The notes under the pieces are model-generated. The model was given only the letters and a program-made list of their open reading frames with translations. It ran no database searches and had not been told where the DNA came from. From Halovivax gelatinilyticus (GTDB lineage: Archaea; Halobacteriota; Halobacteria; Halobacteriales; Natrialbaceae), in NCBI RefSeq assembly GCF_024300625.1, contig NZ_CP101322.1:2865992-2929991 (forward strand): 64,000 nt of DNA, written 5' to 3'. The stretch's first letter is position 1. Each line of letters begins with the position of its first letter. Shown here in pieces: positions 1 to 64,000 of the stretch. A program made the translations under genes and the position numbers.

Positions 1-50
1 TCGGCGCGCTCGTCACGGTCTGGAACCTCCTGGTGATCCTCGCGGCCTGA
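1..50 (+). CDS. C-terminal tail of a membrane protein (partial)
   Basis: The first 50 bases read in frame 3 as a hydrophobic tail (GALVTVWNLLVILAA) ending at a TGA at 48-50. The gene begins before the window, so its family cannot be recognised. The tail looks like the end of a transmembrane helix. It is followed by about 150 bases without a gene before isocitrate dehydrogenase. Confidence 0.45.
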   Translation, partial: GALVTVWNLLVILAA

Positions 51-201
51 GAACCACCGAATCGAGTCCGTACCTGCGCCGAACCGTACCGGATCGACCA
101 TCGCGACCGTCGGTGACGTCGTCACCGCGTCGTGGCTTCCACCGCCTGACCGGCAGGAAATGGATGCGCTTTTAGGCGCGTCTACGGGAGTTACAGACGA
201 G

Positions 202-1464
202 ATGAGTTACGACAAGATCGAAGTCCCCGATGACGGGGCGAAGATCACGCTGAAAGAAGGGACGGACGACGAACTCGAGGTTCCGGATAACCCAATTATC
301 CCGATAATTTACGGTGACGGCGTCGGCTCGGACGTCGGCCCCGCAGCACAGACCGTACTCGACGCGGCGGCGAAGGCGACGGGTCGAGAGATCCACTGGA
401 TGCGCGTCTACGCCGGGGAATCTGCACGTGAGACGTACGACGAGAACCTCCCGGACGAGACCGTCGAAGCCATCAAAGAACACCGCGTCGCCATCAAGGG
501 TCCGCTGACGACGCCCGTCGGCGCCGGCTTCCGCTCGCTCAACGTCGGCCTTCGTAAACTGCTCGACCTTTACGCGAACGTTCGACCGACCTACCACCTG
601 GACGGCGTTCCGTCGCCGGTCAAAGAACCCGAGAAGATGGACATGGTCACGTTCCGCGAAAACACGGAGGACGTCTACGCCGGCATCGAGTGGGAAGCCG
701 GCACCGACGAGGTCGAACAGGTCAAGGCGTTCGTCGAAGACGAGATGGGTGCCGACGGCGTCATCCACGACGGCCCAGTCGGCATCGGCGTCAAGCCGAT
801 CACGGAGTTCGGGACGAAGCGACTCGTCCGCCGCGCAATCGACTACGCGCTCGAACACGACCGCGACTCGGTGACGCTCGTCCACAAGGGCAACATCATG
901 AAGTTCACCGAGGGTCAGTTCCGCGACTGGGGCTACGAAGTTGCCGACGAGGAGTACGGCGACGAGGTCATCACCGAAGACACCCTCTGGGAGGAGCGAG
1001 ATGGCGAGATGCCCGACGACGCCGTCGTCGTCAACGACCGCATCGCCGACAACATGCTCCAGCAGATCCTCACCCGCACCGACCAGTACGACGTCGTCGC
1101 GACGATGAACTTAAACGGCGACTACATGTCCGACGCCTGCGGCGCTCAGATCGGCGGCCTCGGCATCGCCCCCGGTGCCAACTTCGGCGACGGTCGGCTG
1201 CTCGCCGAACCCGTCCACGGCTCCGCGCCGAAGTACGAGGGCCAGGACAAGGTCAACCCCACGGCGATGATCCTCTCGGGTCGCATCATGCTCGAGTACA
1301 TGGGCTGGGACGACGCCGCCGACCTCGTCCGTGACGCCGTCGAGGCGACCATCGTCGACGGTCTGGTCACCTACGACCTCGAACGCCAGCTCGACGACGC
1401 CGAGAAGCTCGCCACCAGCGAGTTCGCCGACGCAGTCGTCGAGAACATCGAAACGCTGTCGTAA
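202..1464 (+). CDS. icd: NADP-dependent isocitrate dehydrogenase
   Basis: Oxidative decarboxylation of isocitrate to 2-oxoglutarate in the cytosolic TCA cycle. The 420-residue protein has the usual family length. The substrate loop RSLNVGLRK lies at residues 111-119, followed by the RENTEDVYAG motif. Near the C-terminus HGSAPKYEGQDKVNP contains the Lys-Tyr pair that in the E. coli enzyme contacts the 2'-phosphate of NADP, which supports NADP rather than NAD use. An in-frame ATG at 160 would add 14 residues; I chose 202 because MSYDKIEV is the typical start of haloarchaeal Icd proteins. It appears monocistronic, with about 210 non-coding bases on its right side. Confidence 0.95.
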   Translation: MSYDKIEVPDDGAKITLKEGTDDELEVPDNPIIPIIYGDGVGSDVGPAAQTVLDAAAKATGREIHWMRVYAGESARETYDENLPDETVEAIKEHRVAIKGPLTTPVGAGFRSLNVGLRKLLDLYANVRPTYHLDGVPSPVKEPEKMDMVTFRENTEDVYAGIEWEAGTDEVEQVKAFVEDEMGADGVIHDGPVGIGVKPITEFGTKRLVRRAIDYALEHDRDSVTLVHKGNIMKFTEGQFRDWGYEVADEEYGDEVITEDTLWEERDGEMPDDAVVVNDRIADNMLQQILTRTDQYDVVATMNLNGDYMSDACGAQIGGLGIAPGANFGDGRLLAEPVHGSAPKYEGQDKVNPTAMILSGRIMLEYMGWDDAADLVRDAVEATIVDGLVTYDLERQLDDAEKLATSEFADAVVENIETLS

Positions 1465-1673
1465 TCGACTCGACGTCCGGACAACGTATTTTTCGTCGGT
1501 CCGTTCGCCGGTCTCGGCCGCACAGGAACGCGAGTAGTCTCTCAGGCCAACCGATCGGTAACAATCGGTTACACACCACAACGTTTTCTCTCGGCCCGGC
1601 GTCAGATCGGTGACCTGACTGCGATGTTGCAACCTATCGACCGACGGACGATCCACGACCGACACTCGCTGCG

Positions 1674-2657
1674 ATGAACGTCCTCGTCACCGGCGGCGCC
1701 GGGTTCATCGGCTCGCACGTCGCCCAGGCGCTGCTCGACGGTGGACACCACGTCGTCGTTCTCGATTCGATGGATCCGTACTACGACACCGAGATCAAAG
1801 CCGAGAACCGCTCGTGTTGTGAGCGGACGGCCGCCCACCGGTACTACTTCGTCGAGGGATCGATCACCGACGCGGATCTGGTCGACCGCGTCTTCTCGAG
1901 CTACGGGATCGAGTTCGTCTTCCACCAGGCGGCGCAGGCGGGCGTCCGGACCAGCGTCGAGAATCCGCACAAGCCCCACGAGATCAACACCACCGGCCTC
2001 CTCACGCTCCTCGAAGCGGCGGCCGACCACGACGTCGTCCGCTTTGTCAACGCCTCATCGTCGTCGGTCTACGGCCACGACGAATACCTGCCGTACGACG
2101 AGGCCCATCCGACGAGACCCCGAAGTCCTTACGGGGTGACGAAACTCACCGCCGAACACTACTGCCGCGTTTTCACGGAGATCCACGGTCTGCCGACGGT
2201 CTCGCTCAGGTACTTTACGGTCTACGGCCCGCGAATGCGTCCGAACATGGCGATTTCGAACTTCACCTCGCGCTGTCTGAGCGGCGAGCCGCCGGTTATC
2301 TACGGCGACGGCCAGCAGTCGCGCGATTTTACCTACGTCGACGACGTCGTCTCCGCGAACCTCGCACTGCTCGAGACCGACGCCGCCGACGGAGAGGTGA
2401 TGAACGTCGGTTCGTCCGGTTCGATCACGATCGACGAACTCGCCGCTCACGTCGTCTCTGTCACTGGCGCTGACGTTGAGCCAGTCTACGACGACCCCAG
2501 AGCGGCGGACGCCAGACACACCCACGCCGACGTCTCGAAGGCGCGCCGACTCATCGGCTACGAACCGACGACGGACATCCGCGACGGCGTCTCGCGCTTT
2601 GTGGAGTGGTACGCCGACAATCGCGAGTGGTACGAACCGCTCGTTCGGGCGTCGTAG
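1674..2657 (+). CDS. NAD-dependent NDP-sugar epimerase/dehydratase (extended SDR)
   Basis: A 327-residue extended short-chain dehydrogenase/reductase of the UDP-glucose 4-epimerase / UDP-glucuronate epimerase type. The Rossmann motif TGGAGFIGSH lies at residues 6-15. The catalytic YGVTK (Tyr-x-x-x-Lys) and the sugar-binding motif RYFTVYGPRMRP follow, then GDGQQSRDFTYVDD, typical of this group. It probably interconverts a nucleotide sugar for surface glycan synthesis, which fits the nucleotidyltransferase cluster that starts a kilobase downstream. The exact sugar cannot be read from sequence: 4-epimerase and UDP-glucuronate 4-epimerase are the leading options. Confidence 0.85.
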   Translation: MNVLVTGGAGFIGSHVAQALLDGGHHVVVLDSMDPYYDTEIKAENRSCCERTAAHRYYFVEGSITDADLVDRVFSSYGIEFVFHQAAQAGVRTSVENPHKPHEINTTGLLTLLEAAADHDVVRFVNASSSSVYGHDEYLPYDEAHPTRPRSPYGVTKLTAEHYCRVFTEIHGLPTVSLRYFTVYGPRMRPNMAISNFTSRCLSGEPPVIYGDGQQSRDFTYVDDVVSANLALLETDAADGEVMNVGSSGSITIDELAAHVVSVTGADVEPVYDDPRAADARHTHADVSKARRLIGYEPTTDIRDGVSRFVEWYADNREWYEPLVRAS

Positions 2658-2709
2658 AAATCAAATCCACCCTGGTGCGTCGCTGATTGTGAATCGACGT
2701 AGTCCGCCT

Positions 2710-2772
2710 ACCGACAGTGTGTCGGTTGGCCGCATGCCAACTGTTTTGATGTGACCCGACAAATTGTCGGGT
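2710..2772 (+). promoter_or_regulatory. Paired palindromes upstream of mntA-hepT (operator candidate)
   Basis: Two closely related inverted repeats precede the toxin-antitoxin operon. One is ACCGACA (2710-2716), a 3-base spacer, then TGTCGGT (2720-2726). The other is ACCCGACA (2754-2761), a 3-base spacer, then TGTCGGGT (2765-2772), ending exactly at the ATG. A third palindrome, TTGGC-N5-GCCAA, lies at 2726-2740. Repeated same-type palindromes next to a toxin-antitoxin start are typical of autoregulatory operators. The role is inferred. Confidence 0.5.
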
Positions 2773-3240
2773 ATGGATGGAGACGAACGTCGCCTATCGT
2801 CCGATCGCTCCGGGCGTGGTCCGTCGGTCGATCTCGATGCACTACGCGATTGTTTGGACGCGTATCCGCTGTCGATTGCCGTTGTTTTCGGTTCTACCGT
2901 CCAGGGAACGGCCACTCAGTTTAGTGATCTCGATGTCGGCGTCGTGTTCGAATCATCGGTCGAGCAATCGAGACGGGTCCGACTGATCGGTTCGATCACC
3001 GCAACGATCTCCGCAGAAATGAACTGGGACGCGGTCGATGTCGTCGATCTCGAACGAGCCTCTCCATCGATCGCGTACAACGCTCTTTCGACCGGAATTC
3101 TGGTCGTCGGAACCGAGCCAGAGGCAGCGGAGTTAGAAGCGAAACACCTCCGACGGAAGCTCGACTTTGCCCCGGTCAAACGTGAGTGGCAGGCGGCGTT
3201 AGACTGCCGACTCGCGGAGGGATCGTATGGTCGATCCTGA
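2773..3240 (+). CDS. mntA: MntA-type minimal nucleotidyltransferase (antitoxin)
   Basis: A 155-residue nucleotidyltransferase-fold protein. It has a perfect GSX10DXD signature, Gly40-Ser41 to Asp52/Asp54, and a third acidic position in the DAVDVVD stretch around residues 86-92, so the active site looks intact. In characterised MntA-HepT pairs the MNT protein neutralises the HEPN RNase by AMPylating its active-site tyrosine. The next gene, which overlaps by 14 bp, is that HEPN partner. A TTG three codons upstream (2764) is possible, but the ATG at 2773 lies at the edge of a palindrome and is preferred. The pair interrupts a sugar-nucleotide cluster, which suggests later insertion. Confidence 0.85.
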   Translation: MDGDERRLSSDRSGRGPSVDLDALRDCLDAYPLSIAVVFGSTVQGTATQFSDLDVGVVFESSVEQSRRVRLIGSITATISAEMNWDAVDVVDLERASPSIAYNALSTGILVVGTEPEAAELEAKHLRRKLDFAPVKREWQAALDCRLAEGSYGRS

Positions 3241-3649
3241 TCGAATCCGATCGAAACTCGGTTCACTCGAAACCTATCTTCGCGGCCTGGAGGAGAAGAA
3301 AAATTGTGGTGAATCTACCTATTTGCAGGATCGAGACCTACAGGATATCGTAGAGCGACGCTTCGAGAAAGCGATACGGTGCTGTCTCGACATCGCCTCG
3401 CACATCGTTGCGACCGAAGGGTACCGCGAACCGACGGATTACGGCGATCTCTTTCGAATTTTAGAGGAAGAATCGATTCTCACGTCATCAACGGCGGATC
3501 GGATGGTCGAAATGGCTGGATTCAGAAACGTATTGGCACACGAGTACGCGGACATCGTCGACGAGTACGTCTACGCACACCTTCAGGACTTCGAACACTT
3601 TCGGACGTTCGCCGCCGAAATCGCCGAGAACTTGCCCGAAGTCGAGTGA
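3227..3649 (+). CDS. hepT: HepT-type HEPN domain RNase toxin
   Basis: A 140-residue all-helical HEPN (DUF86) protein. The catalytic motif RX4HXY is complete: Arg100, His105 and Tyr107 in RNVLAHEY. In the family the Arg and His form the RNase active site of the dimer, and the Tyr is the residue AMPylated by the MntA partner. The start overlaps the antitoxin gene by 14 bp, as expected for a coupled pair. The stop is only 2 bp before the ATG of the next sugar nucleotidyltransferase, so toxin, antitoxin and a metabolic gene may share a transcript. Codons look somewhat richer in A/T than the glycan genes on either side, consistent with acquisition; I did not compute this. Confidence 0.85.
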   Translation: MVDPDRIRSKLGSLETYLRGLEEKKNCGESTYLQDRDLQDIVERRFEKAIRCCLDIASHIVATEGYREPTDYGDLFRILEEESILTSSTADRMVEMAGFRNVLAHEYADIVDEYVYAHLQDFEHFRTFAAEIAENLPEVE

Positions 3650-3651
3650 CT

Positions 3652-4389
3652 ATGGTCGAATCCGCCGTCCACGCCGTCGTCCCGGCAGCCGGTCGCGGGA
3701 CGCGCCTCGCGCCGCTCACCGACGACCGGCCGAAACCGCTCGTCGAGATCGCGGGACGTCCGCTCCTGGCCCGCGTCTTCGACGCCCTCTCTTCGGTCGA
3801 TCTCGCGTCGTACGTGGTCGTGATCGGCTATCGCGGCGAGCAAATCCGCGACCGCTTCGGCGACGCCTACGACGGTACCCCGATCGAGTGCGTCACCCAG
3901 TCGGACCCGATCGGGCTCGCAGATGCCGTCCGTCGGGCGGGTCGCGTCGTCAGCGGCGATCCGTTCGTCGTCTGTAACGGCGACAACGTGTTGAACGACG
4001 ATCTCTCGCGGCTCGTAACCCCGTCGCTCCTCGATCCGTCCGCACCCACCGAATCCAGCGTTCTCGTCGAACGAACTACGCGACGGCGCGCCGGCGAAAC
4101 GGGCGTCGTCGTGACGACTGATTCCGGTCGGATCGAGAGGATGGTCGAAAAGCCCGACGAGCCGCCGTCTACGCTCGTCAGTGCCGGCGCGTACGCCTTT
4201 TCGCCGTCGATCGTCGAGGCGTGCGAGGCGATCGATCCCGCTCCGACCGGCGAGTACGAGCTAGCAGACGCCATATCCTATCTCGTCGAACGGGACCGAT
4301 CCGTCGAGGCCGTACCGCTTCGGAGACAGCGGGTCAACGTCAACGATGTCGAGGACCTGGACCAGGCCGAAGAACGCGTCGATCAGTGA
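3652..4389 (+). CDS. Sugar-1-phosphate nucleotidyltransferase (single domain)
   Basis: A 245-residue NTP_transferase domain with the pyrophosphorylase signature AAGRGTRLAPLT followed by RPKPLVEI. Further family blocks are VCNGDNV and the VEKPDEPPSTLVSAGAYAF region. It condenses a sugar 1-phosphate with an NTP to give an NDP-sugar plus pyrophosphate. It has no left-handed beta-helix domain, unlike two of its paralogues in this cluster. Start: the ATG at 3652, 2 bp after the hepT stop; the N-terminal beta-strand leading into the glycine-rich loop begins immediately after it. The nucleotide and sugar are not determinable; glucose-1-phosphate with UTP or dTTP is common in this group. Confidence 0.85.
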   Translation: MVESAVHAVVPAAGRGTRLAPLTDDRPKPLVEIAGRPLLARVFDALSSVDLASYVVVIGYRGEQIRDRFGDAYDGTPIECVTQSDPIGLADAVRRAGRVVSGDPFVVCNGDNVLNDDLSRLVTPSLLDPSAPTESSVLVERTTRRRAGETGVVVTTDSGRIERMVEKPDEPPSTLVSAGAYAFSPSIVEACEAIDPAPTGEYELADAISYLVERDRSVEAVPLRRQRVNVNDVEDLDQAEERVDQ

Positions 4390-4441
4390 CTCGATTACGA
4401 ACGGTTCGTCCACAACGAGCCGCCCGCCGCGAAGGCTTCGA

Positions 4442-6364
4442 TCACTCGACCGTGACGCTCTTTGCCAGGTTTCGCGGTTTATCGATCGACCGACCCTTCT
4501 CGTTGGCGACGTGGTAGGCGAACAGCTGGAAGTAGACGTTCGCCACCAGAGGTGAGAAGACGCCGGCGTCGGGTACCTCGAACGCGACGTCGAGCGAGCC
4601 GGCGTCGACGCCGGCCGTGGTGACGCCGATCGTCGGCGCGCCGCGCGCCTGTACCTCAGCGACGTTGTTCAGACTCTCGCGACGACCGGCCCCGTCGGTC
4701 AGCACGGCGAGCACGGGCGTCTCGTCTGTCACTAACGCGAGCGGACCGTGTTTGAGCTCTCCCGCCGGGAACCCTTCGGCGTGGTCGTAGGAGATCTCCT
4801 TCAATTTCAACGCGCCTTCCAGGGCGACCGGGTAGCCGTAGGATCGACCGACGAAGAAGAAGGCGTCCGAGTCCGCGAACGTCGTCGCAACCGCTCGAAT
4901 CTGTTCTTCCCGATCGAGCACTTGCTGGATGGCGCCAGGAAGTGCCGTGAGGTCTTCTAAGTGCTCTCTGGCCGTTGCGGCGGTCAGTGTCCCTCGTTCT
5001 CTGCCGACCGCGATGGCGAGGAGCGCGAGGGTACTCACTTGCGAGGCGAACGTCTTCGTCGCGGCGACGCCGATCTCCGGACCAGCGCGGATGAATAACG
5101 CGTCGTCGGCTTCCCTGGTGACGGAACTTCCGAGCGTGTTCGTCACGCCGAGCGTTCGCGCGCCGGCACCCCTCGCCTCGCGTAACGCAGAAAGGGTGTC
5201 CGCGGTCTCCCCGCTCTGTGTGACCGCGACTGCGAGCGTTCGCCACGGATCGCGACCGCCAGTGAACGCGTATTCACTCGCGGTCACCGACGTCGCTCGC
5301 ACGTCGGCCAGCGACTCGAACAGCGTCGCGGCGTACCGACCGGCGTACGCGGACGTTCCGCAGGCGAGAAACTGGACTTCCTCTACGGATTCGAGGTAGC
5401 CCTGCGGAAAGTCGACGTCGAGCGACGCCGTGCCAGTGTCAACGTCGACACGACTACCGAGCGCCTGTCGGAGCGCGGTGGGTTGTTCGTGAATCTCCTT
5501 TCGCATGTAATGGTCGTATCCGCCCTTCTGCGCGGCGTCGGCGTCCCACTCGACCGTCGATATCGACGGTTCGACCCGGCGTCCGTCGCGGTAGATCGAC
5601 ACGGAGTCGGGCGTCAGGACGGCGACGTCACCGTCGTCCAGGTAGGTCACCTCGCGAGTGTGCTCGACGAGCGCCGGGACGTCGCTCGCGAGAAACGCCG
5701 CGTTCGATCCGTGACCGACGACGAGGGGGCTCTCGTTTCGGGTCGCGACGATGCAGTCGTCGCGCTCGTGTATGGCCGCGATCGCGTAACTTCCATCGAG
5801 GCGGTCGACGACAGACTCGAGCGCTCGACGGACGCGCCACGCGACATCACTCGAATCTGGGGCGTCCGCCGATTCCCCCTCTCTACTCGCCGTCCCACCG
5901 TCCGGGCGGCCCGGGCTACCGTCGCGTGGAGGCGAGTCCGGACCAGACTCCTCGAGCGAGTCGAGCTCGCGTTCGAGCAGGTGGGCGACGACCTCCGTAT
6001 CGGTCTCGCTGGTGAACGTGTGCTCGTCGAGATCTGCCTTCGCCGCCTCGTAGTTCTCGACGATACCGTTGTGTACGATCGCCAGGCGATCGTCGCAGCC
6101 GGTGTGTGGGTGAGCGTTCTCGTCGGTCGGCGCGCCGTGGGTCGACCAGCGAGTGTGGCCAATGGCGCTGATCGCGTCGGGGACCGTCGGGACCGAGAGC
6201 GCGGCCACCTCGCCGGCTCGCTTTTCGATCGTCAATTCGTCCGAACCGCCGGATCGGAGCGCGACGCCGGCCGAGTCGTACCCCCGGTACTCGAGCGTCT
6301 CGAGTCCGCGGTAAACGATCGGACCGGCCGATTCGTCGCCGACGTAGCCGAATATTCCACACAT
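4442..6364 (-). CDS. glmS: Glutamine--fructose-6-phosphate aminotransferase (isomerizing)
   Basis: Makes glucosamine-6-phosphate from fructose-6-phosphate and glutamine, the first step to UDP-GlcNAc. Cys2 after the initiator Met (MCGIFGYVGD) is the N-terminal glutaminase nucleophile, and YRGYDSAGVAL follows. Two SIS isomerase domains fill the C-terminal half (CGTSAYAGR, TQSGETADT and the terminal NLAKSVTVE are recognisable). At 640 residues it is about 30-40 longer than typical. The extra is a Pro/Gly/Ser/Asp-rich stretch near residues 135-170 inside the glutaminase domain, probably a disordered loop. The start lies 1 nt after the TAA of the upstream nucleotidyltransferase gene, so the two are co-translated. 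Confidence 0.96.
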   Translation of the reverse strand: MCGIFGYVGDESAGPIVYRGLETLEYRGYDSAGVALRSGGSDELTIEKRAGEVAALSVPTVPDAISAIGHTRWSTHGAPTDENAHPHTGCDDRLAIVHNGIVENYEAAKADLDEHTFTSETDTEVVAHLLERELDSLEESGPDSPPRDGSPGRPDGGTASREGESADAPDSSDVAWRVRRALESVVDRLDGSYAIAAIHERDDCIVATRNESPLVVGHGSNAAFLASDVPALVEHTREVTYLDDGDVAVLTPDSVSIYRDGRRVEPSISTVEWDADAAQKGGYDHYMRKEIHEQPTALRQALGSRVDVDTGTASLDVDFPQGYLESVEEVQFLACGTSAYAGRYAATLFESLADVRATSVTASEYAFTGGRDPWRTLAVAVTQSGETADTLSALREARGAGARTLGVTNTLGSSVTREADDALFIRAGPEIGVAATKTFASQVSTLALLAIAVGRERGTLTAATAREHLEDLTALPGAIQQVLDREEQIRAVATTFADSDAFFFVGRSYGYPVALEGALKLKEISYDHAEGFPAGELKHGPLALVTDETPVLAVLTDGAGRRESLNNVAEVQARGAPTIGVTTAGVDAGSLDVAFEVPDAGVFSPLVANVYFQLFAYHVANEKGRSIDKPRNLAKSVTVE

Positions 6365-6365
6365 G

Positions 6366-7541
6366 TTAGCCCCTCCTGACGAGCGTCTCGCTCTCGAGTC
6401 GACCGCCGACGCTCACGCCGTGGTCGATCCGGACGCCGTCGCCGACGATCGTCCCGGGGTCGATCGTTACGCCGCCACCGACGCGCGCGGTGTCGCCGAC
6501 GACACCGCCGAATTCGACGTCGTCGAACACCTCTCCCTCGACGACGACCGAGGCGGATCCTCCCGGAAGGGTCGTATTCGGCCCGATTCGAGCGCTCTCG
6601 CCGACGACGGCGTCGCGAACGATCGCGCCCGGTTCGATCACCGCGTCCGCCAGCACGACGCTGTTTGCCACGACGGCGTTCGCGCCGACGGTCACGTTGT
6701 CGCCGAGGGCGGTCGCCCCGTCGATCGTGGCGTTCGGACCGATCCGCACGTTCGTTCCGACGACGACGTCCTCGGCCGTGGTGGCGGTCTCGTGCGTTCG
6801 CTCGAACGATCCGTCGCGACCCTTCGGTTCGATCGTCGCCGCGGTGACGTAGAGCAGGTCCCAGAGGTGCGAGACGTCGAGCCAGGTGCCGCGATACCTG
6901 ACGGTCGAGATCGATCCCGTTTCGACGTACGACGCGAGGGTCGTGGTGATGGCGAGTTCGCCGTCTTCCTGCGGCGTCTCGTAGATGGCCCTGAAGATGT
7001 CGGCGTCGAACCCGTAGACGCCGGCGTTGATGAGCGCCGACGCCGAGACGGCGGCCGGTTTCTCCTCGATCGAGACGATTCGATCGCCGTCGAGTTCGAT
7101 CACGCCGTACTCGCTCGGGCGCTTCGAGGGCGTCACGCTCACGACGGGTGACCCCGATTCTAGCAAGGTGGATCGGACGTCGCGGATGAGCGACGGGTCG
7201 ACGATGCGATCGCCGTTTAACACCAGAAACGGACCGTGGACGACGTCTTCGACCTGGGAAACGGCGTGGGCGGTGCCGAGTCGCGTCGATTGGTCGACGT
7301 ACTCGATCGTTACGCCCCAGTCGTCGCCGTCGCGAAAGTGGGTCCGAATCCGTTCCTGGCGGTGGCCGACGACCATCACGACTCGGTCGATACCCGCTTC
7401 GGCGATGGCCGAGACGACGTACTCGAGGAGGGGCCGATTCGCTACCGGAAGCATGGGCTTCGGTCGCCGGTGGGTCAGCGGGGTCAGTCGCCGCCCTTCG
7501 CCGGCGGCGAGAATCACGGCGGGGACGTCCCGATCGTTCAT
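6366..7541 (-). CDS. Sugar nucleotidyltransferase with left-handed beta-helix domain
   Basis: A 391-residue protein in two parts. The N-terminal NTP_transferase domain carries LAAGEGRRLTPLTHRRPKPM and LVLNGDRIV. The C-terminal half is hexapeptide-repeat left-handed beta-helix (VRIGPNATI, VTVGANAVV, ARIGPNTTL). The architecture resembles archaeal GlmU-like or mannose-1-phosphate guanylyltransferase-like enzymes. The acetyltransferase end block seen in the divergent neighbour (HLSYVGD plus a GAGT turn) is absent, so acetyltransferase activity is doubtful. The start at 7541 (MNDRDVPAVIL) is used because upstream codons look non-coding. It shares an operon with glmS (1-nt gap) and diverges from glmU across about 160 bp. 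Confidence 0.85.
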   Translation of the reverse strand: MNDRDVPAVILAAGEGRRLTPLTHRRPKPMLPVANRPLLEYVVSAIAEAGIDRVVMVVGHRQERIRTHFRDGDDWGVTIEYVDQSTRLGTAHAVSQVEDVVHGPFLVLNGDRIVDPSLIRDVRSTLLESGSPVVSVTPSKRPSEYGVIELDGDRIVSIEEKPAAVSASALINAGVYGFDADIFRAIYETPQEDGELAITTTLASYVETGSISTVRYRGTWLDVSHLWDLLYVTAATIEPKGRDGSFERTHETATTAEDVVVGTNVRIGPNATIDGATALGDNVTVGANAVVANSVVLADAVIEPGAIVRDAVVGESARIGPNTTLPGGSASVVVEGEVFDDVEFGGVVGDTARVGGGVTIDPGTIVGDGVRIDHGVSVGGRLESETLVRRG

Positions 7542-7703
7542 ACCTCTCGTTCGTCGGTCGGATACTTCAAGTTGGCTGGGTGGACGTCGAGTTTGCTGGG
7601 TTGCACGCGGCGGGTGAACTCGTTTGCCTCTCCTCGTGGGATGATCCTCGCCGTCCGAAGTCGGTCGCAACGACTATTGGACTCAGCGAGAACAGATCCG
7701 GAC

Positions 7704-8903
7704 ATGCAAACTGTCGTGCTCGCCGCCGGTCAGGGAACGCGAATGCGGCCGCTGACCGACGAGCGGCCGAAGCCGATGTTGCCCGTCGCGAACCGCCCGC
7801 TCGTGTCCCACACCGTCGACGGCGCGGTCGCCGCCGGTGCCTCCCGTATCGTCCTCGTGGTCGGCTACGAATCGGATCCGATCCGCGAGTACTTCGGCGA
7901 GACACACGGGGGCGTGCCGATCACGTACGTCACGCAGCACGAGCAGGCGGGGACGGCCGACGCGGTTCGGACCGCCGGCCCCGAACTCGATGCCGAACCG
8001 TTCGTCGTGCTGAACGGTGACGCCCTCTTCGAGCAGGACGGACTCGACCGGCTGTACGACGGCGGCCCGGCGATCGCCAGCGTTCGCGTCGACGATCCGA
8101 CCCACTACGGCGTGCTCGATGTCGAGGAGGACGTCGTCACGGGTATCGTCGAGAAACCCGCCGATCCGCCGTCGAACCTGATCAACGCCGGCGCCTACCT
8201 GTTTCCGTCGGAGGCGCGCGACTGGCTGGACGTCCCGCAAAGCGAACGCGGAGAACACGAGTTGACGGACGTCCTGGAGCGGACGATCGACCGCGTCGAC
8301 GTCCGTCCCGTCGCCCTCGGCCGCTGGCTCGACGTCGGCCGTCCGTGGGAACTGCTTGAGGCGAACGAATGGCGGATCGAAGCGCTCGCCGAATCCTCTC
8401 CCGGCGGGTCGTTCGAAGGCTCGGTCAGCGATGACGCCACGATCGTCGGCCCGGTGGTCGTCGAGGCGGGTGCGACCGTCCGGGAGGGGGTGACGATCGA
8501 GGGGCCGGCGCTGATCCGCTCGGGTGTGACGGTCGGCCCGAACGCGTACGTCCGCGGGACGACGCTGATCGGCGAGGGTGCCCGCGTCGGACACGCGGTC
8601 GAGGTGAAAAACAGCGTCCTTATGTCCGGGGCGTCGGTCAATCACCTCTCGTACGTCGGCGATTCGATCCTTGGACGCGACGTCAACTTCGGGGCCGGGA
8701 CGGTCGTCGCCAACCTTCGCCACGACGACGAGCCGGTACAACTCACGGTCAAGGGTGAGCGCGTCTCGACGGGCCGACGCAAGTTCGGCGTCGTCCTCGG
8801 CGACGGTGCCAAGACCGGCATCGATTCGAACCTGAACGCCGGCGTCACGCTCTCGACGGGAGCGACGACGCGTCCGGGAGAGACGGTTACTCGTGATCGG
8901 TAA
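7704..8903 (+). CDS. glmU: Bifunctional GlmU-like UDP-GlcNAc pyrophosphorylase / GlcN-1-P acetyltransferase
   Basis: A 399-residue two-domain enzyme. The N-terminal uridylyltransferase domain begins at once with MQTVVLAAGQGTRMRPLT and RPKPMLPVANRP. The C-terminal beta-helix has many hexapeptide repeats and the acetyltransferase block VNHLSYVGD, then NFGAGTVVANLRHDD, matching GlmU-type acetyltransferases. It should acetylate glucosamine-1-phosphate and uridylylate the product to UDP-GlcNAc. GlmS and GlmM are neighbours, so the whole route is present within 6 kb. Start: the ATG at 7704 gives the standard N-terminus directly before the glycine-rich loop. Confidence 0.9.
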   Translation: MQTVVLAAGQGTRMRPLTDERPKPMLPVANRPLVSHTVDGAVAAGASRIVLVVGYESDPIREYFGETHGGVPITYVTQHEQAGTADAVRTAGPELDAEPFVVLNGDALFEQDGLDRLYDGGPAIASVRVDDPTHYGVLDVEEDVVTGIVEKPADPPSNLINAGAYLFPSEARDWLDVPQSERGEHELTDVLERTIDRVDVRPVALGRWLDVGRPWELLEANEWRIEALAESSPGGSFEGSVSDDATIVGPVVVEAGATVREGVTIEGPALIRSGVTVGPNAYVRGTTLIGEGARVGHAVEVKNSVLMSGASVNHLSYVGDSILGRDVNFGAGTVVANLRHDDEPVQLTVKGERVSTGRRKFGVVLGDGAKTGIDSNLNAGVTLSTGATTRPGETVTRDR

Positions 8904-9053
8904 AGTCGCGAAGTGAGCCGGTGGCGATCGAGCGGTCCCCGCTGATCGACTGAATCGGACGGTCGTCGTAATTCGGGTGGTAGTGATTCGCGTGCCTCTC
9001 ACCGCCTAATACGGACCCCAACGTTTTCGACGTCGCACCGCAGATCCCTTCGT

Positions 9054-10427
9054 ATGTCTCTCTTCGGAACGAGCGGGGTACGCGGACCGGTCGGCGACGT
9101 CGTGACGGCGGAACTCGCGCTCGCGGTCGGGCGAGCCGTCGGCGTCGACGCCGAGACCGTCGTGATCGGCCGCGACGTCCGCGAGAGCGGCGAACTTCTC
9201 GCCGACGCCCTCGCGGCCGGACTGCGCGAGTCGGGAACCGACGTCGTCTCAATCGGCGTCGCGAGCACGCCGACGATCGCTCGCAGCGTCGGCTGGTACG
9301 ATGCCGACGCGGGCGTCGCTGTCACCGCGTCGCACAACCCGCCTGAAGATAACGGAATCAAACTCTGGGACGAAACCGGCATGGCGATGGCCCGATCCCG
9401 ACTCGACGAGATAGAGCGTCGGATGGGCGTCGACGAGTACGCCCTCGCGACCTGGGACGAAATCGGCGGTATGACCGACCGAGGTGACGCCATCTCTCGT
9501 CACGTCGCGGCGATCGCCGACGCGGTCGAGATCGACGATCCGCCGAGGGTGGTCGTCGACGTCGGCTGTGGCACAGGTTCGATCACGGCGCGGGCGCTCC
9601 GGGAACTGGGCTGTCACGTCGAGACGCTAAATGCCCTGCCGGACGGTCGATTTCCGGCGCGGCCGAGCGAGCCCAACGCCGACAATTGCAGCGCGCTCGC
9701 GGCGGTAGTCGAGGCGATCGACGCCGATATTGGCGTCGCCCACGACGGTGACGCCGACCGACTCCTCGCCGTCGACGAGGAGGGGACGATCCTCGAGGGG
9801 GACGTCCTCCTCGCCCTCTTCGGACGGGACGCGGTCGAGCGGGCCCGCAGCGCAAGCGGTGACGGGACGGCGAACGAACCGCTCGTGGCCGCGCCGGTCA
9901 ACACGAGCCTCGCGGTCGACGACGCGCTGGCGGACGTCGGTGCCTCGCTCACGCGAACGCGCGTCGGTGATGGCTACGTCGCCGAGCGAACGAACCAACC
10001 AGATGTCGTTTTCGGCGGCGAACCGTCTGGGGCGTGGATCTGGCCGGAGGAGACGCCGTGTCCGGACGGCCCGCTCGCGGCCGCTCGGCTCGCTGCGCTC
10101 GTCGCCCGTCACGGGCCGCTGTCGTCGCTTTCGGCCGCCGTCCCTGCTTACCCGATCTACCGCGCGGCCGTCGAGACGCCGGAGAAGGGCGCGGTCATGC
10201 AGGCGCTCGGCTCGGCGATCGCAGACGGGGCCGGACCCGGTCCGATCGAGGAAACCGACGATCGTGACGGACTCCGCGTCGACCTGGGTGATGCCTGGTA
10301 CCTCGTTCGAGCTAGCGGGACCCAGCCGCTGGTTCGCGTTACTGCACAGGCCAGAGACGAAGAGCGCGCCCGGGCGGTGTTCGAGGACGCCCGCGCCCTG
10401 GTCGAATCGGTGGTCGAGAACGCGTAG
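9054..10427 (+). CDS. glmM: Phosphoglucosamine mutase / phosphohexomutase
   Basis: A 457-residue alpha-D-phosphohexomutase with the four expected motifs in order. The phosphoserine loop is TASHNPPEDNGIK, the metal loop DGDADR, the sugar-binding loop GGEPSG, and the phosphate-binding loop RASGTQPLVRV near the C-terminus. The MSLFGTSGVRG start is typical of GlmM. Position between glmU and aglF, with glmS nearby, makes glucosamine-6-P to glucosamine-1-P the likely reaction. Archaeal members can also act on glucose or mannose phosphates. Confidence 0.9.
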   Translation: MSLFGTSGVRGPVGDVVTAELALAVGRAVGVDAETVVIGRDVRESGELLADALAAGLRESGTDVVSIGVASTPTIARSVGWYDADAGVAVTASHNPPEDNGIKLWDETGMAMARSRLDEIERRMGVDEYALATWDEIGGMTDRGDAISRHVAAIADAVEIDDPPRVVVDVGCGTGSITARALRELGCHVETLNALPDGRFPARPSEPNADNCSALAAVVEAIDADIGVAHDGDADRLLAVDEEGTILEGDVLLALFGRDAVERARSASGDGTANEPLVAAPVNTSLAVDDALADVGASLTRTRVGDGYVAERTNQPDVVFGGEPSGAWIWPEETPCPDGPLAAARLAALVARHGPLSSLSAAVPAYPIYRAAVETPEKGAVMQALGSAIADGAGPGPIEETDDRDGLRVDLGDAWYLVRASGTQPLVRVTAQARDEERARAVFEDARALVESVVENA

Positions 10428-10518
10428 CGTCTGTCCTCTGTGCCCCACTGCCGGCTCCGTAGTGGGGTTTCATACGATTCCCGAAAGGATATGTCGGTCG
10501 ACGTACCATCCTGTTTGT

Positions 10519-11253
10519 ATGTACGCTGTCGTCCTCGCGGCGGGGAAAGGGACTCGTCTCGAACCGCTCACCGAGGATACGCCGAAGGCGCTGGTCGAGG
10601 TCGACGGAACGCCGCTCATCGAGGACGTCTTCGACAACCTCATCGACGTCGGCGCGACCGAGTTGATCGTCGTCGTCGGCCACCTGAAAGAACAGATCAT
10701 CGAACGCTACGACGACGAGTATCGAGGCGTGCCGATCACGTACGCTCACCAGCGTGAACAGGCCGGTCTGGCTCACGCGATCTTGCAGGCCGAACCGTTC
10801 ATCGACGATGACTTCATGCTGATGCTCGGAGACAACATCTTTCGCGCGAATCTCGGCGACGTCATCAACCGCCAGCGAGAGGACCGGGCGGACGCGGCGT
10901 TCCTCGTCGAGCAGGTCCCCTGGGAAGAGGCCTCCCGGTACGGCGTCCTCGATACGAACGAGTACGGTGAGGTCGTCGAGGTGATGGAAAAGCCCGAGGA
11001 CCCGCCGTCGAATCTCGTGATGACCGGCTTCTACACCTTCACGCCGGCCATCTTCCACGCCTGTCACCTCGTCCAGCCCTCCGACCGCGGCGAGTACGAA
11101 CTCCCCGACGCGATCGACCTGCTGATCCAGTCCGGTCGAACGATCGACGCCATCCGCATGGACGGCTGGCGGATCGACGTCGGCTATCCGGACGATCGCG
11201 ATCTGGCCGAAGAACGAATTCGCGAGCGCGGGCCGACGAAGGTGTCCGAGTAG
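10519..11253 (+). CDS. aglF: AglF-like glucose-1-phosphate nucleotidyltransferase
   Basis: A 244-residue single-domain nucleotidyltransferase: AAGKGTRLEPLTEDTPK at the N-terminus, then MLMLGDNIF and the VMEKPEDPPSNLVMTGFYTF block. Sequence and length closely resemble what I know of Haloferax AglF, which charges glucose-1-phosphate with UTP for S-layer N-glycosylation. The next gene, 63 bp away on the same strand, is UDP-glucose dehydrogenase (AglM type), the enzyme that would use its product. Start: the ATG at 10519 opens directly into the first beta-strand. Confidence 0.88.
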   Translation: MYAVVLAAGKGTRLEPLTEDTPKALVEVDGTPLIEDVFDNLIDVGATELIVVVGHLKEQIIERYDDEYRGVPITYAHQREQAGLAHAILQAEPFIDDDFMLMLGDNIFRANLGDVINRQREDRADAAFLVEQVPWEEASRYGVLDTNEYGEVVEVMEKPEDPPSNLVMTGFYTFTPAIFHACHLVQPSDRGEYELPDAIDLLIQSGRTIDAIRMDGWRIDVGYPDDRDLAEERIRERGPTKVSE

Positions 11254-11316
11254 TGCCCATCGAACTCCGCAGTCGAACCCACAAACCACAAACCCTCTCC
11301 CGTCGTTCGGGCTGAC

Positions 11317-12624
11317 ATGTACGTCTCCATCGTCGGCAGCGGCTACGTCGGAACGACCGTCGCAGCCTGTCTGGCCGACCTGGGTCACGAGGTGGTCAAC
11401 GTCGACATCGACGAGGGGATCGTCTCGTCGATCAACGCGGGCGAGGCGCCGATCCACGAGCCGGGGTTGGCCCCGTTACTCGACGAACACGCCGGCGGTC
11501 GGCTCCGAGCGACGACGGAGTACGACGCGGTCGTCGATACCGACCTCACCATGCTCTGTCTGCCGACGCCGCAGGCGGACGACGGAACCCTCGATCTCGG
11601 GCCGATGCGGGCGGCGAGCGAGGCGCTCGGCGAGGCGCTGGCGGGAACCGACTCGGGCCACCTCGTCGTGGTCAAGAGCACCGTCCTGCCGGGAACCACC
11701 GAGGACGTCGTCGGGTCGACCGTCGCCGAAGTGTCGGGCCTGGCAGTCGGCGACACCCTCGAACTCGCGATGAATCCCGAGTTTCTCCGGATGGGGACGG
11801 CCGTCACGGACTTTCAGGAACCGGATAAGGTCGTCGTAGGGGCGACGAGCGAGGACGCCGCGACGCGACTCCGGGATCTCTACGCGCCGATCCTAGCGCG
11901 TGAGGGGACGAACTACGTCGAAACGGACGTCCGCGCTGCAGAACTTATCAAGTACGCGAACAACGCCTTTCTCGCCGCGAAGGTTTCGCTCGTCAACGAA
12001 CTCGGAAACGTCGCGAAGGCCTACGATGCCGACGCCTACGAGGTCCTCGAAGCCGTCGGTCTCGACGACCGCATCTCCGATCGCTTCATGCGCTCGGGCC
12101 TCGGGTGGGGCGGGTCGTGCTTCCCGAAGGACGTCAACGCGATCCGCGCAGGGGCGCGCGAGCAGGGTTACGACCCCGAACTTCTGGACGCCGTGGTGGC
12201 GGTCAACGACGGCCAGCCGGACCGACTCGTCTCGCTGCTCGCCGAACACGTCGATCTCGAGGGCGCCACGATCACCGTCCTCGGCCTCTCGTTCAAACCC
12301 CACACCGACGACATCAGAAAGTCGCGCTCGCTCGAGGTAATAGATCGACTCCTCGCGCGGGGGGCGTCGGTCGTCGCCCACGACCCGGTGGCGATCGAGA
12401 ACGTCCGAGACTACTACGCGGAGACCGATCGATCCGACTCGATCTCTTTCGACGACTCGATCGAGGGCGCGCTCTCTGGCGCCGATGGGGCCGTGCTCGC
12501 AACCGATTGGCCCGCCTACGAGCAACTGCCCGTCGAGGTGATGGGCGGACGCATCCTGGTAGACGGCCGTCGCGTCGACGTCGACCGCGACGAATTGGAC
12601 GTCTACGAGGGGTTGACCTGGTGA
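11317..12624 (+). CDS. aglM: UDP-glucose 6-dehydrogenase (AglM-like)
   Basis: Four-electron oxidation of UDP-glucose to UDP-glucuronate with NAD. The 435-residue protein opens with the Rossmann motif GSGYVGTTVAACLADLGH. The catalytic cysteine lies in GWGGSCFPKD, and the C-terminal domain contains LGLSFKPHTDDIRKSRS, a signature of the family. With aglF upstream it forms a two-step module giving the glucuronate donor used in haloarchaeal N-glycans. No glycosyltransferase or oligosaccharyltransferase lies in this window, so those steps must be encoded elsewhere. Confidence 0.93.
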   Translation: MYVSIVGSGYVGTTVAACLADLGHEVVNVDIDEGIVSSINAGEAPIHEPGLAPLLDEHAGGRLRATTEYDAVVDTDLTMLCLPTPQADDGTLDLGPMRAASEALGEALAGTDSGHLVVVKSTVLPGTTEDVVGSTVAEVSGLAVGDTLELAMNPEFLRMGTAVTDFQEPDKVVVGATSEDAATRLRDLYAPILAREGTNYVETDVRAAELIKYANNAFLAAKVSLVNELGNVAKAYDADAYEVLEAVGLDDRISDRFMRSGLGWGGSCFPKDVNAIRAGAREQGYDPELLDAVVAVNDGQPDRLVSLLAEHVDLEGATITVLGLSFKPHTDDIRKSRSLEVIDRLLARGASVVAHDPVAIENVRDYYAETDRSDSISFDDSIEGALSGADGAVLATDWPAYEQLPVEVMGGRILVDGRRVDVDRDELDVYEGLTW

Positions 12625-12755
12625 CGACGTCGGGCTGAGGTGATTGCGGACGCGACACGAGACGGCAACCGATCGATCGAGCCGTTCACTTTCGGGTCGC
12701 GGCCGAGACTTTTCCCGTCCGTCGACGACGAGATAGCCGGAGCTATCGGAGGACC

Positions 12756-13184
12756 ATGATACTGACGCTTCTGGGTGCTGAATTCGAGATCGACGAGACC
12801 TATGTCTGTGAGACGAAAGAACCGGTTCGCCGACAGGTGCGGGCCTACGAGCGGGGCGACCGGACGACGTTCGATCTCGACGTGACGATTCCCGACGGGT
12901 TTCTCGGAGACGTGATGGGTCGGATGAACGAGATTCCCTACGGCGAGATGCGGACGTACGGGGAACTCGCCGCGTCGCTCGACACCGCCCCCGTCGCGGT
13001 CGGCCAGGCTTGCGCGGCGAATCCGATACCCCTGATCGTTCCGTGTCACCGGGTCGTGGCCAGCGACGGCTCGCTCCGTGGCTACTCGGGCGCTGGCGGT
13101 ATCGAGACGAAACGCCGATTGCTCGATCACGAGTCGGCGAACAGTTCAGATTCGGTACAGGCGGAGTTGCCCGTCGATCGGTAG
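12756..13184 (+). CDS. ogt: Methylated-DNA--protein-cysteine methyltransferase
   Basis: A suicide repair protein that removes alkyl groups from O6-alkylguanine. The 142-residue protein carries the active-site motif PCHRVV, whose Cys accepts the alkyl group, preceded by the helix-turn-helix region (PYGEMRTYGELA). The motif is followed by GYSGAGGIETKRRLLDHE, as in the family. A GGAGG sequence lies just before the ATG. It is unlinked in function to the flanking glycan and shikimate genes. Confidence 0.92.
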   Translation: MILTLLGAEFEIDETYVCETKEPVRRQVRAYERGDRTTFDLDVTIPDGFLGDVMGRMNEIPYGEMRTYGELAASLDTAPVAVGQACAANPIPLIVPCHRVVASDGSLRGYSGAGGIETKRRLLDHESANSSDSVQAELPVDR

Positions 13185-13261
13185 CGTATTTAGACCGAAG
13201 TCTGTGCCCACATTCGCCACAATCCCCACCGCTAAGTGTCGCGCCCGCGGACTCACGCCCA

Positions 13262-14419
13262 ATGAACGGAAATCGATTCGGCCGGCTCTTCCAGGTGACG
13301 ACCTACGGGGAGAGCCACGGACCGTCGATGGGGTGTACGATTTCGGGCTGTCCGGCGGGATTGGAACTCGACGAAGCGGACGTTCAACGCGAACTCGACC
13401 GACGAAAGCCGGGCCAGTCGACGATCACGACCAGTCGGGGCGAACCCGATTCGGTGTCCATCGAGTCGGGGCTCCAGGACGGGTACACGACGGGGACGCC
13501 GATCGGTCTCACGATCGAGAACAAGGACGCCCGATCCGGCAAGTACGAGCCGTTCATCACCTCGCCGCGACCCTCCCACGGCGACTTCACGTATTCGGCG
13601 AAGTTCGGCACGCGAAACTGGGGTGGCGGCGGGCGCTCGTCGGCCAGGGAGACGGTAAACTGGGTCGCTGCGGGGGCAATCGCGAAGAAACTCCTCTACC
13701 GCGAGGGTATCGAGATCGCCGCCCACGTCAACCAGATCGGTGACGTCGCCGCCCCCGACGTGGACTTCGAGACCATCCGCGACACCGTCGACGAGACCGA
13801 CGTGCGCTGTGCCCACCAGGAGACGGCCGCGCGCATGCACGAACTCGTCGAGGAGTACCAGCGACGAGGCGACTCGATCGGCGGGAGTATCTACTTCGAG
13901 GCGCGCGGCGTCCCGGTCGGCCTCGGTGCCCCGCGATTCGACTCGCTCTCGGCGCGACTCGGCCAGGCCATGATGGCCGTTCCGGCGACGACGGCGTTCG
14001 AGTTCGGTCTCGGGCGCGAGGCACGCGACTATTCGGGAACGGAGCGCAACGACGAATGGGAGTTCGATGGTGACGGTACCCCCGTTCCCGTAGAGAACGA
14101 CCACGGCGGCATACAGGGCGGCATCTCCTCGGGCGAGCCGATCTACGGTGAGGTCACGCTCCACGCGCCGACGTCGATTCCGGCCGAACAACAGACGGTC
14201 GACTGGGAGACCGGCGAGGTGATCGAGGACGCCCAGGTTATCGGCCGCCACGATCCGGTGCTTCCACCTCGCGGCGTTCCGGTCGTCGAAGCGATGCTCG
14301 CCCTCACGCTCGTCGATTTCATGTTGCTCTCCGGCCGGATCAATCCCGACCGCGTCGACGGCTCGCCTGGCGAGTACGCCACGGACTACCATCCGAGCAA
14401 TCCACGAACCGAGGAGTAG
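13262..14419 (+). CDS. aroC: Chorismate synthase
   Basis: Converts 5-enolpyruvylshikimate-3-phosphate to chorismate, the last shared step to aromatic amino acids; it needs reduced FMN. The 385-residue protein starts MNGNRFGRLF and shows GESHGPSMG, then GGGRSSARET and the C-terminal RHDPVLPPRGVPVVEAM, all standard for AroC. The ATG at 13262 gives the canonical N-terminus. It is the only shikimate gene in the window. Confidence 0.96.
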   Translation: MNGNRFGRLFQVTTYGESHGPSMGCTISGCPAGLELDEADVQRELDRRKPGQSTITTSRGEPDSVSIESGLQDGYTTGTPIGLTIENKDARSGKYEPFITSPRPSHGDFTYSAKFGTRNWGGGGRSSARETVNWVAAGAIAKKLLYREGIEIAAHVNQIGDVAAPDVDFETIRDTVDETDVRCAHQETAARMHELVEEYQRRGDSIGGSIYFEARGVPVGLGAPRFDSLSARLGQAMMAVPATTAFEFGLGREARDYSGTERNDEWEFDGDGTPVPVENDHGGIQGGISSGEPIYGEVTLHAPTSIPAEQQTVDWETGEVIEDAQVIGRHDPVLPPRGVPVVEAMLALTLVDFMLLSGRINPDRVDGSPGEYATDYHPSNPRTEE

Positions 14420-14474
14420 TCCGTCCGGAGATTTGCCCGTCCGACGCGGACGATGTGGTTGTCACCGTCAGAGA

Positions 14475-14498
14475 TGCGTATCAATCTGCGTATCAATT
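14475..14498. repeat. 12-bp tandem repeat upstream of porA
   Basis: TGCGTATCAATC (14475-14486) is followed directly by TGCGTATCAATT (14487-14498), 11 of 12 positions identical. It lies in the 247-bp region before porA, about 170 bp from the start codon. A regulator site is possible but unproven; nothing else is coded in this interval. Confidence 0.5.
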
Positions 14499-14666
14499 TC
14501 GTCACCCCAGATTCTGCGGGACCGTGTCCGCACACGTATCGTGTACCGAACGTCCATCCCGATTCTACATTCCTCATGATAAATGCATGCTAATCGATAG
14601 CAAAGGCTTTAGACGCTGTCTCGCAAAATTCGCGTACGGAGCCATCGAGGCCATACATTAGTAACC

Positions 14667-16568
14667 ATGAGCAACGACGAACTCATCTGGCGGATCGCGG
14701 GCGGTTCCGGGGACGGGATCGACTCGACGAGCCAGAACTTCGCGAAGGCCCTCATGCGTTCGGGGCTCCACGTATTCACGCATCGCCACTACCCATCGCG
14801 GATTCGTGGCGGTCACACGTACGTGGAGATCCGGGCGGCGGGCCACGAGGTACAGTCACGCGGGGACGGCTACAACTTCTTGCTCGCGCTGGGAGACTCG
14901 TTCGCGCGCAACCCCCAGGAGGACGCCTACTACGGCAACGAGGAGCTCAAACCGCTCTCGGAGAACCTAGACGAGCTGCGAGAGGGCGGCGTCATCGTCT
15001 ACGACGAAGGGCTGTTGACCGAAGACGACGTCGCCGAACTCGACCTGGAGGCGAGAGCCGAGGAGAACGACTGGTACGTCTACCCGGTCGACCTCCGCGG
15101 TCTCGCGAAGGAACACGGCCGTGAAGTGATGCGAAACACGGCCGGCGTCGGCGTCACCGCGGCGCTGATCGACATGGACCTCGCCCACATCGAGGACCTG
15201 ATGGAAGACGCCATGTCCGGCGACGTTCTCGAGGCCAACCTCGCGATTCTCCACGAGGCCCACGACATGGTCGAGGCGGAGTTCGACGAGGTGCCCGAGC
15301 TGACGGTGCCCACCGGCGAACACGACGCGGCGCAGGCGCTACTTTCGGGATCGAACGCGATCGCCTACGGGGCGATCGACGCCGGTTGCCGGTTCATTTC
15401 CGGCTACCCGATGACGCCGTGGACGGACGTCTTCACCATCCTTAGCCAGAACTTCCCAGACATGGGCGGCGTCGCAGAGCAGGTCGAAGACGAGATCGCG
15501 GCGGCGGCGCTCGCGGTGGGCGCGAGTCACGCAGGTGCGAAGGCCATGTCCGGATCGTCGGGCGGTGGCTTCGCCCTGATGAGCGAGCCGCTCGGGCTGG
15601 CGGAGATGACTGAAACGCCGATCGTGCTGCTCGAATCGATGCGCGCCGGTCCGTCGACCGGGATGCCGACGAAGCCGGAGCAGGGCGACCTCGAGTTCGT
15701 CCTCTACACGAGCCAGGGCGACTCCGCCCGCGTCGTCTTCGCACCCGGCAACGTCGAGGAGGCGTACGAGCAGACGCGTCTCGCCTTCGAGATCGCCTAC
15801 GACTACCAGATCCCGACGATCCTCATCTACGATCAGAAGCTCTCGGGTGAGAACACGAACGTCAGCGTCGACTTCTTCGATCGCGAGCCGAACCCCGATC
15901 TGGGTTCGACGCTCACCGAAGCGGAGCTGAAGGAGGCGGCCCACGACGCCTCGGGCAAGTTCGAGCGATTCGGCTACGACGACAACGAGAAAGGCGTGAG
16001 TCCGCGGTCGATCCCCGGCCAGGCGGGCGGGCGGTACCTCGCGACGGGTAACGAACACTCGCCGGTCGGTCACATCAGCGAGGATCCGGACAACCGGGTC
16101 TTCCAGATGGACCGCAGACTGGAGAAGCTAGAACACATCCGCGACGATCTGGACGAGGGCGAGACGAACCAGACGTACGTCGGCCCAGACGACGCCGAGT
16201 ACGGCATCATCACCTGGGGCTCGTCCCAGGGGGCCGTGTTCGAGGCCGTCTCCCGACTCAACGATGACGACCACTCCGTGAGAGCCGTGAGCGTCTCGGA
16301 CATGATGCCGTTCCCGGAGACGGAACTCACCGAGTTCATCGAGGGCGTCGACGAGGCGATGGTCGTCGAGATGAACGCGACGGCACAGTTCCGCGGGCTG
16401 ATCCAGAAGGAGCTCGGCCGCTACGGCGAGAAGCTCACCAGCCTGCTGAAGTACAACGGCAACCCGTTCGAGCCCGCCGAGATCGTCGAAGGATACGAGA
16501 TCAACGTCGACGGCGGCGAGGCCGAACCCAGCGCACAGGTCCGGATCGAACCGGCCGCAGGTGATTGA
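14667..16568 (+). CDS. porA: Pyruvate:ferredoxin oxidoreductase alpha subunit (PorA type)
   Basis: Catalytic subunit of the two-subunit haloarchaeal 2-oxoacid:ferredoxin oxidoreductase. Residues 1-200 form the gamma-type domain (GGSGDGIDSTSQNFAKALMR, RIRGGHTYVE). From about residue 220 the alpha-type domain follows (GSNAIAYGAIDAGCRFISGYPMTP and the GPSTGMPTKPEQGDL block). The length of 633 and the HRHYPSRIRGG motif match what I recall of haloarchaeal PorA (about 631 aa) rather than KorA (about 587 aa, FTSKDFASRIRGG), so pyruvate is the likelier substrate. The stop is 2 nt before the porB ATG, so the pair is translationally coupled. Confidence 0.85.
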   Translation: MSNDELIWRIAGGSGDGIDSTSQNFAKALMRSGLHVFTHRHYPSRIRGGHTYVEIRAAGHEVQSRGDGYNFLLALGDSFARNPQEDAYYGNEELKPLSENLDELREGGVIVYDEGLLTEDDVAELDLEARAEENDWYVYPVDLRGLAKEHGREVMRNTAGVGVTAALIDMDLAHIEDLMEDAMSGDVLEANLAILHEAHDMVEAEFDEVPELTVPTGEHDAAQALLSGSNAIAYGAIDAGCRFISGYPMTPWTDVFTILSQNFPDMGGVAEQVEDEIAAAALAVGASHAGAKAMSGSSGGGFALMSEPLGLAEMTETPIVLLESMRAGPSTGMPTKPEQGDLEFVLYTSQGDSARVVFAPGNVEEAYEQTRLAFEIAYDYQIPTILIYDQKLSGENTNVSVDFFDREPNPDLGSTLTEAELKEAAHDASGKFERFGYDDNEKGVSPRSIPGQAGGRYLATGNEHSPVGHISEDPDNRVFQMDRRLEKLEHIRDDLDEGETNQTYVGPDDAEYGIITWGSSQGAVFEAVSRLNDDDHSVRAVSVSDMMPFPETELTEFIEGVDEAMVVEMNATAQFRGLIQKELGRYGEKLTSLLKYNGNPFEPAEIVEGYEINVDGGEAEPSAQVRIEPAAGD

Positions 16569-16570
16569 TC

Positions 16571-17506
16571 ATGAGCGCATTCAACGCAATCGGCGACGAA
16601 CGCGAGGTGGATAGCAACGAGTACACCGCGGGGGTCGAACCCCAGCCGACCTGGTGTCCCGGCTGCGGCGACTTCAGCGTCCTCAAAGCGCTCAAACAGG
16701 CCCTTCCGGAGGTCGGGCGCAACCCCGAGGAAGTGCTGTGTGTCACCGGAATCGGCTGTTCGGGCAAGCTAAACAGCTACCTCGACTCCTACGGCTTTCA
16801 CACCATCCACGGCCGGTCGCTGCCGGTCGCACGGGCGGCGAAGCTGGCCAACCCGGGCCTCGAAGTGATCGCCGCCGGCGGTGACGGCGACGGCTACGGC
16901 ATCGGCGGCAACCACTTCATCCACTCCGCCCGTGAGAACCACGACATGACCTACATCGTGTTCAACAACGAGGTATTCGGGCTGACGAAGGGCCAGACCT
17001 CGCCGACGAGCCCGAAGGGTCACAAGTCGAAGACCCAGCCCTCCGGCAGCGCGAAGGATCCGCTTCGGCCGCTGTCGCTGGGGCTGACCGCCGGGGCGAG
17101 CTACGTCGCCCGCACGGCCGCGGTCAACCCGAACCAGGCCAAGGAGATCCTGATCGAGGCGATGGAACACGACGGATTCGCCCACATCGACTTCCTCACC
17201 CAGTGTCCCACCTGGAACAAGGACGCCCGGCAGTACGTCCCGTACGTCGACGTCCAGGAGTCAGACGACTACGACTTCGACGTCACCGACCGGCGCGAGG
17301 CCGCCGAGATGATGTACGAAACTGAAAGCGCCCTCTACGAAGGGACCGTCCTCACCGGTCGCTACTACGTCGACGAAGAGCGACCGTCCTACCAGGAAGA
17401 AAAGCGCACGGTCGGCGAACTGCCCGACGAGCCGATCGCCGAGCGCTACTTCGACGAGGATAGTGAGTGGGAACGCAGCTACGATCTGCTAGAACGACAC
17501 ACGTAG
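16571..17506 (+). CDS. porB: Pyruvate:ferredoxin oxidoreductase beta subunit (PorB type)
   Basis: The 311-residue thiamine-diphosphate-binding subunit. WCPGCGDFSVLKAL holds the CPGCG cysteines typical of these beta subunits. GIGCSGKL follows, and GGDGDGYGIGGNHF is the ThDP/magnesium motif (GDG...N). With PorA it decarboxylates the 2-oxoacid to acyl-CoA and reduces ferredoxin. A TTG two codons upstream (16565) is also open, but the ATG at 16571 is used. The length near 312 agrees with PorB of other haloarchaea. Confidence 0.88.
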   Translation: MSAFNAIGDEREVDSNEYTAGVEPQPTWCPGCGDFSVLKALKQALPEVGRNPEEVLCVTGIGCSGKLNSYLDSYGFHTIHGRSLPVARAAKLANPGLEVIAAGGDGDGYGIGGNHFIHSARENHDMTYIVFNNEVFGLTKGQTSPTSPKGHKSKTQPSGSAKDPLRPLSLGLTAGASYVARTAAVNPNQAKEILIEAMEHDGFAHIDFLTQCPTWNKDARQYVPYVDVQESDDYDFDVTDRREAAEMMYETESALYEGTVLTGRYYVDEERPSYQEEKRTVGELPDEPIAERYFDEDSEWERSYDLLERHT

Positions 17507-17533
17507 TCGGACACTGTTCTTTTCCACACCGTC

Positions 17534-17869
17534 TCACCGCTCGGGAAAGCCCTGCTGTGGCGTCCACCCGCGAGCGAGCAGTTTCGTCAGGTAGCTACAG
17601 AACAACAGTACGACGAGCAACAGGCCGAGCGCGGCGGGATCGAAGCCGAACGCGATCTCTCTGAGTCCGTGGACGACAGTGACGACTCCCATGAAGAGCG
17701 CGACGACGCCGACGCGCCGACCGATCACGTCCGCGTCCACGTCGCGCGTCTCGTCGAAGTCGGCGTGGAGGTCGGCTCTCCCTCTGAACGCGATGAGGTA
17801 GCCGAGCCCGAGAATACACACGCCACCGAGTAGCCAGACGCCGCCGCTTAGCCAGTTGACCGCGACCAT
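17534..17869 (-). CDS. Small membrane protein of unknown function
   Basis: A 111-residue protein with three predicted membrane helices: VWLLGGVCILGLGYLIAF near residues 10-28, VVALFMGVVTVVHGL in the middle, and ALGLLLVVLLFCSYLTKLL near the C-terminus. A short acidic loop (HADFDETRDVDADV) lies between the first two. An ATG at 17905 would add 12 Arg-rich residues; I prefer 17869. It is convergent with porB and has no recognised family or obvious partner. Confidence 0.65.
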   Translation of the reverse strand: MVAVNWLSGGVWLLGGVCILGLGYLIAFRGRADLHADFDETRDVDADVIGRRVGVVALFMGVVTVVHGLREIAFGFDPAALGLLLVVLLFCSYLTKLLARGWTPQQGFPER

Positions 17870-18025
17870 CGGTTCCAGTCGGGTCGGCCTCCGAATAAGC
17901 GTCACGATAGCCCGTCGGACCGATGTGCGGAGCGAATCAGCTGTCCGAAACGTGGAAATTCACCGACGCGAGCTTCCCTTTTACGGAACAACAGATATTT
18001 TTCCACTGGAGCAAAATGAACTACC

Positions 18026-18454
18026 ATGAGTAGCCAGTCGACGCGAGATCGAATCCTCGACGTCCTGGAATCCGACGCCCAGGCTTCCTACGCCGAGATC
18101 GCAGATAGAGCGGATGTTTCGAAACCGACGGTCAGAAAGTACATCGACGAACTCGAGTCGGAGGGCGTCATCGTTGGCTACTCGGCCGACGTGGATCCGA
18201 AGAAACTCTCGAATCAGTTGATCGCGCTCGTCGGCATGGACGTCGCGAGCGAGCGCTACGTCGAAGCGACCCGGGCGCTGAAGGCGATCGACGAGGTCGA
18301 GACGCTCTACAGTTGCACCGGCGATCACATGCTCCTGGCCGAGGTACGGGCGCCAGACGGCGACACGCTCGGCGAGTTGATCAGTTCGACGATCCTCACG
18401 GTCGACGGGATTACCGCAGCCCACCCGTGTTTCCTGCAAGAACGATTGAAATGA
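18026..18454 (+). CDS. Lrp/AsnC family transcriptional regulator
   Basis: A 142-residue regulator. The N-terminal winged helix (TRDRILDVLESDAQASYAEIA, then VSKPTVRKYIDELESEGVI) is followed by a C-terminal RAM effector/oligomerisation domain (LIALVGMDV, GDHMLLAEVRAPDGD). Family members bind amino acids or other small molecules and form octamers on DNA. Its stop overlaps the start of the NosL-like lipoprotein gene as ATGA, so the two are co-translated, and the lipoprotein is the most direct candidate for shared control. Confidence 0.88.
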   Translation: MSSQSTRDRILDVLESDAQASYAEIADRADVSKPTVRKYIDELESEGVIVGYSADVDPKKLSNQLIALVGMDVASERYVEATRALKAIDEVETLYSCTGDHMLLAEVRAPDGDTLGELISSTILTVDGITAAHPCFLQERLK

Positions 18455-19098
18455 GCCAGCCAGGTTCCTGCCGATTCGATCGAACGGGCCGCCAGATCCG
18501 CTCACGCAGAGCGGTCCTCACCACGCTCGCCGGGAGCGCCGCGGCGCTCGCCGGCTGTACCGACCTCGGAGGGAGTGGTGGAAACGACGATGGCGACCCG
18601 ACAGACGATCCCGGGGGCGCGGGCGACTTTTACAACGCAGGGGCGGTCGCACAGGACGATCATCCGATCACGGAACCGGCATCGTTCGATCGGACGAGTT
18701 GCCCCGTGTGCAACATGTCGGCCGAGAACGCTCACGGCTGGATGTGTCAACTCGCACACGCCGACGGAACGGGCCTGTTTTTCGACTCGCCCGGCTGTTT
18801 GCTCGCCTACTACGTGCTTCCAGAAACGCACGCCACCGACGACGACGTCGAGCGGATCTGGTTTACCGATTACCAGACGCGCGACCTCTTCGACGCCGAG
18901 GAGGGCTACCTGATCGACGAACGGAACTTCGATCGCCACTCCTACCCGATGAGCGGCAGTCCGCTACCGGTCGAGACGGATGAGCAGGCCGAAGCATACG
19001 TCGAGGAGTACGACGATCTGTCCGAGGACGACGTTAACACGATCGACGACGTCGACCGCGAATTCGCCGAGTTCTATCGAGGCAATCGGATGCCGTGA
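18451..19098 (+). CDS. NosL-like copper-binding lipoprotein
   Basis: A 215-residue exported protein. The signal segment (RSRRAVLTTLAGSAAALAGC) carries a twin-arginine motif and a lipobox ending in Cys, followed by a Gly/Asp-rich linker. The body has CPVCNMSAENAHGW, matching the Cys-x-x-Cys-x-Met site of NosL, then FFDSPGCLLAYYV. NosL proteins deliver or hold Cu(I) for nitrous-oxide reductase, but stand-alone homologues occur widely. No nos gene is in the window, so a general copper role is as likely. The start overlaps the Lrp gene by 4 bp. Confidence 0.8.
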   Translation: MSQPGSCRFDRTGRQIRSRRAVLTTLAGSAAALAGCTDLGGSGGNDDGDPTDDPGGAGDFYNAGAVAQDDHPITEPASFDRTSCPVCNMSAENAHGWMCQLAHADGTGLFFDSPGCLLAYYVLPETHATDDDVERIWFTDYQTRDLFDAEEGYLIDERNFDRHSYPMSGSPLPVETDEQAEAYVEEYDDLSEDDVNTIDDVDREFAEFYRGNRMP

Positions 19099-19201
19099 CG
19101 ATCTGTCACGGTAAAGCGGTGACGTGCTACGCGGTCTGAACGGAATTCGATCGCCGTAGACAGTCGAAAGTATTTGGTCGGTCGACCGTCTCTCCCACCG
19201 C

Positions 19202-20125
19202 GTGTACCCCCCGACCGACGTTCGCGTCGCGCCGTACACCGCGCTGGTGGTGGCCATCCTCGCGGCGAGTACCAGCGCCATACTGGTTCGCTGGAGCGTC
19301 GCGCCGTCGTCGGTCGCCGCCCTGTATCGGGTTCTCTTTACGACCTTGCTCGTCGCCCCCGTCGCGTTCGTCTTCCACCGAAGCGAGTTTGGACGACTCA
19401 CGCGAGGAGACCTCTTTTTCGCGACGCTCGCGGGGATCGCCCTCGCCGTTCACTTTGCGACCTGGTTCGAGAGCCTCAATCACACGAGCGTCGCGGCGAG
19501 CGTCACGCTCGTCCAGACCCAGCCGATCTTCGTCGCCGTCGGCGCCTGGCTGGTCCTGAACGAGCGGATAACGAGCGCGACGGTCGTCGGCATCGTCGTC
19601 GCGATCATCGGGGCGGGGACGATGTCGTTCGGCGACGCCGGTCAGGCGCCACTTTCCGACGCGACGGCGTTCGGGAACGCGCTGGCGGTCCTCGGCGCGA
19701 TCACACTCGCCGGCTACGTCCTCGCCGGACGATCGATCCGCCAGCGCGTCTCGCTCTTTCCGTACGTGACCGTCGTCTACGCCGCGTGTACGATCACGTT
19801 GATCGCGATCGTGGGCGCGCAGGGCCACGCGTTCACGGCGTACCCGGGACGCGAGTGGCTGCTCTTCTTCCTGATGGCGCTGTTGCCCGGTCTGTTCGGT
19901 CACACGGTGATCAACTGGACGCTGGGCCATCTCGAATCGATCGTCGTCAGCGTCGCCTGGCTGGGCGAACCCGTCGGAGCGACGATCCTCGCGCTCGCCT
20001 TGCTCGCCGAAGTGCCGGACGCCGTCACCGTCGTCGGTGGTGTCGTCGTCCTCGCCGGGATCGCGGTGACGACGATCGACCGGGAGCGGCGTACACCGGC
20101 GACGCCGGAGCCGGTCTCTGAGTGA
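19202..20125 (+). CDS. EamA/DMT family transporter
   Basis: A 307-residue protein of the drug/metabolite transporter superfamily. It has about ten hydrophobic helices arranged as two EamA repeats, the first around residues 8-140 and the second from about 160 to 290. LNHTSVAASVTLVQTQPIFVA in the first and the equivalent LGHLESIVVSVAWLGEPVGA in the second are family-typical. The substrate is unknown. The start is a GTG at 19202; no better ATG lies upstream in frame. Confidence 0.85.
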   Translation: MYPPTDVRVAPYTALVVAILAASTSAILVRWSVAPSSVAALYRVLFTTLLVAPVAFVFHRSEFGRLTRGDLFFATLAGIALAVHFATWFESLNHTSVAASVTLVQTQPIFVAVGAWLVLNERITSATVVGIVVAIIGAGTMSFGDAGQAPLSDATAFGNALAVLGAITLAGYVLAGRSIRQRVSLFPYVTVVYAACTITLIAIVGAQGHAFTAYPGREWLLFFLMALLPGLFGHTVINWTLGHLESIVVSVAWLGEPVGATILALALLAEVPDAVTVVGGVVVLAGIAVTTIDRERRTPATPEPVSE

Positions 20126-20193
20126 CGAGCGATCGGTTCAGCGGTCGGTCGCTATCGAAAATATAGCCTCACAGACGGGACGTGGGGTCGGAA

Positions 20194-20553
20194 CTATTCG
20201 ACCAGCTGATCCTGAAGCTGGTTTTTCGCCTCGGTCCGTCGTTTCTGTGAACACTGCGGGGCCTCGTCGCTGAAGTCGACTTCGATCTCGTCTAACGTTC
20301 GTCGGTAGATGTTCGTTCGGCGACCTTCCTCGGATAGCGTGCGTCCTTCACACTCGAGCAGGCCCGCCTCGACGAGCTCTTCGATCCGTCGGTAACACGT
20401 TGCGATCGGAATTTCGATGTCCTCACTCAGTGTCTGGACGGATTTCGGGGTTCCTGCGGCACAGAGAATTTCGGCACTGTACTTACTGCCGAGTGCCGAA
20501 AGCACCCTGTTCGGTTCGCTGTCGGTCTGGACCGCTCCACCACTCCGTGACAT
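20194..20553 (-). CDS. Winged-helix transcriptional regulator
   Basis: A 119-residue protein with an ArsR/TrmB-like winged helix: VLSALGSKYSAEILCAAGTP, then VQTLSEDIEIPIATCYRRIEELVEAGLLE. RRTNIYRRTLDEIEVDF probably forms the wing and a short dimerisation end. Haloarchaea have many such single-domain regulators. An ATG at 20574 would add seven residues. A good TATA element read leftward (TATATAAAG) lies near 20611-20620. The targets are unknown; the EamA gene is convergent with it. Confidence 0.8.
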   Translation of the reverse strand: MSRSGGAVQTDSEPNRVLSALGSKYSAEILCAAGTPKSVQTLSEDIEIPIATCYRRIEELVEAGLLECEGRTLSEEGRRTNIYRRTLDEIEVDFSDEAPQCSQKRRTEAKNQLQDQLVE

Positions 20554-20729
20554 CACTGTTCCGTACCTTCCCAATTATCAGAGTTGAATCTTGTGGTTAT
20601 CTGGACGGTTTCTTTATATACATTGTTCGCTCGATCTAGATCGATGATCGTTCGGGATCGCAATGTACGAGGAGGATCCCCGACTGAACGCTCAATAAAC
20701 TGACTTGTTTGTCTTTTCGTTCGAATTCG

Positions 20730-20855
20730 TCACCGATAGACGTAGGCGAGCCAGAGCGCAGTGATGAGGATGCTCAGGCCGAGGACGCCCCAGCCGGCGA
20801 TCTCCATCGGCAGTTCCGGTTCGACCTCCAGGGCGACGGTGGCAAGCGCGTACAT
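20730..20855 (-). CDS. Small single-helix membrane protein (41 aa)
   Basis: Translation of the minus strand from an ATG at 20855 to a TGA at 20730-20732 gives 41 residues. An acidic N-terminus (LEVEPELPMEI) is followed by one strong membrane helix (GVLGLSILITALWLAYVY). The composition and clean stop fit a real small haloarchaeal membrane protein, and it diverges from the NAD kinase-like gene. Its short length makes this tentative; conservation of the peptide would settle it. Confidence 0.5.
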   Translation of the reverse strand: MYALATVALEVEPELPMEIAGWGVLGLSILITALWLAYVYR

Positions 20856-20990
20856 GAGCGAATCTGTGGTGGCGGGCCCCTTAACGTTTCAGATATGTCG
20901 GAGACGCCGCTGTGCGTCGGCGACGGTGAGACGACTCGCAGTGATCGCCGCAGTCGCGCTCTTTTTCCCGCTGGCGTCCGAATTCGGGCT

Positions 20991-22070
20991 ATGACGCGGC
21001 TGGGCTTCGTCGTAAATCCGATCGCCGGAATGGGCGGTCGGGTCGGGTTGAAGGGGACCGACGGCATGGTAGCGGAGGCTCGCGAACGCGGTGCGGAGCC
21101 GCGGGCGCCAGATCGAGCGCGAGAAGCGATCGAGGCGTTTCTCGGACGCGAACCGGACGCGACCATCGTCACCGCTGAGGCCCCGATGGGGGCGGACGCG
21201 GTTCGCGAGGCTGGTGGGGATCCACAGGTCGTCTACAGCCCGGAGGCCGACGCGTACACCGAGACGTCATCGCAGGATACGAGCGCGGCGGTCGAGGCGA
21301 TCCTGGATGCGGGCGTCGATCTCGTCTGCTTCGTCGGCGGTGACGGGACTGCCGTCGACGTCGCCGAAGTCATCAATGCCGTCGGTAGTGACACGCCGAT
21401 GCTCGGGGTTCCCGCCGGCGTAAAGATCTATTCGGCGGTGTTCGGCGTTACCCCGGCCGACGCCGGACGCGTCGCGGCGACGTTCGACGACGTCGAACCG
21501 CGCGAGGTCAACGATATCGACGAAGCGGCCTATCGAGAGGGAACCGTTCGGTCGGAGTTAAAGGCCGTCGTCCGGGTTCCGGTGACCCGATCCGTCCAGT
21601 CTGGAAAACAACTCGCGCGTGGGACGATCGATACGGTCGCGGCCGGCTACGCTCGGGGTATCGAAGACGGCCGAACTTACGTGTTTGGCCCGGGCGGAAC
21701 GGTCGGCTCTATCGAGTCGGAACTCGACATTGACGCGTCGCCGCTCGGCGTCGACGTCTGGCGCGATGGCTCCGTGTTGGTGCGGGACGGATCCGAAGAC
21801 GAGATCCTGGAATCGATCGAGTCGCCGACGACCGTCGTCGTCTCGCCGATCGGCGGCCAGGGGTTCATCTTCGGGCGAGGCAATCACCAGCTCTCGCCCG
21901 CCGTCCTCGGACGTGCCGACGAGATAGACGTCGTCGCCTCGGACGAGAAACTCGACGCGCTCGACGTCCTTCGCGTCGACATCGACGATGCCGAACTCGC
22001 CGAGTCGCTCCGGGGCTGGCAAGAAGTCAGGACGGGGCGGTTTACGACCCGATTGATCAAAGTCGAGTAA
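20991..22070 (+). CDS. ATP-NAD kinase family protein (AcoX-like)
   Basis: A 359-residue protein of the NAD kinase / diacylglycerol kinase fold. GFVVNPIAGMGGRVGLKGTDG at the N-terminus and VCFVGGDGTAVDV (the GGDG motif) are diagnostic, and GVPAGVKIYSAVFGVTP follows. Members phosphorylate NAD or related diphosphate-containing substrates; the AcoX branch has an unclear substrate. Start: the ATG at 20991 sits directly before the first beta-strand; upstream codons are not convincing. Confidence 0.85.
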   Translation: MTRLGFVVNPIAGMGGRVGLKGTDGMVAEARERGAEPRAPDRAREAIEAFLGREPDATIVTAEAPMGADAVREAGGDPQVVYSPEADAYTETSSQDTSAAVEAILDAGVDLVCFVGGDGTAVDVAEVINAVGSDTPMLGVPAGVKIYSAVFGVTPADAGRVAATFDDVEPREVNDIDEAAYREGTVRSELKAVVRVPVTRSVQSGKQLARGTIDTVAAGYARGIEDGRTYVFGPGGTVGSIESELDIDASPLGVDVWRDGSVLVRDGSEDEILESIESPTTVVVSPIGGQGFIFGRGNHQLSPAVLGRADEIDVVASDEKLDALDVLRVDIDDAELAESLRGWQEVRTGRFTTRLIKVE

Positions 22071-22266
22071 CGTCACACGAGAACGAGACGGCGCCAAAAC
22101 GATGCACGATTGAGTGAAGAGGGTCTCATCGACTCTTTCTTTCTCGGCCACCTGTTATGCCAGCCGCACTTTTAGATCCCATGATTGGTTACTCGTAATT
22201 TATCATCCATTCGCACTGGACCCCCTCCGCACAAATTAATATAAGGGTGTTCGATAGTTCCGGCCC

Positions 22267-22306
22267 ACCTAGTTCATATTAGAATATTCCTGATCACCTA
22301 CTAGGT
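22267..22306 (+). promoter_or_regulatory. Nested palindromes upstream of the phoU-like gene
   Basis: In the 276-bp gap before the PhoU-like gene, ACCTAGT (22267-22273) and ACTAGGT (22300-22306) form a perfect 7-bp inverted repeat. Inside it, ATATT-AG-AATAT (22276-22287) is another perfect palindrome. The pair lies 40-80 bp upstream of the start codon, close to likely promoter elements such as TTAATATAAG near 22235. An operator is inferred; the rest of the gap shows nothing else. Confidence 0.45.
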
Positions 22307-22346
22307 CTATAGTCACCATTAAGGTCCGGAGGGCTATACGAGTGGT

Positions 22347-23378
22347 ATGGAAACGCGGAAAGTCCAGCGGCTCGGTCCCTCCACGCTCGCGATGACCTTG
22401 CCGGCCGAGTGGGCGAGCGCCCAGAACGTCGAGAAGGGAGACGAAATTTCGATCAGAATGGGGACGAACGGTGCGCTAACGGTCCTCCCGGAGTCCGTTC
22501 AGATGGACGAACCGGAAGCGATCGTCCACTGTGAGCAACTCGATGCTGACGCCGTAGAGCGGGCGATCGTCGCCCAGTACGTCCTCGGCCGGCGCATCAT
22601 TCGCGTCGAAGACGATGAGGGGGCCCTCAATTCTGACATCATCAACGCGGTGTACCGCGCCGAGACGCAGTTGATGGGGCTCGGCGTCATCGAGGAGACG
22701 CCCGAAAGTATCGCGATCCGATGTTCCGTCGACGCGGAAGATTTTACGCTCGACAACCTGCTCGAACGCCTAGAGCGTACCGGCCGAACGATGCGCGGGG
22801 AGGCGATAAAGGCCCTCGATCACGGAAACCCGGACCTCGCCCAGCGTGCACTCAACCGCGAACGCCAGGCGAACAAGATCTTCGTCCTTCTGTTACGGCT
22901 GATTTTCACCGCACACGAAAACCCCACGGCGTCGCGGTCGGTCGGACTCGAAGACGGGTTTCCCCTGATCGGCTACCGGTCGATCGCGAAGAATCTCGAA
23001 CTCACGGCGGACAACGCAGAGGACATCGCAGACATCGTCATGGAGACGGAGGGACACAGGCTCTCGGTGGAGAAGTCGGTCATGCACGAAATCCGCGATC
23101 TGACGAGTGCGGTCGACGATATCACGTCGCTTTCGGTCGAGGCGGCCGTCGAGCGCGATTACGACCTCGCGATCGACGTCAGAACGAGCTTCGCAGAACT
23201 CGCCGCGCACGAACGCGACATCCTTCAGGGGCTTCCCGAGATGCAAAACGAAGACCTGCTGCGCGTTCGAGAAGTACTGGTTAGTCTCGAACAGACGGCC
23301 CAGTACGCCGTCAGGAACGCCGAAATTGCCGCTAATCTCGCGCTCAACGAAGAATCTGAGCACACAACGATCCGCTGA
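22347..23378 (+). CDS. phoU: PhoU-type phosphate regulator with AbrB-like N-terminus
   Basis: A 343-residue protein. Residues 1-50 look like a SpoVT/AbrB-type DNA-binding hairpin (METRKVQRLGPSTLAMTLPAEWA, then KGDEISIR). The rest is helical and includes two PhoU-like three-helix bundles, with acidic metal-contact positions such as ETEGHRLSVEKSVMHEI. This fused arrangement is common in archaea and is thought to regulate phosphate uptake genes directly. No pst transporter gene lies next to it here, so its targets are distant. The palindromes upstream are candidate autoregulatory sites. Confidence 0.85.
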   Translation: METRKVQRLGPSTLAMTLPAEWASAQNVEKGDEISIRMGTNGALTVLPESVQMDEPEAIVHCEQLDADAVERAIVAQYVLGRRIIRVEDDEGALNSDIINAVYRAETQLMGLGVIEETPESIAIRCSVDAEDFTLDNLLERLERTGRTMRGEAIKALDHGNPDLAQRALNRERQANKIFVLLLRLIFTAHENPTASRSVGLEDGFPLIGYRSIAKNLELTADNAEDIADIVMETEGHRLSVEKSVMHEIRDLTSAVDDITSLSVEAAVERDYDLAIDVRTSFAELAAHERDILQGLPEMQNEDLLRVREVLVSLEQTAQYAVRNAEIAANLALNEESEHTTIR

Positions 23379-23483
23379 ACTGCTGTGAACAGACGCCGCC
23401 ACGGCGAGACGACTACTGGCCGGTCAGTTCACGCATCGGAACGAATGATCACAGTTAAGAGTGTCCCATCACGAATCGCGAGT

Positions 23484-23663
23484 ATGGCCGAGAATATGAC
23501 GGATCGAGGCGTCGGGTTGACGCTCCTCTTTGGAGCGCTCGCACTACTCGCCTCCGGAGTGATGGCCGTCGGGGCACCTGATCAGATCGCCGCCTGGGGC
23601 TTCGCCGCCGCGATTGTCTTCGGCTGTCTGGCCATCGCCGCCGTCCACCTCTACTGGGAGTAA
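23484..23663 (+). CDS. Small two-helix membrane protein (59 aa)
   Basis: A 59-residue protein with two membrane helices: GLTLLFGALALLASGVMAVG and AAWGFAAAIVFGCLAIAAVHLY. It ends in Trp-Glu. I chose the ATG at 23484 because the upstream in-frame extension is Arg/Thr-rich and looks non-coding. It resembles small haloarchaeal families known only as domains of unknown function. It lies between phoU and a small winged-helix-like gene on the same strand; no function is suggested. Confidence 0.65.
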   Translation: MAENMTDRGVGLTLLFGALALLASGVMAVGAPDQIAAWGFAAAIVFGCLAIAAVHLYWE

Positions 23664-23742
23664 CTCCGTTGCCGTTCCGGGTCGCGAATACGAGACGGCT
23701 GCCAACAGTTAAGACTCGTGACCCCGTATCCTCCCTGCACGG

Positions 23743-23967
23743 ATGACCGACTATTCAGACGAAGATAAACGCATTCTCACCCACCTCCGGGAGAGTGCGG
23801 CCCGCGGAGAGCAGTACTTCCGGGCGAAAAACATCGCCGAAGCGATCGGTCTCTCTTCGAAGCAGGTCGGCGCTCGTCTTCCCCAGCTGGCAGAGAAATC
23901 CGAGGACGTCGACATCGAAAAGTGGGGCCGAGCTCGGTCGACGACCTGGCGCGTAACGCTCTCTTGA
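23743..23967 (+). CDS. DUF7123-type small winged-helix-like protein
   Basis: A 74-residue acidic protein. ILTHLRESAARGEQYFRAKNIAEAIGLSSKQVGARLPQL has the spacing of a helix-turn-helix with a recognition helix (SSKQVGARLPQL). EKWGRARSTTWRVTL at the end could be a wing. Proteins almost identical in layout occur throughout haloarchaea and are annotated, as far as I recall, as DUF7123. DNA binding is likely but unproven, and no partner gene is evident. Confidence 0.8.
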   Translation: MTDYSDEDKRILTHLRESAARGEQYFRAKNIAEAIGLSSKQVGARLPQLAEKSEDVDIEKWGRARSTTWRVTLS

Positions 23968-24011
23968 GTCGGTGTCGTCGGCTTTTTATCCACCGCGAGC
24001 GAAGTCTACCT

Positions 24012-24458
24012 ATGACCGTACGGGTCGAGCGGACGATGACATTCGATGCGCCACCAGCGGCCGTCTGGGAGTTCATCGCCGATCCGGCAAATCGCGCTCG
24101 GGCCATCAGCGTCGTCGAAGACTTTTCCGTTGACTCTTCGGACGGGCGTCGGTGTACCTGGCACGTTTCGCTCCCGATCCCCTTTTTCAACCGGACGGCG
24201 ACCGTCGAAACCTACGACGTGAGTCGCGACCCGCCTCGATTCGTCGAATTCACGGGCCGCTCTTCGGTACTGTCGGTGACGGGTGTCCACGAGATTACAG
24301 CGACCGAGACGGGGAGTACACTCGCCAACGAATTCGTCGTCGATGGACGCGTACCCGGCGTCGAGCGCTACTTCACCAACCAGCTCGACGCCGAACTGGA
24401 CAACCTCCAGCGCGAGGCCGACCGCCATCTCGCCGAATCGACGTGGGCCGACGAGTGA
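24012..24458 (+). CDS. SRPBCC-fold (CoxG/polyketide cyclase-like) protein
   Basis: A 148-residue protein whose pattern fits the START/Bet v 1-like fold. A first strand MTVRVERTMTFDAPPAAVWEFIADP carries the typical Pro-x-x-x-Val-Trp turn. Alternating strands follow (WHVSLPIPFFNRTATVETYD), and a long C-terminal helix ends in LDNLQREADRHLAES. Such proteins bind hydrophobic ligands or modify lipids; no substrate can be inferred. Start: the ATG at 24012 immediately precedes the first strand. Confidence 0.78.
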   Translation: MTVRVERTMTFDAPPAAVWEFIADPANRARAISVVEDFSVDSSDGRRCTWHVSLPIPFFNRTATVETYDVSRDPPRFVEFTGRSSVLSVTGVHEITATETGSTLANEFVVDGRVPGVERYFTNQLDAELDNLQREADRHLAESTWADE

Positions 24459-24768
24459 GTCCGACCAGATGTTACACGGGGCAGGCGGTCACCGGCCTAC
24501 CGGGTTACTTTTGTTCGGTGGCTGTGTAGAACCAGCTACCGGTATGCGACGCTTTTCTCGTTGATACCGGTACGATGGCCGGGGACAACGCTGGGGCCGC
24601 CCGCTCGACTCGCCCAACTGATCCGGCGGCCGGGCGCCGGATCACTTCGCGCTCGATTGCGCTCTGCTCGATGGCACTCCGGGGCATCGAACGTTCGCTC
24701 GTAACGCAGAATCTAGAATATCGAGTAACACTCCAATACCGCTTTTCGTTCGAACGTGGTGGTGCGGC
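24459..24768. other. Gene-free interval between convergent genes, with a hairpin
   Basis: These 310 bases lie between the ends of two convergent genes, and no convincing coding frame was found on either strand. The main structure is a perfect 9-bp inverted repeat, GATCCGGCG (24620-24628) and CGCCGGATC (24635-24643), with a 6-nt loop. A second weaker pair of TACCGGTA-like sites lies near 24537-24573. No T-run follows the hairpin, so a terminator role is uncertain. Confidence 0.5.
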
Positions 24769-26304
24769 TCAGTCGTCGTCGATCTTGATGTCGGCCGAGA
24801 GTCCCTGTGCCATTTCGATATCGTTCGAGTTGTTTATCGTCCAGGCGGTTCGTTCGGTGACGGCTTCGATCGCCTCGCGGGCGGTCGGGTAGCCGTTACC
24901 GGACTTTTTGACGCCGCCGAACGGTAGCTGGACTTCGGCGCCGATGCACGGCAGGTTGGCGTACGCGAGACCCAGCTCGGCGTGGTCGCGGAAGTAGTTG
25001 ATCTGGCGGTAGTCTTCGGAGATGATCGCTCCGGCGAGTCCGTACGGCGTGTCGTTGTGGACCTCGACGGCGTCTTCGATGTCGCCGGTGTAGGACATGA
25101 GCGCGACGTGCGGGCCGAAACACTCCTCTTTGATGCAGCGCAGCTCGGAGTCGTACTCGATCTCGTAGACGAATGGGCCGACCCAGTTGCCCTCTTCGTG
25201 GCCGTCGGGAATCTCGTCGTCGTCGAGTTCGAACCGATCGACGAGCACCTCGCCGCCTTCCTTCTCGGCGAGTTCGTTGTGCTTTCTGATCTTCTCGACG
25301 TGGCTCTCCTCGATGGCGGGGCCCATGAAGGTGTTCTCGTCGAGCGGATCGCCCACCGCGATGGACTTCGCCGTCTCGACGTACCGTTCTTTGAACTCGT
25401 CGTAGACTTCCTCGTGAACGATCAGTCGCTCTGAGGAGACACAGCGTTGTCCGGTCGTCTTGAACGAGGACATGATCGCCGAGTGGACGGCGATGTCGAG
25501 GTCGGCCTTCTCGGTGATGATGATACCGTTTTTTCCGCCCATCTCGCAGGCGGCGAGTTTGCCGGGTTCCCCGCCGACTTTGCCGGCGATCTCGTGGCCG
25601 ACCTCCGCCGAGCCGGTAAAGAGGACGGTATCGACGCGCTCGTCGTCGACGATTGCGGCCCCGGCGTCGCCGAAGCCCTGGACCATGTTGAATACGCCGT
25701 CGGGAACCCCGGCGTCGTCCATCATCTCGGCGATGATCTGACCGCACCACGGCGTCTGTTCGGCGGGTTTCCAGACGACGACGTTACCTTCGACGAGGGC
25801 GATCGCCATCTGCCAGAACGGAATCGCGACCGGGAAGTTCCACGGCGTGATGCAGCCGATGAGCCCGCGGGGTTTGCGCCGCATGTAGGCGTCCTTCGAG
25901 CCGACCTCCGAGGGAACGACGTCGCCGTGGGGGTGGCGGGCGTTGCCGGCGGCCCACTCGACCATGTGGTAGGCCTCGACGACGTCGGCGCGCCCTTCGC
26001 TGATCTCTTTGCCACACTCTCTTGTGACAACTTCGGCGAGTTCGTCGGTTCGCTCGCGCAGTTCGTGGTAGATGTCCCAGAGATACTCGGCCCGGTCGAT
26101 GTAGGAGAGATCGCGCCAGTCTTCGTACGCAGACTCGGCCGCTTCGAGCGCGGCGTCGACGTCGTCCTCGCTCGCACGTCCGAAAGTGGCGAGCGTTTCA
26201 CCCGTTGCTGGGTTTACGCTGTCAAACGTCTCGGTTCCCGTGCCGTCGGTCCACTCGCCGTTTACGTAGTGGCCGTACGTTTCCGCGTCGGCGTGCTGTG
26301 TCAT
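24769..26304 (-). CDS. Aldehyde dehydrogenase (NAD(P)-dependent)
   Basis: A 511-residue ALDH superfamily enzyme oxidising an aldehyde to the acid. The catalytic Cys lies in TTGQRCVSSERL. The general-base Glu is in CEMGGKNGII, and the FTGSAEVGHEI cofactor loop precedes it. ITPWNFPVAIPFWQMA is the conserved N-terminal block. The acidic, long C-terminus (ADIKIDDD) is halophilic. I use the ATG at 26304 (MTQHADAETYGHYVNGEW), because the seven residues before it look like leader. The substrate is not determinable; succinate-semialdehyde and 2-oxoglutarate-semialdehyde types are close relatives. Confidence 0.9.
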   Translation of the reverse strand: MTQHADAETYGHYVNGEWTDGTGTETFDSVNPATGETLATFGRASEDDVDAALEAAESAYEDWRDLSYIDRAEYLWDIYHELRERTDELAEVVTRECGKEISEGRADVVEAYHMVEWAAGNARHPHGDVVPSEVGSKDAYMRRKPRGLIGCITPWNFPVAIPFWQMAIALVEGNVVVWKPAEQTPWCGQIIAEMMDDAGVPDGVFNMVQGFGDAGAAIVDDERVDTVLFTGSAEVGHEIAGKVGGEPGKLAACEMGGKNGIIITEKADLDIAVHSAIMSSFKTTGQRCVSSERLIVHEEVYDEFKERYVETAKSIAVGDPLDENTFMGPAIEESHVEKIRKHNELAEKEGGEVLVDRFELDDDEIPDGHEEGNWVGPFVYEIEYDSELRCIKEECFGPHVALMSYTGDIEDAVEVHNDTPYGLAGAIISEDYRQINYFRDHAELGLAYANLPCIGAEVQLPFGGVKKSGNGYPTAREAIEAVTERTAWTINNSNDIEMAQGLSADIKIDDD

Positions 26305-26358
26305 GTTCGACGTATTTTTCGCCAACCGATGTGAAAAACCCTGCTATCGGCCGGTGTC

Positions 26359-27168
26359 TTACCGGTCGGCGAGGTCGGCTCCTTTCTCGAGTTCGCTTCG
26401 AAGTTGCGTCGAATCGAACTCGTGATCCGGTCGCAATCTGACGAAATCGAGAAACTCGCGGGCCGCGAGGAGGTCCTCGCTTCCGTAGTGTCCCATCGCC
26501 GTCGCCACGGCGTCCCGCGATCCGATTCGCGGTTCAAGAACGGCGAGTGCACACGCGAGGTCGTACGCCCGCGTCTCCGACTCCCGACTCTCTTGCACTC
26601 GAGTCGCGTCGATGAAGTACAGTTCGCCATCGGAGACGAGCAGATTTTCCCCGCGGAGATCGCCGTGTGCGAGTCCGTGCTCGTGGAGCGACGCGAGCAT
26701 CTCGAAGAGGTCCGGAGCGATTTCGTGGACGCCGTCGTCTGCGAGTTCGTCGACGGTTTCGAACGCGGGGAGGTACTCGAGAACGAGGACGCCGAGTCCG
26801 TTTACCTCGAACGCCTCGACCGGCTCCGGTGCGTTACAGCCGATCTCGCGCATCCGGATCGTCGCCTCTAACTCGTGTTCGACCATCTCGAGTGGCGTCT
26901 CGAACCGGGTGAAAAAGCCGCCCGAACCCGCCGAGAACGCTCCGGCGTTTCGACCGGCGGTCATGAGGGCGTGAATGCGGGTGTTCTGGACCGACACGAT
27001 TTTCACGAACCACTCGTCGTCGAGCACGAACGGCGTCGATAGCCAGTTATCGGCCTCTAAGAACTCGACGCGGGCTACGTCACGGTCGTACCGATTGGCG
27101 AGGGTCACGGCGACACGTTCCAGCCGGTCCCACGAGATTGTTCCCCGTGCGAGCTGCCGGATATCCAT
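26359..27168 (-). CDS. RIO/Bud32-like protein kinase-fold protein
   Basis: A 269-residue kinase-fold protein with a minimal catalytic set. A Lys in WFVKIVS (about residue 56) and Glu98 in the following helix lie in the N-lobe. HGDLRGEN (168-175) is the catalytic loop, and FIDATRV around 185-190 has the metal-binding Asp187 where DFG would be. Absence of the activation segment and the short C-lobe fit the RIO/Bud32/lipopolysaccharide-kinase group. The first 60 residues may be a helical extension. The substrate is unknown. It lies 54 bp upstream of the aldehyde dehydrogenase on the same strand. Confidence 0.72.
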   Translation of the reverse strand: MDIRQLARGTISWDRLERVAVTLANRYDRDVARVEFLEADNWLSTPFVLDDEWFVKIVSVQNTRIHALMTAGRNAGAFSAGSGGFFTRFETPLEMVEHELEATIRMREIGCNAPEPVEAFEVNGLGVLVLEYLPAFETVDELADDGVHEIAPDLFEMLASLHEHGLAHGDLRGENLLVSDGELYFIDATRVQESRESETRAYDLACALAVLEPRIGSRDAVATAMGHYGSEDLLAAREFLDFVRLRPDHEFDSTQLRSELEKGADLADR

Positions 27169-27360
27169 CGGAGTAAACTTCGCACCCCGGTGATATAATC
27201 GTCCCGGAGTGGTGGACCGATTGCCGCCTCGACGTGAGCGGATCGACCAGGACGCCGCGACCGCTACTCCATATTTTATTCGCCAGATCAGGTGTCAGCA
27301 TCGAGTAGAAATCGACGTATCAGTATCGTTTAGTCCGTTCCCACGAAATGCGCCAGTACC

Positions 27361-28635
27361 ATGTACGCCGTCGATAATTTGAGCGACGCCATCGACGTGA
27401 CGCGGGATTTTTTAACGCCGGTCAGGAAAGGAACCTGGCTCAGACTCGCCGTTATCGTCTTTTTCGTCTCGGGCATCGGGTTGGGAATGCCGTTCGTTCC
27501 GACCGGTGACGAGGTGGCGTTCGAAGACGAAACCGAGGGATTCGAGGAGTTCGAAGCTGAGTTCGGCGTTGAGGTTACGATGGACGACCTGTACGCGCTT
27601 GCGATCGCGATCGGAGTAATTGTATTCGCACTTTGGCTCGTCTTCACGTTCGTCCGTGCCATCCTGGAGTTCGTACTCGTCGAGTCGTTACGATCGGGCG
27701 ACGTTCGCGTCCGCCGGTGGGGGAAACGCCACTTCTCGCAGGCGCTTTCGTTGTTCGGCTTCATTCTCGCACTATCTATCATAGTAGGAGCTGCAATCGC
27801 CGCCCCCGGCTATTTTGCGGTGTCTGGCGCAGATTCACTCGACGACGTCTCGGTCTCGACCATGGCCGCACTTGGATTGCTTGCGTTCGGTGGGTGGCTC
27901 TTTTATGCCGTCGTGTTGCGGCTCACGACCGAGTTCGTGGTACCGATCATGATCGAAGATGCCGTCGGCATCAGGGCCGGATGGAAGCGGTTCCTATCGA
28001 GTCTACGTTCTCACCCCGGTGAGTACGCGGTGTACGTCGTTCTCGCGACCATCATCAGCGTTATCGCCTCGATCGCGATCGGGATACTCTGGGTCCTCTC
28101 GATGATCGTCCTCGCGATTCCGTTCTTCCTGCTCGTCGTGCTCGCCTTCTTGCTGGGTCCGTTCGCGATCCCGCTTGCAGTGTTGCTCGTGCTCCTGTTC
28201 GTCGTTTCGATCTTCCTCCTGCTGGCACTTTACGAGGTGCCGGTCATCGTCTACGTTCGCTACTACGCGTTGTTACTTCTGGGCGATCTCGAGGAGTCGG
28301 TCGACCTCATTCCGGACCAACGAGCCGCCGTCAGAGCGACCGACGGGTGGAACGGACGGGATGCGTGGGACGACGATACAGGTGGGTCGCCGGACGATCT
28401 CCCGCCGGGTCGATCGAACGAACCTGAATCGGACTCCTGGGCTTCCGACGATACCGAGAGCGACGATTCCGGGTGGGGAGCGAGAGATTCGGATTCAGGA
28501 CACGGTTGGGACACTGATGTCGGTGATGACCGAGACGGCGATTCCGGACACGGCTGGAATTCGGATCCAGCCGACGAGTCGACCGACGACGAGAACGACT
28601 CCGGCGGCTGGGGCTATCGAGACGACGATCGCTGA
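27361..28635 (+). CDS. DUF4013-like polytopic membrane protein with acidic tail
   Basis: A 424-residue protein. Residues 1-320 contain about six to eight membrane helices (LAVIVFFVSGIGLGMPFV, IAIGVIVFALWLVFTFV, and the very hydrophobic 240-300 region). DAVGIRAGWKRFLSSL is typical of DUF4013-type haloarchaeal membrane proteins. From about residue 325 the tail is hydrophilic, rich in Asp, Ser, Gly and Trp, and contains an imperfect repeat of the form DSGHGWxxD. The tail probably is disordered. No function is known; the family is often linked to envelope or membrane organisation only by guesswork. Confidence 0.75.
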   Translation: MYAVDNLSDAIDVTRDFLTPVRKGTWLRLAVIVFFVSGIGLGMPFVPTGDEVAFEDETEGFEEFEAEFGVEVTMDDLYALAIAIGVIVFALWLVFTFVRAILEFVLVESLRSGDVRVRRWGKRHFSQALSLFGFILALSIIVGAAIAAPGYFAVSGADSLDDVSVSTMAALGLLAFGGWLFYAVVLRLTTEFVVPIMIEDAVGIRAGWKRFLSSLRSHPGEYAVYVVLATIISVIASIAIGILWVLSMIVLAIPFFLLVVLAFLLGPFAIPLAVLLVLLFVVSIFLLLALYEVPVIVYVRYYALLLLGDLEESVDLIPDQRAAVRATDGWNGRDAWDDDTGGSPDDLPPGRSNEPESDSWASDDTESDDSGWGARDSDSGHGWDTDVGDDRDGDSGHGWNSDPADESTDDENDSGGWGYRDDDR

Positions 28636-28693
28636 GCCTATCCGACTCGAATCGCTTCGGTGCGTTTATTTCTCGGCTTGGTAAGGTACGTGT

Positions 28694-29836
28694 ATGAACT
28701 TCGAGCTTCCCGACGAGCACCGGATGATCCGAAAGACGGTTCGCGACTTCTGCGAGGCGGAACTCGAGCCGATCGCCCAGGAGATCGAGGAGGAACACCG
28801 ATTTCCCGCGGAGATCTTCGAGCAGCTCGCCGACCTCGACGTGATGGGCGTTCCGATCACCGACGAGTACGGCGGCCTCGGCGGCGATACGCTCATGTAC
28901 TCGATCGTCGCCGAAGAGATCGGTCGCGTCTCGGGATCCGTTGGGCTTTCTTACGTCGCTCACACGTCGCTCGCCTCGAAACCGCTCGAACTCTTCGGCA
29001 CGCCGGAACAGAAAGAACGGTGGCTCCGTCCGCTCGCCGAGGGCGAGTATCTCGGTGGCTGGGCGCTGACCGAACCGGGAAGCGGCTCCGACGCCTCCGA
29101 CATGGACACGACGGCCGAGAAGGACGGCGACGAGTGGGTCATCGACGGCACCAAGCAATTCATCACGAACGCCTCCGAAGCCGGCTCCGTCCTCGTCAAG
29201 GCCGTCACCGATCCCGGCGCCGGCTACGACGGCATCTCGACGTTCATCGTCGATCCGACCGAAGACGACGGCTTCGAGGTGACGACGATCTGGGAGAAGA
29301 TGGGACTGAACGCCTCGCCGACGTGCGAAATCTCGCTCGACAACGTTCGCGTACCCGAAGACCGCCTCCTCGGTGAGGAAGGTGAGGGCTGGGACCAGAC
29401 TAAAAAGACGTTAGACGGCGGTCGGATCTCCATCGCCGCCCTCTCGACGGGACTCGCACAGGGCGCCTACGAGCATGCTACGGAGTACAGCCAGGAACGT
29501 GAGCAGTTCGGCCAGCCGATCAGCCGGTTCGACGCGATCCGCGACAAGATCGTCGACATGTACCGCAAGACCGAGCGCGCCCGCCTGCTGACTTACAAGG
29601 CTGCAAGACGCTACGACGAGGGCCAGCCCGTCACGAAGGCCTCGGCGCTCGCGAAACTCGACGCGAGCGAGGCCGCCCGCGAGGTCGCAGAAGAGGCCGT
29701 TCAGGTGCTCGGCGGCTACGGCTACACCACGGACTTCGCCCCCCAGCGATTCTACCGCGATGCCAAGCTGATGGAGATCGGCGAGGGGACGAGCGAGATC
29801 CAGCACCTCGTCATCGGTCGCGAACTCGGCCTGTAA
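28694..29836 (+). CDS. Acyl-CoA dehydrogenase
   Basis: An FAD-dependent alpha,beta-dehydrogenation enzyme of acyl-CoA thioesters (beta-oxidation or branched-chain amino acid breakdown). The 380-residue length is standard. GGWALTEPGSGSDASDM is the first family signature, and QFGQPISRFDAIRDKIVDM with QVLGGYGYTTDFAPQRFYRDAK gives the second. GEGTSEIQHLVIGREL at the end includes the position (EGTSEIQ) that carries the catalytic Glu in several members. The chain-length preference is unknown. A 70-residue membrane protein follows 4 nt after the stop. Confidence 0.93.
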   Translation: MNFELPDEHRMIRKTVRDFCEAELEPIAQEIEEEHRFPAEIFEQLADLDVMGVPITDEYGGLGGDTLMYSIVAEEIGRVSGSVGLSYVAHTSLASKPLELFGTPEQKERWLRPLAEGEYLGGWALTEPGSGSDASDMDTTAEKDGDEWVIDGTKQFITNASEAGSVLVKAVTDPGAGYDGISTFIVDPTEDDGFEVTTIWEKMGLNASPTCEISLDNVRVPEDRLLGEEGEGWDQTKKTLDGGRISIAALSTGLAQGAYEHATEYSQEREQFGQPISRFDAIRDKIVDMYRKTERARLLTYKAARRYDEGQPVTKASALAKLDASEAAREVAEEAVQVLGGYGYTTDFAPQRFYRDAKLMEIGEGTSEIQHLVIGRELGL

Positions 29837-29840
29837 GGCC

Positions 29841-30053
29841 ATGTGGCTACTCGCCATCGGAATCGTCTTCGCCCTGCTCGGCGTCGCCGGCATCGTTGCC
29901 GCGCCGGCGATGGTCGAAGCCCAGCGAAAACAGGGGATGGTCCCAGTCGCGTCGGACGAGATCGACGATGACGACCGAATCGCCGTGACGAAAGGTGTAG
30001 GCATCGTGTTCGCGACCGTCGGTGTTGTGTTGGTCGTGTACGCACTCGTGTAG
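29841..30053 (+). CDS. Small two-helix membrane protein (70 aa)
   Basis: A 70-residue protein: helix 1 WLLAIGIVFALLGVAGIVAAPAM, a charged loop (QRKQGMVPVASDEIDDDDR), and helix 2 VGIVFATVGVVLVVYAL. It starts 4 nt after the acyl-CoA dehydrogenase stop and is therefore probably co-transcribed with it. The family was not recognised. The strong helix prediction and tight spacing support a real gene. Confidence 0.65.
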   Translation: MWLLAIGIVFALLGVAGIVAAPAMVEAQRKQGMVPVASDEIDDDDRIAVTKGVGIVFATVGVVLVVYALV

Positions 30054-30267
30054 CTGCTTGCGTCCTTCTACCCTCGTGAGAGACTCGACCGACAAACGAA
30101 CGATCTAGCTGCGCGTCTTGGCGCAGTCAATCTCTTAGCTTGTGATCCCGGTTGGGGGCGAGTCCCACGATCGTCGGCCCGTATCACTGATTGGCAGAGA
30201 CGACGGGTTCAAAGCGGTGTACGCTTCGACCGATGTCGGTTCGAGTTCCTTCAACCAACTTTCGTCG

Positions 30268-30609
30268 CTAGAGCAGGCGGTCGTCTGTCAGAAGGATGGG
30301 TGTTCCGGCTGTCAGTCCAACGGCGACGATGGACACGAGGAGCGCCGCTTCCTGATACCCTGCTAGAGAGATACTGGACGTTTGTCTGTTGATGAAATTG
30401 ACGCCCAGAAGCGCCCAGCCGACATCGGTAAGGCCCCAACCGACGATTGTGAGTCTATCTGCTCCATTTCGGTATCGTTCGAACGCGATCCCAAGAAAAA
30501 CGACTATAAAAAGTACGTATATCGATCCTACAATGTGTACTCGGCATATAGGGGTATGACCGAATTCCAAAAGAACTGATCCGAACACGCACACTGGATA
30601 TCGAATCAT
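30268..30609 (-). CDS. Putative membrane protein (about 113 aa)
   Basis: A frame of 113 residues with three hydrophobic segments: GSIYVLFIVVFLGIAFERY, VGWGLTDVGWALLGVNFI and AALLVSIVAVGLTAGTPILL. The charged loops between them look natural. The N-terminal part before VHIVGSIY is less convincing, so the true start may be a GTG about 24 codons in. Flanking DNA is AT-rich and gene-poor (30054-30267 and 30610-30841), with nothing else recognisable in either stretch. It may be a stand-alone gene or a remnant. Confidence 0.5.
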   Translation of the reverse strand: MIRYPVCVFGSVLLEFGHTPICRVHIVGSIYVLFIVVFLGIAFERYRNGADRLTIVGWGLTDVGWALLGVNFINRQTSSISLAGYQEAALLVSIVAVGLTAGTPILLTDDRLL

Positions 30610-30841
30610 GCCATTGGATCTTTAGTACCCAATTTTACTAAATGATAAATAATACTTTCGAACTTCTTGAACGTAATTTAGCCTGGTCGACGTCTAAACC
30701 TTCGGTTTGTCTAAAGTCACTTCCTCTCTTCTAACGCATTCTGTCTCTTGTCTTATTGGTAGTAGCTGTTGTGCCTTACCGAAATAACACTGGTAACTGC
30801 TGATTCATAAGCCACCTGGACCAGCTTTGCTACTGGCTCGA

Positions 30842-32095
30842 TTACGGCCACCGCCCACCCTGTTCGTACGCTCGATCGATGCGTTCGATCGCGAGGACGT
30901 ACGCGGCCGTGCGCGGAATTTCTATATTCCGTTCTTCCACCGTCCGACACAACGAATCGAACGCGTCGACGATGACGGCCTCTAGCTGCTCGTTCACCCG
31001 GTCCTCGCTCCAAGACACCCGCTGTCGATTTTGGACCCACTCGAAGTACGAGACGGTGACGCCGCCGGCGTTGGCGAGGATGTCCGGGACCACGAAAACG
31101 TCGTTTTCGGCCAGTATCGCGTCGGCGTCGGGGGTGATCGGTCCGTTCGCGGCTTCGGAGATGATGTTGGCGCTGACGTCTCGGGCGAGCGTCGCGTCGA
31201 TGACGCTCTCTAACGCGGCGGGTATCAACAGATCGACGTCGAGCGTGAGCAGTTCCTCGTTGGTGCACGCGTCGCTCCCATCGTACCCGAGCACGTTACC
31301 AGTCGCGTCCTTGTGGGCTTTCACCTCGGCCGGATCGAGCCCGTCACGATCGACGATACCGCTGTCGGAGTCGCTCACGGCCACCACCGTGACGCCCATC
31401 TCGTCTAACAGCTTCGCGCTGATCCAGCCGGCGTTGCCGTAGCCCTGGACCGCGGCCGTCGCGCCGTCGAGGGATCGCCCCAGGTACGCTGTCGCCTCGC
31501 GCGCGGCGACCACCGTCGATCGGCCCGTCGCCTCGACTCGACCCTCGCTCCCGCCGCTTTCGAGGGATTTGCCGGTGACGACTCCCGGTGCGGTCGTGCG
31601 TTCTAGCGTCTCGTAGGTGTCTTTGAGCCAGTTCATCTCCCGGGGGCCGGTGTTAACATCCGGCGCTGGAACGTCCCGATCCTCGCCGATGAGCGGGCGC
31701 AACTCGGTCGCGTACGCGCGAGTGAGTCGCTCTAGTTCCGCGGCAGATAACGCGTCCGGATCGACGGCGATTCCGCTTTTCGCCCCGCCGAACGGGACGT
31801 CGACCACTGCACACTTATACGCCATCCAACCGGAGAGCGCCACCACCTCGTCCCGAGAGACGGCTGGGTGGTACCTGATGCCGCCTTTGTACGGCCCGCG
31901 ATCACCGTTGAACTGCGATCGGTACGCGCGAAATCGCTCGAGCGTCCCACCGTCTCGTTCAATCACGAGATTCGATTCGAGGACTCGTTTCGGGTGTCTA
32001 AGTCGTTCGAGGACGTCGTCGGCCACCTCCACGTGTCGGGAGGCTTCGTCGAGCTGGGTTTGTAAGCTCTCGAGCGGATTCGCCGATCCTGTCAT
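30842..32095 (-). CDS. gdhB: Glutamate dehydrogenase (Glu/Leu/Phe/Val family)
   Basis: A 417-residue enzyme interconverting glutamate and 2-oxoglutarate plus ammonia. The catalytic region is [11 protein letters not shown], with [14 protein letters not shown] supplying the catalytic Lys. [16 protein letters not shown] is the nucleotide-binding motif and [13 protein letters not shown] follows. Start: the ATG at 32095 ([12 protein letters not shown]) is used; the ATG at 32122 would add a non-typical leader. It lies 105 bp downstream of the CitE-like lyase gene on the same strand. Paralogues in haloarchaea differ in NAD or NADP use, which I cannot assign. Confidence 0.92.
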
Positions 32096-32200
32096 ACGGT
32101 ACCATACTACTCCATGGTCCATTAGCCGTGGCTTCGGCGTAAGAATTGCACTCCCTCGTTGAATCGAAGCCCGGCCGAGAGCGGTGGATACCTCATTACG

Positions 32201-33064
32201 TTATACGCCGTCCGCGTCTGCCGCCTGCGCCCGTTCCGTGATCCGTTCGGCCTGGGCAATCAGCGGTGCGTCGATCATCTCGCCGTCGACCTCGAAGACC
32301 CCGCGCTCTTCAGACTCGGCCTCGCGTTTGGCTTCGAGCACCCGCCTTGCCCACTCGAGTTCGTCCGGTTCCGGCGTGAACGCCTCGTTGATCGGGTCGA
32401 CCTGTGCGGGGTGAATCGCGAGCTTGCCGTCGTAACCGAGTTGTATCGCGAACGACGTTTCCGCGCTGAGTCCCTCCTCGTCGCCGAAGTCGGTGAAGAC
32501 GGTGTCGATCGCGTCGCAGTCGTGTGCGCCCGCCGCGACGACGACGCGCTGTCTCGCGTAGAGGACTTCGGTCCCCTCACGCGTTCGACTCGCACCGACG
32601 TCCGCCGCGAAATCTTCGGCGCCGAAGATCACCGCGTCGGTGGCCGGCACAGCCGCGATCTCGTCGGCCGCAAGAACGCCCGCGGCGTTCTCGATCAGGG
32701 CTAACACCGGTAGCCCCACACCACGCGTCTCGAGTTTGACCGCGACGTCGCGGACGTCTTCGGCCGACTGGACCTTCGGAAGCATGATCGAATCGAGCTC
32801 GAGCGACTCGACTTCGTCGAACAGCGTGTCGAGATCCGCGCGGGCGGTGGGGCCGTCGGCGTTGATCCGGACGCACACCTCTCCGGTGTGATCGAACTCC
32901 GGATCGCTCAGGACGGCCCTGACGGCCGCTCGGGCTTCTTCCTTGTGTTGGGGTGAGACGGCATCTTCGAGGTCGAAGACCAGCACGTCCGCACCAGCCG
33001 TCGGCGCCTTTCGCATCATCTCGGGACGATCTCCGGGCGTGAACATCACGCTGCGTCGTACCAT
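32201..33064 (-). CDS. HpcH/HpaI-type CoA-ester lyase (CitE-like)
   Basis: A 287-residue TIM-barrel lyase. MVRRSVMFTPGDRPEMMRKA is the typical CitE/malyl-CoA lyase start. VFDLEDAVSPQHKEEAR holds the CoA/metal region, IMLPKVQSAEDV follows, and LALIENAAGVLAADEIA supplies the metal-binding Glu. The family cleaves malyl-CoA, methylmalyl-CoA or citramalyl-CoA. Two genes away lies a MaoC hydratase and directly downstream a glutamate dehydrogenase. This is compatible with methylaspartate-cycle or itaconate/mesaconate-type chemistry. The true substrate is open. Confidence 0.85.
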   Translation of the reverse strand: MVRRSVMFTPGDRPEMMRKAPTAGADVLVFDLEDAVSPQHKEEARAAVRAVLSDPEFDHTGEVCVRINADGPTARADLDTLFDEVESLELDSIMLPKVQSAEDVRDVAVKLETRGVGLPVLALIENAAGVLAADEIAAVPATDAVIFGAEDFAADVGASRTREGTEVLYARQRVVVAAGAHDCDAIDTVFTDFGDEEGLSAETSFAIQLGYDGKLAIHPAQVDPINEAFTPEPDELEWARRVLEAKREAESEERGVFEVDGEMIDAPLIAQAERITERAQAADADGV

Positions 33065-33317
33065 ACGTCGCGTTGGGATGCGGGCGAGTTGAACGTGTGG
33101 TTTCCTCCCAGGCCCGCCGAAAGTGATTCTCTGGTGTCCATTGATCGGTTGGTTCTGTAACCGGCCACGAGCGAGTCGGGTACATCGACTATTCAGATAT
33201 AAATAACTAAAACGAGTAGAAAAAATTAAGGGGGAACGCTTCGGACGTTCTCGCAGAATAGAATGATCCGCGTGATATTCAACCAGACAGTAACGGCAAA
33301 TCGATCGGTGGGTGCCC

Positions 33318-35222
33318 ATGAGTGAGCAGTTCGACCCGCCGTCCGATTCTTCTCGACGGTCCGTTCTGCGTGCGACCGCAGTCGGCGTCGGTGGCGCGAC
33401 CGTCGCGTCGTCGATGGGGACCGGCGTCGCCAGCCGCGGACGCGGTCCGGCCGACGAAGTCGTCGTCGAGAACGGTCGCTCGCAGCCGACCTTCGCGACG
33501 TCGAACGTGATCCGAGAGGACGTCTGGGTCGAGACCGATCTCGACACCGATGGATCCGGTTCTCCCGATCGCGTTCACGTCGAAGTCGCGCGCCCGTCGT
33601 CGTCGAGCGAACAACTTCCCGTCATCCTCGAACCGAGTCCGTACTACGGTGGGTTAAACTGGGGTACTTCACACCCGATGGACGAAGAACTCTATGTCCC
33701 GGACGAACCCGCTGACCGGCGGCGAGGGGCTTCTGAACCGATCGAGATCACGGAGGACGATCTCGTCGAGTTCACCGGAAGCGAAACTAGCACGATCGGT
33801 CCGAGCGCGTACGAAGAGGAGTTCTTACAGCGGGGTTTCATCTTCGCCTACGCGGCGTCGATCGGGACCGAGTACTCGACTGGGTGTCCGACGATCGGAG
33901 GGCCGGAAGAAATTGCCGGAATTAACGCGGTCGTCGACTGGTTCAACGGACGCGCGACGGCCTACGACTCGGTCTCAGGTGGTTCGCCCGTCGAAGCGAC
34001 CTGGACAAACGGAAAGACTGGCATGATCGGCGCGTCGTACAACGGGACGCTGCCGAACGGGGTTGCCGCGACCGGTGTCGATGGATTGGAGACGATCGTT
34101 CCGATCGTCGCCATCTCGAGCTGGTACGATTACTATCGTGCGAACGGTGCCGTCATTGCGACCGGTGCTGGAGCCGGTGGGGCGATGGACACCGACTCGC
34201 TTTTCGATTCCGTCCTGACTCGATCCAATCCGTCGGTCTGTAACTCCGTTCGCGATGAACTCGTCTCTGGACAGGAACGACTGACTGGCAATAGAAACGA
34301 ATTCTGGGACGAGCGAGATTACGTCCCCGACGCCGAAACCGTCGACGCCGCCGTCTACGCCGTACACGGGCTCTACGATACGAACGTCAAGACGGGGAAC
34401 GTCGGCCAGTGGGTCGACGCGTTGACCGGAGGACAAACGGAGACCAAACACAAAATCTGGCTCACGCAGGGTGGACACGACGATCCGATCAATCGTCACC
34501 CAGAGCCGTGGCTCGATGCGCTGAACGTCTGGTTTACTCACTGGTTGCAAGAACCCGGCGACGAGATCGATGATCTACCGACGGCGACGGTCGAACGCGG
34601 ATCCGGCTCGTTCGACCACTACGACGCCTGGCCACACCAGGACGTACGATCGCTCCCGGTCAAACTGCAGTATGGGGGTTCCAGCCCCGGCGGACTAACG
34701 ACGTACCCGACGATCGGTGATCAACGGACCGAATCGTTCGTGGACAATCCGAACGTTCCGACGACGTCGTTAGTCGGGTCGCTCGATTCGGAGTACTCGT
34801 TGGTCTATCGAACAGAACCGCTCTCAGAACCGCTTCACGTGAGCGGGACGATCCGGCCGAACCTCGCACTTTCGTGTGACGAACCCGCGGCGCTGATTAC
34901 GGCAATTCTGGTCGATTACGACGCTAACGGCGGGGCCAGCATTATCAACCGCGGCTGGATGAACGTGACGAACTACGAATCGCTGTACGAATCGTACCAG
35001 ATTGGAACGGAACCGGGACACTATCGCGCCCGATTCCGTATACACGCCGTCGATCACGTCTTCGGGTCGAATCATCGACTCGGAATCGTCTTCCGGTCGA
35101 GCGATTACGACTTTACGCGACGGCCGTCTCATAATCCGGAACTGACGCTCAGTCCTGGCTGGTCTACCGTCGAACTTCCGGTCGTCGGTGGCTTTCAGGC
35201 GTTCCGAGACGCCGCCGAGTAA
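33318..35222 (+). CDS. Exported S15-like peptidase (CocE/NonD, X-Pro dipeptidyl-peptidase type)
   Basis: A 634-residue alpha/beta hydrolase exported by the Tat route: SRRSVLRATAVGVGG lies at residues 12-26 and is followed by a cleavable signal. The nucleophile elbow GASYNG places Ser at about residue 240. Asp354 (GLYDTNV) and His387 (QGGHDDP) complete the triad. A C-terminal beta-rich domain (from about 480) matches the jelly-roll domain of the Xaa-Pro dipeptidyl-peptidase family. It probably cleaves dipeptides or esters outside the cell. Start: the ATG at 33318; a GTG two codons earlier is also open. It lies divergently from the CitE-like gene. Confidence 0.82.
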   Translation: MSEQFDPPSDSSRRSVLRATAVGVGGATVASSMGTGVASRGRGPADEVVVENGRSQPTFATSNVIREDVWVETDLDTDGSGSPDRVHVEVARPSSSSEQLPVILEPSPYYGGLNWGTSHPMDEELYVPDEPADRRRGASEPIEITEDDLVEFTGSETSTIGPSAYEEEFLQRGFIFAYAASIGTEYSTGCPTIGGPEEIAGINAVVDWFNGRATAYDSVSGGSPVEATWTNGKTGMIGASYNGTLPNGVAATGVDGLETIVPIVAISSWYDYYRANGAVIATGAGAGGAMDTDSLFDSVLTRSNPSVCNSVRDELVSGQERLTGNRNEFWDERDYVPDAETVDAAVYAVHGLYDTNVKTGNVGQWVDALTGGQTETKHKIWLTQGGHDDPINRHPEPWLDALNVWFTHWLQEPGDEIDDLPTATVERGSGSFDHYDAWPHQDVRSLPVKLQYGGSSPGGLTTYPTIGDQRTESFVDNPNVPTTSLVGSLDSEYSLVYRTEPLSEPLHVSGTIRPNLALSCDEPAALITAILVDYDANGGASIINRGWMNVTNYESLYESYQIGTEPGHYRARFRIHAVDHVFGSNHRLGIVFRSSDYDFTRRPSHNPELTLSPGWSTVELPVVGGFQAFRDAAE

Positions 35223-35272
35223 CTCTCCTCGCTTTCGAATCGCTTTTTTAACCGACGGAGTAACTGGCGAGT

Positions 35273-35734
35273 ATGGCCGGACTCTACTTCGAGGAATTCG
35301 AGGTCGGAGAGACGATCGACCACTCACGTCGACGGACGATCTCGGAGAGTGACAATCAGCAGTTCTGCGATATGACGATGAACCAACAGCCACTCCACCT
35401 GGACGCCGAATTCGTGGCCGATACCGAATTCGACGGCCGGTTGGTAAACGGGATCTACACGATGGCGCTCGCGGTCGGGATCTCCATACCCGAGACGACC
35501 GACGGAACCATCGTCGCGAACCTTTCTTACGACGAGGTTTCGCACCCGAACCCCGTTTACCACGGAGACACGATCCGGGTTCGATCGACCGTGACCGAAA
35601 AGCGAGAGACCTCGGACGGCGAACGCGGTGTCGTAACGATGTACGTCGAAGTGTTCAACCAGCACGACGAACTGGTCTGTGAGTTCGAACGCACCGTCCT
35701 CTCGTTGAAGCGAGCGACCGCAGAAGACGCCTGA
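35273..35734 (+). CDS. MaoC-like hot-dog dehydratase
   Basis: A 153-residue single hot-dog domain: MAGLYFEEFEVGETIDHSRRRTISESD opens the fold. MNQQPLHLDAEFVAD carries the Asn/His-type catalytic region of MaoC hydratases, and VNGIYTMALAVG follows. It hydrates an enoyl-CoA-type substrate. A similar pairing of CitE-like and MaoC genes exists in actinobacteria and suggests action on a five-carbon or branched unsaturated acyl-CoA. Here the exported peptidase lies between the pair, so co-transcription is with that gene (50 bp gap), not the lyase. Confidence 0.85.
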   Translation: MAGLYFEEFEVGETIDHSRRRTISESDNQQFCDMTMNQQPLHLDAEFVADTEFDGRLVNGIYTMALAVGISIPETTDGTIVANLSYDEVSHPNPVYHGDTIRVRSTVTEKRETSDGERGVVTMYVEVFNQHDELVCEFERTVLSLKRATAEDA

Positions 35735-35807
35735 TTGGTTGGCGATGACTCGGCGGCTCTCCGCCTGAATCACGTATCTTTTTGAGACCGGCCTCTGTCT
35801 CCTAACC

Positions 35808-36593
35808 ATGGTCGACGTCCTCGACAACAAGCGGGCCGCAACCCAGTTGCGAATTCTGGTCGAAATTGCCGAACGACAGCCCGCCGTCAGCCAGGGCGAG
35901 ATCGCCGAGGAGGTCGGCGTTACGAGTCAGGCGGTGAGCGAATACATACGCGAACTCGTCGAGGAAGGATTCGTCGAAAAGGAAGCACGCTCGCGGTATC
36001 GGGTCACCAACGAAGGCGTCGACTGGCTCTTTCGGACCGCAGACGACGTCCGTCGCTTTGCAGACCACGTTACCGAAGACGTCCTGGGTGCGATGGGCGA
36101 AGACGCCGCTATCGCGACGGAAGCCGTCACCGAGGGGCAAGCGGTGTCGCTTTCGATCGAGAACGGGTTGCTCCACGCGACGCCCGGGACCGGCGGGGAC
36201 GCAACCGGCATCGCGTCGACCGACGCCTCGGCCGAAACGGACGTCGGTGTGACGAATTTCGAAGGCGTGATCGATCTCGAACGGGGCACGGTCACCGTCG
36301 TCGAAGTTCCCTCCGTCAGATCCGGCGGCAGTCGAGCGGTCTCTGACTCGACGGTCGAGGATCTCGTTGACGGATCGGACATCGTCGTCGCATCGGGAGT
36401 CGAAGCGGTAGTTTGTCTTGACCGACTCGGTATCGAGCCGGCAGTTACCGTCGCGGCGGGTGAGATTGCCGCGCAGGCGACCGATCGCGGGTTGGACGTT
36501 ACCGTCGTCGCGACGATGGACGATTTGGGTAGGATAACAGACACATTGCGGGATGGCGACGTCACCTTCGAGGTTCGAACCGCAACGGCGTGA
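35808..36593 (+). CDS. HTH regulator with C-terminal effector-like domain
   Basis: A 261-residue protein. Residues 1-75 are a MarR/TrmB-like winged helix (RILVEIAERQPAVSQGEIAEEVGVTSQAVSEYIRELVEEGFV). Residues 140-260 form an alpha/beta domain with VTVVEVPSVRSGGSRAVSD and DIVVASGVEAVVCLDRLG. This layout is widespread in euryarchaea without a defined ligand. The recognition helix around VTSQAVSEYIRELV is clear. It lies just after the MaoC gene but with its own 73-bp upstream gap, so it may be independent. Confidence 0.78.
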   Translation: MVDVLDNKRAATQLRILVEIAERQPAVSQGEIAEEVGVTSQAVSEYIRELVEEGFVEKEARSRYRVTNEGVDWLFRTADDVRRFADHVTEDVLGAMGEDAAIATEAVTEGQAVSLSIENGLLHATPGTGGDATGIASTDASAETDVGVTNFEGVIDLERGTVTVVEVPSVRSGGSRAVSDSTVEDLVDGSDIVVASGVEAVVCLDRLGIEPAVTVAAGEIAAQATDRGLDVTVVATMDDLGRITDTLRDGDVTFEVRTATA

Positions 36594-36657
36594 GAAAATC
36601 GACCTCCCTGTCTATCGTCGTACTTCACTCGACGGCTCCCGTCTCGGTCGTGTGCGC

Positions 36658-37425
36658 TCACCCGATGTAGCGAAGGTCGTCGTCACTTGGCACGTCCATC
36701 GCAGCCTGTGATTCCATCTCCTGGATCTTCCCGATGACGTCTTCGAGGTCGTCTGCTCGGTCGTCGAGCGATTCGTAGCTAATTTCGAATCCGAGTAGCG
36801 ATTCGAGAACTAAGAGCAGTGCGCGCGCACTTTTTGGATCGACGAGGTATCCGCTCGTCTCTCCCATGAGACAGGTTGCCTCGAATCCACGTTGAACGCC
36901 GAGCCCGAGCAGCAACCCCGAGATGCCCACGATGCCGCCGGCCGGTTCGTCAGGGCGGAACTCGACACCGACGTCTTCGAGCGGATCGATCATCGACGCG
37001 TCCGTCACCGCTCCGATAACGTCGTACTCGTCGATCAGTTCTCCCGTCGGTACGCCGCCCAGTGCGTAACACTCGGAGACGTCGAACTCGTCGGCGACGT
37101 CGAGAAACGCACTCGCGAGCGTATAGTGTCCGTCGCCGTGCTGGGCCTGGTGGTCGCCGGTGAACACGAGCATGTCGCGGGCATCCGGGACGGATACCGC
37201 GTGAACTTCGGTGTGTGTCAGCGAGGCGACTCCGTCTTCGACCGACACCTGGGGTGGGAACGCTCTGGAGTAAATCCGGCGGACGAGCGTCGCCTGTTCG
37301 TCGAGTTCTTCGAGCAAATGGTCTGCAGCCAGTGCGCCAACGTGTCCGACACCCGGCAAGCCCTCGATGAGCACCGGATCCTCGAGGTCGGGATCGGCTA
37401 CGACCTCGATCGCGAGTTCGTCCAT
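36658..37425 (-). CDS. PAC2-family proteasome assembly chaperone-like protein
   Basis: A 255-residue protein. PVLIEGLPGVGHVGALAADHLLEEL is the family opening, and FTGDHQAQHGDGHYTLASAFLD and YALGGVPTGEL are characteristic. Homologues of the eukaryotic assembly chaperone PAC2 stand in archaeal genomes beside translation genes, as here. An archaeal role in proteasome assembly is likely but not shown. It is the last gene of the leftward translation operon; its ATG is 6 nt after the Nop10 stop. The C-terminus is helical and acidic (LEDVIGKIQEME). Confidence 0.88.
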   Translation of the reverse strand: MDELAIEVVADPDLEDPVLIEGLPGVGHVGALAADHLLEELDEQATLVRRIYSRAFPPQVSVEDGVASLTHTEVHAVSVPDARDMLVFTGDHQAQHGDGHYTLASAFLDVADEFDVSECYALGGVPTGELIDEYDVIGAVTDASMIDPLEDVGVEFRPDEPAGGIVGISGLLLGLGVQRGFEATCLMGETSGYLVDPKSARALLLVLESLLGFEISYESLDDRADDLEDVIGKIQEMESQAAMDVPSDDDLRYIG

Positions 37426-37431
37426 ATCCTA

Positions 37432-37611
37432 TCAGCGAAGCCGACGCTTAAGTGCGCGTCGGTACTCGCCGTGTGAATCTTCGGGAGAAATAGGTGCGGG
37501 TGACGTGTTTTCGGTGTCAGCGTCACAGAGCGGACATCGGTCTTCGAGGGTGTAGACCGGTCGCTCGTGAGACCGTGACCAGTCGACACACCGTTTGATA
37601 TCCGATTTCAC
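37432..37611 (-). CDS. nop10: Nop10: box H/ACA RNP protein
   Basis: A 59-residue protein starting at a GTG (37611), short enough to be easily missed. CVDWSRSHERPVYTLEDRCPLCDADTENTSPAPISPEDSHGEYRR matches the archaeal Nop10 layout; the N-terminal zinc site is reduced to a few Cys. The C-terminus is rich in Arg/Lys (RALKRRLR). Nop10 joins Cbf5, Gar1 and L7Ae in guiding RNA pseudouridylation. It lies 10 nt downstream of aIF2-alpha and 6 nt before PAC2, the conserved order in this operon. Confidence 0.88.
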   Translation of the reverse strand: MKSDIKRCVDWSRSHERPVYTLEDRCPLCDADTENTSPAPISPEDSHGEYRRALKRRLR

Positions 37612-37621
37612 GAGCGGATCG

Positions 37622-38422
37622 TTATTCGTCGTCGGTCCGTCGTTCGCGGTGGAATTCCCCGGTACCGCCTTCGCCTTCGATCGCTGTTATGGCCCGTTTC
37701 GCACTGGATTCGAGTTGATCTTCGGCCGTCTTGTAGTTCGGTGCCTTGACTCGAATGCGATATTCCGGAGCGCCGACGTACGTGACGTCCAGATCGACTT
37801 CTTCGGGGACGTCCCCGTTGCCCGATGCGGCGGTGAGGGCGGTACGGACGCCGTCGACGCCCGACGGGGATGGATTTTCGAGGTCGACGTAGCCGGTCAC
37901 GGTGACGTACGGAACCGAGACGTTCTCTCGAGCTGTCTCGACGAGTGCATCTCGCTCCGATTCGTCGAGATCGGTTCCGTCGAGCGCTTCCTCGCCGTGA
38001 ATGGCTGCCTGTTTGAATCCGTCGTAGAGGCTTCCGTGGTGCCCGAGGAGTTCGTTCGCTATCGACGTGTACTGTTCGCTCTCGAGGTCTTCGCCGAACG
38101 CCAGTTCCATCCAGTTGTCGGCCTTCTGCTCGTTTTTCCACTCCTGGATCTTATCCGAGCGCTGGTGATCGTTGACGTCCTTGATCGAGAGGTCGATCTG
38201 CTGGGTCGATTCGTCGACGTCGAGCACCTTACAGACCGAGATCTGGCCTTCGCTGACGTGATCGCGGACGTTTTTGATCCATCCGCTCGCGACCTCGGAG
38301 ACGTGAACGAGGCCGCGTTTGTCGTCGTATTCCTGGAGATCGACGAAGACGCCGAAGTCTTCGATCTCGTCGATTTTGCCGACGACGAGTTCCCCGGGAT
38401 CTGGCCAGCCGGTGTACTTCAT
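37622..38422 (-). CDS. Translation initiation factor aIF2 subunit alpha
   Basis: A 266-residue factor that with beta and gamma subunits brings initiator tRNA to the small ribosomal subunit. An S1/OB domain covers residues 1-80 ([46 protein letters not shown]). A helical domain and a C-terminal alpha/beta domain ([25 protein letters not shown]) follow. The position after S27e (4-bp overlap) and before Nop10 is the conserved archaeal order. The initiator tRNA gene lies about 1.1 kb away on the other side of the operon. Confidence 0.95.
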
Positions 38423-38592
38423 CGTGACTCGATCGTTTCGATGATTTCGTGTTCGATGGCGGCGTTACCACCGGTCGGTCGTGCGAGGGTCGTCCCGCAG
38501 ACGGCGCAGGCGACTTCGTTCGACGCCTTCCCGAAGACGATCTGTTCGTTCTCGCAATCGCCACAGCGGACGGAGTAGAAAGATCCTGCCAT
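38419..38592 (-). CDS. rps27e: 30S ribosomal protein S27e
   Basis: A 57-residue zinc-ribbon protein of the small subunit. [20 protein letters not shown] has the first Cys pair (CGDC) and [10 protein letters not shown] the second. [14 protein letters not shown] is the usual C-terminal stretch. The start used is 38592; an upstream in-frame ATG at 38631 lies over the L44e gene end and would add unrelated residues. It overlaps the aIF2-alpha gene by 4 bp. Confidence 0.94.
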
Positions 38593-38597
38593 CTCAA

Positions 38598-38882
38598 TCA
38601 CTCCTGGAACTCGAGTCGGCCGGCGCGCCATCCCTTACGGAGGTGCGACTTGCCACACTCGCTGCAGCGGTACTTCAGGTCGGTCTTCTTCGTTGGTTTG
38701 TTCCCACTCGGCACTTTCGAGAACTTGCCGGAGTTACCGATCGTGGATCGCTGGCGTCGTCGCTGGCGGTCTGCGACCTTTTTCATCCCCGTCGAGCGTC
38801 CAGTTCGGACCTTCTCGACTTCGTGTTCGTGGTGTTCGTGACAGTGCGGACAGTAGGTATTGAACCGACGTGGCATCTGCAT
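38598..38882 (-). CDS. rpl44e: 50S ribosomal protein L44e
   Basis: A 94-residue large-subunit protein. [21 protein letters not shown] is almost the Haloarcula L44e start. The zinc-binding Cys pairs are CPHC near residue 11 and CSEC near the C-terminus. Basic stretches ([14 protein letters not shown]) contact rRNA. It is the first gene of the leftward operon L44e-S27e-aIF2alpha-Nop10-PAC2. The TATA-like TTTTAAG, read leftward at 38918-38924, lies about 40 bp before the start. Confidence 0.95.
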
Positions 38883-39208
38883 TGTTATCTCACTTACCGG
38901 CTGGTTGGATAGCCCCGCTTAAAACGCGTTTGGTTCGCTCTCGGCTGTCGGTCCGGTGACCCCCACTGTTCGTCGGTTCACGCTGGTCGATGTATGTTCG
39001 GTCAGTCACGGTCCAGTTTCTGGTGTTTGGTTGGTGCACCCGTGCCCATGCGTAAACTGATATACGGAGGATACAACGTAGTTCTCATCGGTTCGGACGT
39101 CGTCGTATCGAATACGCATCCGGCTATGGGTTTCGGAGAAGACCCGCCCTGCGAGGGTCGACTGTCGACTCCGAAGCGCTTACGGTGTGGCTGTCCGAAA
39201 CCCCGAGT
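38883..39208. promoter_or_regulatory. Divergent promoter region between L44e operon and HAH_0734 gene
   Basis: This 326-bp interval has no convincing gene; short open frames here show no protein-like composition. At 38918-38924 the minus strand reads TTTTAAG, a good TATA element for the L44e operon. A weaker T/A-rich element near 39179-39183 lies about 28 bp before the ATG of the rightward gene and would give a leaderless transcript. The middle, 38950-39150, shows nothing further. Confidence 0.6.
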
Positions 39209-39466
39209 ATGAAGCGACTCATCATATACGGCGACCCGGGAATTCGTAAGGGTGCCGTGATCGACGTAGACGGTGAGGAATACGTCTGTTTCGGTATCAG
39301 TCGGAACGGCGAGTGGCACGGACCCGAACGCGTCCAGCTGTGGTGTACGGTGGGCGAGGAAGCAGAACGAGAGGCGTTCGCCCGTCGGCAGTTTATTCCT
39401 CACTTTCTGTCGGTCGAACACGTCGATGCCGACGACGTGACGGTCCGAGAGCCGGCCGCGGCGTAA
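39209..39466 (+). CDS. HAH_0734 family haloarchaeal protein
   Basis: An 85-residue acidic protein: MKRLIIYGDPGIRKGAVIDVDGEEYVCFGI, then WHGPERVQLWCTVGEEAEREAF and QFIPHFLSVEHVDADDV. Near-identical proteins are found across haloarchaea under the name HAH_0734 family; the function is unknown. I used the ATG at 39209; the longer frame starting at 39185 adds residues that are not family-like. It is the only gene between the translation operon and the initiator tRNA, so a link to translation is a guess by location only. Confidence 0.85.
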   Translation: MKRLIIYGDPGIRKGAVIDVDGEEYVCFGISRNGEWHGPERVQLWCTVGEEAEREAFARRQFIPHFLSVEHVDADDVTVREPAAA

Positions 39467-39537
39467 ACCGAGCCACAAATTCGCAACCGGGCGACCGAAT
39501 CACAACCCTTAACTGGTGTACTCGGATACGAAGAAGT

Positions 39538-39612
39538 AGCGGGATGGGATAGCCAGGAGATTCCGGCGGGCTCATAACCCGCAGATCGGTAGTTCAAATC
39601 TACCTCCCGCTA
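39538..39612 (+). tRNA. Initiator tRNA-Met (CAU)
   Basis: A perfect 7-bp acceptor stem AGCGGGA (39538-39544) pairs with TCCCGCT (39605-39611), with A at 39612 as discriminator. The anticodon arm GCGGG-CTCATAA-CCCGC places CAT as anticodon. Three G-C pairs at the base of the anticodon stem and the A1-U72 first pair are the marks of an archaeal initiator. The T-arm is GTAG-TTCAAAT-CTAC (39589-39603). No intron is present. A run of five T at 39613-39617, followed by a 26-nt hairpin (39618-39643), should end the transcript. Confidence 0.95.
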
Positions 39613-39613
39613 T
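39589..39613 (+). repeat. tRNA-Met 3' end: att-like repeat copy 1
   Basis: This 25-bp segment covers the T-arm and the 3' acceptor strand of the initiator tRNA. It is repeated exactly at 39700-39724. Integrases commonly use the 3' ends of tRNA genes as attB, so the pair looks like an integration scar. It is followed by a T-run and a hairpin CGAGGC...GCCTCG. Confidence 0.7.
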
Positions 39614-39699
39614 TTTTCGAGGCGAGCAAATCCGCGAGCCTCGTAATTCGCACGGAGTAGTTTGAACGAGACGGCGCCGAGCGAAGCGACGGTGACGGA

Positions 39700-39724
39700 G
39701 TAGTTCAAATCTACCTCCCGCTAT
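39700..39724 (+). repeat. Second copy of the tRNA-Met 3' end
   Basis: An exact 25-bp copy of 39589-39613, offset by 111 bp, again followed by a T-run (39726-39729) and a hairpin (TGACGC at 39729-39734 with GCGTCA at 39749-39754). No upper half of a tRNA is present, so it is not a functional gene. A third, decayed T-arm-like piece (GGAGTAGTTTGAAC) lies at 39654-39667. Together these look like footprints of repeated integration or excision. Confidence 0.7.
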
Positions 39725-40154
39725 ATTTTGACGCGAGCATTCTCGCGAGCGTCACACACCTGAACGACCAAGGACACGTTGCCGTCCGTTGTATGACCGC
39801 CGAGAGTGGGGAGGAACAGGATTTTCTTTCGTCCAGTGAATCTGATTCGAAAGTGGTGATTCGAATCCTGTCCTGGCTAGTGGTAAATACCATGGGTCAA
39901 CCACTAACTGTCATTCTCACATATGTTCGACTTCTTATACAATATCTACAAGAATATAGTGTAGTTAAAATATAGGGGTTATCGCTCTCGCCCACGCTGG
40001 AAATTCATGGTAATTATTAATACGAGTTTACAATTTGGCGGTATTGTCCGATTAACATTGATCTCTATGGGCCTTTACGCACAGTAATGTGGGTATCACA
40101 AGCTATTGCGATTATTTTTTATTGTGCTATGAACTCGCCCACCGAAACACAAAC
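39725..40154. other. AT-rich non-coding stretch with stem-loops
   Basis: About 430 bases with no gene, visibly richer in A/T than the surroundings, especially from 39880 on. An interrupted inverted repeat is formed by ACAGGATT and AATCCTGT (39810s to 39870s), with CTTTCG/CGAAAG nested inside. Another 7-bp pair, TAGTGGT and ACCACTA, lies around 39880-39910. A 60-codon open frame here shows no family-like sequence and was not accepted. The stretch could be a remnant of an integrated element. Confidence 0.55.
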
Positions 40155-40160
40155 TATATA
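40155..40160 (+). promoter_or_regulatory. TATA element of the first dpp operon
   Basis: TATATA at 40155-40160 is centred about 27 bp before the ATG at 40185. In haloarchaea this distance corresponds to a transcription start at or next to the start codon, so the transcript is probably leaderless. The equivalent arrangement is seen at the second operon near 62606. Confidence 0.6.
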
Positions 40161-40184
40161 TCATGCTAGTGGCTTCCACTTCCT

Positions 40185-42080
40185 ATGCCACGACGGCCCA
40201 TTCGACCGTTGAATCGGCGTGCCTTGATGAAGACCTCCAGTGTTGCTGGTGTTGCAGCATTGGCCGGCTGTGTTGGTGGTGGAGATGACGATGACGGCGA
40301 GGATCCAGGTGCCGATCTTCCAGACGTTGAACTGTACGATGCCGACGGAGAGGAACGTATCGAACCAGCGATCATTTACGACTCGGGGAGTCAGACCTCC
40401 GAGGACATCGCGGCGGCAATCGCCTCCGACCTCGAACTGATCGGAGTCGACCTGCAGATGGAGCCCCGTCCAGAGGTGCTCGGTGAGGACTTCTTCTCGG
40501 AGCCGCTGCCTGACGAGGATCCAGACGACTTCGAGTGGGGTCCAGTCGGCCGAAACGCTGGACCGCCGGACCGAACGCAAACGGTGTTCGATTGGGACAT
40601 CCTCATCGGAATTGGGGCAAATTCCTATCCACGAACACCTGACAATACGGACGTGTTCTGGTTGCCGGATGCAGCAGTGAACGCGTACGGGTACGTGCCG
40701 GAAGCAGACATCCCCGGCATGTACGACGACTTCGGCGACGCGGAAGACGACGCAGAGCGCCAGGAAATCCTCAACAACATCATGGGGGCGCTGACGGAGG
40801 AACTCCCAGCGAACTTCCTCTCGCAGGGACTCGATTTCTTCGGGTTCCGTGACGACATCCACACGAGCGACGACTTCAACCTCTACGGCGCGGAAATGAC
40901 CTCGATCGAGCGCTACCGCGGCGACCAGTCGGTCGGTGGCGACTACGTCCGCCTCGAGGCGACGCCGTTCTCGCAGGGCTTCCTCCCCGAACAGGACGAC
41001 AACAACTCGGCGATGCGAACGGCGCTGATGTGTGACGGCGCGTACGCCGTCGGCACCGACGACGAGATCATCCCGCTTCACATCGATATCGAAGACTCCG
41101 GCGATTCGCAGGTCTGGGTCTGTACGCTTCGTGACAACCTCATGTACGGCGAGGACGCTGACGGTAACTCCTACGGCCAGATGACGGCCGAAGACTGGGT
41201 CTTCCAGCTCGAGAACCTTCACGCGGTGGGTTACGACGACCCCGAAGACGTCGATTACTGGGATTCGTCCGTGCCACCGAGCGAAGCCACGGCCTCCTAC
41301 GCAGTCGTCGAAAACGTAGAGCAGACTGGCGAACTCGAGTTCCAGCTCGAACTCTTCGAACCAGATCCGTTCTTCCCGTTCCGACCGGTCATCTGGGGCG
41401 AGGACGTTCTGCCGATGGCGCTGTTCGAGCAGTACGCACCGGACCCGGATGCGCTACGTGAATCCGATGAAGTCACCGAATTCACCTGGACCGGCAACCT
41501 CGGTCCGTACCAGTTCGACGACCGCGTTGCCGGTGCCGCCGGTTCGTTCACGCTCACGCGCAACGACGACTACTACATGCGCGAGCACACGGAAGAGAGC
41601 AACGTCCAGGTTATGGACGAGGCGTTCGCGGATGCGCCGTACTTCGATCTCTACCAGTTCGACAACGAGTCAGAGCAGTCGACCCGGGTCGAGCGATTCC
41701 GTGCCGGTGAAGGTGACCGAATGGGTCTGCCGACCGACGTCATCCAGGAATTCGAAGAGGCGGTCGACGACGTTCGCGTCGAAGACCAGCAGACGCCGTA
41801 CATCAACTTCATGTTCTACAACCAGCGCGCGAACGGTTCCGAACTCACGCGAGAGCGTGACGGCCGCGAAGCCATCGCCCGCGTCGTCGACAAGGAGACG
41901 ATTACCCAGGACATCCAGCAGGGATACGCGGAACCAGCCGTTACCTTCCAGCCGACCTGGTCGAACTGGTACGACGAGTCCGCGGTGAACGTCTACGGCG
42001 TCGACATCACCGACGAGGACATCATCGCAGCCCGAGAACTCCTCGAGAACAACGACAACTTCACGCTCGAGGAAGTCTAG
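40185..42080 (+). CDS. dppA: Peptide-type ABC transporter substrate-binding lipoprotein, apparently circularly permuted
   Basis: A 631-residue family 5 solute-binding protein anchored outside the membrane: Tat-like NRRALMK, then the lipobox LAGC at Cys29 and an Asp-rich linker. Residues 48-245 (PAIIYDSGSQTSEDIAAAIA, then LELIGVDLQMEP and ERQEILNNIMGALTEELPAN) match what is normally the C-terminal third of the family. Residues 250-631 match the usual N-terminal and middle part (VWVCTLRDNLMYG, MTAEDWVFQLENL, LGPYQFDDR) and the chain stops at AARELLENNDNF, where the C-terminal third would normally begin. All parts are present, in rotated order. It is the first gene of an A-B-C-D-F operon. Confidence 0.88.
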   Translation: MPRRPIRPLNRRALMKTSSVAGVAALAGCVGGGDDDDGEDPGADLPDVELYDADGEERIEPAIIYDSGSQTSEDIAAAIASDLELIGVDLQMEPRPEVLGEDFFSEPLPDEDPDDFEWGPVGRNAGPPDRTQTVFDWDILIGIGANSYPRTPDNTDVFWLPDAAVNAYGYVPEADIPGMYDDFGDAEDDAERQEILNNIMGALTEELPANFLSQGLDFFGFRDDIHTSDDFNLYGAEMTSIERYRGDQSVGGDYVRLEATPFSQGFLPEQDDNNSAMRTALMCDGAYAVGTDDEIIPLHIDIEDSGDSQVWVCTLRDNLMYGEDADGNSYGQMTAEDWVFQLENLHAVGYDDPEDVDYWDSSVPPSEATASYAVVENVEQTGELEFQLELFEPDPFFPFRPVIWGEDVLPMALFEQYAPDPDALRESDEVTEFTWTGNLGPYQFDDRVAGAAGSFTLTRNDDYYMREHTEESNVQVMDEAFADAPYFDLYQFDNESEQSTRVERFRAGEGDRMGLPTDVIQEFEEAVDDVRVEDQQTPYINFMFYNQRANGSELTRERDGREAIARVVDKETITQDIQQGYAEPAVTFQPTWSNWYDESAVNVYGVDITDEDIIAARELLENNDNFTLEEV

Positions 42081-42135
42081 GACGGTCGGGGTAGGGATTC
42101 ACGATTATTTTCGATACAGACACAAACATACACAC

Positions 42136-43200
42136 ATGAAGTGGTATATCTTCCGCCGGATGCTCTGGGCCGGATTTGCCTCCCTCATCATTCTCACGAT
42201 CACGTTCGTGTTGATGGACCAGACGCCGAATCAGCGGATTATGGAAGTTCAGATGCAGGCGATGATGGATGGGGTGGATCTCGAAACAGCCGAGCAAGCC
42301 GCTGAAGAACGATACGGACTTGCCGCGCCGTTTCACGAACGCTATTACATGTTCATGACCAACATTTTCCAGGGTAACTGGGGTTGGTCATTAGAGTACA
42401 ACCAGCCGGTCATCGACGTGATGAAGGTGGCGATTCCGTTCTCGATGATGTACAGCGTTCCCGCTGTTATCCTCTCGACGATCCTCGGAACGATCATCGG
42501 CCTCTATTCGGCTGCCAACCAGTATACGACCAAAGATTACATCGCGACGTTCGTCGCGTTCTTCGGTCTCAGCATCCCGAACTTCTGGTTCGCGGTTATC
42601 ACGCTGGTCGTGTTCGGCACCTGGCTCGGGTGGGTAGACATCGGATTCAACAATTATTACGCCATGTCCGCAGAGGGCGGGTTCACATGGCTCGAATCGA
42701 CCGATGACAATCATCGAGCCTTCATCGGTCAGGAGTTCGAGGGTGACCGTTACGTCGGCATTTTGAGTCCGGGCAATCTCAAACAGCTGATTCTGCCGAT
42801 GTTCGTTCTCATGACGACCTCGATCGCGACGGTCATGCGGTACGCGAGAGCAGAAGCGCTCGAGTACATGGATGCCGATTTCGTCAAGACGGCGAAGGCG
42901 AAGGGCGTGAGCTCGCGGACGATCGTCGCAAAGCACGTCTTCCGACCGGCCTCGATCCCGCTCATGACGATCTTCGTCGGACGGATTCTCGGACTCGTTA
43001 TGGCCGGATCCTACCTCATCGAGGTCGTCTTCGGTATTCCGGGAATCGGACTCGCATCGTTCGAGGCGATCATGCGCCAGGACACGGACCTCGTCGCGAT
43101 CACGATACTGATTCCGACCTTCCTGGCGATCGTCGGAAACCTCGTTGAGGACATTATGTATGCAATCCTCGATCCACGAATCGACTACAGTGATAAATAA
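42136..43200 (+). CDS. dppB: Peptide-type ABC transporter permease (DppB-like)
   Basis: A 354-residue inner-membrane permease with about six helices. MKWYIFRRMLWAGFASLIIL is the typical N-terminal helix, and the EAA cytoplasmic loop is RAEALEYMDADFVKTAKAKGVS. SYLIEVVFGIPGIGLASFEAI and the short end LDPRIDY are family-typical. An outside loop of about 50 residues near 175-225 is longer than in bacterial DppB. It starts 55 bp after the binding protein and its TAA shares one base with the ATG of the next gene. Confidence 0.9.
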   Translation: MKWYIFRRMLWAGFASLIILTITFVLMDQTPNQRIMEVQMQAMMDGVDLETAEQAAEERYGLAAPFHERYYMFMTNIFQGNWGWSLEYNQPVIDVMKVAIPFSMMYSVPAVILSTILGTIIGLYSAANQYTTKDYIATFVAFFGLSIPNFWFAVITLVVFGTWLGWVDIGFNNYYAMSAEGGFTWLESTDDNHRAFIGQEFEGDRYVGILSPGNLKQLILPMFVLMTTSIATVMRYARAEALEYMDADFVKTAKAKGVSSRTIVAKHVFRPASIPLMTIFVGRILGLVMAGSYLIEVVFGIPGIGLASFEAIMRQDTDLVAITILIPTFLAIVGNLVEDIMYAILDPRIDYSDK

Positions 43201-44429
43201 TGAGTGACGATACCGACACGATGGCGGGCGACGGTGGCTCTGACGCGCCAACGGACACGTTCGAGTCCGTCGAGTGGGACGACATTGACATCACGAACGA
43301 AGGGCGAACGTGGGGTGAGAAACTCTGGATCGTAATCGTGAGCGTCTGGACACTCGGGGTCCTCTTCGAAATCTACTCACGATTCGTTGCGGGAACGGGC
43401 CAGGCGGTGTATCCGTTTATCGGTGAAATTGCATCAGAAGACTATCTCTGGGCGTTCGCACTCGCCTGTCTCGTCTTCTACGGCATTCGGCCGCTCTATA
43501 AGAGCCCGCGGATGACCATGCACTACTGGAAGCAGTTCAGGAAAAACAAGGCCGCAGTCATCAGCGGTCTTTTCCTGATCGTGATATTCACGATCGGCGT
43601 CGTCGGTTCGCGGGTACTTCCTGACGCCTCACGTAATCCTGGCTACGAGCGACTGCCGCCGTTCTGGATGTCGATCGAAGACTACGTCACCGGTAACAAC
43701 TGTCCCGGGGGGACGACGGTCGAAGACGGCGTCACGATGTGTCACGGGAGCATGGACCATCCGCTCGGGACCACCTCGTCGGGTGAAGACATCCTACTGC
43801 TCAGCATCCACGGGATGGAAGTGAGTATGATGGTCGGGATTACGGCGACGTTCATCAGCATCGCCATCGCGACGCTCGTCGGGTTGACCGCGGCGTACTA
43901 TGGCGGACTTCTCGACGAGATTCTCATGCGCTACGTCGACATCCAGATGACGTTCCCCACGTTCTTCCTGTACCTGCTGCTGGCGTACACCATCGGTGGC
44001 AGTCTGTTCATCCTCATCATGATCTTCGGTCTCTTCGGCTGGGGCGCGACGGCGCGTATCATCAGGGCCGAGGCGTTACAGCGACGCGAAGAACCGTATA
44101 TGATGGCGGCAAAGAGCAGTGGCGCGACGAGTCGCTGGTCGATCCGGCGCCACCTCCTGCCGAACACGACCAACAGCGTCATCACGGCGGCGACGCTCGC
44201 GATTCCTGGTATCATCCTCACCGAAGCAGCGATCTCGTTCCTCGGGTTGGCCGACGCGTCGATTCCATCGTGGGGGCGAGTGATCGCGAACGGACAGGAC
44301 TACCTCCGGAGTGCGTGGTGGATTTCCACCTTCCCCGGATTCTTCCTGTTCTTCACCATCCTCGCGTTCAACTTCATCGGTGATGCACTCAGAGACGCGC
44401 TCGATCCACGTCACGGAGGGTCCGACTAA
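43200..44429 (+). CDS. dppC: Peptide-type ABC transporter permease (DppC-like), N-terminally extended
   Basis: A 409-residue permease. The usual DppC core begins around residue 115 (RKNKAAVISGLFLIVIFTIGVVG). Its EAA loop is RIIRAEALQRREEPYMMAAKSSGATS, and it closes with FIGDALRDALDPRHGG. About 110 extra residues precede it, with two additional hydrophobic segments (KLWIVIVSVWTLGVLFEIY and DYLWAFALACLVFYGIRPLY). The gene overlaps both neighbours by one base (TAATG junctions). It pairs with DppB to form the channel. Confidence 0.9.
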   Translation: MSDDTDTMAGDGGSDAPTDTFESVEWDDIDITNEGRTWGEKLWIVIVSVWTLGVLFEIYSRFVAGTGQAVYPFIGEIASEDYLWAFALACLVFYGIRPLYKSPRMTMHYWKQFRKNKAAVISGLFLIVIFTIGVVGSRVLPDASRNPGYERLPPFWMSIEDYVTGNNCPGGTTVEDGVTMCHGSMDHPLGTTSSGEDILLLSIHGMEVSMMVGITATFISIAIATLVGLTAAYYGGLLDEILMRYVDIQMTFPTFFLYLLLAYTIGGSLFILIMIFGLFGWGATARIIRAEALQRREEPYMMAAKSSGATSRWSIRRHLLPNTTNSVITAATLAIPGIILTEAAISFLGLADASIPSWGRVIANGQDYLRSAWWISTFPGFFLFFTILAFNFIGDALRDALDPRHGGSD

Positions 44430-45520
44430 TGAGTACCGATCACAGCACACGGCCGGACGAACAGGTGTCGACGACGCACCGAGCTAGCGAACCGCTTCTC
44501 GAAGTAACGGATCTACACACCTACTTCGACACCGATGCAGGGACGGTCAAAGCCGTCGACGGCGTCTCATTGACCGTAAACCGCGGTGAAACGGTCGCGG
44601 TCGTCGGAGAGAGTGGGTCCGGAAAGACCGTCACGAGCGAATCGATTACGCGGTTGTTCAAGAGTCCTCCAGGGTACATCCCAGAAGGCTCGATCAAGGT
44701 GAACGGAAACGAAGTGACCACCATGAACGATGACGAACTGCAGGTCCTTCGTGGTGGCCAGGTGAGTCACATCTTCCAGAACCCGCAGGGTGCGTTGAAT
44801 CCGGTCTACTCGATCGGCTGGCAGATACGCGAAGCGCTCACGCTGCATCAGGATCTCTCGAAAGAGCAAGCGAACGAACGAGCCGTTGAACTGCTCACAC
44901 AGGTCGGCATTCCAGAGGCGAGTTCGCGGCTCGAAGATTACCCACACCAGCTTTCGGGTGGGATGAAACAGCGCGTCATTATCGCGATTGCGCTCGCCTG
45001 CGAGCCCGACCTGCTGATCGCAGACGAGCCGACGACGGCGCTCGACGTGACGATCCAGGCCCAGATTCTCAAATTACTCAACAAACTCCAGGACGAGTTC
45101 GACATGGGCGTCCTGTTTATCACCCACGACCTCGGTGTCGTCGCCGAGGTCGCCGATCGGGTTGTCGTGATGTACGCCGGCAAGGTGATGGAAACGGGTC
45201 CGGTGATGGAAATCTTCGAGAAACCGTCCCATCCGTACACGCGTGCACTTCTGGAATGTCTTCCCGGGAAGGGTGACCTCGGTGGCATCCCGGGCGATCT
45301 ACCGGATCCGCTCGATCCGCCAGACGGTTGTCGGTTTGCCGACCGCTGTCCACACACCATCGACGAGTGTCGGTACGGCGATCAGCCACCGATGCACTCG
45401 ATCGACGACCACCGCGATCACGACGTTTCGTGTGTACACTTCAGATCTGACATGGACTCCAGTACGGTACTGACACAGCAGACGACTGAAATGGTCGAAC
45501 AGGAAGGTGGTTTCGAATGA
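44429..45520 (+). CDS. dppD: Peptide ABC transporter ATP-binding protein (DppD-like)
   Basis: A 363-residue ATPase. Walker A is GESGSGKT, the Q-loop [11 protein letters not shown], the ABC signature LSGGMKQRV, Walker [13 protein letters not shown] and the switch ITHDLG. The oligopeptide-type C-terminal region holds four Cys (CRFADRC...DECR...SCVHF) with normal spacing. In related transporters this region binds a [4Fe-4S] cluster. It partners DppF of the same operon. It overlaps dppC by one base and dppF by four. Confidence 0.92.
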
Positions 45521-46872
45521 GCCGTGCTGGCGATCCGTTGCTCAAGGTCACCGACCTGAAAAAGCACTACCCGATCACGAAGGGCTTTATGAACAAAGAG
45601 ATCGGCCGTGCGCGGGCCGTCGACGGGATCAGCTTCGAGATCGAGCGCGGCGAGACCTTCGGGATCGTCGGCGAGTCGGGCTGTGGTAAGTCGACCGCTG
45701 CGACGTCGATGATCCGTCTCGAAGAACCGACCAGCGGCGAGGTGCACTTCAACGGTGAGAACATCTTAGACTACGACCCCAAGCAACTTCGCATGTTCCG
45801 TCGTGAAGTCCAGATGATCTTCCAGGATCCCGATTCCAGTTTCGATCCCCGGATGAGTATCGGTGACTCCGTCGCGGAACCGTTAATCGTTCAGGGGATG
45901 ACCGATCGCGAACGCCGTCGGGCAATCGTCGGTGACTTACTCGAACGGGTCGGTCTGTCCGCCTCGGACATGGAGCGATATCCCCACGAATTCTCCGGTG
46001 GCCAGAAACAGCGTATCGGTCTCGCCCGTGCGCTCTCGGTCAATCCGGAGTTCATCGTCGCCGACGAACCGGTCTCCGCGCTCGACGTCTCCGTTCAATC
46101 CGAGATCCTCCGTCTATTGGATGAGTTCCAGCGAAACTTCGGGCTGACTATGTTGATCATCAGTCACAACCTCGGCGTCGTTCGCGAGGTCTGTGACCGC
46201 GTCGCCGTGATGTATCTCGGAGAGTTCGTCGAAGTTGCGCCGACCGAAGAGCTGTTTACGAATCCAAAGCATCCCTACACCCAAGCGTTGCTCTCTGCGA
46301 TCCCGACTCCCGACCCCAGAGAGCGAGGTATGGGCCAGGACCTGAAAGGCGACGTACCGGATCCGTCTGCACCGCCGGCGGGTTGTCGGTTCCACACTCG
46401 CTGTCCGAAGGTCATCCCGCCCGAGGGGATCAACCTCCCACAGTCTGAGTGGCGAAACCTCTTACACTTCAGAAAGAAAGTACAAGGGAGCGGTATCGAC
46501 CTCGATAGTATCGTCAAGGTAAACGTATTGGATGACGAATCGATCGACGATCCGACGTCGGTGACGGCCGACGATATCGACGCCGACACGCTATCGAACT
46601 GGATACGACGGGAGTACGAGTTACCACAGCAGTTGACCGATACGACCGCGGAGACGATCCTCTCACACGCGCTCGAATCGATCGTCGATGACGACGAGGA
46701 TGCGGCCGTGAGCATCCTAAACGAGAACTTTACGACGCCGTGTGAAGAACAAAAACCAGCTCTCGACACCGTCGAACCGGGTCGACAGTCCGCCTGTCTG
46801 TTGGAGAACCCAACCGAACCACTCGCGGCCAGCGTGGGCGAGCAAGCCCAGCACCGTCAATCGACCGATTAA
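45517..46872 (+). CDS. dppF: Peptide ABC transporter ATP-binding protein (DppF-like) with C-terminal insertion
   Basis: A 451-residue ATPase: Walker [10 protein letters not shown]-loop [11 protein letters not shown], signature FSGGQKQRI, Walker [13 protein letters not shown], switch ISHNLG. The C-terminal Cys motif begins with CRFHTRC (Cys290 and Cys296), but the next two Cys come only at 409 and 427. About 105 acidic, probably helical residues are inserted between them ([37 protein letters not shown]). DppF of the second operon has a similar insertion at the same place. It ends the first operon. Confidence 0.9.
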
Positions 46873-47005
46873 CGGTTCGACACGGTCTCGCGTCGCTGCG
46901 GGAACCAGTAAGGGGTTCTATGCGGTGAGCCTGGTCCCAAATTTCGTCTTCACTGCGTGCACTTGCTCCGATGGACTTTTGAGCGGAGCCACCCACCTCC
47001 TTCGT

Positions 47006-47365
47006 ATGTCGCGAGAGGACGGTGACTCAGCGGACGACGAACTGGGCTCACCTGACGTCGAATTCTCGGCCGAGCGGGCGAGAAAGCGACGAACGAATCA
47101 CGGGTTGCTTCCACTGGACGGGCTCGCCAACATGCTCCCGTCGAGTTCGGTAGACGAGGCAGATCCGCCCTGGTGGGTAGAATTCGGGGGCAATCTCGGC
47201 GTCAAACTGGGCGTCGTTTCGCTGGCCCTGGCGATCGTCGGTGTTACGGCTGCGTGGTTAGAAATGCAACCACTCGGAAATCTTACTATCGTGCTGTCTC
47301 TCGTCTCGATTACCGTCGCGATGCTTCTCGGTTTCATCTACCAGATTTTTATCTTACAGTGGTAA
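47006..47365 (+). CDS. Two-helix membrane protein (119 aa), haloarchaeal hypothetical
   Basis: A 119-residue protein. The N-terminal 55 residues are charged and flexible (MSREDGDSADDELGSPDVEF). Two membrane helices follow: LGVKLGVVSLALAIVGVTAAW and LTIVLSLVSITVAMLLGFIYQIF. The start at 47006 is chosen because upstream in-frame codons run through a non-coding stretch after dppF. It is convergent with the hpt gene. The family was not recognised. Confidence 0.68.
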   Translation: MSREDGDSADDELGSPDVEFSAERARKRRTNHGLLPLDGLANMLPSSSVDEADPPWWVEFGGNLGVKLGVVSLALAIVGVTAAWLEMQPLGNLTIVLSLVSITVAMLLGFIYQIFILQW

Positions 47366-47449
47366 GTTCCGTATCGGGCGGTATCAACAGAAGCTGGATT
47401 GTTCGAACGGAACCACCCGAGCCACCTTTTGGCAGCTAACTGTGACCGG

Positions 47450-48022
47450 TTAGTCGTCTCCGTCCGGATCGATGATGATAACCTCGCCGTCGACGACGTC
47501 CACATTGATGAGGGTCTTGACGTGATAGCCGGCGTCGTCGACCTTGTTCTCTCCGCCGACCTTCTTGATGACGGCGACGGTGTCGATGACTTCCGCCCCA
47601 ATTTCGTCGAGCGCCGCGAGCACCGATGCGAGCGTACCGCCCGTAGAGAGAACGTCGTCCAGGACGAGGACCCGTTCGCCGGCCCGGACGTCGTTGATGT
47701 ACATCTCGTTTTCTGAGTAGCCCGTCTCCTGTGCGATCGCTACCTCGCCGTCGAGGCCGTACTCGCGCTTTCTGATCACCGTCAGCGGCAGATCGGTCAT
47801 CAGCGAAACGGCCGTCGAGATGTGGATTCCCATCGCCGCTGGGGTGACGATCCGGTCTACTTCGTCCAGCTGGGCTTTCCGAATAATCTGGATGACGATC
47901 TCCCGTAACAGTCCCGGGTCGAGTTTCGGCACGCCGTCACTTACCGGGTGAACGAAGTACTGATAGCCATCGTCTTTCTCGACGATCGGTGCCTCACGTA
48001 GTGACCGTTCCAGTTGATCCAT
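47450..48022 (-). CDS. hpt: Hypoxanthine/guanine-type phosphoribosyltransferase
   Basis: Purine salvage: transfers phosphoribose from PRPP to hypoxanthine or guanine. The 190-residue protein has the PRPP-binding motif [14 protein letters not shown] and the earlier [17 protein letters not shown] loop. [20 protein letters not shown] matches the archaeal Hpt group, which looks more like bacterial adenine phosphoribosyltransferase in sequence. Archaeal members differ in base preference, so the substrate is inferred. The acidic C-terminus IIIDPDGDD is halophilic. Confidence 0.88.
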
Positions 48023-48115
48023 GTCGTGGATGGGTTCGAACCCGAGTAAAACCTGACGAATGTCGGCCCCCTCCCGACGAATCTCTCGATGAACTAACTG
48101 TCTTAGGGCGAAAAA

Positions 48116-48688
48116 TCAATCCTCGCTTCCGTAGGCGAGCTCTGGAGGCTTATTTCCGTACCCGAGTCGCATGTTTCGCTCGTGAATAATGTGGATGACG
48201 GACGTACCCGTGATCGTAACGGCGATCAGAGCCGTCCAGGCGATCGTCGGAACGGTAGTGAACGGATATACGCCGCCCCAGAGGGCAGCCACGAGCGCGC
48301 AGCTGATCGCCCCTAACGACAGGTAGAGTTCCCGCCAGGCGAACTCGTGGCCCGGGACGATCTCGAGGTAGACCGTGACGTCTTTCGTGAGATCCGTCGA
48401 CTGTATCACGCCGGCGTCCGAGTCGAACGACAGAATGCTCGCCTCGTCCATCTTTGGCAGGTGCGTCTGCTGAAGCGTCGTGTACACGCGTTTTCGTTGT
48501 TCGGGCGTCACTTCGTCTATCGTCGTTTCGTACTCCCACGCGGCCACCTGCTGGGCGAGATCGCCGAGTTCGACCGGCCGATCGTCCTGTTTGAGATACT
48601 GGAGGACGTACCGCCGACGCTGATTTCGAAGCACCTCGAAGATTTCTCCCTTCGAGAGAAACTCCGTGTCAGGACGTCCGGGGAACAT
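48116..48688 (-). CDS. DUF7344-type winged-helix protein with two membrane helices
   Basis: A 190-residue protein. Residues 1-90 carry a winged-helix-like region (LSKGEIFEVLRNQRRRYVLQYL, LGDLAQQVAAWE, RKRVYTTLQQTHLPKMDEA), the hallmark of the haloarchaeal DUF7344 group. Two membrane helices follow (LYLSLGAISCALVAALWGGVY and IAWTALIAVTITGTSVIHII). A membrane-bound regulator is suggested by the layout. The promoter region has a striking palindrome around its TATA box (48746-48773). Confidence 0.8.
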   Translation of the reverse strand: MFPGRPDTEFLSKGEIFEVLRNQRRRYVLQYLKQDDRPVELGDLAQQVAAWEYETTIDEVTPEQRKRVYTTLQQTHLPKMDEASILSFDSDAGVIQSTDLTKDVTVYLEIVPGHEFAWRELYLSLGAISCALVAALWGGVYPFTTVPTIAWTALIAVTITGTSVIHIIHERNMRLGYGNKPPELAYGSED

Positions 48689-48745
48689 AGTGGGTCACCA
48701 GGGTAGTCTCTGTGGAGGGTGAATCTACTGCCATCATCTGAGAGC

Positions 48746-48773
48746 CACGAACGCGATCTATATAACGTTCGTG
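48746..48773 (-). promoter_or_regulatory. TATA box flanked by a perfect 8-bp inverted repeat
   Basis: CACGAACG (48746-48753) and CGTTCGTG (48766-48773) are perfect inverted repeats around a 12-bp core that contains a TATATA-type box read in both directions. Binding of a dimeric protein here would block TATA-binding protein. The downstream gene on the minus strand is the DUF7344 regulator, starting about 60 bp away. Confidence 0.6.
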
Positions 48774-48928
48774 ACTGATCGGTTGCCGTGGATGAATTGA
48801 ACCAATACTGGGTTGATTCGGTCTAACTAATTACTGATCGTTACGAAACTCGACGGGCGCACTCGATTTGGTCTCGCGGGCTAGTAGACGGGTACGATTA
48901 CGTGGGTGTGTCCGACTCGACGCCCGCT

Positions 48929-50143
48929 TCACCGGTCATCCTCCGTCGCTCCGAGGATGACGCCGATCGACGTGGCGACCTCTCGGGCCAGTCCGTCTTT
49001 CGTTCCGGTGTACCGGGCCACGTCGTCAGCGTGGACGAGCAGCGCTTCGGTCTCTGAAGCTCCCATCACGGTCGCATCGTTCGCGACGACGAACGCGAGA
49101 TCCGTTCGTTCGAGGATCGATCTGGCCGCTTCGACCATCTCGGATTCGTCGCCGCTGGTTTCGGCTTTGAACCCGATGATCGGAAGCGTCGGTTCTCGAT
49201 CGCGAACCGTATCGATGAGCTTAGCCGTCGGTTCGAGTTCGAGGCTGAACGCATTCCCCGACCTGATCTTCGAGTCGGCCGGCGTGGTGGTGAAGTCGCC
49301 GATCGCGGCGGCCGAAACCAGCACGTCGGCGTCGGTGCAGGCTGCTTTCGTCGTCTCGATCATCTCATCGGCCCGCGAGACCGTGAGTAGTTCCGCGTAG
49401 GGGGCCGAGTCTGGTGGGGCCGATCGATCGACGTGGTGTGGGCCAACCGGGCCGTGGACGATCGTGACCGTCGCTCCGGCAACGTAGCACGCGCGGGCGA
49501 TCGCTCGCCCCATCCGACCGGACGCGCGGTTTGTGAGTACCCGAACGGGATCGATCGGTTCTTCGGTCGCGCCGGAGGTGACCACGACGTGTTTGCCCGC
49601 CAGCACGTAATCCGTGGTGGCGCGTTCGACTGCCGTGCAGATCGCCGACTCGCTCGCTATCTTGGCTTTTCCTTCCTCGACTCTCGGCTCGACGAACTCG
49701 ACGCCCCAGGTTTCGACGCGTTCGATCGCCTCTAACACGCCGGGATGGTCGTACATGGGTTCGTGCATAGCCGGTGCGACGACGACCGGTATTCCGGCTC
49801 CGAGTGCCGTCGTGGCGGTCGTCGTCACGGGTGTATCGTCGATCGCGGCGGCGAGTTTGCCGACCGTGTTCGCCGTCGCCGGAGCGACGAGGTAGACGTC
49901 GGCCCAGCCGTCAGTGCCACAGAGTTCGACGTGTTCGACACGACCGCTCAACTCGGTCACCACCTCGTTCGCCGTGGCGTACTCGACCGCGTCGGGGTGG
50001 ACGATTCCGCACGCGCTATCCGTCATCACGGCACGCACCTCGGCGCCACGCCGTCGCAACTCGTGGGCGAGTTCGATCGTCTTGACGGCGGCGATCGAAC
50101 CCGAGATACCCAGCGCGACGGAGACGCCCTCCAGCGTCGACAT
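48929..50143 (-). CDS. coaBC: Phosphopantothenoylcysteine decarboxylase / phosphopantothenate--cysteine ligase
   Basis: A bifunctional coenzyme A biosynthesis enzyme of 404 residues. The N-terminal flavin decarboxylase domain starts VSVALGISGSIAAVKTIEL and shows APATANTVGKLAAAI and VVAPAMHEPMYDHP. The CoaB domain begins near residue 185 with HVVVTSGATEEPIDPVRVLTNRASG. GFKAETSG and the VVANDATVMG block follow. Start: the ATG at 50143 gives the canonical N-terminus. No other CoA gene is near. Confidence 0.94.
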   Translation of the reverse strand: MSTLEGVSVALGISGSIAAVKTIELAHELRRRGAEVRAVMTDSACGIVHPDAVEYATANEVVTELSGRVEHVELCGTDGWADVYLVAPATANTVGKLAAAIDDTPVTTTATTALGAGIPVVVAPAMHEPMYDHPGVLEAIERVETWGVEFVEPRVEEGKAKIASESAICTAVERATTDYVLAGKHVVVTSGATEEPIDPVRVLTNRASGRMGRAIARACYVAGATVTIVHGPVGPHHVDRSAPPDSAPYAELLTVSRADEMIETTKAACTDADVLVSAAAIGDFTTTPADSKIRSGNAFSLELEPTAKLIDTVRDREPTLPIIGFKAETSGDESEMVEAARSILERTDLAFVVANDATVMGASETEALLVHADDVARYTGTKDGLAREVATSIGVILGATEDDR

Positions 50144-50214
50144 TGGGCTGACGTAAGACCGGACCCGGGTTAAACGTTGAGTTCGCGACCGACCGCGAGC
50201 CGGTCACTTGGTCC

Positions 50215-50988
50215 CTAGTTCGCTCGTTCGGCCAGCACGTCGCTCGAATTGTCTCGTGGCCGGTAACCGAGCCCGGTCGTCGCTTCGATCAGCGAGAAGT
50301 ACCGCTCGTCGTTAAGTGAGATTATCTGACAGGTCAGCGGCGACTCGTCGATCGGTTCGGTAATCGACCGGTAGATCGCATCCCGACAGTCGCGCGGACT
50401 AAGGTACATCGCGCGTGCGAAACGCGCGTGGTCGGCCGATTCTTCCTGCGTAGTCTCGAGTTCTGCTTCGGTCATGAGCCAGCCGATTCGTAGATTTATG
50501 ACCTCCAGACCGAAGCGGTCGGCGGTGTAGGCCCCGAGCGCTTCGCCCGCGACTTTACTCACCCCGTAGTACGAATCGGGGCGAGCCGGTTCGCTCGACG
50601 TTACCGGACGCGGTCGGTTGATCAACGACTCCGGCTCGGACGGGTCGGCCGCGTTGTACATGTGAACGACGTGATTCGTACTCGCGAAGACGACCCGATC
50701 GAGATCGCACTCGAGCGCCGCGTGATAAGCGTTGTACGTCCCCTCGATGTTCGGTTCGACCACCTCGTCCCAGTCGGCGAACGGCGAGGAGTTCGCCGCC
50801 AGGTGTACGAGGACGTCCTGTCCGTCGAGCACCTCGACGAACCGGTCACGGTCGGTAACGTCCAGTTCGACCACGTTGACGGTCTCGTGTTCAGATCGAG
50901 CCATGACGGTCGTCTCGTGGTCGGAGAGCGCCTCGATCGCCTCTTTGCCAACCGATCCGGTGCCGCCGGTGATCGCGACATTGGCCAT
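50215..50988 (-). CDS. NAD-dependent epimerase/dehydrogenase (Azf-like SDR)
   Basis: A 257-residue extended SDR: MANVAITGGTGSVGKEAIEAL is the nucleotide-binding start. VLVHLAANSSPFADW and RVVFASTNHVVHMYNA follow, and the catalytic YYGVSK is present. The SSNH/STNH-type pattern, the YRDC-like SPRDCRDA and the C-terminal GYRPRDNS region are like haloarchaeal Azf, the NAD-dependent glucose-6-phosphate dehydrogenase. Function as a true Azf is not certain, because many paralogues exist. Start: the ATG at 50988. Confidence 0.8.
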   Translation of the reverse strand: MANVAITGGTGSVGKEAIEALSDHETTVMARSEHETVNVVELDVTDRDRFVEVLDGQDVLVHLAANSSPFADWDEVVEPNIEGTYNAYHAALECDLDRVVFASTNHVVHMYNAADPSEPESLINRPRPVTSSEPARPDSYYGVSKVAGEALGAYTADRFGLEVINLRIGWLMTEAELETTQEESADHARFARAMYLSPRDCRDAIYRSITEPIDESPLTCQIISLNDERYFSLIEATTGLGYRPRDNSSDVLAERAN

Positions 50989-51053
50989 GGCCGTCGTACA
51001 ACCTCCCTGGGGAAGAAACACCCCCGTCGGCACGGCTACTGCGTTTACCGTCT

Positions 51054-51791
51054 TCACTCCTGGTCGCCGTCGGCGTCGACGCTCGGGTGCATCGTCGGGC
51101 GTCGTTCGTTCGGCGCTTCGAGATACGCGAGCAGCGTTTCTCTCGCGCGTCGGTCCCGGTCTCGTCGTTGCTCGTCGGTAATCTCCGCACAGGCGGGCGG
51201 TACGTCTCGGTCCCTCCCAGTGAAGTAGCCCGCCGGGGCGACCCAATCGTGGTAGAACGCCGTCTCGCTGTCCTGAATTACGGCGAGGCCGACTCGCGCG
51301 CCGTGGCCCGCCGCGACGATCGTCTGGTGTGGTTCGCCGGCCACCCGTCCAGCGACGTAGAGTCCGTCGACGCCCGTTCTACCGGCTCGATCGGCGCGAA
51401 CGACGTATTTGCTCCCGCGTTGTTCGCGGTCGACGTCGAGTTCGCGAAGGTACTCGCTATCCGGCCACGACGCGGCGACGACGGCGGTCGCTTCGTAGGT
51501 CCCACTGTTTCCCGTCAGAACGAACCCCTCCGATTCGTCTCGGTGGGCTCCGTCGACGATCAGGTCGTCACTGAATCGACACCCCGCGCGTTCCGCCTGA
51601 TCGCGAACCATCTCGAGGTAGGTTCGAGCGTCGATTCCGGCCGGAAACCCCGGGTAGTTCTCGAGGCTCGCATTTCGCGCGAGGATCGATTCGCCGCTCG
51701 AGATAATGGTCGTCGAAAGCCCGGCGCGTGCGGTGAATATTCCCGCGGCCATTCCAGAGACGCCGCCACCGACGATGCATACGTCGTCCAT
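51054..51791 (-). CDS. FAD-dependent pyridine nucleotide-disulfide-like oxidoreductase
   Basis: A 245-residue protein with the FAD motif VCIVGGGVSGMAAGIFTARAG at the start and a late GVDGLYVAGRVAGEPHQTIVAAGHGA block, as in thioredoxin reductase relatives. It is about 60-80 residues shorter than thioredoxin reductase; an NADPH domain with GxGxxA and the redox CxxC pair are missing. An acidic tail follows residue 190. It resembles short haloarchaeal flavoproteins of unknown substrate. Start: the ATG at 51791. It is 65 bp upstream of the Azf-like gene. Confidence 0.78.
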   Translation of the reverse strand: MDDVCIVGGGVSGMAAGIFTARAGLSTTIISSGESILARNASLENYPGFPAGIDARTYLEMVRDQAERAGCRFSDDLIVDGAHRDESEGFVLTGNSGTYEATAVVAASWPDSEYLRELDVDREQRGSKYVVRADRAGRTGVDGLYVAGRVAGEPHQTIVAAGHGARVGLAVIQDSETAFYHDWVAPAGYFTGRDRDVPPACAEITDEQRRDRDRRARETLLAYLEAPNERRPTMHPSVDADGDQE

Positions 51792-51951
51792 ACGAGTAGC
51801 GTTCGAGCGAGAACTAACAACGGTATCGGCTGCGGATCGTACGGCGCGTTTCGATGGGGTGATGCAGACTCGTCGGCTCGCGGGTCTCAATTGCGTTTAC
51901 GGTTCGTCATCGCGGTAAAGATTTACCCCGGTCGAATACGTTCCCCGTATC

Positions 51952-52485
51952 GTGGATCGAATCCTCCTCAGTACGGTCGTCTACCGCGAACCGGCTGCCG
52001 TCTTCGAGGCGGTTCGATCGTTTTCGAACTATCCCGCGTACGCAGAGCACCTGGACGAGGTAACCTGCGACGGCGACGGCGGCGTCGGTACTCGCTACGG
52101 CCTCCACTTTTCGTGGTGGAAACTCTCCTACACGGTTCGATCGGCCGTCACCGAGATCGACGAGCCACGCCGGTTAGGCTGGAAACTGACGGCCGATCTG
52201 GACGCCACGGGAGAGTGGCGCATCGAACCGCTCGAGCCGGACGGTCGTCCCGATATCGACGAGGCGAGCCGACTCTACTTCGAGGTTCGGTACGATCCGC
52301 ACTCGGCCGATCCGGATACCGTTTCACTCCCGCGATTCGTCTCGCTCGATTGGGTCGTTCGACGAGTCAGACCGCGACTGTACGACGAAGCCGAACGCGT
52401 CCTCGGTCGGCTCGTCGAGGACGTCGAAGGAGACTCTCGCAACGTCGAGCTGGTGGTTCACGACGCGCCCGGGTCGAGCGCGTAA
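51952..52485 (+). CDS. SRPBCC-fold protein
   Basis: A 177-residue protein with the helix-grip pattern: MDRILLSTVVYREPAAVFEAVRSFSNYPAY at the start (the Pro-x-x-Val-Phe turn), a row of beta strands (YGLHFSWWKLSYTVRSAV, RLGWKLTADLDATGEWRIEPL), and a C-terminal helix (RPRLYDEAERVLGRLVEDV). It resembles coenzyme Q-binding/cyclase-type members that hold lipophilic ligands. The start is a GTG at 51952. It is convergent with the M42 peptidase (10-bp gap). The ligand is unknown. Confidence 0.78.
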   Translation: MDRILLSTVVYREPAAVFEAVRSFSNYPAYAEHLDEVTCDGDGGVGTRYGLHFSWWKLSYTVRSAVTEIDEPRRLGWKLTADLDATGEWRIEPLEPDGRPDIDEASRLYFEVRYDPHSADPDTVSLPRFVSLDWVVRRVRPRLYDEAERVLGRLVEDVEGDSRNVELVVHDAPGSSA

Positions 52486-52495
52486 TCGGGACTGA

Positions 52496-53563
52496 TCAGT
52501 AGGAGTAGTCGTGCTCGCCCGTTTCGCTCTCGAGGAACGCACAGAGGAGGTCGACCGTCGCGGCGACGTCCTCGCGGTGGGCCATCTCCGTCACCGTGTG
52601 GAGATACCGCGTCGGAATTGACAGCGCACCGACTGGCTTTGCACCGTAGGTGTGCTGGAAACCGGCGGTGTCGGTCCCTCCGGCGGGGAGGATTTCGATT
52701 TGATGCGTAATCTCTTCTGATTCAGCGACCGAACGTAGTCGGCGGTGGACCTTCGGACTCGTGATGACGCTACTATCTTTGAGTTTGATCGCCGTCCCAT
52801 CGCCGAGGCGCGTGACGTGTTCACCCTCGTCGAATTGGGGGACGTCGTTCGCGACGGTCACGTCCAGGGCGATCGCGAGGTCCGGATCGACGTCGACGCC
52901 GAGCGCCCGGGCGCCACGGAGTCCGACTTCTTCCTGAACGGTCGCACAGAAGTGGATCGTCACGTCCGGATCGTCGATCTCCTTGGCCGCCTCGAGCATC
53001 GCGTAGAGACAGATTCGGTCGTCGAGTGCTTTCCCCGTGACCGTCTCACCGACGAACTCGGTCGACTGATCCATCGTCACCAGATCTCCCGGCGAGATTC
53101 GATCGGTCGCCTCTTCGTAGGGAAGGCCCAGGTCGACGTAGACGTCGTCGACGTTCGGCGGTTTCTCGCGGTCTTCCGGATCGAGCGTGTGCGGCGGCGG
53201 CGAGCCGATGATACCCGGCACGTCTCCGTCTTCGGTGTGAACCGTCACTCGCTGCGCTCGCAGGACGCGCGCGTCCCAGCCGCCGAGCGGATCGAGTTCG
53301 AGAAAGCCACCGCCGTCTTCGTCTCCGTCGACGTGGCTGACCATAAAGCCGATCTCGTCCATGTGCGCGGCGACGGCGACGGAATAGTCGGAGTCGCCCT
53401 CGATCGTCCCGACGACGTTCCCCATCGCGTCGGTCCGGATCCGATCGACCGTTCCCTCGAGTTCGTCGATGACTCGCTCGCGAATTCGGTCTTCGTATCC
53501 GGGAACGCCGCTCGTTTCGGTCAGTTCGACGACGAGGTTCTCGTCAACCGTGTGGGGTGCCAT
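52496..53563 (-). CDS. M42 family metallo-aminopeptidase
   Basis: A 355-residue cytosolic peptidase that assembles as tetrahedral dodecamers in other archaea and trims short peptides. Metal ligands are visible in AAHMDEIGFMV (His, Asp), in GKALDDRICLYAM (Asp), in QEEVGLRGAR (Glu-Glu) and in a late His (HTVTEMAHRED). The AIALDVTVAND block is also typical. It lies downstream of the second dpp operon on the same strand, after two small genes, and could process imported peptides. Confidence 0.92.
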   Translation of the reverse strand: MAPHTVDENLVVELTETSGVPGYEDRIRERVIDELEGTVDRIRTDAMGNVVGTIEGDSDYSVAVAAHMDEIGFMVSHVDGDEDGGGFLELDPLGGWDARVLRAQRVTVHTEDGDVPGIIGSPPPHTLDPEDREKPPNVDDVYVDLGLPYEEATDRISPGDLVTMDQSTEFVGETVTGKALDDRICLYAMLEAAKEIDDPDVTIHFCATVQEEVGLRGARALGVDVDPDLAIALDVTVANDVPQFDEGEHVTRLGDGTAIKLKDSSVITSPKVHRRLRSVAESEEITHQIEILPAGGTDTAGFQHTYGAKPVGALSIPTRYLHTVTEMAHREDVAATVDLLCAFLESETGEHDYSY

Positions 53564-53755
53564 ATCAGCTGTTCGGCCCTTTAGATGTAAAAATACGCGG
53601 ATTCTCTACGTTCATTGCTGCAATGTTTTTGCCGGTTCAGTTACGCTATTGACGATATTCGACACGCAGGCCTGGATTAATGCAGTTCGCTCTTTCGGAG
53701 GCTACAGATCGACACCCACGGGATCGCGGACAGACGCAGCGAGCGATGCAATGCG

Positions 53756-54274
53756 TTACGCACCCGGTTTCGTGATCAACGGCGCGTACTCTTCGTGCTC
53801 GAAGCTTCCGATGACCGTCCCGTCGAGGGTCTGGACGTGCGTGTACAGGACACCTTCGCGTTCTGCATCCTGAATCATCGCCTTCGCGTAGGACATATCG
53901 TATCGACTCGCGATCAGGACTGACCGATCGTTCGTTGGATCGATCAGTTCGGTTACCACGTACATGAACACGCCGACGGAGGTGCCGTAGGCGAGATACT
54001 CCGTAAACGTCTCTTCGTCGTAAAAGTCCTCGAACGCCTCGGCTTTTTTGTTGGGAACGATGTGACACAGGCCGAATTTCTTCGATTCGTCGCCATCACG
54101 GCCGACGGTGTTCGTGTGTCCGGCCATGATGGTCAACACCTCCCAGCCGTCGTCTCGCCGATCATCCGCGATCGCGTCCATCTGTTCTAACACCCGTTTC
54201 CACGTCTCCGTGTGAACGCCTTCCGGATCCTTCCGGCGTTCGACGTGGGGATCGATCTCTTCGTTTCCTGGCAT
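53756..54274 (-). CDS. Conserved haloarchaeal hypothetical protein
   Basis: A 172-residue acidic, soluble protein. Recognisable blocks are WKRVLEQMDAIADDRRDDGWE, ILTIMAGHTNTVGRDG, GLCHIVPNKKAEAFEDFY and VLYTHVQTLDGTVIGSFEHE. No membrane segment or metal motif is visible. I recall closely similar haloarchaeal proteins of unknown function but cannot name the family with certainty. It stands between a membrane protein coupled to dppF and the M42 peptidase. Confidence 0.78.
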   Translation of the reverse strand: MPGNEEIDPHVERRKDPEGVHTETWKRVLEQMDAIADDRRDDGWEVLTIMAGHTNTVGRDGDESKKFGLCHIVPNKKAEAFEDFYDEETFTEYLAYGTSVGVFMYVVTELIDPTNDRSVLIASRYDMSYAKAMIQDAEREGVLYTHVQTLDGTVIGSFEHEEYAPLITKPGA

Positions 54275-54359
54275 ACGTCACTGTCGGCGGAGGAGCCGGA
54301 TAACTCTTTTCGAGACGGCTGTGATCGAGTCAGTACGACCCGAACGTCCGCGGTGTTCG

Positions 54360-54791
54360 TTATCCGACCCCGAAGGCCGTCTCGAGTACGAACGAGATCG
54401 CGAGCGTGACGAGTCCGACGAGAAACAGCTTTCCGTCCGTCGATATTCGGTCCTCGGGTGCCGGAGTGGTCAGGTACCGTGCCGGGGGCGTGTTCCAGAC
54501 GATGCGCTGAAAGCGACCGACGTTCTCGACGTGTGGAACGGCCTGTGCATACGGATCTTCTCGACCCGCTTCGTCGTGCGGTCTCGACGTCGGCCAGAGC
54601 TTGACGGTCGAATAGGCGAGGACGATCCAACCCGCAAGAAAGAGAATAATCTTGGCTCTGACCAGGTCGCCGCCGGTAACGAGGCTGAGAACGAGTGAAC
54701 CGACCGTCAGGACGCCTCCGCCGACAACCGCGTAGGTGAACGCGTGAATCCAGGCGGACGCTCTCCCGTCCCGTCCGGATTCTGCTTCCAT
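54360..54791 (-). CDS. Membrane protein coupled to the second dpp operon (DUF7555-like)
   Basis: A 143-residue protein with three hydrophobic segments: ASAWIHAFTYAVVGGGVLTVGSLVLSLV, AKIILFLAGWIVLAYSTVKLW and KLFLVGLVTLAISFVLETAFG. A soluble loop of about 45 residues lies between helices two and three. Its ATG is only 1 nt after the dppF stop, so it is probably the sixth gene of the operon. Similar proteins occur in haloarchaea under a DUF number (DUF7555, from memory). A role in the transporter is inferred only by the spacing. Confidence 0.75.
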   Translation of the reverse strand: MEAESGRDGRASAWIHAFTYAVVGGGVLTVGSLVLSLVTGGDLVRAKIILFLAGWIVLAYSTVKLWPTSRPHDEAGREDPYAQAVPHVENVGRFQRIVWNTPPARYLTTPAPEDRISTDGKLFLVGLVTLAISFVLETAFGVG

Positions 54792-54792
54792 G

Positions 54793-56133
54793 CTAGTCGA
54801 ATCGTGTGTTGATTACCGTCTCGGGATCTCGATACTCCGAATCGTGTCGGTGACAGTAACTTTGGTGGTTCGTCCCGCCGACGTCGTAAAACTCGGGTTC
54901 GGTCGCGTCGCAGACGCTCCCGAAGACGTCGGCATACGCCTCGAGCGCCGCGGCTTCGCCCCGTTCGGTTACCAGTTCTGCGATCTCGTCGACGTGTGTT
55001 TGGATCTCGTCTGGAACGGCGTACTCTCCGAAGAGTTCCTCGACCGTTTCGTCCATCGTTCCGAACCGCGTTTCTTTGCCAAAGCGTTCGCGAATGCGTT
55101 CTCTAACTGACCGATTCGCTCGCATCCGCTCGCGGAGTACCTCCCTGAACTGAATCAACTGCGTCCAGAGGTCCGTATCCATATTCGGGAATCGTTCCGG
55201 CCTGATGCTGGCCGGACAGCGAGTGCTGAACGGACAGCCGTCCGGTGGATAGCGCGGATTTGGTGGGGTGCCGTGAAGCGTCACTCGTTCACGGTTCGCC
55301 GTGGGATCCGGTTCCGGGATAGCTGATAAGAGTGCGTGCGTGTAGGGATTTTGCGGATCGGTGAACAACTCTTCTGTCGGTCCGATCTCCATGATGTTCC
55401 CGAGATACATGACGGCGACGCGATCGCAGATGTGGCGAACGACCGATAGGTCGTGGGCGATAAAGAGGTACGTCAACCCGAACTCGTCCTGGAGGTCTTC
55501 GAGGAGGTTGATGATCTCCGCCTGCACGGAGACGTCCAGCGCTGAGACGGGTTCGTCGAGGACGATGAAATCGGGTTCGAGCGCGAGCGTCCGCGCGATA
55601 CCGATTCGCTGGCGCTGACCGCCTGAGAACTGGTGGGGATACCGGAAATAGTGTTCGCGTTGCAATCCGACCGTGGCGAGTAAATCTTTGACCTTCTGGC
55701 GTCGTTCCCGAGGTGTCCCGATCTTGTGCACGTCGAGGGGTTCTCGAACAATTTCTCCGATCGTCATCCGGTCGTTGAGACTCGATTCCGGGTCCTGGAA
55801 CACCATCTGGGCGTTCTTTCGCCACTCGTGGAGCTCGTCGCGGCTGAGCGTCGTTACGTTACGTCCGTCGAACCGTATCTCGCCGGCCGTCGCATCCTCG
55901 AGCTGGATCAACGTGCGTCCGAGCGTCGTTTTCCCACAGCCTGATTCTCCGACCAGCCCGAGCGTTTCGCCTCGGTGTATCTCGAACGTCACGCCGTCGA
56001 CGGCTTTGACCGGACGTCCGCCGAAGATTCCACTGCTCTCGTAGTGGGTTTTCAATCCGTCTACCTGGATCATCGCTTCTGAGACGTGTTCGTCCGTTCC
56101 TTCCGTTCCCGTCGCAAGTGCATCCTGGCTCAT
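54793..56133 (-). CDS. dppF: Peptide ABC transporter ATP-binding protein (DppF-like) with C-terminal insertion
   Basis: A 446-residue ATPase: Walker [10 protein letters not shown]-loop [11 protein letters not shown], signature FSGGQRQRI, Walker [13 protein letters not shown], switch IAHDLS. The C-terminal Cys motif starts with CPFSTRC (Cys300 and Cys306), but the partners come only at 408 and 427. About 100 charged helical residues lie between ([39 protein letters not shown]). The insertion site equals that in the first operon, although the inserted sequences differ. It overlaps dppD by 4 bp. Confidence 0.9.
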
Positions 56134-57491
56134 TCGTCCTCACCTCCGTCGGTGTCCGTACGTCCACGCTGCTGGTGTAGCTCGACCGCTTCGACCGTCG
56201 ACATCGATTCGGGATACAACAGACAGGCGGCCGTGTGATCTTCGGATTCGCCGTCGACCGGCACCGAGACGGGGTGAACGACCGAACACTCGTCGAAGGA
56301 TTCCGAACAGCGCGGTTCGAACCGACAGTAGGTCGCCGGCTCGTTCGGCGTCGGGACGTTCCCGTCGATCGTCTCTAACCGCTTACCGGTTTGATTGCCC
56401 GGAATCGAGCGCAGTAGGCCGTGGGTGTACGGATGTTTCGGCTCCTGAAAGAGCGATTCTACGCCGGCCGATTCGACGACTTCTCCGGCGTACATGACGT
56501 TTACTCGATCGCTGATCTCTGCGATAACGCCCATGTCGTGTGTGATAAACATAATACCGAGATCCCGTTCGTCCTGTATCTCTGCGAGCAGATCGAGAAT
56601 CTGAGCCTGTATCGTCACGTCCAGGGCCGTCGTCGGCTCGTCACAAATCAGGACCTCTGGTTCGCAGGCGAGCGCCATCGCGATCACCGCTCGTTGTCGC
56701 ATCCCTCCGGAGAACTGGTGGGGATATTCGGTCACCCGTCGACGGGCGTCCGGAATGCCGACCGCTTCGAGAAGCGCCGCCGCCTCTCGGGTTGCGTCTT
56801 CACCTTTCAATCCCTGGTGCAAACGAAGCGCCTCCTTGATCTGGTTTCCGACGGTGTAGACCGGATTGAGGCTCGTCAGCGGGTCCTGAAACACCATCGC
56901 GATTCGTCCGCCCCGCATGAGGCGCTGGGATTCTCCTGAGAGATTCGACAGCTCGACGAATCCGGCCGTTATCCCGTCTGGCGTCTCAGGATCTCCCTCG
57001 GTAACGAATACGAAGTCGGCCGGATCGACGCCCTCGAACGGCTCCGTATAGCCGGCCGCGATGACGTCCTCTACGGGAACGTCGTCCGGCGAATCGAAGC
57101 CGAGATCGCCCGGCGTTACGTCGACGGAGGGGTGATCGAACACCGATTCTGGATCGTAGGAGTTTCGGTGGGCCGCGACGTCGACGACTCGCTTCGGGAA
57201 CCTGGCGGCGTACTCTCGGACCGTCTCGAGTTCGGTGTATCGGATGGAGCTACCTGCCATGATACGGCCGGGCGATTCGACGAGGCCCATGATCGATCGC
57301 GCGGTGACGCTCTTCCCCGACCCCGATTCTCCAACGATTCCGACGGTTTCGCCTGGTCGAATATCGAAGGAGATGCCGTCGACGGCGCGAATCGTCTCCT
57401 TTTCGGTGAAAAACGCCGTCTGCAGGTTCTTCACCGAGAGGATCGGTTCAGTGTTCGTCTCCGCTTTCTCGATTGTAGATTCCATTGACAT
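56130..57491 (-). CDS. dppD: Peptide ABC transporter ATP-binding protein (DppD-like) with internal insertion
   Basis: A 453-residue ATPase. Walker A GESGSGKS lies at residues 54-61, and the Q-loop [10 protein letters not shown] only at 201-210. About 95 extra residues lie between (roughly 85-185), with an acidic sequence such as [20 protein letters not shown]. After it the usual order resumes: signature [10 protein letters not shown], Walker [13 protein letters not shown], switch ITHDMG. The C-terminal Cys motif (CRFEPRC...DECS...ACLL) is normally spaced, unlike that of its DppF partner. It overlaps dppC by one base. Confidence 0.9.
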
Positions 57492-59287
57492 TATCCACCA
57501 CCTCCGGCCGCGCCTGCGCCTTCACTCGGCACGTCGGCCTCCGGATCGATCGCGTCTCGAACCCCGTCACCGAGCGCGTTGAAGCCGGTGACCACGATGA
57601 CGATCATGATTCCAGAGACCGTCGAGATGTGCCAGGACTGCGTCGAGACGTACTGGCGTCCGCTGTTGATGAGTCGACCCCACTCTGGCGTCGGTTCGTT
57701 GATACCGAGACCCAGGAACGAAAGCGCCGCCGTGGCGATAATGACGCCGCCGAGGATCAGCGACGCGTAGATCATGATGTAGCCGGCGATATATGGGGCC
57801 ATGTGTTTTCGCATGGTTGCGAGCGGCGTTTGACCGTAGCTCTTCGCCGCGTCGACCCACTCTTCTTCTGCAACCTGCAGGGATGGACCACGGATGGATC
57901 GCCAGAGCCCTGGCCAGTAGACGAACGCGAAGATGAGTGCAAGCAGTAACCCGCCGTCCATCGGCTCCGCGAGGAAGTGATTTCCTTCCTGGAAGATCAC
58001 CGAGAGCATCATCACCAGCAAGAACGCCGGAATTGAGATGATCGTATCGCTGGCGATCACGGTGAGGACGTCGGCGATTCCCTTGTAGTAGGCCGTGATC
58101 AACGATAGCAACACCGCGATCAACCCGCCGAGCCCGACTGCGATCAATCCGATCACCAGCGACGTTTGGGCTCCATACGCGAGGTGTGTCATCATGTTTT
58201 GCCCGACGTGGGTCGTTCCAAGCGGCGACCATCGGTCGTAATCGTCGTAACTCCACAGGCCGACTTTGTCAACGTTCCCTGATTGGCTGTTTACGTTTGC
58301 CGTTCCGTGGGCAATCGTGTTTATTTCTCCCGTATCTTCGTCGAGATACTCGAACTCATGTTCGTACGTCGAGTAGATGTTGGCCTCAGCCGTGACCGGA
58401 CTGACCGCCGGGGCCCAGAGTGCGAGGATGAGGAACATGGTGACGACGATCAGACCGAACAATCCCCAGTAGTGGTTTCGGAACCGACGGATCGTATCGT
58501 CGCGCGGGGTCCACTCCGCTGCGCGATAATGCGTACGAAAGACGTTGTAGCCCTTCCACATCCAGGCGATGAGCGCGAACGCGTAGGCGTATACGACGAT
58601 GACGCGAATCCCCCAGGCCCACGCTGGCGATAATCCGAGGAACGTTCCGTCCCATCCACCGTCGGGCGTTCGATGTCCATCGTTGGAGATGACGTCTCGA
58701 TCGGTGAGCGATGGGAGCGACGAGAGCGAATCGAGGACGCTCGATATGAAGCTAATTTCGTTAGAGACAATCGTTCCGATCGGTGTGAACACGAGGACGA
58801 ACGCGACTGCTCCGAGCATCCCGGTGACAACGAGTCGATCCAGCAGGACGCTCATTCGACGCGTTACGTCCAGTTCGAATCGCTCTGCGACGCGCCACGG
58901 GAGGAGGATTCCGGTGAGGAAAATCGATGCGACGAACAGTATTGCGAGCGAGATCAGATCGCTGGCGAGGTGCCCCGCAATTTCGCCGAGGGCGTCGCCA
59001 GTCGATCCGAGACCGAGGACGGAGAACGCATTGGCGATCCCGCTTCCGACGTTTCCACCGATCCACCCCGGGATGGTCGCGACTCCGGAAACGACGAACG
59101 ACAGCATGTGGCCGAGGCGTTTTATGCCTCCCATGAACGTCGAGAATTCGAGCAAGACGAAGACGGCCAGTCCGGCCAGCCAGAGGAGGGCCGGTCGCGG
59201 GTTATCGGCGACTCGTTCACGGAAGAGGGTCTCTTCTTCTGCGCCCGGTTCACCTGCATCCGCCGTGTTGTTTGCTATATCACTCAT
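57491..59287 (-). CDS. dppC: Peptide ABC transporter permease (DppC-like) with long membrane extension
   Basis: A 598-residue permease, about twice the usual DppC length. The core starts around residue 270 (NHYWGLFGLIVVTMFLILALWAP). Its EAA loop is QVAEEEWVDAAKSYGQTP, and FNALGDGVRDAIDPE closes it. The first 265 residues carry about five extra hydrophobic segments (PALLWLAGLAVFVLLEF, LISLAILFVASIFLTGIL, LVVTGMLGAVAFVLVFTPIG and AWGIRVIVVYAYAFALIAW among them) plus a polar outside stretch. The C-terminus is Gly/Ala-rich. It overlaps dppB by 4 bp and dppD by one base. Confidence 0.9.
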   Translation of the reverse strand: MSDIANNTADAGEPGAEEETLFRERVADNPRPALLWLAGLAVFVLLEFSTFMGGIKRLGHMLSFVVSGVATIPGWIGGNVGSGIANAFSVLGLGSTGDALGEIAGHLASDLISLAILFVASIFLTGILLPWRVAERFELDVTRRMSVLLDRLVVTGMLGAVAFVLVFTPIGTIVSNEISFISSVLDSLSSLPSLTDRDVISNDGHRTPDGGWDGTFLGLSPAWAWGIRVIVVYAYAFALIAWMWKGYNVFRTHYRAAEWTPRDDTIRRFRNHYWGLFGLIVVTMFLILALWAPAVSPVTAEANIYSTYEHEFEYLDEDTGEINTIAHGTANVNSQSGNVDKVGLWSYDDYDRWSPLGTTHVGQNMMTHLAYGAQTSLVIGLIAVGLGGLIAVLLSLITAYYKGIADVLTVIASDTIISIPAFLLVMMLSVIFQEGNHFLAEPMDGGLLLALIFAFVYWPGLWRSIRGPSLQVAEEEWVDAAKSYGQTPLATMRKHMAPYIAGYIMIYASLILGGVIIATAALSFLGLGINEPTPEWGRLINSGRQYVSTQSWHISTVSGIMIVIVVTGFNALGDGVRDAIDPEADVPSEGAGAAGGGG

Positions 59288-60348
59288 CGGTCGTACCCCA
59301 CGCGTGGATCGATGATCGTGTAGAGAAAGTCCTGTAAGATATTGAGAAAGATTATCACGACCGTAAAGAAGAACAACAGCGCACCGGCAAGTGGCAGGTC
59401 TCCCTGGGTCATCGCCCTGAAGAAGATATTACCGAGGCCGTTGATGTTGAAGATGTATTCGATGATGACGGAACCGCCGATCAGGATGAACGCCTCACTC
59501 GAGATGATCGGAACGAGCGGGATGAGCGCGTTTCTGAATACGTGTTTCCAGACGATGACTCGACTCTTCAGTCCCTTCGCACGGGCGGTATCGACGTAAT
59601 TAGAGTTTATATTCTCCAGGACCGCCGTTCGACCGATACGTGCTTCAGCGGCCATTGAAGCGGATCCAAGGACGAGTGCTGGAGGGAGGATGAACTTTAT
59701 GTCGACTGCCAGTGCTCCCCAATCGATCGTCATCGGCGTCGGTATGACGCCGAATATCTCCGTCCAACCCGTCTCGTAGAAGTCGAGACTCGGCGTTCCG
59801 GTAATACTCCGTAACTCCGGGCCGAACGTGTACCAGTCGAATCCGAGCCACCCACCGCCGTGGGTCCGTCGCAGGACGGCGAGGATCATGATCGCGAGCC
59901 AGAAGTTCGGCATCGACTGCCAGAGAATCGCGCTGATCGTCGCGAAGTAATCGCCCTTCGTGTTCGGGTTGAGGCCGGCGTAGAATCCGAGCGGAATCCC
60001 GATAAAGAGCGGAAGCAAGATCGCCCAGAACCCGAGCCAGAGGGTCGGCGGTCCGGAGTTCATGATGATCGTCGTCACGTCACGCTCCGACTGAACGACC
60101 CACGACTGGCCGAGGTCGAGTGTGAGGAAATTCCACACGAAATCGAGATACTGTTCCCAGAGTGGATCGTAGAGGCCCAATCGCTCTCGCATTCGTTCTG
60201 CATCGGCCCCGCTCGCTTCGGGCCCGAGTCTCGCGGCTACGGGATCGATCGGCCCCATCCGAAGCATAATGAAGATGAACGTCATTACGAGGAACAGGAC
60301 CGGGATCGAGAGTAATAGCCGCTTGAAGAAGTATCCCCAGCGGCTCAT
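59284..60348 (-). CDS. dppB: Peptide-type ABC transporter permease (DppB-like)
   Basis: A 354-residue permease, equal in length to DppB of the first operon. MSRWGYFFKRLLLSIPVLFLV starts it, and the EAA loop is RTAVLENINSNYVDTARAKGLK. It continues IIEYIFNINGLGNIFFRAM and ends with IIDPRVGYDR. An external loop of about 50 residues (around 165-215) is present. It overlaps dppC by 4 bp. The distance to the binding-protein gene upstream is 353 bp, much longer than in the other operon. Confidence 0.9.
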   Translation of the reverse strand: MSRWGYFFKRLLLSIPVLFLVMTFIFIMLRMGPIDPVAARLGPEASGADAERMRERLGLYDPLWEQYLDFVWNFLTLDLGQSWVVQSERDVTTIIMNSGPPTLWLGFWAILLPLFIGIPLGFYAGLNPNTKGDYFATISAILWQSMPNFWLAIMILAVLRRTHGGGWLGFDWYTFGPELRSITGTPSLDFYETGWTEIFGVIPTPMTIDWGALAVDIKFILPPALVLGSASMAAEARIGRTAVLENINSNYVDTARAKGLKSRVIVWKHVFRNALIPLVPIISSEAFILIGGSVIIEYIFNINGLGNIFFRAMTQGDLPLAGALLFFFTVVIIFLNILQDFLYTIIDPRVGYDR

Positions 60349-60701
60349 CGTCGCTCACTCACCTGACTGAGGGGTGCCCGTGTTTCTCCGTACATTCTTC
60401 TCGGTGAAGTACTTCGATGGAATCGTTGTAAACGTTCTGTTACAGGGTCGAAAGCGCCCCACCTAGCACCAAAACCAATCAATATTGGAAATGCAGACAC
60501 TGCCGCTTATACCGATACCCTGGTAAACGCCTCGTCTTATCCGTCGTTGCATTCGTCACGACAGGGTACCCGCTATCGCTTGATTCAAACGTCCTGTTTC
60601 TCAATCTCTTGGGCTACGTATTGGTTTACCCGGTGGTCTACCAACGGACGATACGAACAACGCGATTTTCGATCGAACCGGAAAAATGTACGTTCGTCGG
60701 C
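60349..60701. other. Gap between the binding-protein gene and dppB of the second operon
   Basis: There is no gene in these 353 bases; the small frames look random. Read on the minus strand, a run of five T (60682-60686) follows the dppA stop by about 16-20 nt and may terminate part of the transcripts. AT-rich elements around 60480-60490 could serve as an internal promoter for dppB. Nothing else was recognised. Confidence 0.5.
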
Positions 60702-62579
60702 TTATGCTTCTTCTTCGAGTTCTTCCTGCCAGTCGAGGTAGTAGCCGTTCGTGTCCGTCGGCATGCGGGACGTGTCCGTGTTCTTCGGTTCGAATCCGAA
60801 GTGTCCGTACGCCGGGTCCGGCCAGCTCCAGATCCAGCCGAGCGAGTACATTTCGAGGTCACCGTCCTCACCGCGCTCCTGGAGCGTGTTGAACTGCGTT
60901 TCCTCGGTCGACATCTCGACGCCGAGGCCGGATAGCTTCTCCCGGATGTTCGAGGCCATGTCCTGGAAGAGCTGGCTCTCGTAGGTGGTGCAGTTCATCT
61001 CGAACGGATCGTCGTCGGAGTATCCGGCGTCTTCGAGGACTTCACGTGCACCGTCGCGGTCCGTCTCGTTGACACCGTACGGCCAGGCGTCGAGCCACGC
61101 TTCGTAGCCCTCGGGGCCAGTCGGCCAGATACCGGACGGCGTGAAGCTGAACGCCTCGAATCCGCGACCGTCCATGAACTCTTGGACCAGTTCCTCGTGG
61201 TCGGTCACGTACGCGACGGCCTGGCGGACCGGACGCGGGACGTGGCGCGCGTTGAACGCGAAGTAGTACGTACTCATCTCGGTGATGCCGAGATAGTTGA
61301 CTTCCTCGCCGTTTTCGACCGGTCCGTACGTACCGGATTCGCGTCCGCGCTCGTCCGGTTCGGCGTCGATGAGACTTGGGTCGTAGTGTGCCTGCGGAAC
61401 GCCGATGATGTCCGCGTTGTACTCCATCGAGTACGTCCAGATTGCGTCGTCGTCTTCGATGATCTCCCAGTGAACGGACTCGAGGATCGGCGCACCGTCG
61501 TGGTAGTTGTCGAAGGCGGTGAGCCGGACGTCTTCGTCGACGTTGAAGTAGTCGTATTCGAACGGTCCGGTCCCGTTCGCCATCTCCGTCGCGAACTCCT
61601 GGTGGGTGACTTCGCCGTCGTAGTCCGGAAGGTCGTCGACGAGTCCTTCGGGGACGATACCGAATCCGCCGTAGGAGATGATGTCGAGGACACCCGGGTT
61701 CGGCTCACGGATCGTGAACTCGATGGTGTAGTCGTCGACGACTTCGATCTCCATACCGTCCTCAGTGGGGCGCGAGCCGGGAATGCCCTCGTCCTCGTCC
61801 GCCGGTTCGTACGCGATACCGAGACCGGCGGGCATGTCGAGAAGGAAGCTCGCACGCTCGCTGAAGTCGGATTCGCCGAGGCGGCGAAGCGAGTACTTCA
61901 CGTCGTCGGCGGTGAGTTCTCGGCCGTCGTGGAACTCGACTCCCTCCTTCAGGTAGAACGTCCAGGTGAGGCCGTCCTCGGTGGAATCGTATCCCTCGAC
62001 GAGTTTGTCTTCGAGTTCGGCGACCCCGTTCGGGTAGTGAGTCAGCGTCTCGTAAATCTGTGCGATGACGACGCTGGAGGCGGTGTCGGTCGACATGATC
62101 GGGTCGAGTTCGGAGAACGTCGAGTTGATCATGTTGAGTTCGGTGTCGCCTTCGACGTCGGTCTCGTGGTGTTGCTGGTGGTGTCCACCGAGCGCACCGA
62201 TCTTCGGCACGTCGACGTAATCGTACCAGAAGCGTTCGCCCATGCCGTGATAGAGCGGCATCAGGATCATGTCGTCTCTGACGGCCTCTTCTATCTCGAC
62301 GTACGCCTCGTTACGGAGGTCTACGGCGTCAGCTCCTGGGTTGTTGATGATTCGTTCCCAGGCGCGCTGTGCCTTGTCGGCGTGCGATCCGGTCTCGTCG
62401 TCGCCACCGTTTCCGCCATCTCCGTCGTCGCCGTCGTCAGCACCGTCGTCGGCGTCATCGTCGTCGCCACCGAAGAGGGCCGAACAACCAGCCAACCCCA
62501 CTGACGCACTGCCGCCGAGGAGGGCGAGCATCTTCCGTCGTGAACTGTCCACATCTTGCCGATTCGCGGTATCGGGCAT
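60702..62579 (-). CDS. dppA: Peptide-type ABC transporter substrate-binding lipoprotein, apparently circularly permuted
   Basis: A 625-residue family 5 solute-binding protein: SRRKMLALLGGSASVGLAGC is the Tat lipoprotein signal (Cys32), followed by a linker of Asp and Gly to about residue 63. Residues 66-135 (ADKAQRAWERIINNP, YVEIEEAVRDDMILMPLYHG, FWYDYVDVPKIGAL) match the extreme C-terminal end of the usual family. From about 145 the normal N-terminal part begins (NMINSTFSELDPIMSTDTAS, LTWTFYLKEGVEFHDGRELTADDV). The protein stops at YYLDWQEELEEEA, exactly where the displaced segment would continue. The start at 62579 gives the best signal peptide. Confidence 0.88.
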   Translation of the reverse strand: MPDTANRQDVDSSRRKMLALLGGSASVGLAGCSALFGGDDDDADDGADDGDDGDGGNGGDDETGSHADKAQRAWERIINNPGADAVDLRNEAYVEIEEAVRDDMILMPLYHGMGERFWYDYVDVPKIGALGGHHQQHHETDVEGDTELNMINSTFSELDPIMSTDTASSVVIAQIYETLTHYPNGVAELEDKLVEGYDSTEDGLTWTFYLKEGVEFHDGRELTADDVKYSLRRLGESDFSERASFLLDMPAGLGIAYEPADEDEGIPGSRPTEDGMEIEVVDDYTIEFTIREPNPGVLDIISYGGFGIVPEGLVDDLPDYDGEVTHQEFATEMANGTGPFEYDYFNVDEDVRLTAFDNYHDGAPILESVHWEIIEDDDAIWTYSMEYNADIIGVPQAHYDPSLIDAEPDERGRESGTYGPVENGEEVNYLGITEMSTYYFAFNARHVPRPVRQAVAYVTDHEELVQEFMDGRGFEAFSFTPSGIWPTGPEGYEAWLDAWPYGVNETDRDGAREVLEDAGYSDDDPFEMNCTTYESQLFQDMASNIREKLSGLGVEMSTEETQFNTLQERGEDGDLEMYSLGWIWSWPDPAYGHFGFEPKNTDTSRMPTDTNGYYLDWQEELEEEA

Positions 62580-62892
62580 GGAGAGTCTTTGACAAGGGAA
62601 TCGTAAATATCTACCGAAGCGAAACCTAAATATCACATTATCGTGACTGTGTTGTCCACCGCTACTGGTAATATCGTACTAGAGGTCCGTTTTATCCGAA
62701 GAATCTCGTTCCAGATTCGTATTCCATACTGTCGATGTCCGTAAATCCAACCGGTTCCACTCGCTGGGTTGGCAAACACCACGTGCGGTGACCTCTCACT
62801 TCAGGGGGCTCCTCGAATGAATCCCATCGAGACGCGGTCGTTGATCGCGTGGAACCACGAGATATTAATCGATCCACCCGGTAGGGTGAACT
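62580..62892. promoter_or_regulatory. Divergent promoter region, dppA (left) and thiolase (right)
   Basis: These 313 bases contain no gene. On the minus strand ATATTTAC (62603-62610) is centred about 27 bp before the dppA start. On the plus strand TATTAAT (62863-62869) is centred about 27 bp before the thiolase ATG. Both predict leaderless transcripts. A second T/A-rich element lies at 62625-62640. The middle region shows no further structure that I recognise. Confidence 0.6.
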
Positions 62893-64000
62893 ATGAGTGG
62901 GGTACGCGTCGCAGGTGTCGGATTGACGCCGTTTGGAAGCACACCCGATCGGACCGGACGCGATCTGTTCGCACAGGCCGCCTCGTCCGCGTTCGAGGAT
63001 GCCGACGTCCCGCGGTCCGATGTCGAATCGGTCAGGTACGGCAATTTCATGGGTGAACTCGCCGAGCACCAGGGCCATCAGGGGCCACTAATGGCCGAAG
63101 CCGCCGGCGTCACCGCACCGGCGACGCGGTACGAGTCGGCCTGCGCCTCGTCTGCAACGGCGATTCGCGACGCCGTTATCAGCCTGCGAAACGGTGAGAG
63201 CGACGTCTGTCTGGTCGGGGGCGCCGAACGGATGACGAACCTCGGAACCGCCGGTGCGACCGAAGCGCTGGCGATCGCGGCCGACGACCTCTGGGAGGTC
63301 CGCGCTGGCGTCACCTTCCCGGGCGCGTACGGTCTGATGGCACAGGCGTACTTCGACACCTACGGCGGCGGGCGGGTGGATCTCGCTCACATCGCGGTGA
63401 AAAACCACGACAACGCGCTGGACAACGAGAAAGCACAGTACCAACGCGCTATAACCGTCGACGACGTTCTCTCTGCGCCACCGGTTTCGGAGCCGCTCGG
63501 GCTGTACGATTCCTGTCCGATCTCCGACGGGGCCTGTGCACTGATTCTCGTCAGCGAGGAGTACGCCCGAGCGAACGACCTTGACGCACCAGTCTCGATC
63601 ACCGGATCGGGTCAGGGCGGCGATCGCATGGCGCTCCACGACCGAGACCACCTCGCTCGCTCGCCGGCAGCGGACGAGGCGGCCCAGGTGGCCTACGACG
63701 ACGCCGGTATCACGGCAGAAGACGTCGCCGCCGCCGAGGTCCACGACTGCTTTACGATCGCCGAGGTGCTCGCGATCGAATCGCTCGGGATCGTCGACGT
63801 CGGCGACGGTATTTCGGCCGCACGCGATGGGTACACGACAGCCGACGGCCCCGTCCCGGTGAACCTCTCCGGCGGATTGAAAGCGAAGGGCCATCCGGTC
63901 GGAGCAACCGGCGCCTCACAGATCGCCGAGTTGACCAGGCTCCTCCGGGGCGACCACCCACACAGCGACGCGGTCGACGGCGAGACGGTCGTCGCACACA
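62893..64000 (+). CDS. Thiolase-family acetyl-CoA acetyltransferase (partial)
   Basis: The gene starts at an ATG (62893) and runs off the window; 369 codons are visible. MSGVRVAGVGLTPFG opens it, and YESACASSATAIRDAVISL carries the active-site Cys. DSCPISDGACALILVSEEY, VHDCFTIAEVLAIESLG and NLSGGLKAKGHPVGATGASQ (His motif) follow. The HDCF pattern and the lack of a long loop place it with the thiolase-like/SCP-x type proteins of archaea. These often sit with a DUF35 (OB-fold) partner and HMG-CoA synthase; the window ends before any such partner could be seen. Confidence 0.9.
   Translation, partial: MSGVRVAGVGLTPFGSTPDRTGRDLFAQAASSAFEDADVPRSDVESVRYGNFMGELAEHQGHQGPLMAEAAGVTAPATRYESACASSATAIRDAVISLRNGESDVCLVGGAERMTNLGTAGATEALAIAADDLWEVRAGVTFPGAYGLMAQAYFDTYGGGRVDLAHIAVKNHDNALDNEKAQYQRAITVDDVLSAPPVSEPLGLYDSCPISDGACALILVSEEYARANDLDAPVSITGSGQGGDRMALHDRDHLARSPAADEAAQVAYDDAGITAEDVAAAEVHDCFTIAEVLAIESLGIVDVGDGISAARDGYTTADGPVPVNLSGGLKAKGHPVGATGASQIAELTRLLRGDHPHSDAVDGETVVAH

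Follow-up and report, generated by a model that had tools for sequence, protein, structure and literature searches.

Introduction

Reports of natural circular permutation mostly present it as rare and as having happened once. The closest described case among ABC transporter binding proteins is Tp0684 (TpMglB-2) of Treponema pallidum, a circularly permuted glucose-binding lipoprotein of solved structure, for which its authors proposed a 'Type Ic' subclass (PMC4990184). Other natural circular permutants include the cpRAS GTPases (PMC2430557), and the generally accepted model, permutation by duplication, is reviewed in PMC2096629. A search of the openly licensed literature gave Tp0684 as the sole natural precedent among ABC binding proteins and no account of permuted family 5 members.

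The protein described here (the query) comes from a window of 64,000 nt of Halovivax gelatinilyticus (GCF_024300625.1, contig NZ_CP101322.1, positions 2,865,992-2,929,991, forward strand). Its family is already known and its chain order is the new feature. AppA, CtaP, DppA, OppA and the nickel-binding relatives (PF00496) are homologous to the query over almost its full length once the order is restored, and they share with it the operon type (two permeases and two ATPases) and a lipoprotein signal; they differ from it in that the ancestral C-terminal ~180-200 residues of the query precede the remainder of the chain. Like the query, Tp0684 is a natural circular permutant of an ABC binding protein and a membrane-tethered lipoprotein, with permuted relatives that form a family. 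Unlike the query, whose sequence and fold matches are of the family 5 type, it is a Type I/cluster B sugar-binding protein of a different family, and a single permuted topology has been described for it, whereas family 5 has several breakpoints among close homologues. The cpRAS GTPases and other natural permutants represent the same kind of event and share the proposed duplication route, and differ in fold and function.

Results

The query gene and its operon

The query and the genes that follow it are arranged as listed here.

40185..42080, + strand: gene for the circularly permuted family 5 substrate-binding lipoprotein (query), 631 aa
40185..40271, + strand: signal peptide, Tat-type lipoprotein with lipobox, from the sequence and the lipobox pattern
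40329..40868, + strand: displaced C-terminal segment, now N-terminal (residues 49-228; profile positions 394-571)
40869..40913, + strand: new junction or linker, ancestral C-terminus to ancestral N-terminus (residues 229-243)
40914..42053, + strand: N-terminal plus middle portion of the ancestral chain (residues 244-623; profile positions 28-382; Pfam match 303-622 to 11-275)
42054..42077, + strand: final eight residues (DNFTLEEV), forming the new C-terminus where a loop of the ancestral chain was opened
42136..43200, + strand: permease 1, with homologues at the equivalent position of both permuted and ordinary loci
43200..44429, + strand: permease 2, an ORF with homologues at the compared loci
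44429..45520, + strand: ATPase 1, an ORF with homologues at the compared loci
45517..46872, + strand: ATPase 2, an ORF with homologues at the compared loci

The first-pass annotation had described the ORF at 40185-42080, a lipobox at Cys29 and a closing segment moved ahead of the N-terminal part, and sequence and profiles show this to be correct in detail; the chain also stops just after AARELLENNDNF, as had been stated. An RR motif and an AGC29 lipobox are present as sequence patterns, with the Cys29 codon at 40269-40271, and the Pfam TAT_signal match is weak and under its cut-off. At the named loci, the layout of a binding protein, two permeases and two ATPases is common to permuted and ordinary genes; permease and ATPase homologues were not found at two of the named loci compared.

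Exchanged order of the two segments

Pfam SBP_bac_5 (PF00496) recognizes the query above its gathering score, at 111 bits against a cut-off of 32.4, by aligning residues 303-622 with profile positions 11-275, and the N-terminal segment alone matches positions 288-349 weakly (E 0.009). The profile alignment proposed in the first-pass annotation thus yields two matches with exchanged profile coordinates. The main profile, of 589 positions and built from 18 ordinary haloarchaeal homologues, resolves the same order more fully, as mature residues 21-200 match positions 394-571 (113.6 bits) and mature residues 216-595 match positions 28-382 (318.6 bits), in reversed order and with about 12 profile positions missing at the break. 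The two segments do not overlap and together cover the parent. Rotating the query by ~200-208 residues gives a single alignment to positions 31-570 of 589 at 435.7 bits, and at the other rotations tried most alignments split in two and all score lower. A collinear alignment of the query in its native order was sought with the profile and not found. Because the chain departs from the canonical profile order, the query is a variant and not an ordinary SBP_bac_5 member.

In ordinary homologues (e.g., G009, G029 and G010), the counterpart of query residues 271-623 comes first and that of 49-230 follows directly in the same frame; G041 and G052 likewise have ~271-623 first and ~49-230 directly downstream in one open frame, with E-values for the displaced part down to 1e-26 among the ordinary homologues. 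Chance resemblance is excluded by the presence of both parts in normal order and in one frame in these proteins. The circular permutation first read from the letters is borne out by the two reversed profile matches, the order restored on rotation and the close homologues in ordinary order, and at the level of sequence the query is confirmed as a circularly permuted family 5 substrate-binding protein of the AppA/DppA type.

The gene very probably encodes a working AppA/DppA-like (SBP_bac_5) lipoprotein whose chain is circularly permuted, likely by in-place tandem duplication and fusion. The weak Pfam score of the displaced segment on its own (E 0.009) would suit an ordinary binding protein carrying an additional N-terminal domain with a chance resemblance to the C-terminal segment, a reading that retains practically no probability: the displaced segment aligns along its length with the family-specific profile, scoring 113.6 bits in the query and 199 bits in L020, a normal C-terminal segment is absent from the C-terminus, and the main profile finds no second copy of the displaced segment elsewhere in the window. 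A chimera, joining the C-terminal part of one binding protein to the N-terminal part of a different paralogue, is made possible by the 13 family 5 genes of the genome, between which recombination could occur, and is nevertheless very improbable. In trees built from either half alone, the query falls into one and the same nine-row clade, with like agreement for the Haloferax clade and L179, and both halves match inside one gene in ordinary homologues.

Conservation of the permuted order

Ordinary homologues are 32-45% identical to the query in the main part, and 48 ordinary sequences entered the tree set; named examples come from Natrialba, Natronorubrum, Halomarina, Halobellus and Haloarcula. 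Permuted homologues at 71, 68, 66, 56, 44 and 41 down to ~30% identity form single alignments across the new junction and include proteins from Natribaculum breve (complete genome), a Halorientalis MAG, Natronosalvus hydrolyticus, Haloterrigena salina, Halegenticoccus and several Haloferax species. Since several independent genomes, one of them complete and named, encode the protein in this permuted order, an assembly or frameshift artefact is excluded. Within the permuted group, dN/dS is 0.11-0.36, indicating purifying selection.

Position of the break

The break in the query group lies in the loop between the AR..LL helix and the strand following 'GPDGxQV'. Ordinary homologues read ARxxL...YxYDGDxLVGPDGEQVTL at this place; typical permuted members stop near LL...DYxYE, and beyond the signal and linker their chain starts at LVGPDGEQVxL. 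The chain has been opened with little loss, and the junction of the former C- and N-termini contains 0-16 additional residues.

Structure prediction with AlphaFold2 gave a pLDDT of 39.8 and a pTM of 0.27 for the query with 12 sequences, and 62.6, a moderate confidence, for an ordinary homologue with 16 sequences. The latter model, which aligns with AppA over 535 columns, and with AppA/DppA almost end to end, at a global TM-score of only ~0.5, served solely to locate breaks in loops; the break falls between helix 356-366 and strand 387-394, in a locally well predicted part. Printed alignments of permuted proteins to solved chains have the pieces in exchanged order. For CtaP (5isu), the permuted-group profile matches as 271-581 to 59-334, followed by 36-74 to 341-379 and 117-194 to 394-472, both of these later pieces being weak alone.

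A second permutant in the window

The window holds another permuted family 5 protein, with its own transport genes.

60702..62636, - strand: second family 5 binding lipoprotein, separately permuted (644 aa if counted from the GTG; translation may begin at a later ATG)
62151..62396, - strand: its displaced C-terminal segment, now N-terminal (profile positions 504-587 of its ordinary homologues)
54793-60348, following 60702-62636 (- strand): two permeases and two ATPases of the second binding protein

This protein is broken at a different loop from the query, in the region following NGYYLDW. Against a profile of 11 ordinary homologues it aligns at positions 504-587 and then 32-504, and ordinary homologues in the genomes G014, G016, G013, G052, G042 and G010 match its mature residues ~110-590 first and ~34-110 after. 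The loci compared for this protein comprise nine permuted and 18 ordinary ones, a few of which represent one gene more than once.

Recurrence of the permutation

The first-pass annotation had treated the query as a single case. It is instead one of many, with several changes of state and three loop regions among the breakpoints of family 5 permutants. In an 88-sequence tree built on restored order, the query-type breakpoint needs three changes and the second breakpoint one. The latter lies ~30 positions earlier and belongs to the haloarchaeal genus g33, whose permutants (L169-L178 and L180) end at WSEFYPGDE and start at FGVDDLYG, several of them joined directly, without additional residues. 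Trees of either half by itself likewise require three changes on starred branches. A single event for all query-type permutants was rejected in the AU test (p = 2e-52 with 29 rows, 0.0015 without L179), for which the group was named after the tree had been seen and which long branches could distort. A broad tree of 65 sequences needs seven changes among ordinary and four permuted types, these event counts being estimates from quick trees in which changes may include reversals.

L179 (G315) stands alone as a query-type permutant among nearest relatives that are either ordinary or broken at the other point, and it likely represents a separate, fairly recent event. The ordinary protein L165 stands beside the query group without firm support.

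Distribution in haloarchaea and beyond

Five of the 13 family 5 genes in the H. gelatinilyticus genome are permuted, including three that lie outside the window.

G000:C1:2714127-2718515 (2.714-2.718 Mb): permuted pair L011 and L012
G000:C1:989248-990741 (0.99 Mb): permuted L010 (identical to L014), followed by a permease gene

Between L011 and L012 lies an ORF that is similar to PAP2-type membrane proteins. Matches of the L011 type were found in 90 of 100 relatives, a count that takes in more distant family members; the full-length relatives among them span the new junction, hence are permuted, and are widespread in haloarchaea. In 13 haloarchaeal genomes, which by count have 72 family 5 genes, the C-terminal part of PF00496 gives 13 separate matches, every one of them upstream of the main match. 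In 27 of these genes, counted by hand, the main match ends by profile position 288, as expected for that breakpoint region and not proof for each gene.

The permutants are also not confined to haloarchaea or to lipoproteins. L195 (G570:C2:102500-106500) is a permuted archaeal protein from a genome outside the class; its C-terminus carries ~57 extra residues. L010-type relatives occur in Alphaproteobacteria, in Nitratireductor and Ketogulonicigenium (L211 and L212), where profile positions 289-364 and 294-366, respectively, lie ahead of 2-285 and 2-284, and permease genes are found downstream. Most of the haloarchaeal permutants looked at have a Tat-type lipobox; the Nitratireductor protein, judged by eye, has a secretory signal without a lipobox and appears soluble.

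Discussion

The permuted order would be explained by an in-place tandem duplication and in-frame fusion of the gene, followed by loss or trimming of the outer parts, such that the 5′ end with its promoter, signal peptide and lipobox was retained. The ancestral termini would thereby have become connected by a short linker, with the new termini placed in the AR..LL/'GPDGxQV' loop. No fused or duplicated intermediate was seen among the sequences examined. Homology, purifying selection and conservation of the operon suggest that the fold has been kept and the lipid anchor relocated. The two-lobed clamp is predicted still to form and to close on an oligopeptide-like solute, and the protein is predicted to dock on the pair of permeases from the adjacent genes; as sequence, operon and constraint are kept, both ligand closure and permease docking most likely proceed as usual. 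The lipid-bearing N-terminus would now be attached at the opened loop and not at its usual place.

What favored the permuted chains can be approached from their distribution. An adaptive relocation of the lipid anchor, altering how the tethered protein meets the permease, is consistent with the Tat-type lipobox of most haloarchaeal cases looked at, and tethering has been suggested as a possible reason by the authors of the Tp0684 study (PMC4990184). Such an adaptation seems rather unlikely as the cause, as permuted family 5 proteins also occur in Alphaproteobacteria, with a Nitratireductor member that by eye has no lipobox, and one operon type is served by both ordinary and permuted lipoproteins. 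In its strict form, with lipid anchoring as the sole cause, the proposal is not supported, given the soluble-type signal of that alphaproteobacterial permutant. The repeated origins suggest either selection or a high tolerance of permutation, and the balance tips slightly towards a near-neutral process in which several loops tolerate opening, the products of duplication and deletion are often functional, and drift carries them to fixation. The use of several loops, junctions with little or no extra sequence, the unchanged operon and the scattered distribution on the trees all point in this direction, although near-neutrality leaves the high frequency of permutants in haloarchaea unexplained.

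Seen across the sequences compared, family 5 proteins probably permute repeatedly in nature, with six or more events in three loop regions that may involve a third of the haloarchaeal paralogues as well as Alphaproteobacteria. If so, family 5 would be an unusually permutation-prone natural family and would provide a natural experiment on chain order and membrane-anchor position in a transport receptor. Because permutation recurs in a single abundant family of transport proteins, whose close ordinary relatives occupy operons of the same type, its causes and consequences become directly testable by comparison, the consequences concerned being folding, Tat export, lipid-anchor position and permease docking. 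Permutation can also explain why genes known only as 'ABC transporter substrate-binding protein' give partial or split Pfam matches and misaligned trees; the alphaproteobacterial permutants carry no annotation beyond this one.
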